NCBI GenBank assembly: GCA_030430715.1
Contig: JAUIJZ010000007.1
Coordinates: 1 to 64,000, forward strand
DNA: 64,000 bases
Source of the DNA: Alphaproteobacteria bacterium
GTDB taxonomy: Bacteria > Pseudomonadota > Alphaproteobacteria > Caulobacterales > Aquidulcibacteraceae
Direction of reading: 5' to 3'
Shown in pieces: positions 1 to 64,000 of this stretch; position 1 is the first letter of the stretch, and every line of letters starts with the position of its first letter. The notes under the pieces were generated by a model, which made no database searches, was not told the DNA's origin, and was given only the letters and a program-made list of their open reading frames with translations. A program made the translations under genes and the position numbers.

Positions 1-323
1 CCATAAACCGGCAAGCGCGAGTGCTGGCTTTCCGAGAAAACCCGCGCCGCCTCCCCTAATGTCGATGCCAATTCGATGGCGACGATCTCGGCGCGGGGCC
101 GCATCACATCCGCCACCTTGAGACGATCAAAGCGCGCCGCGCGCAGGATCATGTCCTTATGCGCAATACCAATGATTTCGCCGCGATCCTCGCGCTCGCG
201 CAGCGCTTCTTCCACCGCCGCCGCGTGGCCCGTCGTCGCTTTCGCGAATATGCGCGAGAACCCCTTCAACAGACCCCCGCGCCTTCGTGAAGAAGGCTCG
301 GCGTCATCACTTAACTCGACCAT
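1..323 (-). CDS. CorC/TlyC-family CBS-domain protein, N-terminal part
   Basis: The 107 codons visible from the ATG at 323 encode a charged N-terminus, then a helix rich in Glu and Arg, and the start of a CBS domain (VADVMRPRAEIVAIE, from about residue 70). This matches the soluble CorC/YbeX-type proteins (hemolysin C / magnesium-cobalt efflux family). They usually carry two CBS domains and a CorC_HlyC domain, which here lie beyond the left edge. It sits 23 bp downstream of ybeY, the same order as phoH-ybeY-corC in many proteobacteria. The transport role is inferred from the family only. Confidence 0.85.
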   Translation of the reverse strand, partial: MVELSDDAEPSSRRRGGLLKGFSRIFAKATTGHAAAVEEALREREDRGEIIGIAHKDMILRAARFDRLKVADVMRPRAEIVAIELASTLGEAARVFSESQHSRLPVY

Positions 324-346
324 CGTGTGTGCGTCGCACTCCTGAT

Positions 347-802
347 TCAGGCGTAAGGATCGTCAATCCCCAGCCCGGCAAGGATAGCACGCTCCCGCGC
401 TTCCATCGCCTCCGCCTCGGCCTTATCGCCGTGATCATACCCTAAAAGATGCAGAAATCCGTGCACAATAAGGTGCGCGGCATGGTTATCGAACGATTTG
501 CCCTGATTTTCCGCCTCCAGCGCAATGGTTTCCGCCGCTAGCGCGATATCGCCCAGCAGCCCCTCGGCCATTGCGCCTTCGTGCGCCGCCGGAAAAGACA
601 ACACATTGGTTGGCCCGTCCTTGCCGCGAAATTGCTTGTTAAGCGCCGCGATGGCCGCATCGTCGCCGAGCAACACCGAAACGGCGCCGCGCGCGCCCTC
701 CGCTTCGGCAGCGGACGCAAGCGCCTTCGTCAGAAGCGGCTCGCGCCCACGCCACATTTCGGACTCGCAGAGAAAATCGACCTCTACGCTGTCCTCACTC
801 AC
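347..802 (-). CDS. ybeY: Endoribonuclease YbeY (rRNA maturation factor)
   Basis: YbeY is a zinc metalloenzyme that takes part in 16S rRNA 3'-end maturation and ribosome quality control. The signature HGFLHLLGYDH, whose three histidines bind the metal, lies at about residues 111-121 of 151. I chose the GTG at 802 because it overlaps the end of phoH by 8 bp and is preceded by GAGG about 6 nt upstream. A GTG 15 nt further upstream is also in frame. The gene belongs to the miaB-phoH-ybeY-corC chain of overlapping genes. Confidence 0.93.
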   Translation of the reverse strand: MSEDSVEVDFLCESEMWRGREPLLTKALASAAEAEGARGAVSVLLGDDAAIAALNKQFRGKDGPTNVLSFPAAHEGAMAEGLLGDIALAAETIALEAENQGKSFDNHAAHLIVHGFLHLLGYDHGDKAEAEAMEARERAILAGLGIDDPYA

Positions 803-1796
803 GTCCGCCCTCGTCACGGTGATACGCTTCGACGATACGCGCCACGAGCCGATGACGCACAACATCCTGCGCCGCGAAGCGGATCGCTTCGACGCCTTCG
901 ATCGATTCCAGAATCGATATCGCGTGCGACAGTCCGGATTGATCCGGCCGCACCAAGTCAATCTGTGAGGGATCGCCTGTCACCACCATGCGCGAACCCT
1001 CACCCAAACGCGTGAGCACCATTTTCATCTGCAAGATGGTGGCGTTCTGCGCCTCATCGACAATGACAAAGGCGTTCGACAGCGTGCGTCCGCGCATGAA
1101 GGCCAGCGGCGCCACTTCGATCTGACGGCGTTCGCGCCTCGTCTTGAGATCGTTCTCATTCATCTGACTGCGAAACGCATCCCAGATCGGCTGCAAATAC
1201 GGATCGACTTTCTCAGCCAAATCGCCCGGCAGATAGCCGAGCTTCTCACCCGCTTCCACCGCGGGACGCGTGACAATAATCCGATCGACGCGCTCTTGCT
1301 TCAACGCTTCGACAGCCGCGGCAACAGCAAGAAATGTCTTTCCCGTGCCGGCAGGCCCAACGCCGAAGATGAGATCGATGTTTTCATCACGCAGCGCTTC
1401 GACATAATGCACTTGGCGCGGCGTGCGCAGCGTTAGGCCGCCGAGTTGCGGCAGCGTCATCGGCCCCGCCGCGACATCCCCGCCTTCCGAAAACGAGATC
1501 GCCGCAAGCACTTCGCCTTCACGCACACGGCTTTTGCGCCGCGCTAAATCGGCCAAAGCTTCGACGATGCGCTCCGCGCGTTCAAGGTCGGCCTCCGTGC
1601 TGGCGCGCAACGTAAGCTGATCGCCCTGCGCATCCAGAGTGACGCGATACGCCGGCTGGCCGCGCGGCGCCGATGGATCGCGAAACGCCTCTTGAATATG
1701 CGCGAGGTGGCGATGCAGCGGACCGAACACAGCTTGCGCAACGCCCGCCTCGGAGAGGGTGATGACGCGGCTCAGCTCTCCGGTTTTGGTGCTCAC
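795..1796 (-). CDS. PhoH family ATPase (PhoH-like, YbeZ type)
   Basis: The 333-aa protein has an N-terminal KH-like region (about residues 1-100) and a P-loop ATPase domain with Walker A GPAGTGKT near residue 144 and Walker B VIVDEAQN near residue 240. YbeZ-type PhoH proteins work with YbeY in RNA metabolism, and ybeY follows with an 8-bp overlap. The GTG start overlaps the miaB stop (GTGA) and has GGAGG just upstream; a TTG 18 nt further up is less likely. The name PhoH refers to the family; phosphate control is not shown here. Confidence 0.93.
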
Positions 1797-3139
1797 GCGG
1801 CCTCCGTTGCGCAAGAAACGCGCGCCCCGCTCAAAGAGTTCTGCGACGCGGCCGAAATGCGCACGGAAGCGATTTCGCCAGGGCGAGCCTGCGCGTCGTC
1901 AAAATGCACGGCTTGAAGATAGGGCGAGCGGCCATAGGCCTGGCCCGGCTTGCGTCCCTGCCCCGTCACCAAGACCGGTAATGTGCGGCCAATCTGAGCC
2001 GTATTGAAGGCGCGCTGCTGCTCCGACAACAAAGCCTGCAAGCGCGCCAGCCGTTCCGATTTCACCGCTTCGTCGACCTGGCCCATCATCGCCGCCGCAG
2101 GCGTGCCGGGACGCGGCGAATACTTAAAGGAATAAGCCGAAGCAAAGCCGACATCGCGCACCAATTGCAGCGACGCCTCAAAATCCTTTTCGGTTTCGCC
2201 GGGGAACCCGACAATGAAATCCGTTGAGAGCGCGATGTCGGGACGGGCGGCGCGCAGACGCCCGATGATGTCGCGATAAAATCCGCCATCATGCTTGCGG
2301 TTCATCGCTTTGAGCACGCGGTCAGAGCCTGACTGCACCGGCAAGTGTAGATACGGCATCAGCTTGGGCTCATCGCCATGTAGCGCAATGAGCGTGTCCG
2401 TCATCTCGACCGGATGCGAGGTTGTGTAACGCAGGCGCTCAACACCCTCGACGCGGGCCAGCGCTTCCAGCAACGCCGCGAAATCGCCGCCGCCGTGATA
2501 GGCGTTGACGTTTTGGCCCAGCAACGTGATCTCGCGCACGCCCTGCCCGGCTAAAGAGCGGGCTTCTTCGAGAATAGCCGCCATCGGCCGCGAATATTCC
2601 GCGCCGCGCGTATAGGGCACGACGCAGAATGTACAAAACTTGTCGCAGCCTTCCTGAATGGAAAGAAACGCGGTGACGCCATCCGGCGCGCGCGCCGGCA
2701 GCGCGTCAAATTTTTCCTGCGCGGTGAAATCGGCGGCGAGCCGCTCACCTGTCTTACGCGCCGCGCGCGCGATCAGCTCGGGCAGCTTGTGATAAGCTTG
2801 CGGCCCGACAACCAGATCAACCGCTGGCGCCCGCGCCATGATCTCTTCGCCCTCGGCCTGCGCGACGCACCCGGCAATGACGATCGACGTCGCTTTGCCC
2901 TCGCCAGCACGGCGCTCCTTGTGAACACGCAGCCGGCCGATTTCCGAATAGACCTTCTCGGTCGCCTTCTCGCGGATATGGCAGGTGTTGAGCACGACGA
3001 GATCAGCATCGTCCGGCTTATCCGCGGGCGCATAGCCGAGCGGCTTCAGCACATCACGCATGCGCTCACTGTCATAGACATTCATCTGGCAACCATACGT
3101 CTCGATATAGAGACGCTTCGGGCCATCCTGCGCGGCCAT
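1793..3139 (-). CDS. miaB: tRNA-2-methylthio-N6-dimethylallyladenosine synthase MiaB
   Basis: MiaB adds a methylthio group to i6A37 of tRNAs reading UNN codons, using two [4Fe-4S] clusters and SAM. The 448-aa protein has the N-terminal UPF0004 domain with its three cysteines ([20 protein letters not shown]), the radical-SAM triad CDKFCTFC near residue 161, and a C-terminal TRAM-like region. The ATG at 3139 gives the usual start just before the [12 protein letters not shown] strand. The stop of fur lies 1 bp upstream and the stop codon overlaps phoH, so translation is probably coupled. Confidence 0.96.
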
Positions 3140-3140
3140 G

Positions 3141-3572
3141 TTAGCGCTTGCCCGCCTTGGCCTTATCGTCGATCGGCAGCGCATAGAGCTCAAGCCGGTG
3201 ATCGATGAGTTTGTAGCCCAAGCGCTTGGCGATTTCCTGCTGCAGCCGCTCGATCTCTGGATCTGTGAACTCGACCACGTCGCCTGTGCGCATGTCGATC
3301 AGATGATCGTGGTGCCGTTCCGGCACTTCTTCATAACGTGAACGGCCATCGCGGAAATCGTGACGCTCAAGGATGCCGGCCTCTTCGAACAGGCGCACCG
3401 TGCGATAGACCGTGGCAATGGAAATGCCAGGATCAACCGCGGCGGCGCGGCGATGCAGCTCCTCCACATCCGGATGATCATGGCTGCTCGAAACAACGCG
3501 CGCGATCACGCGGCGCTGCTCGGTCATGCGCATGCCCTTTTCGATGCAGAGTTTTTCGATCCGGTCAGTCAT
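3141..3572 (-). CDS. fur: Fur-family metalloregulator
   Basis: This 143-aa repressor has an N-terminal winged helix ([12 protein letters not shown], then [18 protein letters not shown]) and a dimerisation domain with the metal-binding HHDHLID segment near residue 88 and a distal [10 protein letters not shown]. The CxxC motif that follows HHDHL in gammaproteobacterial Fur is replaced by [11 protein letters not shown], as is common in alphaproteobacterial Fur/Mur. It therefore may sense iron or manganese. Its place between rimI and miaB, 51 bp after rimI, suggests expression from the upstream operon or a local promoter. Confidence 0.92.
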
Positions 3573-3623
3573 TTATGCTCCGTCACATAGCCCCTGGGGG
3601 CAGGCGCGTCCACCTGGCTCGCC

Positions 3624-4073
3624 TTAAACCACAGGACGCGGCAACCTGCGGCGCATGACAATCGCGTCCACAGCGCCGCCCGCGCCTGCATAGTAAGCAG
3701 GACGCACGCCCGCCTCTTCATAACCGAGTTTGACGTAGAGCGCGCGCGCCGGTCCATTATCCTCGGCGACTTCAAGATGCATGGTCGCCGCCCCGCGCGC
3801 CAAAGCCGCGACCCCCGCAGCATTGACTAGGCTCATGGCTACCCCCTTGCGCCGCGCCTCGGGCGCAACAGCCAGGGTGAGCATCTCGGAATCGCCCGCA
3901 GCGGCCCAAGCCATGACAAAGCCCTGCACCGGCCCAGCGCGCGCAATGAGCGCAAACGTGGTTGCATTGTCCAACAGCCGCGCGATTTCCGCCTCGCTCC
4001 ACGGCCGCGCGAAAGCACGCTGATGCAATTGCGCAAGCAGCGCCGCATCGTTTGCGCTCGCCGCCTCGATCAT
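3624..4073 (-). CDS. rimI: RimI-like GNAT N-acetyltransferase
   Basis: A 149-aa GNAT enzyme with the acetyl-CoA loop region [12 protein letters not shown] and the C-terminal [20 protein letters not shown] typical of RimI, which acetylates the N-terminus of ribosomal protein S18. The ATG overlaps the tsaB stop (ATGA). Pairing of tsaB with rimI is widespread, which supports the assignment over a generic GNAT. Substrate is inferred from family and context. Confidence 0.88.
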
Positions 4074-4681
4074 CCCGCAGCGCCCGCGATCTGGCCCGGC
4101 AAAGTTGCATGCGGCGCGCGCAAATAGAGTGGGTCGGGCCGATATGCCGCCGGATCGAGACACACGGCCCGCCGCGCTAACGCCGCCGCGTCGGCGACAG
4201 CGCCCGCAGGCGACAAACGCACTTCGGCGCCAGCGGACGCTTCACGCATCAAATCTTCATGCGCACCGCGCTCAATCGGACGCGGCGTTATAAGCGGCGC
4301 GCCGTCGCGATAAAGCGCAAAATAGGCCGCGCCGGGCGTTTCAATCAGCGCACCGCGCAGGCCATCCTCCCCTTCCGCCAAAGCAAGCGCCTCCAGCGTC
4401 GACACGCCGATGCATGGCTTGTCCAAGGCCAAGGCCAGAGCACGCGCAAAGGAGAGCCCGACACGCACGCCGGTAAATGATCCCGGCCCGATCGTGACCG
4501 CGATGCGATCAATCGCGTTGAAGCCGACGCCAGCCGCGGCGGCGGCTTCACGCGCCATAGGAGCAAGCCGCTCGGCCTGCCCCCGATTCATGCGCTCGCA
4601 CAGCGAAGCCCGCACAATTTCAGCTTCGGCTATGGCGACCGAACAAGCGTCAAGCGCGGTATCGACGGCCAGGACAATCAT
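4070..4681 (-). CDS. tsaB: tRNA t6A synthesis protein TsaB
   Basis: TsaB is the non-catalytic ASKHA-fold partner of TsaD in making threonylcarbamoyladenosine at A37 of ANN-decoding tRNAs. The 203-aa product starts with the N-terminal strand [17 protein letters not shown] and carries the family segment [18 protein letters not shown]. The start at 4681 is the ATG directly before this strand; upstream in-frame codons extend into the nfuA gap and are not conserved. It is 16 bp downstream of nfuA and overlaps rimI. Confidence 0.93.
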
Positions 4682-4697
4682 GCCTGGCGCTCCTGGC

Positions 4698-5276
4698 TCA
4701 CACCACTTGCTCCACACGATTCACTTCGGGCACGTAGTGACGCAGCATGTTTTCGATGCCTTGCTTCAGCGTCAGGGTTGAGGACGGGCAACCGGCGCAC
4801 GCCCCGCGCATATTAAGCTTCACCACCCCCTCCTCATGATCCCAGGAATGGAACGTGATGTCGCCGCCATCGCGCGCAACGGCCGGGCGCACGCGTGCTT
4901 CGATCAGGTCTTTCAATTCTTTCACGATGTTCGCCGCTTCGCCCTCATAGACGATATCGGCTTCTTCGGTTGCATCCGCCGGCGCCGACGCATCGAGCAA
5001 AACAGGACGCCCCGAAGTGTAATGATCCATGATCGCCGCCAGGACGTGCGGCTTCAGATGCGGCCATTCGAGCGTCTCGGCCTTGGTGATGGTGATAAAA
5101 TCGCCGCCGAGATAGACGCGCTCGACGCCGTCGATCGCAAATAGCGCCTCGGCCAGCGGCGACGCAGCGGCGGCATCCACATCGCCGAACTCGCGGCTGC
5201 CAGCCCCCAATACATCCCGGCCGGGAAGAAATTTGAGCGTGCGCGGGTTCGGCGTCGATTCCGTCTGAATAAACAT
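4698..5276 (-). CDS. NfuA-like Fe-S carrier (Nfu_N + NifU domains)
   Basis: The 192-aa protein has an N-terminal Nfu_N domain starting [19 protein letters not shown] and a C-terminal NifU-like domain with the cluster-binding GACAGCPSS motif near residue 158. Such proteins hold a [4Fe-4S] cluster between two subunits and hand it to target enzymes; MiaB downstream and HemW elsewhere in the window are Fe-S users. The ATG at 5276 is where the conserved domain begins. It lies 5 bp after the universal stress gene. Confidence 0.93.
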
Positions 5277-5281
5277 AAGTG

Positions 5282-5827
5282 TCAGGTGGCCTTTGGCAGC
5301 CCCTCGGTCAAGTTCGGGTCCTTTTCCTCGGGCGCCGGCGCGGCTGGCAACGCGAGCGCGCGCACATCGGCCCGCTTCAGCGCACCCGGCACGACCAGCA
5401 CCGGCACCGCCCGCTCGCCAAAGCCGGCGCTTTTGCTCAGCAGCTTCACCAGCGGCCCCGGTCCGCTCGGCCCGGAAGCCGATGCGAGCACCACAAGCTT
5501 GATCGAAGAATCTTCCTCCAAAAGCCTCCTCATCGCCGGCTTTAGTTCGCCTTCGAGCAGGACAGTCTGAACATTTACGCCGCATTCGGCCCAAAGCTCG
5601 GCGGCGAAGCGCTGTGTCAGGGACTCGGCCGCATCGCGCGCCTGGCGGCGGATTTCGTCGGTGATGGAGGCCCAGGGCGCGGGATCGGCCGGCTCGATCG
5701 CGCGCAGCATGACCAGCCGCCAGCCGGTGCGCTTGGCGAGCAGCCCGGCATAAATGAGCGCATTGGGAAATTCCTCGCTTTCGTCGGCGACGACGAGCAG
5801 CGCGAAGGTTTTTTCTTCCTCACTCAT
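5282..5827 (-). CDS. Universal stress protein (UspA family)
   Basis: A single UspA domain of 181 aa. The N-terminal strand FALLVVADESEEFPNALIYA and the C-terminal nucleotide-loop region (SASGPSGPGPLVKLL, then VPVLVVPGA) fit the family, although the glycine loop differs from the classic ATP-binding G-2x-G-9x-G pattern. Nucleotide binding is therefore uncertain. It sits between trpS and nfuA with gaps of 33 and 5 bp, so it is probably in the same transcript. The ATG at 5827 was preferred to a TTG 9 nt upstream. Confidence 0.85.
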   Translation of the reverse strand: MSEEEKTFALLVVADESEEFPNALIYAGLLAKRTGWRLVMLRAIEPADPAPWASITDEIRRQARDAAESLTQRFAAELWAECGVNVQTVLLEGELKPAMRRLLEEDSSIKLVVLASASGPSGPGPLVKLLSKSAGFGERAVPVLVVPGALKRADVRALALPAAPAPEEKDPNLTEGLPKAT

Positions 5828-5860
5828 GCGGTGCAATGCTCGCTCAAACAGGCGGACGCA

Positions 5861-6895
5861 TCAAGCGCGCCAGAATCCCACCACATCGCGCACTTCGGCC
5901 ATGATCGGCCCAGCGATCGCCCGCGCACGCTCGGCCCCATCCTTCAGGATCGCATCGAGCGCGCCCGGATCGCCGGTGAGCCGGCGCATTTCGCCGGCGA
6001 TCGGCGACAGCTTCGCCGCCAGCGCCTCGGCCAAGGCCGGCTTGAACACGCCAAACCCCTTGCCGCCATATTCGGCCAAGACATCGGCCACGCTGCGTTC
6101 GGTGACGGCCGCGAAAATGCCGACCAGATTTTCGACCTCGGCGCGCCCTTTCAGCCCCTCCTCCGCTTCCGGCACCGGCAGCGGATCGGTGGTGGCTTTC
6201 TTGATCTTGCTGAGGATGGTCGCCTCGTCGTCGGTCATGTTGATGCGCGTCATGTCCGAGGGATCGGATTTCGACATCTTCTTGGACCCATCGCGCAAGC
6301 TCATGATGCGCGCGCCCGGCCCCTGGATCAGCGGCTCGGGCAGCGGGAAGAAGTCCGCACGCCCATAATCATTGTTGAACTTCTGCGCGATGTCGCGCGA
6401 CAGCTCCAGGTGCTGCTTTTGATCCTCGCCCACCGGAACGTGCGTGGCCTTGTACAACAAGATGTCTGCGGCCTGCAGCACCGGATAGTCGAACAAGCCG
6501 ACCGAAGAACGCTCGGCATGCTTGCCGGCTTTGTCCTTGAACTGCGTCATGCGCTCAAGCCAGCCCATGCGGGCGACGCAATTGAAGACCCAAGTCAGCT
6601 CGGTGTGTTCGCGCACCGCCGATTGAATGAAGACGATCGATTTTTTCGGATCGACCCCCGCCGCAATGTAGGCAGCGGCCACTTCACGGCAGCGATTGGT
6701 CAACTCCTTCGGATCAGGGCCGACGGTGATCGCGTGCAGATCGACGATGCAATAGATGCAATCATATTGGTCTTGCAGGCGGACGAACTTTTGCAGCGCG
6801 CCAAGATAATTGCCGAGATGCAGCCCATTGGTAGGCTGCATGCCCGAAAATACGCGTTGCGGACCCTGATAGGCGGGCGGGGCAGCGTCAGTCAT
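5861..6895 (-). CDS. trpS: Tryptophanyl-tRNA synthetase
   Basis: Class I aminoacyl-tRNA synthetase that charges tRNA-Trp. The 344-aa protein shows the HIGH-type motif GLHLGNYLG near residue 24 and KKMSKSDP near residue 204, both needed for adenylate formation. Length is typical of bacterial TrpRS. It lies 110 bp downstream of murJ, a gap that contains a small hairpin, and 33 bp upstream of the stress protein gene. Confidence 0.97.
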
Positions 6896-6918
6896 GGAAA
6901 ACTCCGGAACATGAGAGG

Positions 6919-6936
6919 CGCGCCCATGCGGGCGCG
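6919..6936. other. Short GC hairpin in the murJ-trpS gap
   Basis: CGCGCCC (6919-6925), loop ATGC, GGGCGCG (6930-6936) form a perfect 7-bp stem. It lies in the leader of trpS, 24 bp before its ATG. No T-run follows in the direction of transcription, so it is not a classic terminator. It could slow polymerase or affect trpS translation; no function is shown. Confidence 0.35.
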
Positions 6937-7005
6937 GAAAAATGGCGTCAGGTCAGGCCCGCCATCGCCAAGTTTGCATGCTCGTGTTCATGGGCGGGGC
7001 TTCTA

Positions 7006-8610
7006 TCAGGCGTCCGCGCCCGGCGGCAAGCCGCCTCCCCCATTGGCGGGTCCGCGCTCGCGTCTGAAGGCGCCGCGGACCTCGGCGATGGTGACGCCGC
7101 GACTGAGGAACAGCATCACGAAATAGCTCAGCCCGCCCGCCATGATCAGAACCGCGACCACCACTTCCTTCGGGCCAAGCATCGCTTCCAGCGCCGCGCG
7201 ATTGGCCTGGGCCAGCACCAGCGCCGCCCCCAGCGCCGCCGATACGATTGCGATCCGCACCAGCCGCGACATCGCTTGCGCCGACGGCGCGTAAGCGCCT
7301 CTGCGCAGGAGCGCTGAGATCATGAGCAGCACATTGACCCAAGAAGCGACGCTGGTGGCGATGGCCAAGCCTGGAAAGCCCGCATATCCCATGGAGCGAA
7401 GGCCGAAAAAGAGCACGGCCCCCAGAGCGATATTGATCACCATCGCGACGATCGCGAAGCGCATCGGCGCCTTGGTGTCTTCGCGCGCGAAAAATCCCGG
7501 CGCGTAAATTTTCGCCAACACGAAGGCGGGCACGCCCCAGCCGTAATGGAACAGAGCCAGCGCCGCGTTGCGCGCATCCTCGCTGGTGAACGCTTCGCGC
7601 GTGAAAAGCGCGTCGAGCAGATAGACCGGCATCGCCATCATGGCCGCCGCCGCCGGCAGCGTGAACGCCATCGACAAATTGACCGCCTCATCGAGAGCGC
7701 CGCGTGCGCCGACCTGATCGTCCTCCTGCACCAGGCGCGAAAGACGCGGCAGCATGGCGACGCCCACCGCAACGCCGATCAGACCGAGCGGCAATTGGTA
7801 GAGCCGATCAGCGTAATTCAGCAGCGAGATCGCGCCCTGCTCCAGCGACGCCAAGATTTGGCTGACCATCACATTGATCTGTAGCGCGCCGCCAGCCAAG
7901 GCGGCGGGCGCCGCCAGCGCCAGCAGCCGGCGCACGTTCGGCGTCAAGCGCGGCATGCTCAAGCGCGCATGCGCGCCGGAACGCCGCGAACCCCACCACA
8001 CCCAGATCGCTTGCAGAACGCCGGAGACGCTCACCGCGACCGATGCGGAAAACGCCGCCTCGGTCGGCGTGTCGCCAAAAAAGTAAACGGCGATCAGCAA
8101 GCAGATATTCAGCAAGGTCGGCGCGGCGGCGGCGGCGAAGAAACGGCCGCGCGCATTAAGCGCGCCGGCAAAAAGCGTCGCAACGCTGATCGCCACCAGA
8201 TAAGGCATCGTGATCTGAGTCAGCAGCGTCGCCAGCGCGAACACTTCCGGATCGTCGGCATAGCCAGGGATCATCACCAGGTTGATCCACGGCATCGCGA
8301 CGATTGCGAGCGCTGTGATGACGCCCGTGATCAGCAACAAGACGGCAAGCGATTCACTTGCGAGCCGATCCGCCGCCTCCTCGCCTTGTTCGGCCAGGGT
8401 TTTGGAATAGACCGGAACGAACGCTTGGCTGAAAGCGCCCTCCGCGAACAGCCGGCGGAATAAATTCGGAAATCGCAGCGCAGCGAACCAAGCATCCGCA
8501 ACCGGCCCGGCGCCGATCACGGCGGCAAGCGCTAAATCCCGCGCCAATCCGAACAGGCGCGAGATCAGGGTAAGACCGCCAATAACGGCCGTGTTGCGGG
8601 CAAGGCTCAT
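7006..8610 (-). CDS. murJ: Lipid II flippase MurJ
   Basis: MurJ (MviN) moves lipid-linked peptidoglycan precursor across the inner membrane. The 534-aa protein is hydrophobic along its whole length, consistent with about 14 transmembrane helices, and starts with the family segment ISRLFGLARDLALAAVIGAG. The region GGALQINVMVSQILASL near residue 240 is also typical. It lies 35 bp after glnD, the usual alphaproteobacterial order glnD-murJ-trpS. Confidence 0.96.
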   Translation of the reverse strand: MSLARNTAVIGGLTLISRLFGLARDLALAAVIGAGPVADAWFAALRFPNLFRRLFAEGAFSQAFVPVYSKTLAEQGEEAADRLASESLAVLLLITGVITALAIVAMPWINLVMIPGYADDPEVFALATLLTQITMPYLVAISVATLFAGALNARGRFFAAAAAPTLLNICLLIAVYFFGDTPTEAAFSASVAVSVSGVLQAIWVWWGSRRSGAHARLSMPRLTPNVRRLLALAAPAALAGGALQINVMVSQILASLEQGAISLLNYADRLYQLPLGLIGVAVGVAMLPRLSRLVQEDDQVGARGALDEAVNLSMAFTLPAAAAMMAMPVYLLDALFTREAFTSEDARNAALALFHYGWGVPAFVLAKIYAPGFFAREDTKAPMRFAIVAMVINIALGAVLFFGLRSMGYAGFPGLAIATSVASWVNVLLMISALLRRGAYAPSAQAMSRLVRIAIVSAALGAALVLAQANRAALEAMLGPKEVVVAVLIMAGGLSYFVMLFLSRGVTIAEVRGAFRRERGPANGGGGLPPGADA

Positions 8611-8645
8611 GTTTGGCGGCGAATCACGCTGTTGAGATGTGTTTG

Positions 8646-11459
8646 CTAGCGCGCCGTGGAGGCGCGCGCCACCGCGAGCGGCTGCTTGGCCGGATCGGCG
8701 GGGGCTGCGGGCTCGGCGGCGCGGAGCACGGCCTCAATCTTCGTCTTCAACGCGGACGCGCGCCGCGCATTGGCGATTTGCCCTCCCCCTTCATCATGCA
8801 CGTAGAAAACGTCGGAAGCGCGTTCGCCCAGCGTTTCGATGTGGGCGCTGGCGACGGAGATTTTGGAATCGGACAACACCCGCGCCAGCCCGGCAAGCAA
8901 GCCCGGCCGGTCACGCCCTGATGCTTCGACGACCGAGGCATGCGGGCTAAGTTCATTGTCGATCCGCACCCAAGGCTCAATCGCGAAGGCCGCGGCCCGG
9001 CGCGAAGGCGGCCGCGCATCCGGCGGGGCATGATCTTCAACCGCGGCCTTGCGCAAGCGCGCGATCAAGGCGGGCAGCGCATCCTGATCGTGCAAGCCGA
9101 ACGCCGTCTTGTCGGCGGTCTGGATCGAAAACACGTCGAACGCCGCGCCGTCCTTGGTGGTGTGCACACGCGCGCGGGCAATGTCGGCGCCGCTCGCCGA
9201 AAGCGCCGCCGCCAAGCTTGCGAATAAGACAGGCCGGTCTTCGGCATAAACCAGCACTTCCGTCACCGCCTGGACCGGCTGCACACGCACCGCGACGTGC
9301 GGCAAATCTTTATCGGCGCGCGCCGCCATCACTTCACGCGCATGCCAATGCAGCGCTTCGGCATCGTGATTGAGCCAATAGCCGTCTTCCAGCGCATCGA
9401 ACCAGGACAACACGGCCGCATCACCGCCGATGCTTTGAGAGAGTTCTTGCTTGGCTGCCTGCGCCAGCTCGGCCAAATGCTCGCGCACCGCGCCTTCATC
9501 GGATCGCCCGCCATGCAGCGCCGCTTCCGTGAGGCGATACAAATCGCGCAGCAATTGCCCCTTCCAATCGTTCCAGACACCCGGACCGACAGCGCGAATG
9601 TCCGCCACCGTCAGCACCAGCAGCAAACGCAGCCGCTCCACCGTGCCGACGATTTCCGCGAATTGCGCCACCGTGCGCGGATCGCCGATGTCGCGCTTCT
9701 GGGCGAAATCACTCATCACGAGATGGTGGCGCACCAGCCAGCCGACGAGATCGACTTCCTCTTTCGGCAAACGCAAACGCTCGCACGCGGCGCGCGCCGA
9801 CTTCTCCCCTTCGATCTGCTGATCGCCTTCGCCCTTGCCCGTATCGTGCAACAGCATGGCGAGATAAAGCGCGCGGCGATTGATGATCTTCGGGAAAATC
9901 CCTGTCGCCAGCGGATGTTGCTTCTTATGCCGCCCGTGCTCAATGGCGGCCATCGCGTCGATCGCCTGCAGCGTATGCTCGTCCACCGTAAAATGGTGGT
10001 ACATGTTGAACTGCATTTGCGCGACGATGCGGCCGAACTCGGGCACGAATTTGCCCAGCACGCCCGTCTCATTCATCAGACGCAAAGACGCGCCAGGCTG
10101 ACGGCTCTCCTTGAACACATCGAGAAACGCGGCGCGCGCCTGCGGGTCCTTGCGCCATGACGGCGTCATGGAGCGCACTTGGCGCGCCGCTTCGCCCAGC
10201 GCTGTCGGGTGAATGTCGAGATTGTGCCGGCCCGCCACCTCGAACAGGCGAATGAAATTGGCCGGCGTCTCGAACACCGTGGGCGATTCAATGTCGAGAC
10301 GGCCCGCCTCAATGCGGAAGCCCTCGCCAACCAAGACCGAAGACGTGCGGCCCGCGGGCACAAGACGCCGCAAGCCCTTGGGCGCGCGCTTGGCCTGATC
10401 GGCCTCAAGCTTGGCGCACAACACACGGGTCAGCGCGCCGACCTGACGCGCCTCCAGAAAGTAGCGCTTCATGAAACGCTCAACCGCCGTGTGATTGCTG
10501 CGCGCGCTGTAGCCCAAGCGCTTGGCGAGCTCGGGCTGGAGATCGAAGGTCAGACGCTCTTCGGCGCGGCCGGTGACGAAGTGCAAATGGCAGCGCACGG
10601 TCCAGAGAAATTCCAGCGCGCGGCGCAACGTGTTGCGCTCTTCGGCCGTGAACACGCCGGACTCGGCGAACTCGCGCGCATTGGCGAAACCGTAGCGATG
10701 ATTGACCAGCCACATCAGCGTGTGCACGTCGCGCAGGCCGCCCTTGCCCTCCTTGATGTTGGGCTCGACCATGTAACGCGATGCGCCGATGCGCTGGTGC
10801 CGCTCGTCGCGCTCGGCCAGCTTCGCGGCGACGAAGCCGGCATGGTCGCGCTCGGCCACCTCCTTGCGGAAACGCGCATGCATTTCAGCCGCCAGCGATT
10901 CATCGCCGGCGATGCGGCGCGCTTCCAGGATCGCGGTCTGGATGGTGTGGTCGTCGCGCGCGAGCTTCAGACACTCATCAATATTGCGTGAGGAATGGCC
11001 GACCTTCAGGCCCATGTCCCACAGCATGTAGAGCATGTATTCGGTGACGCTTTCGGCGAAGGGCGTCGGCTTGTAGGCGCGCAGAAACAGCAGATCGAGA
11101 TCCGACGACGGCGCCAGCTCGCCCCGGCCATACCCCCCCACAGCCATGACGGCGAAACGCTCGCCCTGGGTCGGGTTGCGGGCGCGAAAGACGTGCGTGG
11201 TGGTGTAATCGTAGAGCGCGGAGACGACTTCGTCGGCCACCTGAGCCAAAAGCCGCGCGACGGCGTAGCCATGCTCGCCCGCTTCCAGGCGCTCCTTGGC
11301 GATCATGCGCCCGCGGAACAGCGCCCCGTGCAGCAAGTGCTTCACAGTGCCGCGCGCGTTGTCCCCTTCCGCGCTATAGGCGCCGCTAAGTTGGGCGCGC
11401 AGGCGTAAGCCATCGACAACGGTTTCGATGCGGGCTGGCTTCAGACGTGCAGCGGCCAT
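8646..11459 (-). CDS. glnD: Bifunctional uridylyltransferase/uridylyl-removing enzyme GlnD
   Basis: GlnD senses glutamine and adds or removes UMP on PII proteins, setting nitrogen assimilation. The 937-aa protein has the nucleotidyltransferase motif GGYGRGELAPSSDLDLLFL near residue 110, an HD hydrolase domain with LLHDTGKGEGD near residue 535, and two C-terminal ACT domains (about 735-800 and 845-915). All active-site motifs are present. It is the first gene of the leftward run; the 144-bp gap to the divergent small gene at 11604 should contain its promoter. Confidence 0.97.
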   Translation of the reverse strand: MAAARLKPARIETVVDGLRLRAQLSGAYSAEGDNARGTVKHLLHGALFRGRMIAKERLEAGEHGYAVARLLAQVADEVVSALYDYTTTHVFRARNPTQGERFAVMAVGGYGRGELAPSSDLDLLFLRAYKPTPFAESVTEYMLYMLWDMGLKVGHSSRNIDECLKLARDDHTIQTAILEARRIAGDESLAAEMHARFRKEVAERDHAGFVAAKLAERDERHQRIGASRYMVEPNIKEGKGGLRDVHTLMWLVNHRYGFANAREFAESGVFTAEERNTLRRALEFLWTVRCHLHFVTGRAEERLTFDLQPELAKRLGYSARSNHTAVERFMKRYFLEARQVGALTRVLCAKLEADQAKRAPKGLRRLVPAGRTSSVLVGEGFRIEAGRLDIESPTVFETPANFIRLFEVAGRHNLDIHPTALGEAARQVRSMTPSWRKDPQARAAFLDVFKESRQPGASLRLMNETGVLGKFVPEFGRIVAQMQFNMYHHFTVDEHTLQAIDAMAAIEHGRHKKQHPLATGIFPKIINRRALYLAMLLHDTGKGEGDQQIEGEKSARAACERLRLPKEEVDLVGWLVRHHLVMSDFAQKRDIGDPRTVAQFAEIVGTVERLRLLLVLTVADIRAVGPGVWNDWKGQLLRDLYRLTEAALHGGRSDEGAVREHLAELAQAAKQELSQSIGGDAAVLSWFDALEDGYWLNHDAEALHWHAREVMAARADKDLPHVAVRVQPVQAVTEVLVYAEDRPVLFASLAAALSASGADIARARVHTTKDGAAFDVFSIQTADKTAFGLHDQDALPALIARLRKAAVEDHAPPDARPPSRRAAAFAIEPWVRIDNELSPHASVVEASGRDRPGLLAGLARVLSDSKISVASAHIETLGERASDVFYVHDEGGGQIANARRASALKTKIEAVLRAAEPAAPADPAKQPLAVARASTAR

Positions 11460-11603
11460 GTCGCAGTTATTTCGTCATTCCGTGGGAGACACGCCACCCC
11501 GAAGCAGTGCAGCATGACTTCTTATTAAAATGTCAGTCCCGAAACTTGCCTCATTTTATCGGCAGAGCCAAAGAGGAAACGGGATCTGGAAGAGGCATAT
11601 GCG

Positions 11604-11951
11604 ATGGCAAAAAGTAAGATCGTCCCTGTGAGTCCTCCGCGGGACGATGCGCACGTGCATGACCACCCAGCACGGGCGGGCCTCGAAGCCATCATGGACC
11701 AAAAGCTGTTCCATCAGCGCATCAAAAGCGAGCGCGCGTCTGCTTATTGGTTCGCCGCCTCACTGTGGGGCGTGACCGGCCTTGTGCTCGGCGCCCTGAT
11801 GGGCGTGTTCCTGACCATGACGGTTCAGACCGGCTCCGTGCCGTTCATCCGCGATAATATCATTGCCGGAACGGCCATCGACGCCGCACGGGATTCCGTG
11901 AACCAGCGCGCGCCGCGCCTGCCCGGCCCGGCGGACGAGCAGCAACCTTAA
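11604..11951 (+). CDS. Small single-pass membrane protein of unknown function
   Basis: I do not recognise this 115-aa protein. It has a polar N-terminal half rich in His and Lys/Arg, one clear membrane segment (ASLWGVTGLVLGALMGVFL, about residues 52-72) and a short C-terminal tail with several charged and Pro residues. No signal-peptide cleavage site is obvious, so a cytoplasmic N-terminus and periplasmic tail is likely. It is divergent from glnD and ends 2 bp before the convergent mutS stop. Codon use resembles its neighbours, so I take it as a real gene. Confidence 0.7.
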   Translation: MAKSKIVPVSPPRDDAHVHDHPARAGLEAIMDQKLFHQRIKSERASAYWFAASLWGVTGLVLGALMGVFLTMTVQTGSVPFIRDNIIAGTAIDAARDSVNQRAPRLPGPADEQQP

Positions 11952-11953
11952 AT

Positions 11954-14614
11954 CTATTCTTTCAGCGACTTAAGCTGATAGAGCGCATCGAGCGCTTGCT
12001 TCGGCGTGAGCGTATCCGGGTTGAGCGCATCGAGCGCCGCTTCCAGCGCGGACGGCTCGTTCTCAGCCATGACTTGCGAGAATAGCGGCAGGTCATCGGC
12101 GATCTCGACCCGTGTCGCGCCGCCATTCGCTTCAAGCCGCGCCAACACGCCGCGGGCGCGCTCGACCGCGCTCTTGGGCAAGCCCGCCAGCTTCGCGACC
12201 TGAATACCGTAAGATCGGTCAGCCGGCCCCGGCGCGACTTCATGCAGAAAGACGAGATCGCCCTTCCATTCCTTGGCCCGCAAATGCGCGTTGGCCCCCG
12301 CCTCCAGCTTATCGGCCAGCCGCGTCATCTCATGATAATGGGTGGCGAACACAGCGCGGCAGCCATTGGCTTCGTGCAGGTGCTCGGCGACCGCCCAGGC
12401 GATGGCGAGGCCATCGAAAGTCGCGGTGCCGCGTCCGATCTCATCCAACACCACCATGGCGCGCGGCCCAGCCTGATTGAGGATCGCCGCCGTCTCGATC
12501 ATTTCGGTCATGAACGTTGAGCGCCCGCGCGCGAGATCATCCGAAGCGCCGACGCGCGCGAACACCCGATCGACCACGCCGAGACGGAGCTTCCTGGCTG
12601 GAACGTAAGAACCCGCCTGCGCCAGCACCGCGAGCAGCGCGATCTGCCGGAGATAGGTGCTCTTGCCGGCCATGTTCGGGCCGGTGACCACCAGCAAGCG
12701 CGGCCCGGAGCGGCCTTCCGCATCCAGGCGCGCGTCATTGGGCGTAAAGCCCTGCCCTTCACGCCGCACGCCCGCTTCGACAACAGGATGGCGCGCGCCT
12801 TCAGCGAGCAGCGCGCTTGTTTCATCCACCTCCGGACGCGCAGCCTGGCTCTCCTCGGCCCATTCGGCTAAAGCCGCCGCCACGTCGAGCGCGGCCAGCG
12901 CTTCGGCGGCGGCGCGAATGTCCACCTCGCTTGCGGCGGCGCTTGCGGCGAAATCCTTGAACAGCGACAGCTCTCGCGCCAGCGCCGCTTCACCCGCGCG
13001 CGCGATGCGCGCATCCAGCTCTGAGAGCTCGACCGTAGTGAAGCGCACCGAGCCCGCCGTGGTCTGGCGATGCATGAAGCGTTCGTTGAGCGGCGGCGCC
13101 ATCAGCGCCTCCGCTTGTTTGCTGGTGGCCTCGATATGATAGCCGAGCACGTTGTTGTGCTTGAGCTTCAGGCCGGCAATGCCGGCCTCCTCCGCATACT
13201 TTGCTTGCAATGCGGCGATCACTTTGCGGCTGTCGTCGCGCAAGCCGCGATGCTCATCCAAAGCCGGATCAAACCCCGGCGCGATGAAGCCGCCATCACG
13301 GGTCAGCATCGGCAATTCAGGCGCAAGCGCCCGGTTCAGATCCTGCACAAGTTTCGCGCTGACCGGACGCGCGCTCAAAGTCAAAGCGGCGCAAGCGTGC
13401 ACGATCTCTTCCGGCGCGGCCGCATCCTGTCCGGCACAGCGCGCCGCCGCGCGGTCCCCCGCGCTCAATCCATCCCGCAATTGCGCCAAATCGCGCGGCC
13501 CGCCGCGCCCCAGCGCAAGACGAGTCAACGCGCGCGCCAAATCGCCGGCGGCGCGCAATTCCTGGCGCACGCCGGAGCGATGCTGCGCCGACTGCAGGAA
13601 GAAGCCAACGGCGTCATGGCGCGCGGAAATCGCGGACACATCCATCAATGGCCGCGCCAGCCGCTCCGCCAATAAGCGCCCGCCCGGCGCGGTCACGGTG
13701 CGATCGACGCAGGCAAGCAGCGAACCTTCGCGCCCGCCGCGCGAGGAACGGTCGATCTCCAGCGCCGCGCGCGTTGCGGCATCAATCGCCATGAAGGCGC
13801 GTTCGCTATTGCGGCGCGGCGGCGCAAGCCTTGGCGCCGCGCCCGCCTGGGTCAGCTCGATATAATCGAGCACCAAGCCCATCGCCGAGAGTTCGGCTTC
13901 ACCGAACGCGCCATAAGCATCGAGCGACGCCACCGCAAACGCCGACTTCAACCGCCGCGCGGCGGCCTTCGCATCCGCCTTCACGCCAGGACGCGTCGTC
14001 ACCGCCGCACCCGCCAAACGCGCAGCCGCCTCTACCCGCGCCGCATCCGCCTCGCACACGATCAGCTCGGCGGGCGCGAGCGCGACAAGTTCTTCCTCCA
14101 CATGCGCAAAGCTGAGCGCGCGCGTCTCGAACGCGCCGGTCGATACATCGGCCCAGGCGATCGCCGCGCCATCATCGCCAAACGCAACAGCCGCCAGCCG
14201 GTTGGCGGCGCGGGCGTCCAGCAGCCCCTCCTCCGTCAGCGTGCCGGGCGTGACGACGCGCACAACCCCGCGCTGCACGATGGATTTGGAACCGCGTTTT
14301 TTTGCCTCCGCGGGATCTTCGAGTTGTTCGCAGACGGCAACCTTGAAACCGGCGCGGATCAGCTTGGAGAGATAATTCTCGGCCTGGTGCCACGGCACGC
14401 CAGCCATCGGGATCGGCTCGCCGCCATGATTGCCGCGCTTGGTCAGCGTGATGCCAAGCGCCGCCGCCGCCTTCTCCGCATCTTCAAAGAAGAGTTCGTA
14501 GAAATCGCCCATGCGGAAAAACAGGAGCGAATCCGGGTGCGCGCTCTTCGCCGAAAGGTATTGCGCCATGAAGGGCGTCGCGCGCGGCGGATGGGAGGAT
14601 GAGGAATCAGCCAC
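11954..14614 (-). CDS. mutS: DNA mismatch repair protein MutS
   Basis: MutS recognises mispaired bases and starts repair with MutL. The 886-aa protein has the mismatch-binding N-terminus with the Phe-x-Glu element ([14 protein letters not shown]), a core and clamp region, and the ATPase domain with Walker [15 protein letters not shown] near residue 650 and [20 protein letters not shown]. The GTG start at 14614 has AAGGGA 5 nt upstream. An in-frame ATG 16 codons later (MAQYLSAK) is a possible alternative start. Confidence 0.97.
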
Positions 14615-14724
14615 GCTTCCCTTTACCCGCTTGCGCGCATGGCTTCCATGACCCGGACTTCCATTGACGCGGCTTCGGTCACCGTTAGGGTGCCGGGCTC
14701 AATTGCCGGAACCGCTCGCACCTC

Positions 14725-16995
14725 ATGCCCGACACGAAAAAGACGTTCACTGACGCCGAAGCCCTCGAGTTTCACCGCGTTCCGACACCCGGCAAGATTT
14801 CCATTACTCCGACCAAGCCGATGGCGACGCAACGCGATCTGTCGCTGGCTTATTCGCCCGGCGTCGCGGTGCCGGTGAAGGCCATCGCCGAGGATGTGGA
14901 CCGGGCCTACGATTATACCTCAAAGGGCAATCTCGTCGCCGTCATCTCGAACGGAACAGCGATCCTCGGGCTCGGCAACCTTGGCGCGATGGCGTCAAAG
15001 CCGGTGATGGAAGGCAAGAGCGTGCTGTTCAAGCGCTTTGCCGACGTCGATTCCATAGACATCGAGGTGACGACGCAAGACGTCGAGGAATTCATCACCA
15101 CGGTGCGGAATATCGGCCCCACATTCGGCGGCATCAATCTGGAAGACATCAAGTCTCCGGAATGTTTCGTGATCGAGAGCCGCCTGCGCGACGAACTCGA
15201 CATTCCGGTGTTTCATGACGATCAGCACGGCACCGCCATCATCGCCGCCGCGGGACTGCTGAATGCGTGCGAGCTTACCGGCCGGCGCATGGAAGACATC
15301 ACAGTCGTCGTCAGCGGCGCCGGCGCCGCCGGGCTCTCTTGCATCAATTTGATCAAACAGCTCGGCGTGCCGCACGAAAACGTCATCGCCTGCGACCGCC
15401 AGGGCGTGATCTATCGCGGCCGCGAAGGGCTCGACCAATTCAAGACCGCCCTCGCCGTCAACACCAAGGCGCGCACGCTGGAAGAAGCGCTGAAGGGTGC
15501 GGACGTGTTCATGGGCCTTTCCGTCGCCGGCGCGATGACGAAGGAGATGGTCAAGTCGATGGCGAAGAAGCCGATCATCTTCGCCATGGCCAATCCCGAT
15601 CCGGAAATCACGCCGGAAGATGTGTATGAGGCGCGCAAGGACGCGATCGTCGCGACGGGACGCTCCGACTATCCCAACCAGGTCAATAACGTTCTCGGCT
15701 TTCCGTACATCTTCCGCGGCGCGCTTGACGTGCGCGCGCGCACCATCAATGAAGAGATGAAGGTCGCAGCCGCGCGCGCACTGGCCGAGCTTGCCAAGCA
15801 GGACGTGCCGGACGAAGTGGCGACCGCGTATCATGGCCGCCAGCTTAAGTTCGGGCCCGATTACATCATCCCCGCCCCGTTCGATCCCCGTCTGATCTCG
15901 GAGATCCCTCCTTTCGTCGCGCAAGCCGCGATGGATACCGGCGTCGCCCGTAAGCCGATCGAAGATATGGACGCGTACCGCCAGCATCTGGCGCAGCGGC
16001 TCGATCCGACAGCGGCGATGATGCAACGCGTGCAATCACTGGTGCGCAGCGCGCCCAAACGCATCGTCTTCGCCGAAGGCGAGGAACATTCCGTCATCCG
16101 CGCCGCCTATGCGTTCCAGGAAAGCGGCATGGGCCGCGCGGTGCTGATCGGACGCGAAGAGCTTGTGCGCGCCAACATGGCCGAACTCGGCGTGCCGGAA
16201 GCGGCGAGCCTTGAAGTCATCAATGCGCGCGTCTCCGAGAACAACACCGCCTATTCGGATTTTCTCTATAAGCGATTGCAGCGCTACGGCCTGCTGATGC
16301 GCGACGCGCAACGCCTCGTGAACCAGGACCGCAACGTGTTCAGCGCCTGCATGGTGGCGATGGGTCACGCCGACGGCATGGTCACCGGCGCGACGCGCAA
16401 TTACGCGACGGCGCTGGAAGATGTGCTGCGCGCGATCGATCCGGCGCGCGGCGAACAGCCGATGGGCATGTCGATCGTGCTCTCGCGCTCGCGCACGCTG
16501 TTCGTGGCGGACACCGCGGTCGCGGAATTCCCAAGCGCGGAGGAATTGGCGCAGATCGTCACGCAAGCCGCGGCCATGGCGCGCCAGTTCGGCGCCACGC
16601 CGCGCGTCGCGCTGGTTTCGGCCTCGACCTTCGGCAACCCAAAGATGGAACGCTCGGAAAAAATCCGCGACGCCGTTTCCATTCTCGACCGCCGCGAGGA
16701 AGTCGATTTCGAATACGAAGGCGAGATGAATATCGACGTCGCGCTCGATCCGGACATGCGCGAGCTTTATCCTTTCTCTCGCCTCTCCGAGCCGGCCAAT
16801 GTGTTAGTGATGCCCGCCATCCACTCGGCGGCGATCTCGACCAGCCTGCTGGCGACTGCCGGAGACGCGACCGTGATTGGCCCCGTGTTAACCGGCCTTT
16901 CCCGGCCGATCCAGATCGCGCCATTGGGAGCTTCTGCTTCGGATATCGTTATGTTCGCAACGCTCGCGGCGTTTCAAGCGGCCTCGGCGAACTAG
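14725..16995 (+). CDS. maeB: NADP-dependent malic enzyme with C-terminal phosphotransacetylase-like domain
   Basis: Oxidative decarboxylation of malate to pyruvate. The 756-aa protein has the malic enzyme N-terminal domain, the NAD(P)-binding domain (VVVSGAGAAGLSCINL near residue 195) and from about residue 430 a phosphotransacetylase-like domain, which in this family is regulatory and binds acetyl-CoA but is not catalytic. An upstream TTGACGC at 14664 followed 13 nt later by GTTAGGGT resembles a Caulobacter housekeeping promoter, weakly. The stop codon overlaps that of ampG. Confidence 0.95.
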   Translation: MPDTKKTFTDAEALEFHRVPTPGKISITPTKPMATQRDLSLAYSPGVAVPVKAIAEDVDRAYDYTSKGNLVAVISNGTAILGLGNLGAMASKPVMEGKSVLFKRFADVDSIDIEVTTQDVEEFITTVRNIGPTFGGINLEDIKSPECFVIESRLRDELDIPVFHDDQHGTAIIAAAGLLNACELTGRRMEDITVVVSGAGAAGLSCINLIKQLGVPHENVIACDRQGVIYRGREGLDQFKTALAVNTKARTLEEALKGADVFMGLSVAGAMTKEMVKSMAKKPIIFAMANPDPEITPEDVYEARKDAIVATGRSDYPNQVNNVLGFPYIFRGALDVRARTINEEMKVAAARALAELAKQDVPDEVATAYHGRQLKFGPDYIIPAPFDPRLISEIPPFVAQAAMDTGVARKPIEDMDAYRQHLAQRLDPTAAMMQRVQSLVRSAPKRIVFAEGEEHSVIRAAYAFQESGMGRAVLIGREELVRANMAELGVPEAASLEVINARVSENNTAYSDFLYKRLQRYGLLMRDAQRLVNQDRNVFSACMVAMGHADGMVTGATRNYATALEDVLRAIDPARGEQPMGMSIVLSRSRTLFVADTAVAEFPSAEELAQIVTQAAAMARQFGATPRVALVSASTFGNPKMERSEKIRDAVSILDRREEVDFEYEGEMNIDVALDPDMRELYPFSRLSEPANVLVMPAIHSAAISTSLLATAGDATVIGPVLTGLSRPIQIAPLGASASDIVMFATLAAFQAASAN

Positions 16996-18710
16996 GCCGG
17001 CGCCGGTTCGGGCGCGGGCCCGCCCTGCGCCTTTTGCTTTCGCGCAATCATGACGGCTAGCACCAGCGCGATCACGCCGATGAGGCACGAATACGCAAAG
17101 AAGACGATGTAGCCGGCGCCGAGGGCGGCCGGCGCGACCCCAATATCCGCTGCGCGCGCGAACGAATTAGCCGGAAGATTCGAAAACAATCCACGCAAGC
17201 CGCCCAGCAGGCCGCCGCTATCGGCGCTGCGCGCCGCCGCTTCGACGATCGCCCCCGATTGCGCCGCGATGAGCTTACCCGGCAGAGCGTAGAGCGATGA
17301 GAACAACGCATATTGCGTTGCGGTGAAACCCGCGCTTGTCAGACTCGACATGTAGGCGATCAGCACTGTGCCGGAATAGCCGGCCGTGGTGTTGTCGATG
17401 GCGATCGCAACGGCGAACGCCTCCCAGTCCGGCCCCTGAAAGGCGAGCCAAGCAAACACGATATTCGAGATCGGCCCAGCTAGCGCGCCGACGATCAACG
17501 ACTTCATCAAGCCAAAGCGCGCCACTGACCATCCAGCGAGGCCCACGCCAACGCTCAGCATGATGACGCCGAACACTTTGCGCACCTCGGCGATGCGTTC
17601 GAGGCTGAACCCAACGTCCAGATAGAATGGGTTCATGATGTTGAGCACGAAATCGCTCAAACGATACGCGCAGATCATCGCCAGAATGAGCCCGGCCGTA
17701 CCCGAGAAACGCACCAGAAAATCTTTGATCGGGTGCCAGTAGGAACGCACGAAATATACGCCAGGCCGCGTAGAGCGCCCGGGAAGCGGCAATACGGCGG
17801 CGACAATCAGCGCCAAGCCCGCGAGCGCGAATCCGACCTGTACAAATACGCCAAGCGGACGCGCATCCCACGCCTCATTCAAGGCCGGCAACGAACCTTC
17901 GCCGCCAAACAGCGCCTGCAACAAGGAAAGTTGAGCGGTGAAGCCGGTGCCGAACAGCAATGCGCCGAGCAAAAGCAGCAAAAGCCTGCCGGCCCATTCA
18001 AGCGCCTCTTCCGCCGGCTTCTTCGGCATGTCCGCCGGCATGAGCGGCGGCATGTCGGGCCGCGCTTTTTCCTTGGGCGCGAGCAGAACCGCAAGAATGC
18101 CGACGCCCATCAGCACAGCCATCGTGGCGTAGGCGATGCCCCAATTCGCACGCGACGCAATGAACAAAGGCGCCACGCCCGCAGTGAGAATGGCGATGCG
18201 ATAGCCCCATTGATAGGCGGCCGCCATTGCGCCCTGCCGCTCCTGCCCTACCGCCTCGATGCGCCACGCATCGATGACAATGTCCTGCGTCGCAGAAGTG
18301 AATGCGACGAACACGGCGAACAGCGCCACCAAACCCAAATTCACTGTGGGATTGGCGCCGGAAATCATCCAGAGGCCGACAATGATCGCCCCTTGGCACA
18401 CCAACATCCACGAGCGTCTATGGCCAAACAGCGCGCTCAGTCCGGGAATGGCCGTGCGGTCCACCAAGGGCGCCCACAAGAATTTGAGCGAATACGACAA
18501 GGTAGCGAGCGCAAAGAAGCCGATGACCTGAAGCGACACGCCAGACGTGCGCAGCCATGCGGACAAAGTGTCGAAGACGAGGAGGTTCGGCAGCCCGGCC
18601 GCGAAGCCGAGCGCCAGCATCACCAGCGTGCGCCGCTCAAAGAACACGGCGAGCGCGTCCCAGGTCGAGCGTTTGGGGGCTGCGCCCTCGTGAAGGTTTT
18701 GTTCCGCCAT
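16992..18710 (-). CDS. ampG: AmpG-like muropeptide permease (MFS)
   Basis: AmpG imports GlcNAc-anhydroMurNAc peptides released during wall turnover. The 572-aa protein has many hydrophobic segments, the early motif MLALGFAAGLPNLLVFDTLS, then SYSLKFLWAPLVDR and the D-x-D-A-W-R segment QDIVIDAWRIEA, all typical of AmpG. It is longer than the enterobacterial protein, mainly through extra hydrophobic and charged segments in the middle (about residues 215-310). It starts 17 bp after the hybrid kinase gene and is probably co-transcribed with it. Confidence 0.9.
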   Translation of the reverse strand: MAEQNLHEGAAPKRSTWDALAVFFERRTLVMLALGFAAGLPNLLVFDTLSAWLRTSGVSLQVIGFFALATLSYSLKFLWAPLVDRTAIPGLSALFGHRRSWMLVCQGAIIVGLWMISGANPTVNLGLVALFAVFVAFTSATQDIVIDAWRIEAVGQERQGAMAAAYQWGYRIAILTAGVAPLFIASRANWGIAYATMAVLMGVGILAVLLAPKEKARPDMPPLMPADMPKKPAEEALEWAGRLLLLLLGALLFGTGFTAQLSLLQALFGGEGSLPALNEAWDARPLGVFVQVGFALAGLALIVAAVLPLPGRSTRPGVYFVRSYWHPIKDFLVRFSGTAGLILAMICAYRLSDFVLNIMNPFYLDVGFSLERIAEVRKVFGVIMLSVGVGLAGWSVARFGLMKSLIVGALAGPISNIVFAWLAFQGPDWEAFAVAIAIDNTTAGYSGTVLIAYMSSLTSAGFTATQYALFSSLYALPGKLIAAQSGAIVEAAARSADSGGLLGGLRGLFSNLPANSFARAADIGVAPAALGAGYIVFFAYSCLIGVIALVLAVMIARKQKAQGGPAPEPAPA

Positions 18711-18727
18711 CGGACTCCTCCGTCCCC

Positions 18728-20527
18728 CTATTCGCCCGCGAAAGTGGCGGCGTTCGGGCGGGCGGTAAAGCGCTCGGCCACACTGATCAAGCGCTCTGCT
18801 TCGATCGGTTTGGTGATGAAATCGTCCATCCCGGCTTTGAAGGCCTGCACACGCTCAGCCTCGCCGGCGTCAGCAGTCAGGGCAATGATTGGCGCGCCAG
18901 CCGATGGGCCAGAACCGGCGCGAATGCGCTCAGCAGCACCAATGCCATCCAGACGCGGCATACGAATGTCGAGCAGAATAAGATCAAATTCCGCCGCGCG
19001 GGCCGCCTCAACCGCCTCCTCGCCATCCTGCACCGCGGTCACAACGCAACCGACGCGCAGTAGAAGCGTGCGCGCAAGCAGCGCGTTGATTGGGTTGTCC
19101 TCCGCAAGCAGCACGCGCAAGCCTTCGAGGCGCGCCGCCGCCCCTTCATCTTCGCGCACGGCGCGCTCTTCCTGGGCCCCTTCGGCATCGCCCCGCGCTA
19201 TATTGATACGCGTCGCCAAAGCGCGGCGGCGCACGGGCTTCAGCATGTAATGCGCCAAGCCTGCCTGACGCCACGCGGCGATCACACCGCGATCTTCCTG
19301 CGCGGCCAGCACGATCACGACGCCCGCCGCGTGCTTTAATTGTTCCAATTCTTCTGAGGACGTATCGGCGCGCCAATCGTACAAGATCACATCCGGCGCC
19401 TGATCGCGATCGACCACAAGCGCGCCCAGCGACGCGAGGTTCGCGCGCAGACTCTGCGACAAAATCGGCGAATGGCTCTCGATGCAGACACGCACGTCCG
19501 TCAAAGAGGGCGCGGCCTCGCCGCCTGACGCTTCAGGCAAAGGCAGTTCAGCCCAAAAACTGGCGCCGGCGCCGGGACGGCTTTCGAGTCCGACATCGCC
19601 GCCCATCGCGAGCGCCAGCTTTTTCACGATCGCCAAGCCGAGCCCCGCGCCGCCATGACGGCGCGCGACGCCAGCATCAGCCTGCGCAAACTCCTCAAAG
19701 ATCAGCGCTTGCTTATCCGGCGCCACGCCAGGGCCCGTATCGCGCACAACAAAACGCAGACGCCCGCCCGGCCTGGCCGAAAGCTCCAGCATCACGCCGC
19801 CGGTTTCGGTGAACTTCACCGCATTGCCGGCAAGATTGCACAGGATCTGCCGCAAGCGGCCATCATCGCCCATGACACGGCTGGGCGCATCGCCGCGCAC
19901 CGCCACCGTCAATTCGAGCCCCTTCGCGCGCGCCTTCGGAGAAAGCAATTCGGCGACGTCCTGCATGGCGGATTCAGGATCGAAGGGCGCGGTCTCAAGC
20001 GCGACTCGCCCTGCTTCCAGGCGCGAATAATCCAGAATTTCAGTGATCAAATCGAGCAAGAGCTCGCCAGATTGCTTGATCGCATCGACATAAGTGCGCG
20101 CATTGGCTTCGAGCTTTGCCTGCTCAAGCAAGCCCGCCATGCCGAGGATGCCATTGAGCGGCGTGCGCAATTCGTGCGTGAGCGTTGCAAACAATGTTGT
20201 CTTGGCGCGCAGCGCTTCATCGGCGGCGCGGGCGTGACGGGTAATGTCACGCGCAACGATCAGGCGCGCGCCATCCGGCAGGAGGCGTTCGATCCATTCG
20301 AAATGACGCCCATCCGGCGCAGGCGCATCGAAGCGGCGCTCGCCATCCTTGAAGGGCGGTGGTTCGGTGCGGCCCCAGGGCGCCCGTCGCGGACCGATCC
20401 ATTGCCGGAACGCGGCGCGAAACGCCGGATTGGCGCGCAACAGCGTGCCATCCGAAGCGAGGATCGCGACCGGATCGGGCAATGCGTCAAAGGCATCGAA
20501 AGCTTGCACCAGGGCGGGCTGAGCCAT
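18728..20527 (-). CDS. Soluble hybrid sensor histidine kinase with two receiver domains
   Basis: The 599-aa protein has no membrane segment. Domains in order: PAS-like (about 8-95), HisKA with phospho-acceptor His118 in LTHELRTPLNG, HATPase (about 165-330), a divergent receiver (about 340-440) that keeps an Asp in ILYDWRAD and a Lys in MLKPVRR, and a canonical receiver with Asp520 in LILLDIRMP and Lys573 in FITKP. Signals would be cytoplasmic. No response regulator or output domain is adjacent, so it probably feeds a phosphorelay. It lies 24 bp after comM and 17 bp before ampG. Confidence 0.9.
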   Translation of the reverse strand: MAQPALVQAFDAFDALPDPVAILASDGTLLRANPAFRAAFRQWIGPRRAPWGRTEPPPFKDGERRFDAPAPDGRHFEWIERLLPDGARLIVARDITRHARAADEALRAKTTLFATLTHELRTPLNGILGMAGLLEQAKLEANARTYVDAIKQSGELLLDLITEILDYSRLEAGRVALETAPFDPESAMQDVAELLSPKARAKGLELTVAVRGDAPSRVMGDDGRLRQILCNLAGNAVKFTETGGVMLELSARPGGRLRFVVRDTGPGVAPDKQALIFEEFAQADAGVARRHGGAGLGLAIVKKLALAMGGDVGLESRPGAGASFWAELPLPEASGGEAAPSLTDVRVCIESHSPILSQSLRANLASLGALVVDRDQAPDVILYDWRADTSSEELEQLKHAAGVVIVLAAQEDRGVIAAWRQAGLAHYMLKPVRRRALATRINIARGDAEGAQEERAVREDEGAAARLEGLRVLLAEDNPINALLARTLLLRVGCVVTAVQDGEEAVEAARAAEFDLILLDIRMPRLDGIGAAERIRAGSGPSAGAPIIALTADAGEAERVQAFKAGMDDFITKPIEAERLISVAERFTARPNAATFAGE

Positions 20528-20551
20528 GGGCGGATGAAGCGCTAAGGAAGG

Positions 20552-22075
20552 TTAAGAAACCCTGGCCAGATCGCCCTCTTCGGCCCCGGCCCATTGCCGC
20601 TTGAGGCTGAGCGCCTCGGCGACATGGATGCGTTTCACAGCGCCGGCGCCATCGAGGTCGGCAATGGTGCGCGCTACTTTCAGCGTGCGATGGTAAGCGC
20701 GCGCCGACAGCGACAATTGCTCAGCCGCTTTGGCAAGCAACGCAGCGCCCGGCGCATCGGGCGCGGCCAGCCGCTCCAAAGCCGAAAGATCGAGCGTGCT
20801 GTTGAGCCCGGCGCCGCGTTCGCTTTGCGCCCCGCGCGCATGCCCGACACGCGCGGCCGCTTCCGCCGTGCCCTCAAGCGGCGGCGGCAAGGCAAGATCG
20901 GCGGCCGTCACCGGGGGTACGTCGAGCTGGATGTCGATGCGATCGAGCAGCGGGCCTGAGAGCCGCGCCTGATAATTGGCCGCGCAACTTGGCCCGCGCT
21001 TGCATCGCCCCGCCCCCGGCCCACCGCCGCAGCGGCACGGATTCATCGCCGCGCATAACAAAATCCGCGCGGGATAGGTGACGTGATGATTGGCGCGCGC
21101 GATCATCACATTGCCGTTCTCGAGCGGCTGACGCAGCGCATCGAGTGCTTGCTGCGAAAATTCCGGCAGCTCATCGAGGAACAGCACGCCATGATGCGCC
21201 AGCGAGATCTCTCCTGGCCGCGCGCGCAGGCCGCCGCCGACAAGCGCCGCCATCGAAGCGGAATGGTGCGGCGCGCGGAATGGGCGCGTGCGCGTTAAGC
21301 GCCCACGCTCCAGCAAGCCCGCCACCGAATGCAGCATCGACACTTCAAGCAATTCCTCGCTCGAAAGCGGCGGCATCAAGCCTGGCAAACGTTGCGCGAG
21401 CATCGATTTGCCGGCGCCAGGCGGGCCGACAAATAAAATATTGTGCGCGCCAGCGGCGGCGATCTCCAACGCGCGCTTAGCTTGTTCCTGACCGCGCACA
21501 TCTCTCAGATCCGGCACGCCAGCTTCGGCGATTACGTCACCGCGCTCCGGTGGCTTCAGCGCCGCACCGCCGCGAAAATGATTGACCAGAGCAAGCAAGG
21601 TTGGCGCAGCGATCACCTCCCCGCCGGCCCAAGCGGCCTCGGCGCCGCACGCTTCGGGGCAAATGAAGCCTGAGCCCATGCCTTGTGCGGCCATCGCCGC
21701 CGGCAAGGCGCCGGGCGCCGCCGCAAGCGCGCCATCCAAACCGAGTTCGCCGAAACACACGACACCATCGAGCGCGTCGCGCGGGAGCGCGCCGATCGCC
21801 GCCATCATGGCGAGCGCGATCGGCACGTCATAGTGCGAGCCCTCCTTGGGCAAGTCGGCGGGCGCGAGATTGACGATCAGCCGGCCGGCCGGAATGGCGA
21901 GGCCAATCGAGGCGAAGGCGGCGCGCACACGCTCGCGCGCTTCGGACACGGCTTTGTCGCCAAGGCCGACGATGACGATGCCCGGCTGGCCGCCAGCGAG
22001 CTGGACCTGAACCTCCACCGGACGCGCCTCAAGACCGGAGAACGCAACCGTGACGGCGCTCGCGCACATCTGCAT
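20552..22075 (-). CDS. comM: YifB/ComM family AAA+ ATPase (magnesium-chelatase-like)
   Basis: ComM-type helicases promote branch migration during integration of transformed DNA in naturally competent species. The 507-aa protein has an N-terminal ChlI-like fold, Walker A FVGPPGAGKSMLAQRLPG near residue 215, Walker B VLFLDELPEF, and the C-terminal Mg_chelatase_C region with a Cys-rich stretch (NPCRCGGGPG, CKRGPSC). Family membership is certain; a role in transformation here is inferred. Confidence 0.92.
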   Translation of the reverse strand: MQMCASAVTVAFSGLEARPVEVQVQLAGGQPGIVIVGLGDKAVSEARERVRAAFASIGLAIPAGRLIVNLAPADLPKEGSHYDVPIALAMMAAIGALPRDALDGVVCFGELGLDGALAAAPGALPAAMAAQGMGSGFICPEACGAEAAWAGGEVIAAPTLLALVNHFRGGAALKPPERGDVIAEAGVPDLRDVRGQEQAKRALEIAAAGAHNILFVGPPGAGKSMLAQRLPGLMPPLSSEELLEVSMLHSVAGLLERGRLTRTRPFRAPHHSASMAALVGGGLRARPGEISLAHHGVLFLDELPEFSQQALDALRQPLENGNVMIARANHHVTYPARILLCAAMNPCRCGGGPGAGRCKRGPSCAANYQARLSGPLLDRIDIQLDVPPVTAADLALPPPLEGTAEAAARVGHARGAQSERGAGLNSTLDLSALERLAAPDAPGAALLAKAAEQLSLSARAYHRTLKVARTIADLDGAGAVKRIHVAEALSLKRQWAGAEEGDLARVS

Positions 22076-22233
22076 GGCCCGGCCCTCTTATCCACAAACC
22101 GGCGCACCGAAATCGAACATATTGCGAACAAAAGCGCAACCTATGCGGGCGTCAGGGCTGTGCATAACGCTGGGCGCGCGCCAGCAAAGCGCCCGCCTGT
22201 GGATAAAATCAGATCAGTTGGAATGAGTGCGGC

Positions 22234-22899
22234 TTAATAGCCCGGGGTCGGCGCGCCGCGATATTCCGGCGCCGGCGGGCCTGAGGCCATCGCCTGATGA
22301 TGAGGGGCGACAACCTGCATGAACGACACCACCCGGCGCACGCCCGAAGTCGTGCTGGCGATCTCGGCGGCGCGCTGCAATTCGCGCTCATTGCGGGCCG
22401 TGCCCATCAGATAGACATTGCCCTGGAAGGTCTCGATATTGACGTTGATGCCGCGCACCGCCCGGCTGGCCGTCAATCTTGTACGGATTTGCGCGGTGAT
22501 CAGCTCGTCCTGCGCGCTGCGCACAAAGCCTGACGGCTGGCCGACCACGATTTCATTATAGACCGAATGCACGCTGGTGACGTTGCGCGCGATCATCTCG
22601 GCGGTGGTGCGATGCTCAGCGCTGGGCGCATTGCCGGACAGCAGCAATGAGCCGTTGGCGACCTCGACATCCACTTCGGAAAAGCCGGTGCTATCGGCGG
22701 CGAGAAGCCGCGTTTTCACTTGTTGCGATGCCGCCGCATCATCAATGCCCTGCCCGATCGTGCGATCCTGCAAGGCATAGAGGCCGACGCTTGCGCCCGC
22801 GCCGATAGCGGCTGTCACGCAGCCGCTCGCGCCCGCGCAGGCGGCAAGCACAGCAAGAAGGGCGCAAACGCGATGCATGCGGACAATGTGCGCTTGCAT
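22234..22899 (-). CDS. Dual BON-domain outer-membrane lipoprotein, DolP/YraP-like
   Basis: The 221-aa precursor starts with a lipoprotein signal ending in ASGC, where the Cys would be lipidated. Two BON domains follow (about residues 55-120 and 130-195), then a short Pro/Gly-rich tail. In enterobacteria the two-BON lipoprotein DolP supports outer-membrane integrity and its gene lies near yraN and rsmI, as here. An ATG at 22878, giving a shorter and more usual signal peptide, is a good alternative start. No strong ribosome-binding site is seen for either. Confidence 0.88.
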   Translation of the reverse strand: MQAHIVRMHRVCALLAVLAACAGASGCVTAAIGAGASVGLYALQDRTIGQGIDDAAASQQVKTRLLAADSTGFSEVDVEVANGSLLLSGNAPSAEHRTTAEMIARNVTSVHSVYNEIVVGQPSGFVRSAQDELITAQIRTRLTASRAVRGINVNIETFQGNVYLMGTARNERELQRAAEIASTTSGVRRVVSFMQVVAPHHQAMASGPPAPEYRGAPTPGY

Positions 22900-22929
22900 G
22901 GTTGCAACGCGCTTAACGCTGTTACGATT

Positions 22930-23295
22930 TTACGCGCCTATCTGTTCGAAAACCCAGGCGCCGCGTTCATGTTTCGGCAACCATCCTGTACCGACCACCA
23001 TCAAATCGTAACGGATTGGGGCCGCGTTCAAACGCCAACGGCCGGCAAGCACGGAAGCAGCGCGTGCGATGCGTTGCTGTGAGGCTGGCGTCAACGCATA
23101 CGCGCCTGCTGCATAGGTTGCGCGCGCCTTGACCTCGACGATCACCAGCACGCCGCTTTTCCATGCCGCGAGATCGACTTCGCCATAAGGCGTGCGCAGG
23201 CGATGGCCGAGCACGCGATAGCCTTTGAGCATCAGCCAGATCATGGCCAGCCATTCGGCCCAGCGGCCGCGCCGCTCAGCCGCGCGGCGGCTCAC
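22930..23295 (-). CDS. yraN: YraN family (UPF0102) nuclease-like protein
   Basis: A 121-aa protein with a restriction-endonuclease-like fold. The conserved core G-E-V-D-L (YGEVDLAAW) and VIVEVKAR provide the D..ExK residues expected of this fold. Its cellular role is not established. The GTG start overlaps the rsmI stop (GTGA), which indicates translational coupling, and the BON lipoprotein follows 30 bp later. Confidence 0.9.
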   Translation of the reverse strand: MSRRAAERRGRWAEWLAMIWLMLKGYRVLGHRLRTPYGEVDLAAWKSGVLVIVEVKARATYAAGAYALTPASQQRIARAASVLAGRWRLNAAPIRYDLMVVGTGWLPKHERGAWVFEQIGA

Positions 23296-24203
23296 GCTTT
23301 CAGCTCCAGCGCGCGCGTATAGGCGCGCTTGCGCGGCACGCCGAGCCTTTTTGCGGCTTCGCTGGCCGCCTCTTTGACACCGCCCCGCTCAAGCGCCTCA
23401 CGCAGGAATGCATCGAGCGCTTCCGGCGTGACTTCCACCTCCAGCGGCGGGCCGACAACGACGACGATCTCCCCTTTCGGCGCGCCAGCTTCGGCATAAT
23501 GGGCCGCCAGCGCGGGCAAGGAATCACGGCGCGTTTCCTCGAACATCTTGGTCAATTCACGCGCCACCGCCGCCGGACGCGGCCCCAAGGCTTCGGCCAT
23601 GTCGGCCAAGGCTTCGGCCAGGCGCGGCCCGCTTTCGTAAAACACCAGACTCGCATCGATATCGGCCAGCGCCGCCAGTTCGCCGCGCCGGGCACCCTGC
23701 TTGGCGGGCAGGAAGCCTGCGAACATGAAACGGTCCGTCGGCAAACCGGCCGTCACCAAAGCGGCCAGCAGAGCTGAGGGACCAGGTATCGGATAGACCC
23801 GGAACCCTTCCGCCAGCACGGCGCGCACCAATTTATATCCCGGATCTGAAACAAGCGGCGTGCCCGCATCCGAAATCAGCGCCACGCTTTCGCCTGCGTG
23901 AAGCGCCGCAACGATGTCCGCACGGGCGGCCTCGGCATTGTGTTCATGATAGGCGGCCAGGCGCGGCTTTAACCCATAAGCATCCAAAAGCTTGCGCGCG
24001 ACCCGGGTATCTTCGGCATAGAGGCGCCCTACACCCGCCAAAATATCCAATGCACGCAATGTGATGTCGCGCAGATTCCCGATTGGCGTGGCGACCACAT
24101 AAAGGCCCGTTTCCAAAGGTGGACTGGCGGAGCGGGCGCCCTTACGGTCCCGCCCGATCTCATCGGGGCCAGGTTCATCTGGATTTGTCGAAGGATTGCT
24201 CAT
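23292..24203 (-). CDS. rsmI: 16S rRNA 2'-O-methyltransferase RsmI
   Basis: RsmI methylates the ribose of C1402 in 16S rRNA. The 303-aa protein contains the tetrapyrrole-methylase-type fold, starting with LYVVATPIGNLRDITLRAL near residue 35, then YAEDTRVARKLLDAYG, and SDAGTPLVSDPGY in the SAM site. The first 30 residues are polar and not conserved. The chosen ATG (24203) shares the sequence CATG with the opposite-strand start of the LpoA-like gene. An in-frame ATG at 24239 is possible, so the exact start is open. Confidence 0.93.
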   Translation of the reverse strand: MSNPSTNPDEPGPDEIGRDRKGARSASPPLETGLYVVATPIGNLRDITLRALDILAGVGRLYAEDTRVARKLLDAYGLKPRLAAYHEHNAEAARADIVAALHAGESVALISDAGTPLVSDPGYKLVRAVLAEGFRVYPIPGPSALLAALVTAGLPTDRFMFAGFLPAKQGARRGELAALADIDASLVFYESGPRLAEALADMAEALGPRPAAVARELTKMFEETRRDSLPALAAHYAEAGAPKGEIVVVVGPPLEVEVTPEALDAFLREALERGGVKEAASEAAKRLGVPRKRAYTRALELKA

Positions 24204-25437
24204 GGGCTTTCGCCGATCATCAACGCGCGCGCTTCCCATTCCAAGCTCAAAGACCGCCGCCGCGCTAAGTCTCGCGGCGCTGATGGCTGCTTGCGCCACA
24301 CCACAAGCGCCGACGCAACTTCCCGGCCAGCCGCCGCCAGCGCCGCCGCCACCGCCGGAAGCGCAGGTGCAGACCCGCGACGGCGTCACCCCGCCCTTCA
24401 TGCGCGGACAGGATATTGTCCGCGTTGGGCTGCTGCTGCCGTTCTCGCTGCGGCCGCAGGATGCTTCCGCGCTCTATAACGCCGCCGAGCTCGCGCTGTT
24501 CGATCATGGCGGCGCCAATACGCTGCTCATCCCGCGCGACGCGGGCTCCGACGAAGCCGCCGCCGCCGCCGCCGCGAGCGCGCTCGTCAATGACGGCGCG
24601 GACATTATCATCGGCCCGGTGCTGCGCGACGGGGTTTCCGGCGCGGGCGCCATCGCGCGCCGGAGCAATATCCCGGTAATCGGCTTTTCCTCGGACCGCA
24701 CGGTCGCTGGCAATGGCGTCTATCTGCTGAGCTTCCAGCTCGAAGACGAGATCGACCGTATCGTCTCATTCGCGGCAAGCCGTAATCTGCAAACCATCGC
24801 GCTGCTGGCGCCATCAAATGAATATGGCCGGCGCGTTCAGGAAGCCCTGAACGCCGAGGCGCGCCTACGCGGCGTCACCGTCGTGCAATCGCGGCTCTAT
24901 AACCGCACCGACGCAGATGCCTCCGCCGCCGCTTCCGCATTGGCGCTGGCGCTGCGCAACACGCCGGCGCAAGCGCTGCTGATTGCCGAAAGCGGCACGG
25001 TGCTGCGCTCCATCGGCACGGCGCTGGTGCAATCGGGCGTAAGCCAACGGCAGACACGCTTCATCGGCACGAGCGCCTGGGCCGGAGATGCGCAGCGTGA
25101 GCCTTCGCTCGCGGGTGGCTGGTATGTTGCGTCCGAGCCCTCGGCGCGGACGAATTTCGAACAGCGCTATCAATCAACGTACTCGCGCGAACCCACACGC
25201 CTCGCCAGTCTCGCCTATGACGCCGTTGCGCTCACGAGCTTGCTGACACGCGACGGCGCTAACGGCATCACGCGCAATTCGCTGGAAAACAGCGAAGGCT
25301 TTGCCGGTTCGGATGGGCTGTTCCGTTTCCGTCCGAGCGGGGCCATTGAGCGCGGCATGGCGATCATGGAAGTGGGCCAGAACCAGATCAGCGTGCTGGA
25401 TCCTGCACCGCGCCGCTTCGAAGGCCGCCCAAGCTAG
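24202..25437 (+). CDS. LpoA-like penicillin-binding protein activator lipoprotein
   Basis: The 411-aa precursor has a lipoprotein signal (SLAALMAAC), a Pro-rich linker (residues about 35-55) and a periplasmic-binding-protein type I domain (VRVGLLLPFS onward) similar to the C-terminal half of LpoA, which activates PBP1A from the outer membrane. The TPR-like N-terminal half of enterobacterial LpoA is absent. AAGGA lies 6 nt before the ATG. It is divergent from rsmI, the arrangement of yraL/yraM (rsmI/lpoA), which supports the call over a generic ABC binding protein. Confidence 0.85.
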   Translation: MGFRRSSTRALPIPSSKTAAALSLAALMAACATPQAPTQLPGQPPPAPPPPPEAQVQTRDGVTPPFMRGQDIVRVGLLLPFSLRPQDASALYNAAELALFDHGGANTLLIPRDAGSDEAAAAAAASALVNDGADIIIGPVLRDGVSGAGAIARRSNIPVIGFSSDRTVAGNGVYLLSFQLEDEIDRIVSFAASRNLQTIALLAPSNEYGRRVQEALNAEARLRGVTVVQSRLYNRTDADASAAASALALALRNTPAQALLIAESGTVLRSIGTALVQSGVSQRQTRFIGTSAWAGDAQREPSLAGGWYVASEPSARTNFEQRYQSTYSREPTRLASLAYDAVALTSLLTRDGANGITRNSLENSEGFAGSDGLFRFRPSGAIERGMAIMEVGQNQISVLDPAPRRFEGRPS

Positions 25438-26567
25438 ACCGACAGTTCAGCCGCGATCCGATTGGCGAGGATGCGTCCGCTTTCCGTGAGACGCACACGT
25501 CCTTCGTGCTGCACGATCAAGCCTTCTTCGGCGAGCCATGCCAACGCTTTGCCGTTCAGCGGACGCCCGCGCGCTGTTTCGAATTCGGCACATGAAACGC
25601 CGTCGGCTATGCGCAAGCCCATGATGAGCATCTCATCCGTGCATTCTTCAGCAGATAAACGCGTTTCACTGATCCAGCCCACGCCATTCTCACGGACCGC
25701 GTCGATATAATCTGCGGGTCTGCGCTGCGCCTCTGTCGCGAACCGCGCGCCATCATGCGTGATGCGCCCGTGTGCGCCTGGCCCTACCCCGACCCAATCG
25801 CCGCTGCGCCAATAGATGAGATTGTGCCGTGAGCGCGCCTCTTGGCCGCGCGCATGATTGGAAATCTCATAGGCGGGAAAACCGGCTGCATCGCACACGG
25901 CTTGCGTCGCTTCATAGAGTTCGGCCGCCCATTCATCGTCCGGCAATGCGACGTCGCCGCGTTCGACACGGCGCGCCAGCGCTGTGCGCGGTTCGACCGT
26001 GAGCTGATAGAGAGAAACGTGCTCGACCGGCAGCGTGAGCGCTTGCTCAAGCTCAGCTACCCACGCCTCCACGCTCTGCCCTTGCCGCGCATAAATCAGA
26101 TCGAGCGAAACGCGCTGGCCGGTCGCGTGCGCAGCTTCGACAGCGCGCATGGCGGACGCGGCGCTATGATGGCGCCCCAACGCCTTCAACGCTTCATCAT
26201 CGAACGCCTGCACGCCAAGCGAAAAACGATTGACGCCCGCCGCGGCCTGTTCGGCAAACAACCGCGCATCTTCGGGATTGGCTTCGAGCGTGATCTCGCA
26301 ATCGGCAGCCAGCGTGAAGACTTGCGAGGCCGCATCGATCAGACGCGCAATATCGTCTCCGCCGAGCAAGGACGGGGTGCCGCCGCCAAGGAAGAGGCTC
26401 TCCGCTTTGCGCGCGCCAAATCGATCCGCATGCGCGGCAAGATCCGCCGCGATGGCTTCGATCAGCGGCGCATGATCGGCGCCGCGCGCGCGATAGACGT
26501 TGAAATCGCAATAAGGGCAGATCGACGCGCAAAACGGCCAATGCACGTAGATGCCAAAGCCGCTCAT
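25434..26567 (-). CDS. hemW: HemW-type radical SAM protein (haem chaperone)
   Basis: The 377-aa protein has the radical-SAM motif [11 protein letters not shown] near residue 13 and [12 protein letters not shown], followed by a C-terminal HemN-type domain. The Phe-Asn after the third Cys is typical of HemW rather than the coproporphyrinogen dehydrogenase HemN, which has a fourth Cys. HemW is thought to insert haem into respiratory proteins. It overlaps rdgB by ATGA, and its stop codon shares CTAG with the convergent LpoA-like gene. Confidence 0.93.
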
Positions 26568-27166
26568 TTTAACGCCGCGAGCAATTTCTCGAATGCGCGC
26601 GCGCGATGCGTCAGAGGCAGCTTCTCTTCGTGCGTCATCTCACCGAACGTGCGCGTCTCGCCCTCGGGCAAAAAGATTGGGTCATAGCCGAACCCCTTCT
26701 CCCCGCGCGGCGGCCAAACCAGAACACCGTTCGCCTCACCGCGAAAAGTTCGCACGGCGCCATCGGGAAAGGCGAGCGCCAACACGCACACGAAACGCGC
26801 GCTAAGATCGCGCGCGCCTTTGGCTTCGAGCTCGTCGTGCACGCGCTGCATGGCGAAGGCGAAATCCTTGCCGGGCCCAGCCCAGCGCGCCGAATAAATC
26901 CCCGGCGCACCGTCGAGCGCCATGACCTCTAGCCCGGAATCGTCAGCCAAGGACGGCAGGCCCGATTGCGTCGCCGCCACCGCTTTGAGTTCGGCATTGC
27001 CCTCGAATGTCAGCGCCGTCTCTTCGGGCTCGGGCAAGTTCAGCGCCGCCGCGGAAACCGCCTCGATGCCAAGCGGGGCCAGGAGCGCGCTGATCTCGCG
27101 CACCTTGCCGGCATTGTGGCTCGCCACGACAAGACGTCGCCCCGCCAATTCGTGTTGTTCGGGCAT
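26564..27166 (-). CDS. rdgB: Non-canonical purine NTP pyrophosphatase (RdgB/HAM1)
   Basis: RdgB removes ITP, dITP and XTP from the nucleotide pool. The 200-aa protein has the N-terminal [10 protein letters not shown] substrate-binding motif, [20 protein letters not shown] and [12 protein letters not shown], all diagnostic. An ATG 9 nt upstream and a GTG directly before that one are also in frame; none has a convincing Shine-Dalgarno sequence. rdgB-hemW pairing is common. Confidence 0.95.
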
Positions 27167-27182
27167 GATTAGCATCACTTAT

Positions 27183-27211
27183 TTGACCACTGACCGGTTC
27201 GCCTATATCGT
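27183..27211 (+). promoter_or_regulatory. Candidate housekeeping promoter for the DUF2975/XRE pair
   Basis: TTGACC (27183-27188) and TATCGT (27206-27211) are 17 bp apart, about 50 bp before the DUF2975 start. The alternative reading CTATATC near 27203 also resembles the -10 of Caulobacter housekeeping promoters. This is based on sequence match only. Confidence 0.4.
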
Positions 27212-27260
27212 TTTTCAATAAATCCCTGTTAGAGGGTGCTCAGGGAGAAGAAACGCGGCG

Positions 27261-27851
27261 ATGCAGGCGCTGGGCAAACATTCCATTGCTTCGATCGTGC
27301 GCGGCGGCCTCGGAGTCGCCTGGATCGCATCCTGGCTGTTCGCGGCCGCGACCGTGCTTGCTCTGCTTGGCTATGTCATTGCGCTGATCATGTCCGCCGT
27401 GGGCGGTGTCGACCCGCAATGGCTGCACGACATGAGCCAGCAAATCCGCCTACGCAACGGCAGCATCGAAAATTATAACGGCCCCGGCTGGCTGCCCGTG
27501 TTCGGCACATTCGCGCTCGCTGGCGTCGGCGCCGGCGGCGCTTTGGTCGTCATCTGGCGCCTGCGCAAAATGTTCGACAATTTCCGCAGCGGCGAGCCAT
27601 TCCGGCGCGAAAACGCCGACCATTTGCGTGTGATCTGGATCACCATGCTGATCGTGGAAATATCCCGCCTCGCCCTGCTCGCACTGCTGGGCTTGCTAAT
27701 TCGCATTCTTGGCGGCCCTGGCGTCACGGGTCATTCGGGCGGCGGCGAATTCAACCTGATGACTTGGGCGTCGATCCTCATTCTGATCGTGCTCTCGGAA
27801 ATCTTCCGCGAAGGCGCGCGCCTGAAGGAAGAGCAGGAGCTGACGATCTGA
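27261..27851 (+). CDS. DUF2975 family four-helix membrane protein
   Basis: A 196-aa protein with four predicted membrane segments (about residues 15-48, 78-102, 126-150 and 165-185) and the segment FRSGEPFRRENADHLRVI typical of DUF2975. Function is unknown. The stop overlaps the start of a small XRE-type regulator (TGATG), a pairing seen for DUF2975 genes in other bacteria, so the membrane protein may be part of a sensing or immunity pair with it. Confidence 0.8.
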   Translation: MQALGKHSIASIVRGGLGVAWIASWLFAAATVLALLGYVIALIMSAVGGVDPQWLHDMSQQIRLRNGSIENYNGPGWLPVFGTFALAGVGAGGALVVIWRLRKMFDNFRSGEPFRRENADHLRVIWITMLIVEISRLALLALLGLLIRILGGPGVTGHSGGGEFNLMTWASILILIVLSEIFREGARLKEEQELTI

Positions 27852-28111
27852 TGGCGGTCCGCGTAACCCTCGATCGCATCCTGCTTGAGCGGCGTATGTC
27901 GCTCACGGAATTGAGCGAGCAAGTCGGCGTTACGATGGCCAATCTGTCCATTCTCAAGACCGGCAAGGCCAAGGCGATCCGCTTTTCCACACTGAGCGCG
28001 CTCTGCCGCGTACTCGATTGTCAGCCCGGCGAATTGCTGAGTTACGAACCGGGCGAAGATGGCGACGACGTAGAGGCTTCCGCCTCAGACAATCGGCGCG
28101 CCAATCTCTAA
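27851..28111 (+). CDS. Small XRE-type helix-turn-helix regulator (YozG-like)
   Basis: An 86-aa protein that is almost all one HTH domain: RILLERRMSLTELSEQVGVT, recognition helix region MANLSILKTGKAKAIRF, then STLSALCRVLDCQPGELL. The form is that of the HTH_26/YozG group. It starts inside the stop codon of the DUF2975 gene. Target DNA is unknown. Its last 27 bp overlap the convergent gene at 28085-28546. Confidence 0.85.
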   Translation: MAVRVTLDRILLERRMSLTELSEQVGVTMANLSILKTGKAKAIRFSTLSALCRVLDCQPGELLSYEPGEDGDDVEASASDNRRANL

Positions 28112-28546
28112 ATCGTAATCGGCGATCACACGATCGGCGAGAGCCGCCGCGTAAATGAGATCGGCCTCGCCAAAAATGGCGAGTTCTCGGCCACCGCAGG
28201 CAAACACATAGCCCACGTCGACACGATAAGGCTGCGCCATGATCAGACGGCGCGGCGACGAAAGTGTCTGCCCCATCGCCCAATCGAGATCGAGCGCTTC
28301 ACGGGTCCAATCGCGTTCGATAGCGGCGAATGCGGCAGAATTCTCCACGCGCAAATGGCCGAACGCTTTTTCGAGATAAGAGCCCTCGCCTATCTCGAGA
28401 TCGGTCGCGTCCATGGCGCGCACGTCGATGTAGAACACGGCGCCGCTCGCGAAGCGCACTTCGAGTGGGTCGTCCGCCTCGAAAGGCGCGTGGCCCACGC
28501 GCGCGATCTCCGCAATCGCGCCTGCCGCGCACAAACGCAGGATCAT
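28085..28546 (-). CDS. Conserved-looking hypothetical protein
   Basis: I do not recognise this 153-aa protein. It is acidic, has no signal peptide or membrane segment, and looks like an alpha/beta cytoplasmic protein with several aromatic-rich strands (VFYIDVRAMD, YRVDVGYVFAC). It starts 25 bp after the rph stop on the same strand and probably shares its transcript. A GTG 9 nt upstream is an alternative start. Codon use is like its neighbours. Confidence 0.65.
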   Translation of the reverse strand: MILRLCAAGAIAEIARVGHAPFEADDPLEVRFASGAVFYIDVRAMDATDLEIGEGSYLEKAFGHLRVENSAAFAAIERDWTREALDLDWAMGQTLSSPRRLIMAQPYRVDVGYVFACGGRELAIFGEADLIYAAALADRVIADYDLEIGAPIV

Positions 28547-28571
28547 GTCACGCACGCTTGCTCGCTTTCTC

Positions 28572-29285
28572 TCAGGCGATGGCGCGCTTTTGCGCCTCGA
28601 ACAATTGCCCGCAGCCAAGCTTCGCCAGCCGCATCAATTCCGCAAATTCTTCATCCGAGAACGGGCGCGCTTCGCCGGTGGCTTGGATTTCGATCAACCT
28701 TCCATCGCCCGCGAGCACGAAATTGGCGTCCACTTCGGCGCTTGAATCTTCCGCGTAATCGAGATCGAGCACGGGCGCATCGCCGAACACGCCACAGGAA
28801 ATCGCCGCCACTTGGCCGGTAATCGGATTGGTCTTCAGCTCTTTTTCTTCGACGAGATAAGCACAGGCTTTCGCCAGCGCGACCCAGGCGCCGGTGATCG
28901 CAGCTGTGCGTGTGCCGCCATCGGCCTGGATCACATCGCAATCAAGCGTGATGGTGCGGTCACCCAACGCCTTGAGATCGATCACGGAGCGGAGGCTGCG
29001 CCCGATCAGGCGCTGGATTTCCTGGGTCCGGCCGGATTGCTTGCCTTGGGCCGCCTCGCGGCGGCCGCGCGTGTGCGTGGCGCGCGGCAGCATGCCGTAT
29101 TCGGCTGTCACCCAGCCGCGGCCTTGGCCCTTGAGCCAACCGGGGACGCCTTGCTCGACGCTGGCGGCGCACAGCACGTGGGTTTGGCCGAACTTGGCGA
29201 GGCAGGAGCCTTCGGCGTAGCGCGATACCGCGGTTTCGAGCGCAATGTCGCGCAATTGGTCTGGCGCGCGGCCGGACGGACGCAT
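28572..29285 (-). CDS. rph: Ribonuclease PH
   Basis: Phosphorolytic 3'-5' exoribonuclease that trims tRNA precursors. The 237-aa protein has the N-terminal [23 protein letters not shown] and [20 protein letters not shown] motifs that hold the phosphate and metal sites. CAGGAG lies 6 nt before the ATG. In many alphaproteobacteria rph is directly divergent from hrcA; here an ATPase gene and its control region lie between them. Confidence 0.97.
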
Positions 29286-29317
29286 GGGAAACTCCTGAAA
29301 ACTAGGTTTGTTTGGTT

Positions 29318-29342
29318 AAGTTAGGTGAAATAAACCTAACTT
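29318..29342. promoter_or_regulatory. Inverted repeat IR1, TTAGGT-N7-ACCTAA operator-like site
   Basis: Perfect 9-bp arms AAGTTAGGT (29318-29326) and ACCTAACTT (29334-29342) around a 7-nt AT-rich spacer. It begins 33 bp upstream of the rph ATG. A TATAAA on the minus strand at 29349-29344 would place the rph transcription start inside the repeat. It is one of three sites with the same core and spacing in this gap, which fits a dimeric DNA-binding protein. The regulator is unknown. Confidence 0.7.
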
Positions 29343-29426
29343 TTTTATAAACGCCTATGGGCATGGCTGAATTGGGCCGGCAAGTCGAGAGCCACTCCAT
29401 CGCGCGCATAGCAAAGTTCGCTGGAG

Positions 29427-29445
29427 TTAGGCCGACTCAGCCTAA
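29427..29445. promoter_or_regulatory. Inverted repeat IR2, TTAGGC-N7-GCCTAA operator-like site
   Basis: Arms TTAGGC (29427-29432) and GCCTAA (29440-29445) with the same 7-nt spacing as IR1. It covers the place where a -35 element would lie for the TATAAG at 29464, upstream of the ATPase gene. Confidence 0.65.
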
Positions 29446-29469
29446 AGAACCGATATAGTTCTCTATAAG
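29441..29469 (+). promoter_or_regulatory. Candidate promoter of the ATPase gene
   Basis: TATAAG at 29464-29469 is a fair -10 element in an AT-rich stretch 41 bp before the ATPase ATG. The hexamer 17 bp upstream (CCTAAA) is a poor -35 and overlaps IR2, as might be expected for a regulated promoter. TATAGT at 29454 is an alternative -10. Confidence 0.35.
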
Positions 29470-29472
29470 ATT

Positions 29473-29493
29473 GTTAGGTTAGATCGGCCTAAC
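29473..29493. promoter_or_regulatory. Inverted repeat IR3, TTAGGT-N7-GCCTAA operator-like site
   Basis: GTTAGG (29473-29478) and CCTAAC (29488-29493) are perfect complements; with the IR1/IR2 spacing the core is TTAGGT-N7-GCCTAA with one inner mismatch. It would cover the transcription start expected from the TATAAG at 29464 and ends 16 bp before the ATPase ATG, a position suited to repression. Confidence 0.65.
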
Positions 29494-29509
29494 TCGGCCA
29501 AACAATCCG

Positions 29510-30706
29510 ATGAAAGCTACCCTCAACCCTTATAATCCCGGCGCCGGGGTCCCTCCCCCCGAACTGGCGGGCCGCGATGATCTGATCGAGCAGGCGCGCG
29601 TGGCGGTCATCCGCGCAAAGACCGGCCGCGCCGCCAAAAGCGCGATCATGCTGGGCCTGCGCGGCGTCGGTAAAACAGTGATGCTCAACGCCGTTGAGGC
29701 CATTGCAGAAGAGCAAGGCTGTCAAACCGCGCTGTTGGAAATCGATCCCGACAAGCCTTTGGCGCAACAACTCGCGCCACAGCTTCAGCACACGCTGCAT
29801 CGTCTCGACCGCATGAAAAAGGCCGGCGCCGATTTGCAGAAGGCGTTCGCATCACTGCGTTCATTCGGCGCCATGTTCAAAGCCTCGATCGGCGAAATTG
29901 AATTCGGCCTGGCCGGGCCCGCCGCTACGGGCGACCTGACCATCGATCTCACAGAGCTTTTGCTCGCCATCGGTGAAGCGGCCAAGAAGCGCGAAACCGC
30001 CATCGTGCTTCTGATCGATGAGATTCAATATGTGCAGAAAGGCGACCTCTCGGCGCTGATCATGGCGATGCACAAAGTTTCGCAGCGCCAATCACCCATC
30101 CTTTTGTTTGGCGCGGGCCTGCCGCAACTGGCGAAGCTTGCGGGCGATGCGAAATCCTACGCCGAGCGCCTCTTCGACTACCCGCCAATCGGCCCGCTCT
30201 CAGATACGGGCGCGCGGCAAGCGCTGGCTGGACCGGCCGAAAGAGAAGGCGTGAAATACGCAAGCGACGCGCTCGATTTCGTGCTGGAGCAAACCGGGCG
30301 CTATCCGTTCTTTCTGCAAGTTTGGGGCGCGCATTGCTGGGAGGCGGCGGCCAAATCGCCGATCACGCTGGCCGACGCCAAAAAGGCCAGCATCGCCGCG
30401 ACAGCCGCGCTCGACGAAGGAATCTTCAAAGTCAGATTGGCGCGGCTCACGGAGCGCCAGCGCTCTTATGCATTGGCCATGGCCGGCTTTGGCCCCGAGC
30501 CGGTCCATTCTTCCGACGTGGCCAACCAGCTTGGCCTCAGCCTCAGCCAAGCGGCGCCCATACGCGACGAACTCATCAAAAAAGGCATGGCGTATTCGCC
30601 CGAGCGCGGGCTGATCGGCTTCACCGTGCCGAAATTTGACGATTATATGCGCCGCACCTGCACCCCCAAGCCACCGGGCCGCCGAAAAGGAAAGAGCGCA
30701 GGCTGA
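29510..30706 (+). CDS. Lone AAA/STAND-type ATPase with C-terminal winged helix
   Basis: The 398-aa protein begins with an NPYNPGAG..PPPELAGRDD segment and an ATPase_2/Orc1-Cdc6-like domain: Walker A GLRGVGKT near residue 50, Walker B VLLIDEIQYV near residue 168, and a sensor-like LLFGAGLPQLA. From about residue 305 a winged helix follows (SSDVANQLGLSLSQAAPIRD) and a basic tail. Related orphan ATPases occur in many bacteria, but their role is unknown to me. No effector gene is adjacent. It ends 42 bp before hrcA. No Shine-Dalgarno is obvious. It may regulate itself through the TTAGG repeats; that is inference. Confidence 0.8.
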   Translation: MKATLNPYNPGAGVPPPELAGRDDLIEQARVAVIRAKTGRAAKSAIMLGLRGVGKTVMLNAVEAIAEEQGCQTALLEIDPDKPLAQQLAPQLQHTLHRLDRMKKAGADLQKAFASLRSFGAMFKASIGEIEFGLAGPAATGDLTIDLTELLLAIGEAAKKRETAIVLLIDEIQYVQKGDLSALIMAMHKVSQRQSPILLFGAGLPQLAKLAGDAKSYAERLFDYPPIGPLSDTGARQALAGPAEREGVKYASDALDFVLEQTGRYPFFLQVWGAHCWEAAAKSPITLADAKKASIAATAALDEGIFKVRLARLTERQRSYALAMAGFGPEPVHSSDVANQLGLSLSQAAPIRDELIKKGMAYSPERGLIGFTVPKFDDYMRRTCTPKPPGRRKGKSAG

Positions 30707-30748
30707 CGCTTGCGCGCCCGCGCCGCTTCGCTACCTAAAATCCTGCTC

Positions 30749-31843
30749 ATGGCCGCGCCGCCCTCCCCCGCCGATCTGTCCACGCTCGATGCGCGCGCTC
30801 GCGAGATTTTCCGCGAGATCGTGGAGACGTATTTGACGACGGGGGAACCCGTGGGTTCGCGCACGCTATCGCGCCAAGGCGGCGTGACGCTCTCAGCCGC
30901 TTCAATCCGCAACACGATGGCCGATCTCGCCGCTTTGGGCCTTATCGACGCGCCGCACGCCATGGCCGGACGGCGCCCCACCCAGCTGGGTTTGCGCTTT
31001 TTCGTCGACAGCCTGTTACAGCTTGGCGAGCTGGGCGATGAGGAAAAGCGCGAGATCGACGCGCGCATCGGCAGCGCCGGCGCCAACCCGCAAGAAGTCA
31101 TGGGCGCCGCGTCCGAATTGCTCTCGGGTCTGGCCGGCGGCGCCGGTCTGGTCATGACGCCGGAACGCGAAGCGCCAGTGCGTCAAGCCGAGATCGTGCC
31201 GCTCGGCCCGGGCCAAGCGCTGCTGGTGCTGGTGTTTGAAGACAATCAGATCGAGAACCGCCTGCTGACAACGCCGCCCGACGTGTCGCCCTCCGTGCTG
31301 GCGGAAGCGGCGAATTACATGAATGCGCGCTTTAAGGGCCGCACCCTCGCCGATGCGCGCAACGCGGCCGCGGACGCATTAGCGCGCGACCGCGCCGCGC
31401 TGGATCAGGCGGCGGCGAAATTGGTGGAAAGCGGGCTGGCCGAGTGGTCGGGCGAAGACCCCGCCATGGGCCGTTCCTTGATCGTGCGCGGCCGCGCCAA
31501 TTTGCTTCAAGATCCCCAGGCGGTGGCAGACCTCGAATTGGCGCGGCGCCTGTTCGATGACCTGGAAAAGACCCGCGAACTGATCCAGGTGCTCGATCTG
31601 GCCAAGGCTGGCGAAAGCGTGCGCGTGTTTATCGGCTCGGAGAACCCGCTTTTTTCGCTCTCGGGGTCGAGCTTGATCGTCGCCCCCTATATGAACGCGG
31701 AACGCCGCGTGGTCGGAACGCTCGGGGTGATCGGCCCTACCCGCGTGAATTATGCGCGTGTGATACCGGTAGTCGATTATACCGCCCGCGCCGTGGGCCG
31801 GGTGCTCGATGCGCGCGGTGACAGGCAAAGAGGAACGGAATGA
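30749..31843 (+). CDS. hrcA: Heat-inducible transcription repressor HrcA
   Basis: HrcA represses chaperone operons by binding CIRCE elements, with GroEL as co-regulator. The 364-aa protein has the N-terminal winged helix ([20 protein letters not shown], then [22 protein letters not shown]) and the GAF-like C-terminal domain. No CIRCE sequence (TTAGCACTC-N9-GAGTGCTAA) was found in this window, so its targets lie elsewhere. TAAAAT at 30736 would put a transcription start at or next to the ATG. A TTG at 30710 is a weak alternative start. The stop overlaps grpE. Confidence 0.95.
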
Positions 31844-32406
31844 ACGAAGAGTCGGACGCACAAGACCAACCGGAAGCAGCGCCCGCAGAGGCGCTTGAAG
31901 CCGAACTGGCCAAGGCGCGCGACGACATGCTGCGTGCATTGGCTGAAGTCGAAAACACACGCCGCCGCGCCGAACGGCAGGTGCAGGATGCGCGCGCTTA
32001 CGCCATTGACCGTTTCGCCGCCGATCTTCTGCCGGTGGCGGACACGTTGGGCCGCGCGCTTTCTGCTGCTCCCGAGGGCTGGCGCGAGAGCGCCGACGAT
32101 GGCCTGCGCAATCTGCTCACTGGTCTGGAGCTGACGGAGCGCTCTCTGCTGGAAGCATTCTCGCGCAACGGCCTCAAGCGCGTGGGCGCGAAGGGCGAAA
32201 CCTTCGATCCCAACCGCCATCAGGCAGTAGCGCAGATCCCCTCTTCCGAACCGCAAGGCGCTATCGCCGAGGTGATGCAGCCCGGCTATGTGCTCGGTGA
32301 TCGCACCGTGCGCCCCGCCATGGTCGCGGTTTCCTCGGGCGGCAACGCGACCGAGGACGCCAAAGAAGAACCGGGCGAATCCCAACACGTCGACATCAAG
32401 ATTTGA
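31840..32406 (+). CDS. grpE: Nucleotide exchange factor GrpE
   Basis: GrpE releases ADP from DnaK. The 188-aa protein has an acidic N-terminus, a long coiled coil (residues about 20-75, [20 protein letters not shown]) and the C-terminal beta domain with [19 protein letters not shown] and [17 protein letters not shown]. The start overlaps the hrcA stop (ATGA), so the two are co-translated; dnaK-dnaJ lies 3 kb further on. Confidence 0.96.
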
Positions 32407-32500
32407 CCCGCCGCGCGTTCCGCATGTGAAACTTTTGTCGCCACGGCGCGTGCGACTCCGTTTAGCCAGATTTCCGCTTTACGCGTCGGATGACGGATTG

Positions 32501-32508
32501 TTAACCAT
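32501..32508 (+). promoter_or_regulatory. TTAACCAT, candidate CtrA site upstream of the PPC-repeat gene
   Basis: TTAACCAT is the 8-mer half-site reported for the cell-cycle regulator CtrA in Caulobacter. It lies 30 bp before the start of the secreted PPC-repeat protein. A second TTAA at the full-site spacing is not present. An 8-bp match can occur by chance. Confidence 0.3.
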
Positions 32509-32537
32509 GTGTCCGTCTGCGGTCGAGGGAGACGGAT

Positions 32538-34718
32538 ATGCGGGGAAAACTTTGGTTAGGCGCCGCGCTTGCGGCTTTCGCTTTCGCTGCGCCCAGCGCC
32601 TACGCGCAAGCGGGCGGCGATCAACCAGCCGATGCGACGACGACTGCGCAAGCGGCGCCGGGCCAAGACATCCTGGGTGATATTTCTGCCGGCGACGCCG
32701 ATTGGTTCAGACTACGCGTCGAACAAGGCCAGCGTTATCACATCACGCTTGACGCCGCGCCCAATGAAGATGAACCGGCGCTCGATACGGTGCTGTCCGT
32801 TTATAATCTCGCCGGCGATCAGCTCGCTTACAACGATGATTCAAACCAGACCTTCAATTCAGAGCTCTATTATGCGCCCGCTGAAAGCGGCGAAGTCTTC
32901 CTCGAAGCACGCGCGTTCAGCTCCGAGGCGGAAGGCCGTTATCGGCTTCACGTAGAAGCTTCGCCGCTGCCGCCGGACGATGCAGCCAACGATGCGAGCA
33001 CCCGCGCAAGCATCGAGCCGGACCAAACCATCGAAGGCGAGCTTGAGATCCAAGGCGACACCGATTGGTATCGCCTCAATGCACGCAGCGGACAGATGTA
33101 TCGCATCTCGCTTTCAGGCAGCGGCGATGCGCCGCTCGGCGATCCCCTGCTTCGCGTTGTCGGCGCCGATGGCGAAGAGCTGGCCGTCAATGACGATTAC
33201 GAGAACCTGAACTCCTATCTCGAATTCGCGCCCGCGCGCAGCGGCCACGTTTTTGTCGTCGCGGGCGGTTTCGCCGATGCGCATGCCGGCGCCTATACGC
33301 TTGGCGTCGAAGCCTCGCGTCTGCCGCCGGACGAAGCCAGCAACGATACGCGCACGCGCGGCCGCTTGCGCATGGGCCGCACCGTCGAAGGCTCGCTCGA
33401 TTATTCCGGCGACCGCGATTGGTACCGCATGCGTTTGGAGGGCGGCGAGACCTATCGCTTCGCGCTCTCAAGCGACAGCGAAAGTGAATCGCCGCTGCGC
33501 GATCCGCTTGTGCGCATCTATGACGGCGATGGCGGCGAACTCGCCATGGACGATGACGGCGGCGGCGAACTCAATTCGCTGCTCGAATTCACAGCGCCGG
33601 AAACAGGCAATTATTTTATCGAAGCAGCGGGCTACGCCGATCAGATCATCGGCGCCTACACGCTACGCGCCAGCGAAGGCGACATCCCCGCGAACGCATC
33701 GACCGACATGAGCCTAAGTGCCGCCGGAGATTATCGCGAAGGCGCTCTGGCGCCCGCCGGCGATCGCGATTGGTATCGTATCGATCTTACCGCCGGGGAA
33801 GCGTTGCGCATCTCGCTGGCCAATGCAGAAACGCCCGACGGGCTCGCCGATCCCTACATCGTGCTTTACGGCCCCGACAGCCAAGAGGTCGCGCGCGACG
33901 ATGACAGCGGCGAAGGTCTCAATGCGTGGCTTGAATACGAGGCTGCCGTCGATGGGCCGCACTATCTGGAAGCGCGCGGCTTCGGCGACGAAGCGCAAGG
34001 GCGTTATTATATCGCGATACAGCCTGGCGAAATCGGCGATTCCTATGACACCGCGGAAGCCATCACGCCCGGAGGCGAAGGCCGTGTCAGCGTCATCGGC
34101 GCCGATGGCGATGCGGATTGGTTCAGCCTCGAGCTGGTTGAAGGCCGTTCCTATCGCTTCAATCTTCAAGGCGTGGATTCAGCTCCGCTCGCCGATCCTT
34201 ATCTTGTTCTCTACAACGCCAATGGCGAGCAAGTTGCGGCGGACGACGATGGCGGCCGCGGCCTGAACTCATATTTGTCTTTCGCCTCCCCTACAGGCGG
34301 GCCGCATTTCGTATCGGCTTCGTCCTACAATGGCGAAGGCACGGGCCGGTATCTGCTCAGCGTGATCGATACCGAAGTTCCTGGCCACATCTATACGGAT
34401 GAATATCTCGACGCGAACGGAGACGATCGGTTGAGCCGCATCGAAATGCCCGGCGATCTCGACACCTATCGCGTCGATTTCGAAGCAGGCGCGCGCTATC
34501 TCATCGAAGTGCGCGCATCCGGCGATTACGCAATGACCGACCCTTATCTCGTGATTCTGAACGAAGCCGGCGAACGGGTGACCTCGGATGACGACAGCGG
34601 CCCAGGGCTTGATGCGCGCTTGCGTTTCACGCCTGAAAGCACCGGCATCTATTACATCCAGGCCAGCGGCCTTGGCGGTTCGACGGGCGGCTATCGCGTC
34701 TCCGTCGCGCGCGAATAG
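32538..34718 (+). CDS. Secreted protein of six tandem PPC (bacterial pre-peptidase C-terminal) domains
   Basis: The 726-aa precursor has a Sec signal peptide (cleavage near AYAQA, residue 23). The rest is six repeats of about 117 aa, each with a D-x-D-W/T-[YF]-R strand (near residues 53, 173, 291, 408, 525, 640), a DPxLxVY strand, an acidic loop such as DDDSGEGLN, and a G-x-Y/F-x-[IL]-x-A strand. These match PPC domains, which usually accompany secreted peptidases, yet no peptidase domain is present. The acidic loops suggest metal or ligand binding at the cell surface. GAGGGAGA precedes the ATG. Confidence 0.88.
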   Translation: MRGKLWLGAALAAFAFAAPSAYAQAGGDQPADATTTAQAAPGQDILGDISAGDADWFRLRVEQGQRYHITLDAAPNEDEPALDTVLSVYNLAGDQLAYNDDSNQTFNSELYYAPAESGEVFLEARAFSSEAEGRYRLHVEASPLPPDDAANDASTRASIEPDQTIEGELEIQGDTDWYRLNARSGQMYRISLSGSGDAPLGDPLLRVVGADGEELAVNDDYENLNSYLEFAPARSGHVFVVAGGFADAHAGAYTLGVEASRLPPDEASNDTRTRGRLRMGRTVEGSLDYSGDRDWYRMRLEGGETYRFALSSDSESESPLRDPLVRIYDGDGGELAMDDDGGGELNSLLEFTAPETGNYFIEAAGYADQIIGAYTLRASEGDIPANASTDMSLSAAGDYREGALAPAGDRDWYRIDLTAGEALRISLANAETPDGLADPYIVLYGPDSQEVARDDDSGEGLNAWLEYEAAVDGPHYLEARGFGDEAQGRYYIAIQPGEIGDSYDTAEAITPGGEGRVSVIGADGDADWFSLELVEGRSYRFNLQGVDSAPLADPYLVLYNANGEQVAADDDGGRGLNSYLSFASPTGGPHFVSASSYNGEGTGRYLLSVIDTEVPGHIYTDEYLDANGDDRLSRIEMPGDLDTYRVDFEAGARYLIEVRASGDYAMTDPYLVILNEAGERVTSDDDSGPGLDARLRFTPESTGIYYIQASGLGGSTGGYRVSVARE

Positions 34719-34722
34719 CGTG

Positions 34723-35358
34723 TCAGGGCGGGGTGACCCGGCGCAGCGTGAGATTGATGCGCCCTCCCCCCGCCAGCCCCGCCTGCGGCAGCAAGCGCGA
34801 GGTGCCCGGCATAATGCGGTCAACGCCGTGATAGGCGCGCCGCGCCTCACCGCCGAGCATGCACACATCACCAGAGGCAAGGCGCACGCTGCGCGTGGGA
34901 TCGGAACGCAACGTGCCGCCAATGCGAAAGATCGCGGTATCGCCGAGCGAAATCGAAAGCACCGGCGCGTCCCACGCTTCCTCGTCGCTATCGACGTGGA
35001 GCCCCATGCGCGCGTCGCCTTGATAGAGATTCACCAGGCACGCCTCTGGCGGGGCTGGATAGCCCGAAAGCCGCGCCCACAAATCCAGCACCTGCTCGGG
35101 CATCTCGGGCCAAGATTGGCCGGTTTCAGGATGCAGCGGCTCGTAACGATAGCCCCGCTTGTCCGTGACCCATCCCAGCGCGCCGAAATTGCTCATGCGC
35201 ACCCGCATCGGCGCGCCCGAATTGGGCATGCGCGGCACATAAAGCGGCCCACTCCGAAGCCGCTGCAATACCGCCGCGCACAGCGCTTCCTGCGCCGGGC
35301 GGTCCAGCAGGCCTGGCCAGAGCTTGAAACCGAGATCAGCGGGCGCGCGCATTATCAT
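34723..35358 (-). CDS. AlkB-family Fe(II)/2-oxoglutarate dioxygenase
   Basis: The 211-aa protein has the double-stranded beta-helix residues of AlkB: H-x-D in LHVDSDEE near residue 120, the distal His in AYHGVDR near residue 180, and the 2-oxoglutarate-binding Arg pair in RINLTLRRV at the C-terminus. AlkB repairs 1-methyladenine and 3-methylcytosine by oxidative demethylation. It converges on the PPC gene with a 4-bp gap. No ada gene is near. Confidence 0.92.
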   Translation of the reverse strand: MIMRAPADLGFKLWPGLLDRPAQEALCAAVLQRLRSGPLYVPRMPNSGAPMRVRMSNFGALGWVTDKRGYRYEPLHPETGQSWPEMPEQVLDLWARLSGYPAPPEACLVNLYQGDARMGLHVDSDEEAWDAPVLSISLGDTAIFRIGGTLRSDPTRSVRLASGDVCMLGGEARRAYHGVDRIMPGTSRLLPQAGLAGGGRINLTLRRVTPP

Positions 35359-35634
35359 CGTCTCTCATGCCATTCGGTTTCTTTTTTGTTCTCCTCGCGC
35401 TCAATGTGCTCGTTCCCGTTTGCTATTTCCCTGTGCCGAATGCGGTTACGACAGCCAAGAAGACCTTGCACCACGTGGGCGATACACCACATGAACCGGG
35501 AAACGAGTGGTCCGAAACGTTGGGGGTCGGTCCGCTTAATGCAAAGTAGAACTTGAACAGGACGCGCGCTTCGGGGACGCCTTTTGGGTCCACAGGCCGA
35601 AACCGCGCCGCTGAAAGGAATTGAGGACGAGACA

Positions 35635-37563
<1,929 letters not shown>

Positions 37564-37597
37564 GACTGGAGATGATCATGCGCGTGGGTAAACCCGC

Positions 37598-38761
37598 ATG
37601 ACCGACCGTGATTATTACGAGATCCTCGGCGTGCCGCGTGAAGCGGACGCGGCGGCGATCAAGTCGGCATTCCGTAAGCTCGCGATGAAACTGCACCCGG
37701 ATCAAAACCCCGGGTGCAAGGTTTCCGAAGAGAAGTTCAAAGAGCTGGGCGAAGCCTACGCGGTACTCTCGGACCCGCAAAAACGCGCGGCGTATGATCA
37801 ATATGGGAAAGCCGCCTTCCAAGGCGGCGGCGGCGGCGGGCCTGGGTTCGGTCCAGGCGCGGCCGGGTTCTCCGACTTCTCCGATTTGTTCAACGAGATA
37901 TTCGGCGGCGGCTTCGAAGACATGTTCGCGCGGGGCTCACGCGGCCCGCGCAACGGGCCCCAGCGCGGCGCCGATCTGCGCTACGATGTCGAGATCACGC
38001 TCGAACAAGCCTTCCGCGGCATGGAGCGCGAAATCGTCGCCCCACGCGCGCAAGCGTGCGAGCCCTGCTCCGGCACGGGATCGGAAGGCGGCGCGCCGAT
38101 GGAAACCTGCCGCACCTGCCAAGGCGCCGGCCAAGTGCGCGCCAGCCAGGGCATGTTCCGTATCGTGCGCACCTGCCCCGGTTGTCATGGGCGCGGCCAA
38201 TCCATCAAGACGCCGTGCGGCGCGTGCGGCGGACGCGGGCTTACACAATCCGAGCGCAAACTCGCGGTGAAGATCCCGGCCGGAGTCGAGGACGGCACGC
38301 GCATCCGTCTTGCCGGCGAAGGCGATAGCGGCTTGCGCAGCGGCCCGCCGGGCGATCTCTATCTCTTCCTTTCGGTGAAGCCGCACACGCTATTCGAACG
38401 TGACGGACCCGATCTCTACTGCCGCGCGCCCGCGCCGATGTGCAAAGCCGCGCTGGGCGGCGAGATGGAAATTCCAACCATTGACGGCGAGCGCACCAAG
38501 ATCACCATCCCCGCCGGCGCCCAAACTGGGCGGCGCTTCCGCATTAAAGGCAAGGGCATGACGCACTTGCGCGGCAAGGATCGCGGCGATCTGCACGTAG
38601 AAATTTTTGTCGAAACGCCCGTCAATCTGAGCGCCAAGCAGCGCAAGCTGCTCGAGGAATTCGCAACCGATTGCGGCGAGGAAGCGCACCCGCAGACGCA
38701 AGGCTTCTTCGATAGCGTGAAGAAATTTTTCGACGCAGGCGGCGACGCGCCATCGCGCTGA
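37598..38761 (+). CDS. dnaJ: Hsp40 co-chaperone DnaJ
   Basis: The 387-aa protein has the J domain with LHPDQNPG (HPD motif near residue 33), a Gly/Phe-rich region (about 70-115), four CxxCxGxG zinc-binding repeats (CEPCSGTG, CRTCQGAG, CPGCHGRG, CGACGGRG; residues about 150-215) and the C-terminal substrate domain. It follows dnaK by 34 bp and a terminator-like hairpin lies just behind it. Confidence 0.98.
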   Translation: MTDRDYYEILGVPREADAAAIKSAFRKLAMKLHPDQNPGCKVSEEKFKELGEAYAVLSDPQKRAAYDQYGKAAFQGGGGGGPGFGPGAAGFSDFSDLFNEIFGGGFEDMFARGSRGPRNGPQRGADLRYDVEITLEQAFRGMEREIVAPRAQACEPCSGTGSEGGAPMETCRTCQGAGQVRASQGMFRIVRTCPGCHGRGQSIKTPCGACGGRGLTQSERKLAVKIPAGVEDGTRIRLAGEGDSGLRSGPPGDLYLFLSVKPHTLFERDGPDLYCRAPAPMCKAALGGEMEIPTIDGERTKITIPAGAQTGRRFRIKGKGMTHLRGKDRGDLHVEIFVETPVNLSAKQRKLLEEFATDCGEEAHPQTQGFFDSVKKFFDAGGDAPSR

Positions 38762-38770
38762 TCATGGAAA

Positions 38771-38796
38771 AGCCCCGCGCCTCGCGGCGCTGGGCT
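38771..38796 (+). terminator. Terminator-like hairpin after dnaJ
   Basis: AGCCCCGCGCC (38771-38781), loop TCGC, GGCGCTGGGCT (38786-38796) pair over 11 positions with one mismatch, and are followed by a C/T-rich tract ending in CTTTATCTTT. It separates dnaJ from the convergent gene at 38819. Confidence 0.65.
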
Positions 38797-38818
38797 CCCC
38801 CTATTCTACCCTTTATCT

Positions 38819-39247
38819 TTAGACGCCTGCGCGCGGCGCCATGGTCAGAGGCGCCGTTTCCGGCATGACGGTTGAAGACATCGTCACTTCCACGAATTCC
38901 GGCGACACGCCGTAGGCGACCTCCCGCACAGACGGCATCGGCTCAATCTGCATCACATCCCAAGTGCGGCCATTCAGGGCGGCCATTACCGCCGCGCCGC
39001 GCTCCATCGCGCGCGGACTCGTCGCTTCCGCGGAGACGTGCAGCTCGGCATAGGCGCACTCCGCCATGTTGCCCGATGCGGCTTCCAGCATTTCCACCGC
39101 CAAAGGCGTCAGTTCCGAGGAACCATGATCGAAATAAATCCGGAAGCTCATATCCGCGCAGCGCGCCGGCTCCGCCGCCGCCGAGCTTACTGGCGCGATG
39201 GAAAAACCAATGAAAGCGGCAAGGGCGTAAGCGGTATAGCGCAACAT
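38819..39247 (-). CDS. Small secreted OmpA-like-fold protein
   Basis: The 142-aa precursor has a signal peptide ending near SSAAAEPA (residue 26). The mature part contains RIYFDHGSSELTPLAVEML and a later ERGAAVMAALNGR helix, reminiscent of the OmpA C-terminal peptidoglycan-binding fold, but short and without its usual closing strands. Two Cys (in ARCADM and MAECAY) could form a disulfide. The match is weak; peptidoglycan binding is unproven. It is divergent from dapB. Confidence 0.65.
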   Translation of the reverse strand: MLRYTAYALAAFIGFSIAPVSSAAAEPARCADMSFRIYFDHGSSELTPLAVEMLEAASGNMAECAYAELHVSAEATSPRAMERGAAVMAALNGRTWDVMQIEPMPSVREVAYGVSPEFVEVTMSSTVMPETAPLTMAPRAGV

Positions 39248-39366
39248 GGTCGATCTCCCAGCGGCTCCGCGAACGGAGCAATTTCTATGAGATCAAGGAT
39301 AAAAGGCCGCCTCGGGTTCCGCCATGACCCTTGTCACCCTTCACGCAGAAGCTCACAACCTCGCCT

Positions 39367-40173
39367 ATGACGCTTTGCCTCGCTATCGCCGGCGCCGGAG
39401 GCCGTATGGGCCGCGCGCTGATCCGCGCCGCCGCGGATGACACGCGCTTTACGCTCGTTGGCGGCAGTGAGCGGCGTGACAGCCCTTCCCTGGGCGCCGA
39501 TCTTGGCGTGCTCGGCGCGGGGCCTGCGCTTGGTGTGGTGACGAGCGATTCCGCCAGCGCGGCCGCAAGCACCGCCAATGTTTGGATCGATTTTACGGCG
39601 CCCGCGGCGACGCTCGCGGCGCTGGAATCGCTAACCGCCACCAAAGTCCGCGCCGCCATCATCGGCACGACCGGCTTCGACGAAAAACAAGAACAGGCGA
39701 TGCAAGCGCACGCCGCGCGCATCGCCATCGTGCGCTCTGGCAATTTCAGCCTGGGTGTGAACGTGCTCGCCGCGCTCACCAGAAAGGCGGCTGAGCTGCT
39801 TGGGCCGGAATGGGATATCGAAATCGTCGAAGCGCATCACCGCCGCAAAGTCGACGCGCCTTCCGGCACAGCCCTCCTCCTCGGCGAAGCTGCAGCGGAA
39901 GGGCGCGGCAGGCAGCTCAGCAACCTGCGCACAGCGCCTTATGACGGCATCACTGGGGAACGCGCGGCCGGAAAGATCGGCTTCGCCTCCATTCGTGCCG
40001 GCGGCATTGTTGGCGAGCATGACGTTGTCATCGCCAGCGAGCGCGAAGTGTTGCGGCTTTCGCATCATGCCTTGGATCGCGCCGTCTTCGCCGATGGCGC
40101 GCTCGCGGCCGCGCTGTGGGCGGCGGACAAACCGCCCGGCCTTTTTTCCATGCAGGACGTGCTTGGGCTCTAA
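39367..40173 (+). CDS. dapB: 4-hydroxy-tetrahydrodipicolinate reductase DapB
   Basis: Second committed step of lysine and meso-diaminopimelate synthesis, giving precursor for peptidoglycan. The 268-aa protein has the NAD(P)-binding GAGGRMGRALIRA at the N-terminus and the catalytic segment EAHHRRKVDAPSGTALLL near residue 155. The ATG at 39367 is directly before the nucleotide-binding strand; the TTG 36 nt upstream is in frame but not conserved. A strong bidirectional terminator follows. Confidence 0.96.
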   Translation: MTLCLAIAGAGGRMGRALIRAAADDTRFTLVGGSERRDSPSLGADLGVLGAGPALGVVTSDSASAAASTANVWIDFTAPAATLAALESLTATKVRAAIIGTTGFDEKQEQAMQAHAARIAIVRSGNFSLGVNVLAALTRKAAELLGPEWDIEIVEAHHRRKVDAPSGTALLLGEAAAEGRGRQLSNLRTAPYDGITGERAAGKIGFASIRAGGIVGEHDVVIASEREVLRLSHHALDRAVFADGALAAALWAADKPPGLFSMQDVLGL

Positions 40174-40180
40174 AAGAAAA

Positions 40181-40208
40181 GGGCGCGGCGACCCTCATCG
40201 CCGCGCCC
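40181..40208. terminator. Bidirectional rho-independent terminator between dapB and the DUF4332 gene
   Basis: Perfect 11-bp stem GGGCGCGGCGA (40181-40191) / TCGCCGCGCCC (40198-40208) with loop CCCTCA, preceded by AAAA and followed by TTTT. It can stop transcription of dapB (+) and of the convergent gene ending at 40255 (-). Confidence 0.9.
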
Positions 40209-40254
40209 TTTTCAGCGCCTGGCGCCGATTGCCGGCGCTCCTCCCCTGTCTCTA

Positions 40255-40659
40255 TTAGTGGGTCACTCCGGGCTCCATCGTGCCCGCAGCCGCGATCCAA
40301 GCCGACACTTCCGGAAGCGTCGGCGCACGCCGCGCCAATTTCTTTTGCTCATTTACCTCTGAAAGCTTTGCGCAGAGCGAATCCGGATTGCGCATTTTCA
40401 GTTCGCGCACCGTGTCCACGCCCGCCGCTTCCAGGAGCTGCGAATATTCTTTGCCAACACCGTTGACGCGCATCAGGTCGGCGATGTTGACCCACTTCAA
40501 CAATTGCGCTTCGCGAAGCTCGGTCGCCGCAGCGATACGCTGACGTCCTTGACGGGCGCCGCATTGCTCCAGCAACGCCTCCGTCGTTCCGATCCCAACG
40601 GCTTCCAGCTTGGCGCGATAAACCGGGCCAATGCCCTCAATCTTGTCCACACGATTCAT
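40255..40659 (-). CDS. DUF4332 helix-hairpin-helix protein
   Basis: A 134-aa protein with two helix-hairpin-helix-like elements (IEGIGPVYRAKLEAVGI near residue 7 and MRVNGVGKEYSQLLEAAGV near residue 63), the make-up of DUF4332. HhH elements bind DNA or mediate protein contacts; no catalytic residues are visible. GGAGAG lies before the ATG. It is 46 bp after the DUF883-type gene and may be co-transcribed with it. Confidence 0.8.
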   Translation of the reverse strand: MNRVDKIEGIGPVYRAKLEAVGIGTTEALLEQCGARQGRQRIAAATELREAQLLKWVNIADLMRVNGVGKEYSQLLEAAGVDTVRELKMRNPDSLCAKLSEVNEQKKLARRAPTLPEVSAWIAAAGTMEPGVTH

Positions 40660-40705
40660 ACGCGAACTCTCCTTCGACTATGTTCCGCCAGCACACCCCG
40701 CTGCA

Positions 40706-41002
40706 TCAGCGGCGGCGCGTGAGCAAGAGTCCGATCAGGGCGCCGACTCCGGCGCCGGCCCCAACCCAGACGAGCGGATGCTCGCGAATACTGGTGCGCA
40801 AGGCGCCTGTCGCTTCGGTTGTCGTATCGCGAGCGCGTTCAGCGACATCGCCCGCACTGCGCCGCAGCGCTTGCGCTAATTCTTCAGCCGCTTCGCGCGC
40901 ATCTCGTGCTGTCCGTGACAAGTCCGCCCCGAGCCGCTCAGCCGCTTCGTGAACGACCTCTTGCACTTCGTGCCCAACATTTGATCGATTACCTGAACCC
41001 AC
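40706..41002 (-). CDS. ElaB/YqjD/DUF883-type membrane-anchored protein
   Basis: A 98-aa protein with a long amphipathic, Ala/Glu/Arg-rich coiled coil (residues about 10-70) and a C-terminal anchor REHPLVWVGAGAGVGALIGL ending in a short basic tail. That matches the YqjD/ElaB family, inner-membrane proteins reported to bind ribosomes in stationary phase. The GTG start has GAGGG 5 nt upstream. Confidence 0.85.
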   Translation of the reverse strand: MGSGNRSNVGHEVQEVVHEAAERLGADLSRTARDAREAAEELAQALRRSAGDVAERARDTTTEATGALRTSIREHPLVWVGAGAGVGALIGLLLTRRR

Positions 41003-41202
41003 GATGCCCTCTAATGTATTCGTAAGCGCGCAGCGACCCGTTTAGGGCGCGCGGCCAGTTCTTATAAGTCTATGATTGTGTGGCCATCCTATGCCATCAC
41101 GGCGCATCCGTCAAATTTCGGATAATTACTTTCTATTGCCGCTTATTCTACTTTGTATTTCTCATGGGTTTTTCTGCGATTATTACCTTTTGGGATCTAT
41201 AT
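41003..41202. other. AT-rich intergenic region
   Basis: This 200-bp gap lies between the divergent start of the DUF883-type gene and the aminotransferase stop. From about 41055 to 41205 it is markedly richer in A and T, with T-runs on the plus strand, than the rest of the window. I see no conserved ORF, tRNA or terminator hairpin in it. A TATAAG on the minus strand around 41069 could be the -10 of the DUF883-type gene. Confidence 0.5.
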
Positions 41203-42351
41203 TCACTTTGCGCCATGCATTGCCCGGATCAAAGCTTCCGCGCCCCGATCCAGCGTCTCGTCTTGTTTAGCAAAGCAAAGCCGCAGCAAATCCGGAGCTC
41301 CCGGCCCAGCATAAAAGATGGAATACGGGATCGTGCCGACACCGAACTCGATCGCGTGCATCGCAAACGCCTCCGCGCCCATCTCGATGCCGGAAGCGCG
41401 CAGGTCGACGCTAATAAAATAGGTCGCGCACGAAGGCAGCGTCACGAAGCCCTCCCCCGCGAGCGTGGAGACAAGCCGATCGCGCGAGCGCTGCATCTCC
41501 GCGCGCATCCCCGCAAAGAAAGACGCATCCTTGCCGAGCGCATACGCGGCCCCGCGCTGAAGATTGGGCGGCGTCGTGAAGGTGAGAAATTGATGCGCCT
41601 TGGCGAATTGCTCGGTCAGCGCGGGCGCGCCGCAGGCAAAGCCGACCTTCCATCCCGTCAGCGCAAACATCTTTCCGGCTGAGCCGATCTTCAGCGTGCG
41701 ATCGCGCAAGACATTCAGGGCCGAGGTGAAATGCGCGCCGTCCTGCAGCACATGCTCCCACACTTCATCGCTCACAATGATCGCGTCATGCTTGCGGCAA
41801 AGCTCGGCGAGCATGGAAAGTTCTTCGCCGCTCATCATGCTGCCGGTTGGATTGAGCGGCGTGTTGATAACGACAACGCGCGTCTTCGCACTGAACGCTG
41901 CTTCGATGGCTGCGCGTTCGAAGCGCCAATGCGGCGGCTCAAGACGCACGATGCGCGGCACGCCCCCTGCCCGCTGCACCATCGGCAAATAGGCATCATA
42001 TAGCGGCTCGAACAGCACGGCCTCGTCACCCGGCTCGATGAAGGCCAGCAACGCCGCCGCAATCGCTTCGGTCGCGCCGGACGTGATCGTCACCTCGCGC
42101 GACCAATCGAGGTCGAGCGCATGATGTACATTATAGTGTGCAGCTACGGCTTGCCTGAGCTCGGGCAAACCGCGCATGGGCGGATACTGATTGGACGCTT
42201 CAAGCGTTGCGCGCGCCGCCGCTTCGCGAATGTCCAGCGGACCGTCCACTTCGGGAAAGCCCTGCCCAAGATTGATTGCGCCGCGCTCGGCCGCAAGCTG
42301 GGACATGACCGTGAAGAAGGTCGTCGGCAGCGCGGCGTAGGTGCGGTTCAT
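41203..42351 (-). CDS. PLP-dependent aminotransferase, class I/II (YbdL/methionine-type)
   Basis: The 382-aa fold-type I enzyme has INLGQGFPEVDGP at the N-terminus, the substrate-site segment NTPLNPTGSMMS, DEVWEHV, and the Schiff-base lysine in SAGKMFALTGWKVGF near residue 230. The GQGFP signature is shared by the kynurenine and methionine aminotransferase group (YbdL, GTK/KAT). The substrate cannot be told from sequence alone. The ATG at 42351 is the first before the conserved region. Confidence 0.88.
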   Translation of the reverse strand: MNRTYAALPTTFFTVMSQLAAERGAINLGQGFPEVDGPLDIREAAARATLEASNQYPPMRGLPELRQAVAAHYNVHHALDLDWSREVTITSGATEAIAAALLAFIEPGDEAVLFEPLYDAYLPMVQRAGGVPRIVRLEPPHWRFERAAIEAAFSAKTRVVVINTPLNPTGSMMSGEELSMLAELCRKHDAIIVSDEVWEHVLQDGAHFTSALNVLRDRTLKIGSAGKMFALTGWKVGFACGAPALTEQFAKAHQFLTFTTPPNLQRGAAYALGKDASFFAGMRAEMQRSRDRLVSTLAGEGFVTLPSCATYFISVDLRASGIEMGAEAFAMHAIEFGVGTIPYSIFYAGPGAPDLLRLCFAKQDETLDRGAEALIRAMHGAK

Positions 42352-42405
42352 ACCCGCATTGGTGGCTGCAGATTTCTCTCCCCGCAAGAGGAGAGATTGC
42401 GGCGA

Positions 42406-43509
42406 TCAGAACCCGCCGCGCAGGCGCCGGATCACTTCATCGAGTTGGGCCAGCGACTTGTAGGAGATCTTTACCTCCCCTGCTTCGCCCTTCTCGCTGA
42501 TGATCACATCAAGGCCGAGCGCGTTGGACAACGATTGCTCCAATGCGCGCGTGTCCGCGCTCTTGGCTTCCGCCGCCGCCGCCGAAGCACGCGGACCGTG
42601 CTTTTCGTCCTTGGCTTGCTGCGCGAGGCGCTCGACTTCGCGAACGCTCAAGCCTTCGCTGATCGCCTTCTTGGCCAGACCATGTGCATCGGGCGCGGTG
42701 AGGATCGCGCGCGCATGACCGGACGAAAGACGTCCGTCGCGCACCATTTCCTGCAAATCGTCCGGCAGCTTCAGCAAGCGCAGCATGTTGGCAATGTGTG
42801 GACGCGACTTGCCAACGGCTTCGGCGATCTCTTCTTGCGTGCGGCCAAAGCGGTCAATGAGCGCTTGGAAGCCCTGAGCTTCTTCGATCGGGTTGAGGTC
42901 CGTGCGCTGCACGTTCTCAACGATCGCGATCTCGAGGACTTCCACCTCATTGAGTTCGCGCACGACTGCAGGAATGGCATGCAAGCCAGCGCGTTGTGCT
43001 GCGCGCCAGCGGCGTTCGCCGGCGACAATCTCGAAGCGCCCGTCGGCGATCGGGCGCACCAGGATCGGCTGCAGCACGCCATGCGTGCGCACCGAGTTAG
43101 CCAGATCCGTGAGATCGCTCTCATCGAAATGCTTCCGCGGCTGTTGCGGATTGCGCTGCACGAGGTCAATCGGAATGGAACGCGGGCCAGCGTCGGATGC
43201 CGAAGCCTGCGGCGCGGCGGCGGCGGGCGCGGCCGGGCGCGGCGGCTGTTCTTCAAAAACAGAAGGCGCGGGCTTCGGCGCCGGTTGTTGTTGCGGCGGT
43301 GCGTTGGCGGCAACGGGCAGCTCAAACACATTGCGCGACGGCTCGATCGGCGCGCGCGGCGCCTCGGGCGGACGTTGCACTTGCGGCTGCGGCGCGGTTT
43401 GCGGCTGAGCCGTATTCGTTGCTGGGGCCGGCGCATCGGTGCGCACAGGTTCGCCAAGCAAAGCAGCGAGGCCGCGTCCCAATCCCCGTGGTCTCGCAAA
43501 ATCGCTCAT
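42406..43509 (-). CDS. parB: Chromosome partitioning protein ParB
   Basis: ParB binds parS near the origin, spreads as a CTP-dependent clamp and is segregated by ParA. The 367-aa protein has an N-terminal ParA-contact peptide (PRGLGRGLAALLGE), the CTPase domain with GERRWRAAQRAG, the HTH region (EAVGKSRPHIANMLRLLKL) and a C-terminal dimer domain. Residues about 20-115 form an unusually long Pro/Ala/Gln-rich linker before the core at PIDLVQRNPQQPRKHF. It is 90 bp after parA. Confidence 0.96.
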   Translation of the reverse strand: MSDFARPRGLGRGLAALLGEPVRTDAPAPATNTAQPQTAPQPQVQRPPEAPRAPIEPSRNVFELPVAANAPPQQQPAPKPAPSVFEEQPPRPAAPAAAAPQASASDAGPRSIPIDLVQRNPQQPRKHFDESDLTDLANSVRTHGVLQPILVRPIADGRFEIVAGERRWRAAQRAGLHAIPAVVRELNEVEVLEIAIVENVQRTDLNPIEEAQGFQALIDRFGRTQEEIAEAVGKSRPHIANMLRLLKLPDDLQEMVRDGRLSSGHARAILTAPDAHGLAKKAISEGLSVREVERLAQQAKDEKHGPRASAAAAEAKSADTRALEQSLSNALGLDVIISEKGEAGEVKISYKSLAQLDEVIRRLRGGF

Positions 43510-43599
43510 CGCCCTCGTCTCCTGAACCCGACCGATTCGGTATGCTTAAAGAATTGGTGGGAAATCGTTGCCTAGCGGTAAAAATTTCCAGGCTGTTTA

Positions 43600-44388
43600 C
43601 TACGCAGCCTTCAATGCGCGCTCGCGATCGATCAATTCCTTGGCAAGCTGCATGTAAGCTTTCGAACCAGCGGCGTTTTGATCGTAGATGATCGCAGGCA
43701 AGCCATGCGACGGCGCTTCGCTGATCCGCACGTTGCGCGGGATGACCGTCTCATAGACTTTATCGGGGAAGTGCGCCCTCACCTCTTGCGCCACCTGATC
43801 GGAAAGCGTGGTGCGCCGATCATACATGGTCAGCACCACGCCCTGGATCTCCAGCGTCGGATTCAAATTGGCCTTCACCGCATTGATGGTGGAGAGCAAT
43901 TGCGCCAGCCCTTCGAGCGCAAAGTATTCCGTCTGCAAAGGCACAAGCACGGCGTCGGACGCGGTGAGCGCTTTGACTGTGAGAATGTTCAAGGATGGCG
44001 GGCAATCAATCAGCACATAGTCGATGCCGAGCGAAGACTCGTTGCGGAACTGCTCGATCGCTTTGCGCAGAAAATGTTGTGGTTGCGCCTCGCCCATCAA
44101 TTCGCCTTCAACACCCGACAATCCAGCGGAGCCAGGCGTGATGTACAAGTTGGGCACCTTGGTCGGCATCACCGCCTTCGAGAGCGGGTGGTGTGCAACA
44201 AGCACATCATAGGACGTGACGTTGCGGTCCTCCGGCTGAATATCGATGCCGGTGGAGGCATTCCCCTGCGGGTCCGTATCAAAAATGAGGACACGATGAC
44301 CGGTCGCCGCCAGCGCGGTTCCGAGATTGATCGCAGTGGTGGTCTTGCCTACCCCGCCCTTCTGGTTGGCGATCGCCAAAACGCGCAT
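43600..44388 (-). CDS. parA: Chromosome partitioning ATPase ParA
   Basis: Walker-type ATPase whose DNA-bound gradient pulls ParB-parS complexes. The 262-aa protein starts with ANQKGGVGKTTTAINLGTAL, the deviant Walker A with its signature lysine, and has DTDPQGNAST and DYVLIDCPPSLN. Length is normal for chromosomal ParA. It lies 26 bp downstream of rsmG in the mnmG-rsmG-parA-parB order. Confidence 0.97.
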   Translation of the reverse strand: MRVLAIANQKGGVGKTTTAINLGTALAATGHRVLIFDTDPQGNASTGIDIQPEDRNVTSYDVLVAHHPLSKAVMPTKVPNLYITPGSAGLSGVEGELMGEAQPQHFLRKAIEQFRNESSLGIDYVLIDCPPSLNILTVKALTASDAVLVPLQTEYFALEGLAQLLSTINAVKANLNPTLEIQGVVLTMYDRRTTLSDQVAQEVRAHFPDKVYETVIPRNVRISEAPSHGLPAIIYDQNAAGSKAYMQLAKELIDRERALKAA

Positions 44389-44414
44389 GTCCGCAAACTC
44401 CTAAATTCTGGAGC

Positions 44415-45065
44415 TTAAGCGCGCGCGGCCTTGCGAATGCGAACGATACGGCCGCGCGGATCGCTTAAGCTCTCCAGCACGTCAGCCTGGAACGCCCCAC
44501 CATCTAGAGCGTCTCTCGCGGCGGCCAGCTCGGCGTCTAACTCAGCGCCTTTATGAAAGAGCCCTTGCGCGCCGCGATCCAGAATCGGCTTCGCATACGC
44601 TATGAGTCGCGGCAAGGGCGCCAAAGCACGGGCGGTAACCACATCATATGGTCCCTCGCCTTGGCCAAAGTCCTCAATTCGCTGATTGAACAGCTTTACC
44701 GGCAGAGCCGCCTCCTCGGATACCGCACGCAGGAACCCAGCCTTTTTGCTCGTGGATTCAATCAAATGTACTTGCGCGCCTGGTTTGTCCGCAAGGAACG
44801 CCGCGATCACCAGACCGGGAAATCCCGCCCCCGAGCCGAGATCCACCCACTTTTTCGCCTCAGGGGCGAACTTGAGCAGCTGAGCGCAATCCAGCACATG
44901 CCGTGACCAAAAGGCCTCAAGCTCCTTTGGGCCGACTAAATTCATGCGTTCGGACCAATCCCCAAGCAAGCGCTTGTGGATTTCCAGCCGCTCGATTGTT
45001 TCACGCGAAACGCTATCGCCCAGGTCACGCCGAAGCTCGTCGGGGCCGTAGATCGTCATTGCCAT
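44415..45065 (-). CDS. rsmG: 16S rRNA (guanine-527-N7)-methyltransferase RsmG (GidB)
   Basis: RsmG methylates G527 in 16S rRNA; its loss gives low-level streptomycin resistance in many bacteria. The 216-aa protein has WSERMNLVGPKELEAFWSRH and the SAM motif WVDLGSGAGFPGLVIA. AGAGGTG precedes the chosen ATG at 45065; a second ATG two codons later is also possible. The coding sequence contains a parS-like site. Confidence 0.95.
   Translation of the reverse strand: MAMTIYGPDELRRDLGDSVSRETIERLEIHKRLLGDWSERMNLVGPKELEAFWSRHVLDCAQLLKFAPEAKKWVDLGSGAGFPGLVIAAFLADKPGAQVHLIESTSKKAGFLRAVSEEAALPVKLFNQRIEDFGQGEGPYDVVTARALAPLPRLIAYAKPILDRGAQGLFHKGAELDAELAAARDALDGGAFQADVLESLSDPRGRIVRIRKAARA
44997..45012. promoter_or_regulatory. 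parS-like ParB-binding site inside rsmG
   Basis: TGTTTCACGCGAAACG matches the bacterial parS consensus TGTTTCACGTGAAACA at 14 of 16 positions and keeps a near-palindrome. It lies about 0.6 kb upstream of parA and 12 kb from the predicted origin, a normal place for parS. Coding constraint of rsmG may explain the mismatch. Confidence 0.65.
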
Positions 45066-45209
45066 GGCGTCACCTCTGGGGGGCGCCATTCTATGTTTAC
45101 CCCCGCCCCGCCCACAAACAGGTTATTCGCGATCCGGATCATGTCGCCAGCATAGCGCGGATTGCACCCCCGCCTATGACCGGCTCGGAATTCGCACTAT
45201 CGCGCGGGC

Positions 45210-45560
45210 TCATGGGTGCGGCCCTGCTCCGCCATAGGCGGCGGCCAGATAACGGCTAATGGCTTTGGGATCGTCGATGAAGCGCCGGCCCTCATAATCC
45301 TTCGCGTCCTCGGGCGCCTTGGCGCCGTCGGCCAACACCAGCACGGGCAAGGATTGATTGTCCTCGCCGATCAGCGCGATCACATCGTAGCGCGGCCGCG
45401 GATAAGGCATGCGGCGCACATCAACCGAGCGCGCCCATTGCGGGTTGGCCAATAGCGCACCCTCCATGGTCGCGCAGCTATTGCAGAACCATGTGCCCTC
45501 AAGCTTGGGATCCTCGAACGGCGCCTTGATGATGAAAAGCGTGTCGCGCTTCAGGCTCAT
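45210..45560 (-). CDS. DUF3088 family protein
   Basis: A 116-aa protein with the DUF3088 pattern: [19 protein letters not shown], a Cys pair in [37 protein letters not shown] and a final [14 protein letters not shown]. The opening resembles a degenerate thioredoxin/GST-like N-terminal domain, but function is unknown. The ATG overlaps the mnmG stop (ATGA). Confidence 0.85.
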
Positions 45561-47437
45561 GCGCGCTTCCTCTGTTCGCGCTTCACATGCGCCAGCAGCG
45601 CCGTCAGCGCGCCAGGCGTGACGCCCTCGATGCGCGAGGCTTGCCCGAGCGTGACCGGCCGCGCGCGTGCAAGCTTCTCGCGCACTTCATTCGACAGCCC
45701 GCCGACGCGCGCATAATCGAGCGCGGGATCGATGCGCAAATCTTCGTCGCGTTTGAACGCTTCGACATCGATCGCCTGGCGCTCAAGATAACCCGCATAC
45801 ATGGCGTCGATCTCAAGCTGCTCGCTCGCTTGCTTTGAAAGCGCGCCGAGCTCCGGCCATATGTTTGCGAGCTGCGCGAAATGGATCGAAGGATAAGCCA
45901 GCAGCTGCATCGCATTGCGCCGCACGCCATCCTGATTGACCTTGAGACCATGCGCCTCTGCTTGTTGCGGCGTCAGATTGCGCTCACGCGCCATTTCTCG
46001 CGCTTGCTCAATTTCCCGCATTTTATCTGCAAAAACGCGCGACCTCTCCGAGCCGACGCAACCAAGCTCGATGCCTTTCGGCGTGAGCCTTTGATCGGCA
46101 TTGTCCGCGCGCAGCGAGAGACGATACTCGGCGCGCGAGGTGAACATGCGATAGGGCTCGGTCACCCCGCGCGTCACCAAGTCATCGATCATCACGCCGA
46201 TATAGCCTTCCGCACGCGTGATCTCGAACGGCCCCGCCCCGCTTGCCGCGCGCGCCGCATTGAGCCCCGCGATCAGGCCTTGCGCCGCCGCTTCTTCGTA
46301 ACCGGTCGTGCCGTTGATCTGACCCGCGAGATAAAGACCGCCAATGCGCTTTGCTTCCAGCGTCGGCAGCAATTCGCGCGGATCGACGTAATCGTATTCG
46401 ATCGCATAGGCGTGCCGCTTGATGCGCACATGCTCCAAGCCGGCGATGGTGCGGATGAACCTTTCCTGTACGTCTTCCGGCAGCGATGTGCTGATGCCGT
46501 TCGGATAAACGGTGTCCCCATCCTCGTTGCCAGGTAGGCCTTCCGGCTCGAGGAAAATCTGATGCGCGGTCTTCTCCGCGAAACGCACGACCTTGTCTTC
46601 GATCGACGGGCAATAGCGCGGGCCGCGCCCGCTGATCGCGCCGGAATAGACCGCGCTTTTGGAAAGCGACTGCTCGATAATCGAATGCGTTTCCGCGTTC
46701 GTGTAGGTGACCCCGCACGCCACCTGCGGATTAGTGATGCGATTGGTGAGGAAGGAGAACGGGGATGGGTCTTCGTCGGCGTGCTGCTTTTCCAGCGAAG
46801 CCCAGTCGATGCTGTGCGTATCGAGCCTGGCCGGCGTGCCAGTTTTAAGCCGGCCCATGGCCAGCCCCGCCCCGTAGAGCCGATCTGACAGCCCAAGCGC
46901 GGGGGCTTCGCCATGGCGCCCTGCCGGGATGCGCCGGTCGCCAATATGGATGACGCCCTTCAGGAACGTGCCGGTTGTCAGCACCACGCGCGGCGCCCGG
47001 AATTCCCGCCCGTCAGCGGCAATGACGCCCGCCACGGCGCCGTCATTGAGGATCAAGTCCTCAACAGCAGCAGCCTCAATGGTCAGCCCCTGCTGGGCCG
47101 CCAGGGCCGCCTGCATAGCCTTCCGGTAGAGCCCGCGGTCAGACTGGGCGCGGGGGCCGCGCACGGCGGGACCCTTGGAACGATTGAGCAGGCGGAACTG
47201 AATTCCGGAAGCATCCGCCACCCTGCCCATCACCCCATCCAGAGCGTCAATCTCACGGACGAGGTGGCCTTTGCCCAGGCCGCCAATAGCCGGGTTGCAG
47301 CTCATCTCGCCAATGGTCTCGAGCTTGTGCGTCAGCAGCAGCGTGCGCGCGCCAAGGCGCGCCGCGGCCGCCGCCGCCTCGCAGCCAGCATGGCCGCCAC
47401 CGATGACGATGACGTCGTAGGAACGCTCTGAACTCAT
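45557..47437 (-). CDS. mnmG: tRNA uridine-5-carboxymethylaminomethyl modification enzyme MnmG (GidA)
   Basis: FAD enzyme that with MnmE makes cmnm5U34 in certain tRNAs. The 626-aa protein has the FAD-binding [17 protein letters not shown] at the N-terminus, [34 protein letters not shown]-like [15 protein letters not shown], and the C-terminal helical domain that contacts MnmE. Length is standard. MnmE lies 261 bp upstream on the same strand, with parS-like sites between them. Confidence 0.97.
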
Positions 47438-47655
47438 CTGATCAATTCCATATAGGAGCAGGACGAGGACGTCACCGCATCACCCATTCCCGTATGCGCA
47501 AAGCGCAGTCCGAGACCCATAAACGCCTTTGGTTCGCCGTTATCCGGGCTGGAGTCGGCCCCGCGCATCGCCCCGTGATGAAGCCGCTTCAGGATTTTGT
47601 ACAGGAATCCCAGCCGCTCACATTTTCACGGGAAACCCGCTAACGCGCGTTCAGA

Positions 47656-47671
47656 AGTTTCGCGTGAAACG
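47656..47671. promoter_or_regulatory. parS-like site between mnmE and mnmG
   Basis: AGTTTCGCGTGAAACG matches the parS consensus at 13 of 16 positions, with the palindromic core GTTTC-GCGT-GAAAC nearly intact. A weaker copy, ATTTTCACGGGAAACC, lies 24 bp away at 47632-47647. The location between mnmG and mnmE, near parAB and the origin, fits. Confidence 0.55.
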
Positions 47672-47698
47672 CCCGCATCCATGCGGTTTTTCGTAGGC

Positions 47699-49036
47699 TC
47701 ACTTGCCGATGCAAAAGTTGAAGAAGATTTCGCCCAGCAGATCCTCGACGTCGATACGCCCTGTCAGGCGCCCGATCTGATCGGCCGCGGCGCGCACATC
47801 TTCAGCCGCCAGCTCCGCCCCTTGATCCAATGCGGGGATCGCCCGCTCCAACGCAGACCGCGCCGCCTCCACCAGCCGCCGATGCCGCGCCCTCGTCAGC
47901 ACCGGCGCTTCCTCGCGGCCCAGCGCGTCGGCGACGCGGGCGGCCAGAAGGTCGTGCAATTCCGCGAGGCCTTGGCCGGTCGTCGCGGACACGGACAGCT
48001 TGGTTGTGCCGTCCGTAGTGACGGGTCGGATATTCAATCCGACGAGATCGTCCTTGGAGGCGACCAGCAGGTCGCCAGGTTGGAGCGCATCCTTCAGGGT
48101 GTCAGGCGGCGTGGTGGAAGCCTCTGCTACGCCGATGCGCAGATCGGCCTCCTCAGCCCGCGCCAGCGCCCGGCGCACGCCTTCGGCCTCGACGGCGTCC
48201 GCCGCTTCCCGGAGCCCCGCTGTGTCGGCGATCCAGACCGGGTAGCCCGCCAGCACCAGGCGGACCTCTACGACATCCCGCGTCGTGCCCGGGATGTCGC
48301 TGACGATGGCGGCCTCGCGCTGGGCCAGCGCGTTCAGCAGGCTCGACTTGCCGGCGTTGGGCGGCCCGATGATGGCGATCCGATAACCGTCCCTGACCCG
48401 CTCGCCGCGATGAGCGTCATTGAGGTGCCGGCCCATATCATCGGCTAGGGCCTGGAGCATGGGCCCGGCGCGCTGGGCCAAGGCGCCCGGCAAGTCCTCG
48501 TCTGGGAAATCGATCTCGGCCTCGATCAGCGCGGCCGCCTCGATCAGCCTGAGCCGCCAGCCCTCATAGAGCCCCGAAAGCGCCCCACGCCGCTGTCTGA
48601 GCGCTTGGCGGCGCTGGCCCTCGGTCTCGGCATCCACGAGGTCCGCAAGACCCTCAGCCTCGGCCAGGTCGAGCTTGCCATTCTCGAAGGCGCGGCGGGT
48701 GAACTCGCCCGGCTCCGACAACCGCATGCCGGGCTGACCCAAAGCCGCGTCGATAATCGCCGCGATCACGGCGGGTCCGCCATGCACTTGGATCTCGGCG
48801 ACGTCCTCGCCGGTGAAGCTGTTGGGCCCCGGGAACCAGAGCGCGATGCCGTCATCCAGCGAGAGCCCGCCATTGGGATCGCAGAATGCGCGCAAGGCGG
48901 CATGGCGCGGCGGCGGCGGCGGGCGATCGGTCAGGGCCTTCAGCACCGGGCCAGCCGCTGGGCCGGACAGGCGGATCACCGCAACGCCGGCGCGGCCCGC
49001 GCCGGAAGCCAGCGCGATGATCGTGTCCGGTTTCAT
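47699..49036 (-). CDS. mnmE: tRNA modification GTPase MnmE (TrmE)
   Basis: K+-dependent GTPase that partners MnmG. The 445-aa protein has the folate-binding N-terminal domain (IIALASGAGRAGVAVIRLSG), a helical domain interrupted by the G domain with G1 GPPNAGKSSLLNAL near residue 222, DIPGTTRD and DTAGLR, and the invariant C-terminal CIGK with the catalytic Cys. The start is the ATG at 49036. Confidence 0.97.
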   Translation of the reverse strand: MKPDTIIALASGAGRAGVAVIRLSGPAAGPVLKALTDRPPPPPRHAALRAFCDPNGGLSLDDGIALWFPGPNSFTGEDVAEIQVHGGPAVIAAIIDAALGQPGMRLSEPGEFTRRAFENGKLDLAEAEGLADLVDAETEGQRRQALRQRRGALSGLYEGWRLRLIEAAALIEAEIDFPDEDLPGALAQRAGPMLQALADDMGRHLNDAHRGERVRDGYRIAIIGPPNAGKSSLLNALAQREAAIVSDIPGTTRDVVEVRLVLAGYPVWIADTAGLREAADAVEAEGVRRALARAEEADLRIGVAEASTTPPDTLKDALQPGDLLVASKDDLVGLNIRPVTTDGTTKLSVSATTGQGLAELHDLLAARVADALGREEAPVLTRARHRRLVEAARSALERAIPALDQGAELAAEDVRAAADQIGRLTGRIDVEDLLGEIFFNFCIGK

Positions 49037-49056
49037 GTGAAAATATCTAAGCGATC

Positions 49057-49314
49057 TTAGGGCTTTTCACGTGAAGCGCCGGGCATGGCCGAGCCCGCCG
49101 CCGATGTCATCATGCGCACGAAGGCGTCTTGGGCCTGCGTACCCACGCTCATCCAGGCATTCATCATCGTATCGGGGCTCATGAGCTGCATGTTCGCCTC
49201 CATGCGCTTCGTCATCTCACCGACGAGCGCTTCGTTGATCGGCGTGACATCGGGCAGCCCCATGAAACGGCGCGCTTCCTCGGGCGAGCACTCAACATTG
49301 ATCGTGAATTTCAT
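49057..49314 (-). CDS. DUF6489-type small protein
   Basis: An 85-aa protein beginning MKFTINVECSPEEARRFMGL, with a helical middle and a Met-rich C-terminal half. This resembles the alphaproteobacterial DUF6489 group, of unknown function, sometimes compared with phasins. The ATG at 49314 has AGAGG 7 nt upstream; an ATG two codons earlier sits too close to it. It is 20 bp upstream of mnmE on the same strand. Confidence 0.75.
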   Translation of the reverse strand: MKFTINVECSPEEARRFMGLPDVTPINEALVGEMTKRMEANMQLMSPDTMMNAWMSVGTQAQDAFVRMMTSAAGSAMPGASREKP

Positions 49315-49392
49315 AGCCATACCTCTCGCGCATTGGACGCCTGAGAGGGTTATAGACGTCTCGGACAGCGCCAGACAGTCAGGAGAGAACGC

Positions 49393-50082
49393 ATGGGTGA
49401 GTGGATTGAGGTTCAGGGGCCGGAAGGCGCATTCGACGCATATGTCGCCCGTCCGGCAGGCGCCCCGAAAGCGGCGGTCGTCGTGCTGCAGGAAGTGTTC
49501 GGCGTGAACAAGGTCATTCGCGGCAAAGCCGACTGGCTGGCGCGCGAAGGCTTCCTTGCGATTGCGCCGGATCTGTTCTGGCGGCGCCAGAAGCGGCTCG
49601 ACATCACGGATGGCTCCAAAGACGAATGGGCCAAGGCCATCGAGGAGATGCAGGCGCTCGACAAGGACAAGTCCGTGAAAGACGTCGCCGCGACCATGGC
49701 CAAGGCGCGCGAGCTGGGCGCCAAGAAGGTCGGCGTGATGGGCTATTGCATGGGCGGGCTCATCGCCTACATGACCGCCGCGCGCGAGCAGACCGATGCG
49801 ACGGTCGCCTATCATGGCGGCGGCATCCACACGCTGCTGGACGAAGCCAAGAACCTCAAGACGCCGATCCTGATGCACCACCCGATGAAGGACAAATTCG
49901 TTCCCGTCGAAGCGCTCAACACAATCCGCGAAACGTTGAAGGGCAATCCGCTCGTCTCCATCAGTGAGTATGCAGAGCAGGATCACGCGTTCACGCGCGA
50001 AGGCGGCAAGGAATACGATGCCGCAGCAGCCAAGCAGGCGGACGGCGAGACCGTCGCTTTCTTCAACAAGCACCTCGCATGA
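49393..50082 (+). CDS. Dienelactone hydrolase family protein
   Basis: The 229-aa alpha/beta hydrolase has the Cys nucleophile in GVMGYCMGG near residue 120, an acid in the PMKDKFVP loop, and the catalytic His in EQDHAFTREG near residue 200. These are the marks of dienelactone hydrolase and carboxymethylenebutenolidase-type enzymes. The physiological substrate is not indicated; no aromatic catabolism genes are near. Its stop overlaps the next gene (ATGA). Confidence 0.88.
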   Translation: MGEWIEVQGPEGAFDAYVARPAGAPKAAVVVLQEVFGVNKVIRGKADWLAREGFLAIAPDLFWRRQKRLDITDGSKDEWAKAIEEMQALDKDKSVKDVAATMAKARELGAKKVGVMGYCMGGLIAYMTAAREQTDATVAYHGGGIHTLLDEAKNLKTPILMHHPMKDKFVPVEALNTIRETLKGNPLVSISEYAEQDHAFTREGGKEYDAAAAKQADGETVAFFNKHLA

Positions 50083-51014
50083 GGCGCGCGTTGCTTGCAT
50101 GCGTCCTGGCGCTCGCTTCGTGCGGGCCGCCAGGTGCAGCCAACTACAGCGCCGGCGAGGCAGCCGCACTCGCGCCGTCCGACCTCCCGGCTTTCTTCGA
50201 CTGCCTGCGTGAGCGCGGCCACACGGTCGTCGCCGCGCATCGTGGCGGCCCCGCGCCCGGCTACGCTGAGAACGCCATCGAGACGTTCGAGCACACGCTG
50301 AGCCGAACGCCGGCGCTGTTGGAGATCGACATCGCGCGCACGCGCGATGACGTGCTCGTGCTGATGCACGACGACACGGTCGACCGCACGACCAATGGCC
50401 GGGGTGACGTCAGCGACCTCTCCCTGGCCCAGTTGCAAGCATTGTCGCTGGAGGATGAGGATGGTCGCGTGCTCGATGCCCGCGTCCCAACATTGCGCGA
50501 AGCGCTCGCCTGGGCGGCGGGCCGGGCGATCCTTGAACTCGATGTGAAACGGGGCGTCGCTTATGAGGACGTGATCGCCGAGATCCGCGCCGCCGATGCG
50601 GCCGACCGCGTGGTGTTCATCACCTACAGTTTGGGTGCGGCAGACCGCGTGCATGCGCTGGCGCCGGATCTCATGATCTCCGTCGCCATGGAGGATGCGC
50701 GCGATCTGGACGAGCTTGAGCGGCGGGACATCGACCCTACGCGCGTTTTGGCTTGGACCGGCATCGACGAACCGAACACTGCGCTCAACATCGCGCTCGC
50801 GCAGCGCGGCATCGAACCAATGTTCGGCACGCTGGGCGGACGCGATTCCTGGGATGAGCGCTTTGCCCGAGAGGGCCGCGATCAATACGCGGCCTTTGCC
50901 GAGACCGGCCTCACGCTGATCTCAACCGACAGGCCCGTCGAAGCCGGTGAAGACATTGATGCGCATGACGGCGCCGATGGCGTCGCGGCCCTGCAATGCT
51001 TAGGCGCGGAGTAA
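50079..51014 (+). CDS. Glycerophosphodiester phosphodiesterase lipoprotein
   Basis: The 311-aa precursor starts with a short lipoprotein signal (CVLALASCG, Cys15 lipidated). The GDPD domain shows AHRGGPAPGYAENAIETF near residue 53, then the EID and HDD metal and catalytic residues (LLEIDIARTRDD, LMHDDTVDRTTNG). It would hydrolyse glycerophosphodiesters in the periplasm. It is translationally coupled to the hydrolase before it and followed 4 bp later by the quinone oxidoreductase gene. Confidence 0.92.
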   Translation: MRRALLACVLALASCGPPGAANYSAGEAAALAPSDLPAFFDCLRERGHTVVAAHRGGPAPGYAENAIETFEHTLSRTPALLEIDIARTRDDVLVLMHDDTVDRTTNGRGDVSDLSLAQLQALSLEDEDGRVLDARVPTLREALAWAAGRAILELDVKRGVAYEDVIAEIRAADAADRVVFITYSLGAADRVHALAPDLMISVAMEDARDLDELERRDIDPTRVLAWTGIDEPNTALNIALAQRGIEPMFGTLGGRDSWDERFAREGRDQYAAFAETGLTLISTDRPVEAGEDIDAHDGADGVAALQCLGAE

Positions 51015-51018
51015 GAGC

Positions 51019-51987
51019 ATGAAGGCGATCCGCATCGAACAAAATGGCGGTCCGGAGGTGATGCGGCTCGTCGATGTCGAGATGCCGGAGCCGGGGCCTG
51101 GCGAAGTGCGCATTCGCCATGAAGCGATCGGCATCAACTTCATCGACACCTACCATCGCACCGGCGCGTACAACATGCCATTGCCGACCGGCCTCGGCCT
51201 CGAAGGCGCCGGCATCGTCGATGCGATCGGTCCGAACGTGACGCGATTCAAGCTGGGCGAGCGCGCCGCCTATTGCAGCGGACCGATCAGCGCTTATTCA
51301 GAAGCGCACGTCGTGCCGGAAACGCGCGCGGTGAAATTACCAGACAGCGTCAGCTTCGACATCGCCGCGTCGTCCATGCTCAAGGGCATGACCGCGCGTT
51401 ATCTTCTGAGAAAGACGTTTCCTGTGAAACGCGGCGACGCTGTGCTGATCCACGCGGCCGCCGGAGGCGTCGGGCAGCTTCTTGTACAATGGGCCAAACA
51501 CCTGGGCGCGCTCGTCATCGCCACGGTTGGAAGCGACGCGAAAGCAAAGATCGCCAGCGATCTCGGCGCCGATCATGTGCTTGTGACAGGCCGCGATGAC
51601 GTCGCCCAGCGTGTGCGAGAAATCACCAGAGGCGGCGTGCATGTCGTCTATGACGGCGTCGGCAAAGATACATGGGCGTGCTCGCTCGACAGTCTGCGTC
51701 CGCTCGGCATGATGGTGAGCTACGGCAATGCGTCTGGCCCGCCGCCGGACATCAATCCGCTTTTGCTGTCGCAGAAGGGCTCGCTGTTTCTCACGCGTCC
51801 GACATTGTTCAACTATACGGCAACGACCGAAGCGCTCGACGAAACCGGTGCGGATCTGTTCGGCGTTATCGAACAGGGCGCAGTGAAAATCGCGCCGCCG
51901 GCGCGCTATGCGCTCGCCGATGCGGCACAGGCGCATCGTGACCTCGAAGGACGCAAAACGACCGGAAGCTTGGTGCTGACGCCTTAG
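51019..51987 (+). CDS. NADPH:quinone oxidoreductase (zinc-free MDR family)
   Basis: The 322-aa protein belongs to the QOR group of medium-chain dehydrogenases: MKAIRIEQNGGPEVMRLVDV, INFIDTYHRTGAYNMPLP and the NADPH-binding HAAAGGVGQLLVQWAKHLGA near residue 150. The structural and catalytic zinc ligands of alcohol dehydrogenases are missing, as in QOR. Its stop overlaps the convergent GST gene by 3 bp. Confidence 0.92.
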   Translation: MKAIRIEQNGGPEVMRLVDVEMPEPGPGEVRIRHEAIGINFIDTYHRTGAYNMPLPTGLGLEGAGIVDAIGPNVTRFKLGERAAYCSGPISAYSEAHVVPETRAVKLPDSVSFDIAASSMLKGMTARYLLRKTFPVKRGDAVLIHAAAGGVGQLLVQWAKHLGALVIATVGSDAKAKIASDLGADHVLVTGRDDVAQRVREITRGGVHVVYDGVGKDTWACSLDSLRPLGMMVSYGNASGPPPDINPLLLSQKGSLFLTRPTLFNYTATTEALDETGADLFGVIEQGAVKIAPPARYALADAAQAHRDLEGRKTTGSLVLTP

Positions 51988-52589
51988 ACCTGGCCCGCCG
52001 CTTTCTTGTAAGCGGGCCGGCTCGACAAACGCTCAAGATACGCCGCGCTTTTCGGCTCAAGCTCCGACAGGCCAAAAAACTTTACGATGCCAAGCGCGTA
52101 ACCGACTGAAATGTCGGCCGCCGTGAAGCGTCCGCCGGCCATATATTCATGATCCTGCAGCCGCGCCGCGACGATGCCCGTACGCTGACGGATCGCCTCG
52201 ATCACGTAATTCACGGTCCAGTTTTTCTTCTCGTCTTCGGGCGCGCGCAAACGGGTGGCGACGTAGGCGTTGCCGATCGCGATCAGGCCGGCTTCGCCGA
52301 ATTCGAGATATTGCAGATACGCGGGGAAGTCCGGCTCGTCGCGCTTCACTTCGAGCGGCGACGGGCCGTGCTTTGCGAGCAGATACTGCATGATGGCGAT
52401 GCTCTCGAGCATCGTCACATCGCCATCTTCGATCGCCGGAAGTTGCCCCAACGGGCTCGCGGATTTGAACTCAGGCGAATGCGGTCCGCCGAATTGAACC
52501 GGGACCACTTCATAAGGGATGCCCATTTCCTCCGCGAGCCAGACGACGCGCACCGAGCGTGTGGGCGGGGTGTGATAGATTTTGAGCAT
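51984..52589 (-). CDS. Glutathione S-transferase family protein
   Basis: The 201-aa protein has a thioredoxin-like N-terminal domain (PPTRSVRVVWLAEEMGIPYE, SPLGQLPAIEDGD, MLESIAIMQYLL) and an all-helical C-terminal domain ending in the N-capping/aromatic segment TAADISVGYALG. The Ser/Arg at the N-terminus fits beta or theta-type bacterial GSTs. Substrate unknown. Confidence 0.9.
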   Translation of the reverse strand: MLKIYHTPPTRSVRVVWLAEEMGIPYEVVPVQFGGPHSPEFKSASPLGQLPAIEDGDVTMLESIAIMQYLLAKHGPSPLEVKRDEPDFPAYLQYLEFGEAGLIAIGNAYVATRLRAPEDEKKNWTVNYVIEAIRQRTGIVAARLQDHEYMAGGRFTAADISVGYALGIVKFFGLSELEPKSAAYLERLSSRPAYKKAAGQV

Positions 52590-52671
52590 GGGGCGGACTC
52601 CTCTGTCGGCCGCAATCTAAGCCGTGTGCCAGCAAAAGCCACGCGCTTTCAGAAGCGCAGGGGCAAAAGAA

Positions 52672-52699
52672 AGAGGGCGCGGCCAGCGCCGCGCCCTCT
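52672..52699 (-). terminator. Rho-independent terminator downstream of rho
   Basis: A perfect 12-bp stem, AGAGGGCGCGGC (52672-52683) and GCCGCGCCCTCT (52688-52699), with loop CAGC. On the minus strand it is followed by TTCTTTTGCC, so it would end rho transcription. It lies 26 bp past the rho stop. Confidence 0.88.
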
Positions 52700-52724
52700 C
52701 ACAAGTCTAGGCTGATATGAAGCC

Positions 52725-54017
52725 TTACGTGTTCATGCTCTGGAAGAAGTCGTCATTGTTCTTCGAGCCTTTGAGCTTATCGAGCAGGAACTCGACCGCG
52801 TCCTGCGTGCCCATCGGGCTGAGGATACGGCGCAGAACATACGTCTTCTGAAGATGCTCTTTCGGCGTGATGAGCTCGTCCTTGCGGGTGCCGGATTTAA
52901 GCACGTCGATGGCCGGGAAGATGCGGCGGTCAGCGACCTTGCGGTCAAGCTGCAATTCCGAGTTACCCGTGCCCTTGAACTCTTCGAAGATGACTTCGTC
53001 CATGCGCGATCCGGTATCGATCAGCGCGGTGGCGATGATGGTCAGCGAGCCGCCTTCTTCGAGATTCCGCGCCGCACCGAAGAAGCGCTTGGGGCGCTGC
53101 AGTGCATTGGCATCGACACCGCCCGTCAGCACCTTGCCTGAAGACGGCACGACCGTGTTGTAGGCTCGGCCAAGGCGCGTGATGGAATCGAGCAGGATCA
53201 CAACGTCCTTGCCGTGTTCGGCGAGGCGCTTGGCTTTCTCGATCACCATTTCCGCGACCGCGACGTGACGCTCGGCCTTTTCGTCGAAGGTGGAGGAAAC
53301 GACCTCGCCCTTCACGCTGCGCTTCATGTCGGTGACTTCCTCGGGCCGCTCATCAATCAGCAGCACGAGCAAAAACACTTCCGGATGGTTGGTTTCGATG
53401 GCTTTGGCGATGTTCTGCAGGATCACCGTTTTACCGGTGCGCGGCTGCGCCACGATCAGCGAACGCTGGCCTTTGCCGATTGGCGCGACGACATCGATCA
53501 CGCGTCCGGTTTTATCCTTCAGCGTCGGATCGTCGATTTCCATCTTCAGGCGCTCGGTCGGGTAGAGCGGCGTGAGATTGTCGAAGTGCACTTTATGGCG
53601 GACCCGATCCGGGTCCTCGAAATTGATCGCGTTGACTTTGACCAGCGCGAAATAGCGCTCGCCATCCTTCGGCGCGCGGATTTGCCCTTCGACCGTATCG
53701 CCGGTGCGCAAGCCGAATTTGCGGATTTGCTGCGGGCTCACATAGATGTCGTCCGGTCCCGGCAGGTAGTTCGATTGCGGCGAACGCAAGAAGCCGAAAC
53801 CGTCGGACAGAATTTCAACGACGCCGGCGCCGCCAATCTCGACACCGCGTTCGGCCACCTGCTTGAGGATGGCGAACAGCATGTCCTGGGTGCGCAGCGT
53901 GTTGGCGCCTTCGATCTCCAGCGATTCCGCCAGCGCCAGCAATTCAGCCGGGGGCTTGCGCTTGAGTTCCTGCAGCGTCAGCTGGTTCAGCTCTTCGAGT
54001 ACTTGTTCGTCAGTCAT
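52725..54017 (-). CDS. rho: Transcription termination factor Rho
   Basis: Hexameric RNA-dependent ATPase. The 430-aa protein has the N-terminal helical domain, the cold-shock RNA-binding domain ([21 protein letters not shown]-type strand near residue 65), Walker [14 protein letters not shown] near residue 185 and the Q and R loops. Length is typical. The 206-bp gap to hemJ is a long leader that may serve Rho autoregulation, known in E. coli; it holds a 6-bp stem hairpin (CGGGTG/CACCCG, 54200-54215) but no T-run. Confidence 0.98.
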
Positions 54018-54223
54018 GGTTCGTTCTGGATGGCCGGACCCCACACGCACTTCGGCTGGCGGGGGCGGGGCGATGGGGAGGAAAATTCGGCGGTAGGAGG
54101 GAATTCATGCGCCGCCGATGCGCCGCACATCGCGAGGCGATGCGCAGGCTCATGGCAATCACAGGACATGCGTCCCGTCAAGAGATCGCTTTCGCACGGC
54201 GGGTGTAATCACCCGGTAAATGC

Positions 54224-54694
54224 TCAGGGTTCGAGCGTCGCCAGCAGCACCGCGGCGATGGCGACCAGGAATGGAATTTCGCTCATCAGCCGCCAGAACT
54301 TTTCAGAATGCCGGCGTTCGCCCGCAATCAGCTTCCGCCCCGAAGAGATCAGGAAGCCGTGATACCCGCTCAGGCCCAGCACAAGGATCAGCTTGCCCCA
54401 GAACCAGTGCGGCACCGTGCCAAGCACTTCCGGCAACGGCCGGCTCCAGTCTCCGGATATGTAGGTAGCGAACAGGAAAATCCCAAATGCCCATGTCAAC
54501 ACTAGGGAGGGACCAAGGATAATCATGCGCAGATTGCGCGCCGCCTTCAGCATGGTCTGCTCGACCTCGCCGCCAGGCGCCGATGCCGTGATGTACGCGT
54601 AGAATCGCGGCAGCATCAACAGCCCGGAAATCCAAGCGATCACCGCAATGATATGCAGCCCGCGCGCCAGATCGTAGCCGATAATATGGTCCAT
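54224..54694 (-). CDS. hemJ: Protoporphyrinogen IX oxidase HemJ
   Basis: HemJ carries out the penultimate step of haem synthesis in most alphaproteobacteria. The 156-aa membrane protein has four hydrophobic segments and the conserved His in GLHIIAVIAWISGLLMLPR near residue 13, with RNLRMIILGPSL and WFWGKLILVLGL further on. The start overlaps the hemH stop by 1 bp (TAATG), so hemE-hemH-hemJ are translationally linked. Confidence 0.94.
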   Translation of the reverse strand: MDHIIGYDLARGLHIIAVIAWISGLLMLPRFYAYITASAPGGEVEQTMLKAARNLRMIILGPSLVLTWAFGIFLFATYISGDWSRPLPEVLGTVPHWFWGKLILVLGLSGYHGFLISSGRKLIAGERRHSEKFWRLMSEIPFLVAIAAVLLATLEP

Positions 54695-55776
54695 TAGCGC
54701 TCCCCCTGCGGGCATAGCCGGAAGTGTCCGCCGCACAGGCGTCCCCCGGTCTCTGATTGCAGCTTACCCGGTTCCGCCATCGCGCGCTCCACCAAGTCCG
54801 CCAGCGCGTCAATGAAGCGCGGCGCATCCCCAAGCGCCTCCGCGCGCAAATAATAGGGAAGGCCAAGCTCTTTGGCCAAATCGCCATACTCGATGTCCAA
54901 CTCGACCAGCGTCTCGATATGCTCGGACACAAACGCAATCGGGGCTACGATCACACCGACTTTGTCTTGGGCGGCGGTGCGAATTTCTTCCTCGGTCGAG
55001 GGACCGATCCATTTCATCGGCCCAACGCGCGATTGGTAGCAGATGCGTGCATCCCACTCCGCCGGCAATAGTTTGCGCACTGCCGCGACCGAACGCTCCA
55101 CCTGCCATTGATAAGGATCGCCGCGGTCAATCACGCTCTGCGGCAAGCCGTGCGCTGAAAACAGCACACGCGGACGATCGGGCGAACCACCAGCGCGCCA
55201 AGCGTCTTGAATTGCGGCAGCGTGCGCGGCGGCGAAATTTTGTCCCTGCGGATAACAGCAGATTGTCGCTGCAGGCAGAGCGGATGCTTTGCGCCAAGCG
55301 GCGAGGGAAGAGCCTGTCGTTGTGCTGGAATATTGCGGGTAGAGCGGCAACAAAATGGCGTCGGTCGCACCCCATGATTGTACCGCATGAGCCACGTCTT
55401 TGGTGAAAGGCCGCCAATAGCGCATGGCCGGGAAGCACTTGAAAGTCACGTTGGAAACGCGTTTGCGGATCGCCGCTTCCAATGCATCGACCTGCTTTTG
55501 CGTCTCGGGCAGGATCGGCGATGCGCCACCCATCAGCGCATAATTAGCTTTGGCGGTTTTCTCTCTCGACCGCGAGATCAGCTGCGCAATGAGAAAACGC
55601 AATGGCTGCGGCGCACCAATGATGGCGCGGTCATTGAACAGATTGAACAGAAACGGCCGCACCGCTTCTTGCGTATCCGGTCCGCCCAGATTGAACAAAA
55701 CAATCGCAACCCGGCGCGCCGTCATCACGCGCAGGTCTGGACGCTGGGGTCCATCGTCAGCCGGTTGCGCACTCAT
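54694..55776 (-). CDS. hemH: Ferrochelatase HemH
   Basis: Inserts Fe(II) into protoporphyrin IX. The 360-aa protein has VLFNLGGPDTQEAVRPFL, MRYWRPFT, the catalytic His in LFSAHGLPQSVI near residue 210 and the conserved Glu in VSEHIETLVELDIEY near residue 285. The ATG at 55776 overlaps the hemE stop (ATGA). A start at the internal Met of MTARRVAIVLF is possible but not needed. Confidence 0.96.
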   Translation of the reverse strand: MSAQPADDGPQRPDLRVMTARRVAIVLFNLGGPDTQEAVRPFLFNLFNDRAIIGAPQPLRFLIAQLISRSREKTAKANYALMGGASPILPETQKQVDALEAAIRKRVSNVTFKCFPAMRYWRPFTKDVAHAVQSWGATDAILLPLYPQYSSTTTGSSLAAWRKASALPAATICCYPQGQNFAAAHAAAIQDAWRAGGSPDRPRVLFSAHGLPQSVIDRGDPYQWQVERSVAAVRKLLPAEWDARICYQSRVGPMKWIGPSTEEEIRTAAQDKVGVIVAPIAFVSEHIETLVELDIEYGDLAKELGLPYYLRAEALGDAPRFIDALADLVERAMAEPGKLQSETGGRLCGGHFRLCPQGER

Positions 55777-56804
55777 GCGCCTTTAACCAGGCGCACCAGC
55801 TCCGCCAGATTTTCCGGCGTCGCGTCTGGCGTAATGCCGTGGCCGAGATTGAAAATATGCGGTCCGCCCTGGAACGCTTCGACCACGTGCCGCACGCCTT
55901 GCTCCAGGAATTTTCCGCCGGCCACCAACAATTGCGGATCGAGGTTGCCCTGTAACGGCATGCCTGGCGGGGCTTGTTCGCGCGCGAACGCAGCCGGTGT
56001 TTGATAGTCAACGCCGGCGGCGTTGATCCCGGTTTCACGCGCGTAAGTCCCAAACTGAGCGCCACTGCCGCGCGGAAAGCCGATCACTGGCGCGTCCACG
56101 CCAAGCTCTCGCAGCCGCCGCACTAGCTTGGCAGTCGGTTTCACGATCAATCGTTCAAACAGCGGTTTCGTCAGATCCTGCGACCAGCTCTCGAAAATCT
56201 GCAAACAATCTGCGCCGGCTTTCACCTGCGCCGCCAGATGTTGCGCCGAACATTCCACCAAGAGATCCAGTAGGGCATCGACATCCTGGTAGCGCTGATA
56301 GGCGGCCAGGCGGGCGCGGTCTTTATCGCCACCCTGACCCTGCAACATGTAGGTCGCGACCGTCCATGGGCCGCCGCAGAAACCTATCAGAGCTGTCTCA
56401 CGCGGAAGCTGGCCTTTTATGCGATCCACCGTCTCATAGACCGGGGCCAAACGCTGGATTGCCTTGGCTGGATCATCGAACCGCCAGGTCGCTTCTTCTA
56501 TCAGCGGATCTAGCTGCGGCCCTTCGCCCGCGACAAAGCGGACGTTGCGGCCCAAGGCATCCGGCACGACCAGAATGTCGGAAAACAGGATCGCCGCATC
56601 GAGCGGGAAGCGTCGCAAAGGCTGCATCACCGCCTCGGTCGCGATGGCGGGGGAATAGCAAAAATCCAGGAAGTTCTTCGACCGGCCCCGCAGCTCCCTG
56701 TATTCCGGCAAATAACGGCCAGCCTGACGCATGATCCAAACTGGCGGCGGATCGATCCGCTCACCTTTAAGAACACGCAAGAGCACAGGGGTCTGATCGG
56801 CCAT
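55773..56804 (-). CDS. hemE: Uroporphyrinogen decarboxylase HemE
   Basis: Decarboxylates uroporphyrinogen III to coproporphyrinogen III. The 343-aa protein has the N-terminal WIMRQAGRYLPEYRELR, the FSDILVVPDALG segment and GFCGGPWTVATYML. The ATG at 56804 gives the normal N-terminus; more upstream codons run into the origin region. In Caulobacter hemE borders the replication origin and its promoters lie in it, as is likely here. Confidence 0.97.
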   Translation of the reverse strand: MADQTPVLLRVLKGERIDPPPVWIMRQAGRYLPEYRELRGRSKNFLDFCYSPAIATEAVMQPLRRFPLDAAILFSDILVVPDALGRNVRFVAGEGPQLDPLIEEATWRFDDPAKAIQRLAPVYETVDRIKGQLPRETALIGFCGGPWTVATYMLQGQGGDKDRARLAAYQRYQDVDALLDLLVECSAQHLAAQVKAGADCLQIFESWSQDLTKPLFERLIVKPTAKLVRRLRELGVDAPVIGFPRGSGAQFGTYARETGINAAGVDYQTPAAFAREQAPPGMPLQGNLDPQLLVAGGKFLEQGVRHVVEAFQGGPHIFNLGHGITPDATPENLAELVRLVKGA

Positions 56805-57139
56805 TCCGCGCTTTCTAAACCTAAATTTGAAATGAGAAGGGATAGGGGATTCTTTGTTGTGGCGTTTTGAAAGCGAGGATAGCTCTGCCGTCCACAGCTT
56901 GCCCACAGACTTATCCATGTCCGGCATAGCTACCAAGCCGTTAACCATAAAGCATTTTTGGCGCTTTACGTGAGCAGCCGATTCCCTGCCGAAGCGAAAC
57001 CGGCGCTTGGGATAACAGGGGGAGGAATCGCAGATGAACGGCAGAAATTACGGGCAGTCCGAGATGCCGGCGCCTTCCGGCAATGGTTTTCCCGTGCGTA
57101 GCTGACAGCTTGTCCACAACCCGCGAAGCGCTGATATGA
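56805..57139. other. Predicted chromosomal replication origin (oriC) between hemE and ppsR
   Basis: This 335-bp gap has several 9-mers close to the DnaA box TTATCCACA: TTGTCCACA (57110-57118, 8/9), TTATCCATG (56911-56919), TTGCCCACA (56899-56907), TTATCCCAA on the minus strand (57015-57007), and the weaker CCGTCCACA (56888-56896). GANTC CcrM-type sites occur at 56848, 56980 and 57025. A CtrA-type TTAACCAT lies at 56941-56948. The stretch 56811-56860 is relatively AT-rich. Position next to hemE, the gene-direction switch and nearby parABS all support an origin. It must also hold the hemE and ppsR promoters. Confidence 0.8.
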
Positions 57140-57973
57140 ATGAACATGCCTGATCGATTGGCGACCTATTTCAATGTGCACCTGGTTTCGGACTCGACCG
57201 GGGAGACCCTGGCCGGGGTGATGCGCGCGACGTGCGCGCAATTCGACAACATCCTGCCCATCGAACATTCCTACTTCCTGGTGCGTTCCGCGCGACAGAT
57301 GGAGCGGGTGCTGCGCGAAATCGAGGCCGCGCCCGGCGTGGTCATGTTTACGCTGTCCAGCCTCGAGCACAGGGCCATGCTGGAGCGGCGCTGTCGTGAA
57401 TTGAATATACCGTGCGTGGCGGTTCTCGACCCGGTTCTCGATGTCACATCCCGTTACCTTGAGCAGGAACTAAACCACCGTGTCGGGGCTTCGCGGCGGC
57501 TAACGGCGGAATATTTCAAACGCATCGATGCGCTTGATTTCGCCATGGACCACGATGATGGCCAGCAAGTGGTCGAACTGGAAGACGCTGACGTTATTCT
57601 CGTGGGCGTCAGCCGCACCTCGAAAACACCGACAAGCGTCTATCTCGCGCATCGCGGCGTTAAGGCCGCGAATGTGCCGTTTGTTCCAAGCGTGCCGTTG
57701 CCGCCAGAATTGTTCGCCGACCAACATCCGCTGGTGGTTGGCCTGCTGATTTCCGCGGACCGCCTGATCCATATTCGGCGCAATCGCCTGATGGCGATGA
57801 AAGAGACGCGCGCGGAAAGCTATACCGATGAGGATCTTGTGCGCCGCGAGGTCATGGAGGCGCAAAAGCTATTTGAGCGCGAAGGCTGGCCGACGATCGA
57901 CGTCTCGCGGCGTTCGATTGAGGAAACGGCGGCGGCGGTGCTCAATCTTCTGGCGGAGCATCGCGGCGCGTGA
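57140..57973 (+). CDS. Pyruvate, phosphate dikinase/PEP synthase regulatory protein (kinase-pyrophosphorylase, DUF299)
   Basis: Bifunctional enzyme that switches PPDK or PEP synthase off and on by ADP-dependent phosphorylation and Pi-dependent dephosphorylation of a Thr. The 277-aa protein starts FNVHLVSDSTGETLAGVM and has the P-loop ILVGVSRTSKTPTSVYLA near residue 150. It is the first gene right of the origin, as in Caulobacter. An ATG two codons further in is also possible. Its stop overlaps maf (GTGA). Confidence 0.94.
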   Translation: MNMPDRLATYFNVHLVSDSTGETLAGVMRATCAQFDNILPIEHSYFLVRSARQMERVLREIEAAPGVVMFTLSSLEHRAMLERRCRELNIPCVAVLDPVLDVTSRYLEQELNHRVGASRRLTAEYFKRIDALDFAMDHDDGQQVVELEDADVILVGVSRTSKTPTSVYLAHRGVKAANVPFVPSVPLPPELFADQHPLVVGLLISADRLIHIRRNRLMAMKETRAESYTDEDLVRREVMEAQKLFEREGWPTIDVSRRSIEETAAAVLNLLAEHRGA

Positions 57974-58560
57974 ATCTTGTACTTGCTTCGGCCAGCGCTT
58001 CGCGCCGGCGGCTGCTCGAAGCGGCGGGGCTGAGTTTCGAAGTCGATCCCCCGCGTGTTGATGAAGAGGTGGAAAAGGCGCGGCTACGCACGGGCGGGGC
58101 GTCTCCGGTAGAGCAAGCGCAGGCGCTTGCGGGGTTCAAGTCGCTTTCCGTTTCGCGGCGCCGTGACGGCTTGGTGATCGGCGCGGACCAGATGCTCGCC
58201 ATTGAAGGTGAAACACTGGACAAGCCGCGCGATCTGGATGAGGCGCGCGCCCACTTGCAGCGCTTGCGTGGGCGCACGCACGAATTGCTCACTGCCATCG
58301 TTGTGACGCGCGGGGACGCAATTCTGTGGCGTCACATGGAAACGCCGAAGCTGAAAATGCGCGCGTTCAGCGATGATTTTCTCCAAACCTATTTGCGGCA
58401 GGCGGGGCCAAGCGTGCTGTCATCCGTGGGGGCTTACCAGCTCGAAAGCGTGGGGGCGCAATTGTTCGAACGTGTAGAAGGCGATTATTTCTCTGTGCTT
58501 GGTCTGCCGCTTCTGCCGCTTCTGAGCTTTTTGCGAGAGCAGGGTGTGGCGACGGCATGA
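57970..58560 (+). CDS. maf: Maf-like nucleotide pyrophosphatase
   Basis: House-cleaning enzyme that hydrolyses modified or canonical NTPs. The 196-aa protein opens with LVLASASASRRRLLEAAGL, the phosphate-binding Maf signature, and has VIGADQMLAIEGETLDKP and SSVGAYQLESVGAQLFERV. The GTG start overlaps the preceding stop. Substrate class (YceF- or YhdE-like) is not decided. Confidence 0.93.
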   Translation: MNLVLASASASRRRLLEAAGLSFEVDPPRVDEEVEKARLRTGGASPVEQAQALAGFKSLSVSRRRDGLVIGADQMLAIEGETLDKPRDLDEARAHLQRLRGRTHELLTAIVVTRGDAILWRHMETPKLKMRAFSDDFLQTYLRQAGPSVLSSVGAYQLESVGAQLFERVEGDYFSVLGLPLLPLLSFLREQGVATA

Positions 58561-59381
58561 ACATCACCGGCAAGACTCGCGTGCTCGCTGTCATCGGCGA
58601 TCCGGTTAGCCACTCTCTTTCGCCGATCATGCATAATGGCTGGATCGCCGATCACGGCATTGACGCCGCATATGTAGCGATTCCATTGGTTAGCGAGGAC
58701 GCGGAAAACGAAATCCGCGCTATGTGCCGCTTCGGCTTTGCCGGCGTGAATGTGACGGTGCCTCACAAACACGCCGCCGCCGCGGCTGCTGACCGAAGCG
58801 AAGCGAACGTGGCCAATGTGTTGCGCTGGGAAAAGGACGGATCGGTCTCCGGCTTCAACACGGATGGGGTAGGCTTTCTTGATGCCTTGACCGAGGCGGC
58901 GCCGGATTGGCGCATGCGCGTGAAGCGCGTGCTTATGATCGGCGCGGGCGGCGCGGCGGTCGGCGTCGCGGCTGCGCTCAATGCTCATGTCGATACGATT
59001 CACTTCGCCAATCGCACGCATGCGCGTGCGGAAGCCGCGGCGGACGGTTTGCGCGCTGGGCGGGTGTTGCGCTGGGACGATCTGGAGCGTGGCTTTGGCG
59101 CCGCCGACTTGATCGTGCAGGCCACCAGTCTCGGCATGGAAGGAAACCCGGCGCCAGCTTGGCCAATGGCTGCGGCCAAGCCCGGCGCCATCTGCGCCGA
59201 CATCGTTTATCGCCCGCTGGATACTGAGTTCCTGCGCGCGGCACGCGGGCGAGGACTGGTGGCGATCGACGGTCTCGGCATGCTTATTCATCAGGGCGCG
59301 CGCGCATTCGAGCATTGGTTCGGGGTGCGTCCGGACGCGGGCAAAGCGCGCGAACGCCTGATCGAGGCGCTTTCATCGTGA
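58557..59381 (+). CDS. aroE: Shikimate dehydrogenase AroE
   Basis: Reduces 3-dehydroshikimate to shikimate in aromatic amino acid synthesis. The 274-aa protein has GDPVSHSLSPIMHNGWI, the catalytic Lys in GVNVTVPHKHAA near residue 68, FNTDGVGFLDAL and the nucleotide-binding MIGAGGAAVGVAAAL. Starts overlap maf and coaE (ATGA, GTGA), so maf-aroE-coaE form a tight operon. Confidence 0.96.
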   Translation: MNITGKTRVLAVIGDPVSHSLSPIMHNGWIADHGIDAAYVAIPLVSEDAENEIRAMCRFGFAGVNVTVPHKHAAAAAADRSEANVANVLRWEKDGSVSGFNTDGVGFLDALTEAAPDWRMRVKRVLMIGAGGAAVGVAAALNAHVDTIHFANRTHARAEAAADGLRAGRVLRWDDLERGFGAADLIVQATSLGMEGNPAPAWPMAAAKPGAICADIVYRPLDTEFLRAARGRGLVAIDGLGMLIHQGARAFEHWFGVRPDAGKARERLIEALSS

Positions 59382-59971
59382 TCCAGCTTGGGCTCACCGG
59401 CTCGATCGGTATGGGCAAGTCAACGGTGGCGCGCATGTTCGCGGAGCAGGGCGCGCCGGTGTTTGATGCGGACGCCGCCGTGCATGCCCTTTATGCGAAG
59501 GGCGGGGCGGGTGTTGCGGCGGTCGGGGTAGAATTTCCGCAGGCAATCCGCGACGGCGCCGTTGACCGGGCTGAACTAAGCCGCCTCGTCATGAATGACC
59601 CGGCCGCGTTTAGGCGGCTCGAGCAGGTCGTGCACCCGTTGGTGGCTCAGGCGAATGCTGATTTTGTCGCTGCTCAACGCCAGGCCGGCGCTCAGGTGAT
59701 CGTATTTGACGTGCCGCTTTTGTACGAAAATCGCGGCGCGGCGCGTTTCGATAAGGTGGCGGTGGTGTCCGCGCCGGCGGATATGCAACGCGCCCGCGTT
59801 CTGGCCAGGCCGGGCATGACCGAGGAGAAGTTCGAGGGCATTCTCGCGCGGCAAATGCCGGATGCGGAAAAGCGCACGCGCGCCGATTTCGTTATCGATA
59901 CGGGTTGCCCGCTGGAGGAAACTCGGGCCCAAGTCCGCGCAATCCTGGACGCGCTCCGCGAACACGATTAG
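59378..59971 (+). CDS. coaE: Dephospho-CoA kinase CoaE
   Basis: Last step of coenzyme A synthesis. The 197-aa protein has the P-loop GLTGSIGMGKSTVARMF at the N-terminus, FDADAAVHALYAKGG, and VFDVPLLYENRGAARFD. The GTG start at 59378 overlaps the aroE stop and lies directly before the P-loop strand. Confidence 0.95.
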   Translation: MIQLGLTGSIGMGKSTVARMFAEQGAPVFDADAAVHALYAKGGAGVAAVGVEFPQAIRDGAVDRAELSRLVMNDPAAFRRLEQVVHPLVAQANADFVAAQRQAGAQVIVFDVPLLYENRGAARFDKVAVVSAPADMQRARVLARPGMTEEKFEGILARQMPDAEKRTRADFVIDTGCPLEETRAQVRAILDALREHD

Positions 59972-59980
59972 CAGCGATTC

Positions 59981-60724
59981 ATGCGGGAAATCGTCTTCGA
60001 TACCGAAACCACCGGTGTGTTCGCTCAGCATGCTGAGCTACAATTGCGCGATCGTATTGTCGAGATTGGTTGCGTGGAGATCGTCAATCTCGAGCGCACA
60101 GGCCGCGAGTTTCACGTCTATATAAACCCAGAACGCTCTGTGCCCGACGAAGTCGTTCGGGTGCACGGGCTAACGCGAGATTTTCTTCTGCAACATGCGC
60201 GTTTTGCTGAAGTGGTCGAAAGTTTCCTGGACTTTGTAGGCGATGCGCCGCTGGTCGCGCACAATGCGTCATTCGACCAAGGCTTCATCAATGCTGAGCT
60301 GGAGCGTTGTGGCCTGCCGTTGCCTGCGGCGGAACGGTTCGTCGATACGCTTGCTATCGCGCGCAAGCGCTTTCCGGGCGCGTCATGTTCGCTCGACGCG
60401 CTGGCCAAGCGCTTTCAGCTGGACCGTTATGGTTTCGATTTGGCGTCGCGTAAGGGAGCTGGCGGCCACGGCGCGCTCGTCGATGCCCGCATCCTGGCCG
60501 AAGTGTATCTGCAATTGCAGGGCGGACGCGAACAGAAGCTCGCCTTCGACATGGACGATATTGCGGGGGCATCTTCCGCCGAGCAGGGGCCGATCCGCTT
60601 CAATGCCCGCGCGCCGCGCCCTGCGCCGCTGCCTTCGCGGCTTACAGCAGAGGAAGAAGAAGCGCATGCTGCTTTCATCGCCACGCTGGGCGACGAAGCC
60701 TTATGGCTCAAAACGGGTGGTTAG
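59981..60724 (+). CDS. dnaQ: DNA polymerase III epsilon subunit DnaQ
   Basis: 3'-5' proofreading exonuclease of the replicase. The 247-aa protein has ExoI FDTETTG at residue 6, ExoII LVAHNASFDQGF near residue 95 and ExoIII HGALVDARILAEVYLQL near residue 163, all catalytic acids present. A C-terminal extension (about 180-247) should contact the alpha subunit. It starts 9 bp after coaE and converges on secB with a 3-bp overlap of stop codons. Confidence 0.96.
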   Translation: MREIVFDTETTGVFAQHAELQLRDRIVEIGCVEIVNLERTGREFHVYINPERSVPDEVVRVHGLTRDFLLQHARFAEVVESFLDFVGDAPLVAHNASFDQGFINAELERCGLPLPAAERFVDTLAIARKRFPGASCSLDALAKRFQLDRYGFDLASRKGAGGHGALVDARILAEVYLQLQGGREQKLAFDMDDIAGASSAEQGPIRFNARAPRPAPLPSRLTAEEEEAHAAFIATLGDEALWLKTGG

Positions 60725-61224
60725 AAACCTGACACGCCGCCGCCGCTACTTGCGGCGCGGTTCTGGCGGTCTTGCTGTTCTGCCCAATAGAGCGGCGCAA
60801 AATCGATCGGATTCAGCATGAGCGGTGGATAACCGCCCTCACGCGTCACTTCCGCAAGCATTTGCCGGCTGAAAGGAAACAGGAGACGCGGACATTCGAT
60901 CCAGATCAGCGGTTCGATCTCCTCGGGGCGCGCGTTCACGAACTGAAACAGGCCCGTATAGATCAGGTTGACGCTGAACATGTTCTCGTCGCCACGATGC
61001 GCCTCCACCTTGATGCAGAGATCGACCTCAATGGTCTCGCCGGCATCGCCGACAGGGCGGGATTTGACCTCGACGCCCATATCGATCGTGGGTTCGATTT
61101 CGTAGGCGCGCTCCGTCGCGGCCGCGAGGCCGTTCTGGAATGAAAGTTCTTTCACGAACTGGGATAGAACCCTGAGTTGAGGCGTTTCAGCGGGCCCGCT
61201 ACCCGGTGCTGCTTGCATGCTCAT
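60721..61224 (-). CDS. secB: Protein-export chaperone SecB
   Basis: Tetrameric chaperone that keeps preproteins unfolded for SecA. The 167-aa protein has QFVKELSFQNGLAA, the AYEIEPTIDMGVEVK strand and the C-terminal FPFSRQMLAEVTREGGYPPL and LNPIDFAPLYW segments. The order dnaQ-secB-Tim44 is conserved in alphaproteobacteria and is the likely ancestor of mitochondrial import gene neighbours. Confidence 0.96.
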   Translation of the reverse strand: MSMQAAPGSGPAETPQLRVLSQFVKELSFQNGLAAATERAYEIEPTIDMGVEVKSRPVGDAGETIEVDLCIKVEAHRGDENMFSVNLIYTGLFQFVNARPEEIEPLIWIECPRLLFPFSRQMLAEVTREGGYPPLMLNPIDFAPLYWAEQQDRQNRAASSGGGVSGF

Positions 61225-61371
61225 ACGGCAACTCGCCTTTTAGGATCAGTAGGCGGGCTAACATGGGCGGCTGGACGCGGCAACTGAGCCCGCGCTGGCG
61301 CTGCGCGCCCGTTCGCACTATCTTAACAGACGCGCGCAGAGGGCGACTCTGTCGGATCGGAGCAAGTATCA

Positions 61372-61974
61372 GTGGATCGGAGCCTACTCGAAATCCTGTT
61401 CCTGGCATTCATTGCCGGGTTCGTGCTGTTTCGGCTCTATACGACCTTAGGCCGCCGCACGGGCGCTGAGCGGCCATCTGAGCCGCGTCCGGCGCCGGCT
61501 CAAGGCCAATTGCCGCGTGAGCCGATCGGGCTGCAGCAAACCCAAGCTCCAGCCTCGAGCGGGCCAGCGGGCGAGGGATTGGGCGCAATCATGCGTGTCG
61601 ATCCCAGCTTCGACGTCGAACATTTCCTTTCCGGCGCGCGTACCGCCTATGAGTTCATCGTCAATGCGTTCTCTCAGGGAGACCGTGACGCTCTGAGCGA
61701 GATACTGACGCCGCGCGTTTTCGAATCTTATTCCGCGGCCATCGATGCGCGCGAAAAAACCGGCGAGCCAGGCCCCGAATTGGTTCGTTTGAAGAATGCC
61801 GAGATCGTCGACGCCGATTTGTCGGGCGATACGGCGCGTATCGCCATCCGATTTGAAGCGGAGCTCGCTGAAGGCGCCCATGGCGTGCGCGACGCACGCG
61901 AACGCTGGACCTTCGAGCGCGATGTGCGGTCCGACGATCCGAACTGGCGATTGGCGCGTGTGGCGGCGGCGTGA
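61372..61974 (+). CDS. Tim44-like domain membrane protein (TimA type)
   Basis: The 200-aa protein has an N-terminal membrane anchor (LLEILFLAFIAGFVLFRLY, residues 5-23), a Pro/Gln-rich linker to about residue 70, and a Tim44-like domain (FLSGARTAYEFIVNAFSQGD onward to the end) with final WRLARVAAA. It resembles the bacterial Tim44 homologue TimA described in Caulobacter. The GTG start has GGAG upstream. Its stop overlaps the Smr gene (GTGA). Confidence 0.9.
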   Translation: MDRSLLEILFLAFIAGFVLFRLYTTLGRRTGAERPSEPRPAPAQGQLPREPIGLQQTQAPASSGPAGEGLGAIMRVDPSFDVEHFLSGARTAYEFIVNAFSQGDRDALSEILTPRVFESYSAAIDAREKTGEPGPELVRLKNAEIVDADLSGDTARIAIRFEAELAEGAHGVRDARERWTFERDVRSDDPNWRLARVAAA

Positions 61975-62489
61975 GCAGACGCAAGCGCGAACTGAGTGTT
62001 GAAGAAAAGCGGCTCTGGCGACGCGTTGCCGAAGGCCTGCAGACGAAAAAGCCTCTTCCAGAACTGATTGAGCCGGCGCCGGACGAGAGCAAGCCTCCGC
62101 GCCCGGCGGTGCGGATGCGTGAGACCAATGCAATCAAGCCGTCACCGCGCACAATCACGACAGCGCCCCTTGCTGATCGCGCAAGCGAAAAGCGCGTTCG
62201 GCGCGGGCAAGTCGAGATCGGCGCAACGCTTGATCTTCATGGCCACACTCAAGTCTCGGCGCGTGGGGCGCTGCACTCATTTCTGAGTGCGAGCCATGCG
62301 CGGGGCGATCGCACGGTCATTGTGATCACGGGCGTTGGCCGCGCGGGGGAAGGGGTATTGCGCCGCCATCTGCCGGATTGGCTCGCTGATCGCGAGGTGC
62401 GGACATTCATATCCGGCTATGCGCAGGCCCACCGCACACATGGCGGCGCCGGCGCCTTTTACGTGTTTCTAAAGCGCGCCAAGCACTGA
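61971..62489 (+). CDS. Smr-domain protein
   Basis: The 172-aa protein has a basic, poorly conserved N-terminal half and a C-terminal Smr domain: LDLHGHTQVSARGALHSFL near residue 86, VIVITGVGRAGEGVLRRHLP, and GGAGAFYVFLKR at the end. Smr domains have nicking nuclease or RNA-cleaving activity in other proteins; which applies here is not known. Confidence 0.9.
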   Translation: MSRRKRELSVEEKRLWRRVAEGLQTKKPLPELIEPAPDESKPPRPAVRMRETNAIKPSPRTITTAPLADRASEKRVRRGQVEIGATLDLHGHTQVSARGALHSFLSASHARGDRTVIVITGVGRAGEGVLRRHLPDWLADREVRTFISGYAQAHRTHGGAGAFYVFLKRAKH

Positions 62490-62609
62490 AGCGGTTTGGT
62501 GAATGCGCGTTTACACCATTGAACAAATCATAGCCGCGGCTTTTAGCGCAAAATAACCAAAGCGTACGAGATTCCCCCGCGCGCGCAATTCGCGCGCCGC
62601 GGAGACTTT

Positions 62610-64000
62610 ATGCAGCCCTCGACGAGCATGCGCCACTTGAAGCGCCCGCACGGCCTCGCCGCGCGGGCCGCGCTGTTTGCCGCGATGCTGATCGCCGTCA
62701 CCGCGGCGCTCACGGCTGCAATTTTGATCGTTGGAGCGCAGCAAGCAAGCGGGCGCGACCAGATTGTACGTATTGAGAATCACGCAAAACAATTCGCCGG
62801 GGCCGTAAATGAGGCTCTGGCCAATGGCACGATAGCGGAAATAGATGCCTTGGCGCAGGTGTCGCTGAGAAGCCCTTCAGTGCGCGGCATTAGTGTGCGC
62901 ACCGCGGACAACACAACGGTTTTCGAAGCGCTGGCAACGTCGGCGGACGCCGCAGCGCTTGATAGAGCGGCCCGCAGAGTTATTGCCGAGGGCCAGCTGG
63001 TGCGCTTGTCCGTTGATGGCGGCATGGTGGTTGGCGCGCCCACACAAGATGGCGGTGTCGCTTTGCGGTCTTGGAGCGATGAGGCCTTTCGCTTCGACCT
63101 TCTACCCGCGCTGGCGCCAATCTTGTTGCTGCTCGCCGGGCTCGGCCTGACGGCGATACCGCTGACGGTTTGGCTCGTGCGCCGTTCGCTTGCGCCGCTC
63201 GATGAACTCACCCGCTTCGCCGAAACTGTTACCGACGAGGGTGCGACCCAGCCGATTGAACTGCAAGCGGGTGATGAATTCCGAACACTGGCGAACGCGT
63301 TCAATCAAATGATCGCGCGCTTGGACAAGTCTATGCGGCACATCCAGCAAATCGCTTTGGTCGATCCCGTGACCCAGCTGCCCAACGGCGAACAATTCGT
63401 ACGCGAGGTGGATCATTGGATTGTCCAAGGCAAAGCCGGAGCCGGCGCGGTTCTGGTATTCGAGCTTCAGCGTCTGCCCAAACTGATGCAGATGCTCGAT
63501 CAGGCGGCGACGCGCGATTTTATGCGCGTTATCGCCGAACGCTTCACCAGCGCGGCGCAAACCGTGGACAAATTAGTACGCGTTGGCCGGCGAGACGGCG
63601 CAGCCGCAATGGCGGCGCGTCTTGGGACCGTGGAATTTGCGGTGTTCGCGCCTGGCGTCGTGTCAGCCTCCGATGCGGCGCGCTTTGCACAACATTTGAA
63701 TGCGGCGCTGAACCAGCCGTTTGATTGGCGCGGCCATAAGCTCACTTTGGGCGCCTGCTGTGGCGTCGCACTTGCTCCGCGTGACGGCCGCGACGCAGAC
63801 GCCGTGATCCGCCATGCGCATATGGCGCTCGGCGCAGCGCAGGCCGCGCCTGGGCGCCTGAAAGTGTTCACGCAATCGCTTGACCGCGAGGCTGTCGCAA
63901 AACTCACGCTGGAACGTGAAATGCGCGGGGCGCTGGAGAACAATGAATTTCGCGCCTATTTCCAGCCCAAAATCAATCTTGCCAACGGCCGGATCGAGGC
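62610..64000 (+). CDS. Membrane protein with HAMP, degenerate GGDEF and EAL domains, 3' part missing
   Basis: The open frame from the ATG at 62610 (GGAG upstream) runs to the window end, 463 codons so far. Two membrane segments (about residues 18-42 and 155-180) flank a periplasmic region; a HAMP-like linker follows (RRSLAPLDELTRFAETV). A GGDEF-type domain runs from about 245 to 410, but the GG[DE]EF position reads RLGTVEFAV, so cyclase activity is unlikely. The EAL domain begins at LEREMRGALENNEFRAYFQP. It probably degrades or senses c-di-GMP. A GC hairpin (GCGCG-CAATT-CGCGC) lies just before the ribosome-binding site. Confidence 0.85.
   Translation, partial: MQPSTSMRHLKRPHGLAARAALFAAMLIAVTAALTAAILIVGAQQASGRDQIVRIENHAKQFAGAVNEALANGTIAEIDALAQVSLRSPSVRGISVRTADNTTVFEALATSADAAALDRAARRVIAEGQLVRLSVDGGMVVGAPTQDGGVALRSWSDEAFRFDLLPALAPILLLLAGLGLTAIPLTVWLVRRSLAPLDELTRFAETVTDEGATQPIELQAGDEFRTLANAFNQMIARLDKSMRHIQQIALVDPVTQLPNGEQFVREVDHWIVQGKAGAGAVLVFELQRLPKLMQMLDQAATRDFMRVIAERFTSAAQTVDKLVRVGRRDGAAAMAARLGTVEFAVFAPGVVSASDAARFAQHLNAALNQPFDWRGHKLTLGACCGVALAPRDGRDADAVIRHAHMALGAAQAAPGRLKVFTQSLDREAVAKLTLEREMRGALENNEFRAYFQPKINLANGRIE

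What the first reader, a model, noticed from the sequence alone, without database searches (positions are those of the whole stretch)
29318..29493. Three-copy inverted repeat TTAGGY-N7-RCCTAA between rph and an orphan ATPase
The 224-bp gap holds three palindromes with the same core and 7-nt spacer: 29318-29342 (9-bp perfect arms), 29427-29445 and 29473-29493. IR1 covers the likely rph transcription start; IR2 and IR3 cover the -35 zone and start of the ATPase promoter. This looks like a shared operator system. It is not the CIRCE element and matches no operator I can name.
Basis: partly seen in the sequence, partly recalled or inferred. Interest (0 to 1): 0.75.

Follow-up and report, generated by a model that had tools for sequence, protein, structure and literature searches.

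The report
Self-control switch of a roaming ATPase
The repeats are real and belong to a little-studied ATPase gene: many related genes in other bacteria carry similar sets of evenly spaced DNA marks in front of them, probably so that the protein can sit on its own promoter and control how much of itself is made.

Summary
Confirmed and extended. Three exact TTAGGYN7RCCTAA palindromes lie in the 224-bp rph/ATPase gap and nowhere else in the held 3.24-Mb assembly. Each is a three-half-site array: GTTWGG-like half-sites repeat every 10 bp and invert across a 9-bp spacer. IR3 and IR1 follow -10-like boxes of the ATPase and rph; IR2 lies over the ATPase -35 zone. The array follows the ATPase, an orphan AAA+/winged-helix protein with an archaeal SSO1545/Orc1-Cdc6-like fold: sites in 22 of 23 loci of 54-85% identity; the same lattice with other half-sites in 22 of 51 more distant loci and 11 of 22 held-out loci (23 direct pairs against 0.3 in shuffles; none downstream of those 22). 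Paralogues within one genome carry different operators (G006, G028), so one host-wide regulator is unlikely. Where the rph locus has no ATPase, 7 of 8 genus genomes examined lack the site. Best reading: a helically phased operator bound by the ATPase itself, for autoregulation (probably repression); rph is drawn in only by position. Binding and sign are untested.

The parts
28572..29285 (-). rph (RNase PH), the divergent neighbour
   Evidence: Pfam RNase_PH 7.5e-29
29344..29349 (-). -10-like box TATAAA of the rph promoter (inferred); IR1 centre would lie at about +8
   Evidence: ATA core of the box aligned in 9 relatives plus the window, rows chosen because they have the site; no sigma-70 consensus hit at the tool's threshold
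29310..29340 (.). Array 1 (IR1): half-sites GTTTGG 29310, GTTAGG 29320, inverted CCTAAC ending 29340; 9-bp arms 29318-29342
29416..29446 (.). Array 2 (IR2): half-sites GTTCG 29416, GTTAGG 29426, inverted CCTAAA ending 29446; over the -35 zone of the ATPase promoter, centre about -40 (inferred)
   Evidence: position near -84 from the ATG recurs in most genus loci
29464..29469 (+). -10-like box TATAAG of the ATPase promoter (inferred)
   Evidence: ATA core of the box aligned in 13 relatives plus the window
29473..29503 (.). Array 3 (IR3): half-site GTTAGG 29473, inverted CCTAAC ending 29493, inverted CCAAAC 29498-29503; centre about +8 of the ATPase transcript (inferred)
   Evidence: position -37 from the ATG recurs in most genus loci
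29510..30706 (+). Orphan AAA+ ATPase (398 aa), AAA_16 core, Walker A GLRGVGKT, Walker B LLIDE
   Evidence: PF13191 7.8e-14; AlphaFold2 mean pLDDT 89.6
30425..30667 (+). C-terminal winged helix (residues 306-386), proposed DNA-binding domain
   Evidence: AlphaFold2 pLDDT 94.3; ArsR/SmtB- and MarR-type regulators make up most of the VIA list, Z 10.7 to 9.3; no Foldseek match at E 1e-3 or better, best 3e-3

Best explanation
The palindromes are operator arrays of the adjacent ATPase. Subunits bind GTTWGG half-sites through the C-terminal winged helix. Neighbouring half-sites 10 bp apart put subunits on the same face of the DNA, and the 9-bp inverted centre pairs two runs head to head, so ATP-dependent oligomerisation makes binding cooperative. 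Array 3 covers the start of the ATPase transcript and array 2 its -35 zone, so occupancy shuts off (or, at low occupancy on array 2, might activate) the ATPase's own promoter. Array 1 is a copy of the same promoter-operator module facing the other way and puts whichever gene lies there (here rph) under the same control. Shown: sequence, spacing law, tracking with the ATPase, different operators for paralogues of one genome. Inferred: that the ATPase is the binder, cooperativity, the role of ATP, start sites, repression.
For: Sites with at most one mismatch in 22 of 23 loci of 54-85% identity, including records titled Deltaproteobacteria and Bacteroidetes; the 23rd, L060, has an exact TTAGGYN7RCCTAA at -55. 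Spacing law in 19 near loci: direct 10 bp 25 times, convergent 18 and 28 bp 24 and 21 times, shuffles about 0. Held-out 22 loci: 57 half-sites vs 17.8 in shuffles; direct 23 vs 0.3 (max 2 of 200); convergent 17 vs 0.2; at least one lattice pair in 11 of 22; no held-out locus is more than 79% alike in DNA to a training locus, and 0 of the 22 has a pair in the 130 bp downstream of the gene. Training-set controls downstream and further upstream: 0 pairs (51 distant and 19 near loci). Same-genome paralogues carry different half-sites: G006 (2 copies) and G028 (3 copies) clearly, G363 (2 copies) only in part. No neighbour family shared by more than 3 distant loci. 7 of 8 genus genomes examined with no ATPase at rph have no site there. 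Winged-helix fold. The same module (-10-like box, GTTWGG-N9-CCTAAC, CCAAAC) at both promoters.
Against: No binding data. Only 22 of 51 training and 11 of 22 held-out distant loci show a lattice pair with the strict half-site (14 of 22 with a looser one); of four plasmid copies 1 does with the strict and 3 with the looser half-site. G022 keeps the rph-side site with no detectable ATPase. L046 and L048 have no rph-side site although rph is adjacent. Winged helices of plant NLR proteins share the fold and are in the same list (7crc, 7dfv), so the fold alone does not show operator binding. G028 is a 57%-complete assembly, so its three copies might not share one host. No good -35/-10 match at either promoter. 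The half-site/recognition-helix association follows one clade split and is not an independent test.
Confidence: 0.74

Rival explanations
1. DtxR/IdeR-type metal repressor operator: TTAGG-N9-CCTAA equals the outer arms of TTAGGTTAGSCTAACCTAA.
For: Outer arms and 19-bp length match; IR3's left nine bases TTAGGTTAG equal the DtxR half.
Against: No PF01325 match in G000; 12 of 30 genus genomes have weak matches but 0 of 30 exceed the family cut-off, while 12 of 14 control genomes do. Inner bases are neither conserved nor symmetric in 45 near-group sites. Distant arrays use other half-sites.
Confidence: 0.03
2. A different host regulator, encoded elsewhere, binds the arrays and controls ATPase and rph.
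For: G022 keeps the rph-side site without a detectable ATPase.
Against: Operator type differs between ATPase copies of one genome (G006, G028) and arrays accompany the gene in unrelated surroundings with no shared neighbour.
Confidence: 0.1
3. The arrays are mainly a nucleation or anchoring site for an Orc/TnsC-like ATPase assembly on DNA (replication, maintenance or sensing), and promoter control is secondary.
For: Fold close to archaeal AAA+ ATPases, Orc1/Cdc6 and, lower in the list, TnsC; up to about six phased half-sites by eye in L103 and L161; the gene occurs on plasmids and chromosomes.
Against: Arrays were found only upstream of the gene, beside promoter-like boxes, and not downstream.
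Confidence: 0.12
4. RNA hairpins in the leaders, or a terminator (IR1 followed by a T-run).
For: The terminator scan hits IR1 on the + strand (2 hits in the region, shuffles mean 2.7).
Against: The W position pairs in only 44% of 45 sites, so there is no compensation; 10-bp direct repeats do not fit a hairpin; the T-run is the A-tract beside the rph -10-like box and is absent in e.g. L050.
Confidence: 0.03

Closest known systems
Archaeal AAA+ ATPases SSO1545 (2fna) and PABY2304 (2qen)
   Same: Whole-length fold, AAA+ core plus winged helix: VIA Z 22.8 (317 aligned, 4.4 A) and 23.8 (322 aligned, 4.7 A)
   Different: 14-18% identity; archaeal; no operator known to me (recalled)
Archaeal Orc1/Cdc6 initiators
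   Same: AAA+ plus winged helix; 1fnn is Foldseek's first match, 1w5t VIA Z 20.3; repeated, oriented DNA boxes (recalled)
   Different: Here the boxes sit before the protein's own gene with a 10-bp period; only a weak match to the family model (TIGR02928 24.2 bits, cut-off 181.3)
DtxR/IdeR operators
   Same: TTAGG ... CCTAA arms, 19 bp
   Different: Inner bases, protein family and array structure differ
IniR, mycobacterial signal-transduction ATPase of iniBAC (passages of PMC5760070)
   Same: ATPase domain said there to resemble SSO1545; a transcription regulator
   Different: 818 aa in M. marinum, with a MalT-like domain and an SdiA-like DNA-binding domain; acts on the iniBAC operon
ParR/parC and similar phased 10-11-bp repeat operators (recalled)
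   Same: Helically phased direct repeats over the own promoter
   Different: Unrelated protein; here the runs are inverted about a 9-bp centre

Membership tests
Autoregulatory operator of the ATPase | Conserved with the gene across genomic contexts | tested here: met
   22 of 23 near loci; 22 of 51 and 11 of 22 distant loci with a lattice pair; neighbours not shared
Autoregulatory operator of the ATPase | Overlaps the gene's promoter | tested here: inconclusive
   Conserved ATA box between arrays 2 and 3, but no sigma-70 consensus hit and no 5'-end data
Autoregulatory operator of the ATPase | Bound by the gene product | not testable with these tools
   Indirect only: paralogue-specific operators, winged helix
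DtxR/IdeR operator | Full palindrome TTAGGTTAGSCTAACCTAA | tested here: not met
   Inner positions variable and not symmetric in 45 sites
DtxR/IdeR operator | DtxR-family repressor in the genome | tested here: not met
   PF01325: none in G000, 0 of 30 genus genomes over the cut-off (12 of 30 with weaker matches)
CIRCE (HrcA operator) | TTAGCACTC-N9-GAGTGCTAA (recalled consensus) | tested here: not met
   0 matches in the window at up to 3 mismatches
Archaeal Orc1/Cdc6 initiators | AAA+ core plus winged helix fold | tested here: met
Archaeal Orc1/Cdc6 initiators | Sequence membership at the curated cut-off | tested here: not met
   TIGR02928 24.2 bits against 181.3
Archaeal Orc1/Cdc6 initiators | Starts replication at an origin | not tested
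   -

The most novel reading that the evidence does not exclude
A widespread one-gene unit, on chromosomes and plasmids: an Orc1/Cdc6-like bacterial ATPase that carries its own phased DNA lattice, assembles on it as a two-sided ATP-dependent filament or coil, and uses that assembly as a sensor (of ATP, foreign DNA or replication state), with promoter control as the read-out.
Probability: 0.2. Interest if true: 0.85.

Novelty: new variant of a known kind. Interest (0 to 1): 0.66.

Why it matters
It gives a family of ATPases for which I found no study, present in records of many phyla and on plasmids, a concrete and predictable DNA target. The half-site and the 10-bp/9-bp spacing rule let anyone look for the operator of a family member in sequence and test by gel shift whether an Orc-like bacterial ATPase is a transcription autoregulator. 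Paralogues with different half-sites in one genome offer a ready specificity swap.

Tried and rejected
DtxR/IdeR, CIRCE, terminator and RNA hairpin: rejected as in the rivals and membership rows. Genome-wide regulon in G000: no excess. A palindromic 25-mer motif search on distant loci locked onto a half-site-plus-TATAA composite and was dropped; a two-strand motif mixture worked on the near group (AAGTTWGGCC, about 6.6 per locus) but on the distant group found only GC-rich words, so words and spacings were counted instead. Palindromicity alone was not significant in many single loci. The link between recognition-helix residues and half-site type follows one clade split, so no claim is made from it.

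Rows dropped or void. Searches read the minus-strand loci among L010-L036 unoriented; those rows are void, and the counts used rest on L038-L117 and later, oriented sets. Of the 80 loci L038-L117, six were left out of the spacing sets (L038, L048, L051, L058, L102, L107: Ns, frame breaks, partial or duplicate); from the distant set also L085 (short upstream) and near-duplicates L077, L079, L087, leaving 19 near and 51 distant. The held-out set used L146-L164 of the 29 loci L146-L174 (the rest are fragments or weak matches) less L160 (no start found), plus four plasmid loci; L162 is mostly N upstream and was kept. The lattice distances counted were fixed. For rph without ATPase, 8 genus genomes were examined; G012 (partial rph) and G015 (no rph match) were not. 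Promoter alignments use chosen rows that fit the module. Phage records: one 40% relative in a 5.9-kb record, not pursued. Folds: Foldseek and VIA lists also hold RuvB, NLR/Apaf-type and TnsC ATPases. Literature: ten searches of the CC-licensed PMC library listed no paper that I recognised as treating this family or its operator; most subscription papers are not held, and of the listed papers I saw passages of three only.

Full report
Observation. The three exact palindromes are at the stated places. They are the only exact copies in the held 3.24-Mb assembly, and none of 20,000 composition-preserving shuffles of the gap held two or more. The looser core GTTWGG-N9-CCWAAC shows no excess elsewhere in this genome.

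Anatomy. Each palindrome has a third half-site 10 bp further out: array 1 GTTTGG 29310 / GTTAGG 29320 / inverted at 29340; array 2 GTTCG 29416 / GTTAGG 29426 / inverted CCTAAA ending 29446; array 3 GTTAGG 29473 / inverted at 29493 / inverted CCAAAC 29498-29503. Arrays 3 and 1 have the same orientation towards their own genes, each just after a -10-like box (TATAAG 29464-29469 for the ATPase, TATAAA 29349-29344 for rph), so their centres would lie near +8; array 2 is centred near -40 of the ATPase. These start sites are inferred from box spacing; no sigma-70 consensus site was scored. Alignments of 13 relatives plus the window (ATPase side) and 9 relatives plus the window (rph side), rows chosen because they fit, show the same module: CATAGnnCTCTATAGGA, GTTWGG-N9-CCTAAC, CCAAACAAAC.

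The protein. The ATPase has an AAA_16 core and, in a confident model (mean pLDDT 89.6), a C-terminal winged helix. Foldseek's first match is a Cdc6 (1fnn); VIA puts archaeal ATPases PABY2304 and SSO1545 first, then Orc2, with NLR/Apaf-type, TnsC and RuvB ATPases further down. The winged helix alone (pLDDT 94.3) has no Foldseek match at E 1e-3 or better (best 3e-3, HlyU); the VIA list is mostly ArsR/SmtB- and MarR-type regulators, Z 10.7 to 9.3, with an ORC and some NLR winged helices among them.

Tracking. In 19 near loci half-sites are spaced 10 bp (25 direct pairs) and 18 or 28 bp convergent (24 and 21 pairs), against about zero in shuffles. Loci at 45-52% identity use other half-sites (AGTTTA 39 occurrences against 4.8 expected in 51 loci) on the same kind of lattice (9-10, 18-20; 18, 27-28, 37-38). 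The rule was then tested on 22 new loci: 23 direct and 17 convergent lattice pairs against 0.3 and 0.2 in shuffles, in 11 of 22 loci (14 with a looser half-site). None of the 22 is more than 79% alike in DNA to a training locus, and none has a pair downstream of its gene. In the training sets, 130 bp downstream and 300-430 bp upstream of 51 distant loci, and 260 bp downstream and 640-900 bp upstream of 19 near loci, had none. Half of the distant loci show no pair with the strict half-site; of four plasmid copies 1 does, 3 with the looser one.

Who binds? The gene has no constant neighbour: no neighbour family recurs in more than 3 distant loci by a simple ORF comparison, and four annotated plasmid copies have unrelated surroundings. 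Within one genome, paralogues have different operators: G006 (GTTWGG type, and AGTTTAYC-N9-GRTAAACT type) and G028 (three types; a 57%-complete assembly); in G363 the two differ less, both holding AGTTTA. A host-wide regulator would not explain this, while recognition by each ATPase would. The DtxR/IdeR repressor, whose consensus shares the outer arms, is not found in G000 and not over the cut-off in any of 30 genus genomes, though 12 have weaker matches (control genomes over cut-off 12 of 14).

rph. In 12 genus loci with rph directly divergent, 10 have a site 25-46 bp before rph (not L046, L048). In 5 loci an aspartyl-protease-like gene lies between (homology checked): rph then has none and a site lies 133-150 bp before the ATPase, on that gene's side, in 5 of 5. 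In 8 genus genomes examined whose rph locus has no ATPase, 7 have no site; G022 keeps it, so it may be a remnant of a lost ATPase. In 8 genomes of other genera (7 of the same family) 0 have it. So rph control looks like a consequence of position.

Distribution. 31 of 385 class genomes, the own one included, have a match at E 1e-3, some of them fragments; 113 plasmid records and 1 phage record match; genome contigs titled as many phyla encode relatives.

Mechanism. Most likely cooperative autoregulation through phased subunits; repression is the simplest sign because array 3 covers the inferred start site, while array 2 at about -40 leaves room for activation at low occupancy. Binding, ATP dependence and sign are inferred.

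Novelty. Autoregulation is a known kind; an Orc/SSO1545-like bacterial ATPase with such a phased operator lattice was not described in the papers I could search (calls listed under Tried and rejected). IniR (passages of PMC5760070) is the nearest characterised regulator I met whose ATPase domain is compared with SSO1545, but it differs in size and domains. LypB of Caulobacter (passages of PMC13236601) is another Orc1-like AAA+ protein, with TPR-like repeats, in an immune-type system.

Noticed in passing
L138:1078, L139:1140, L140:1107: Three relatives (G001, G010, G019) share one more palindrome between the end of a transporter-like gene (dicarboxylate/sodium symporter by eye) and an aminotransferase-like gene, beside a TATAG/A box; a possible second target.
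   Followed up: partly
window 29450-29470 and 29344-29365: A second ATAG-like box about 11 bp upstream of the -10-like box recurs at both promoters (CATAGnnCTCTATAGGA); meaning unknown.
   Followed up: no
L123:119-139: G022 has no detectable ATPase but keeps a perfect palindrome and a TATAA box before rph.
   Followed up: partly
L038-L040, L044, L053 and L042, L045, L049, L050, L058: An aspartyl-protease-like gene (PF13650 17.4 bits, below cut-off) lies either between rph and the ATPase or antisense between the ATPase and hrcA.
   Followed up: partly
G014 (L026), G023 (L028): ATPase copies split in two or with an in-frame stop, as if decaying or misassembled.
   Followed up: no
window 27261-28111: DUF2975 protein gene followed by a Cro/C1-type HTH_26 gene, an ordinary-looking pair.
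   Followed up: no
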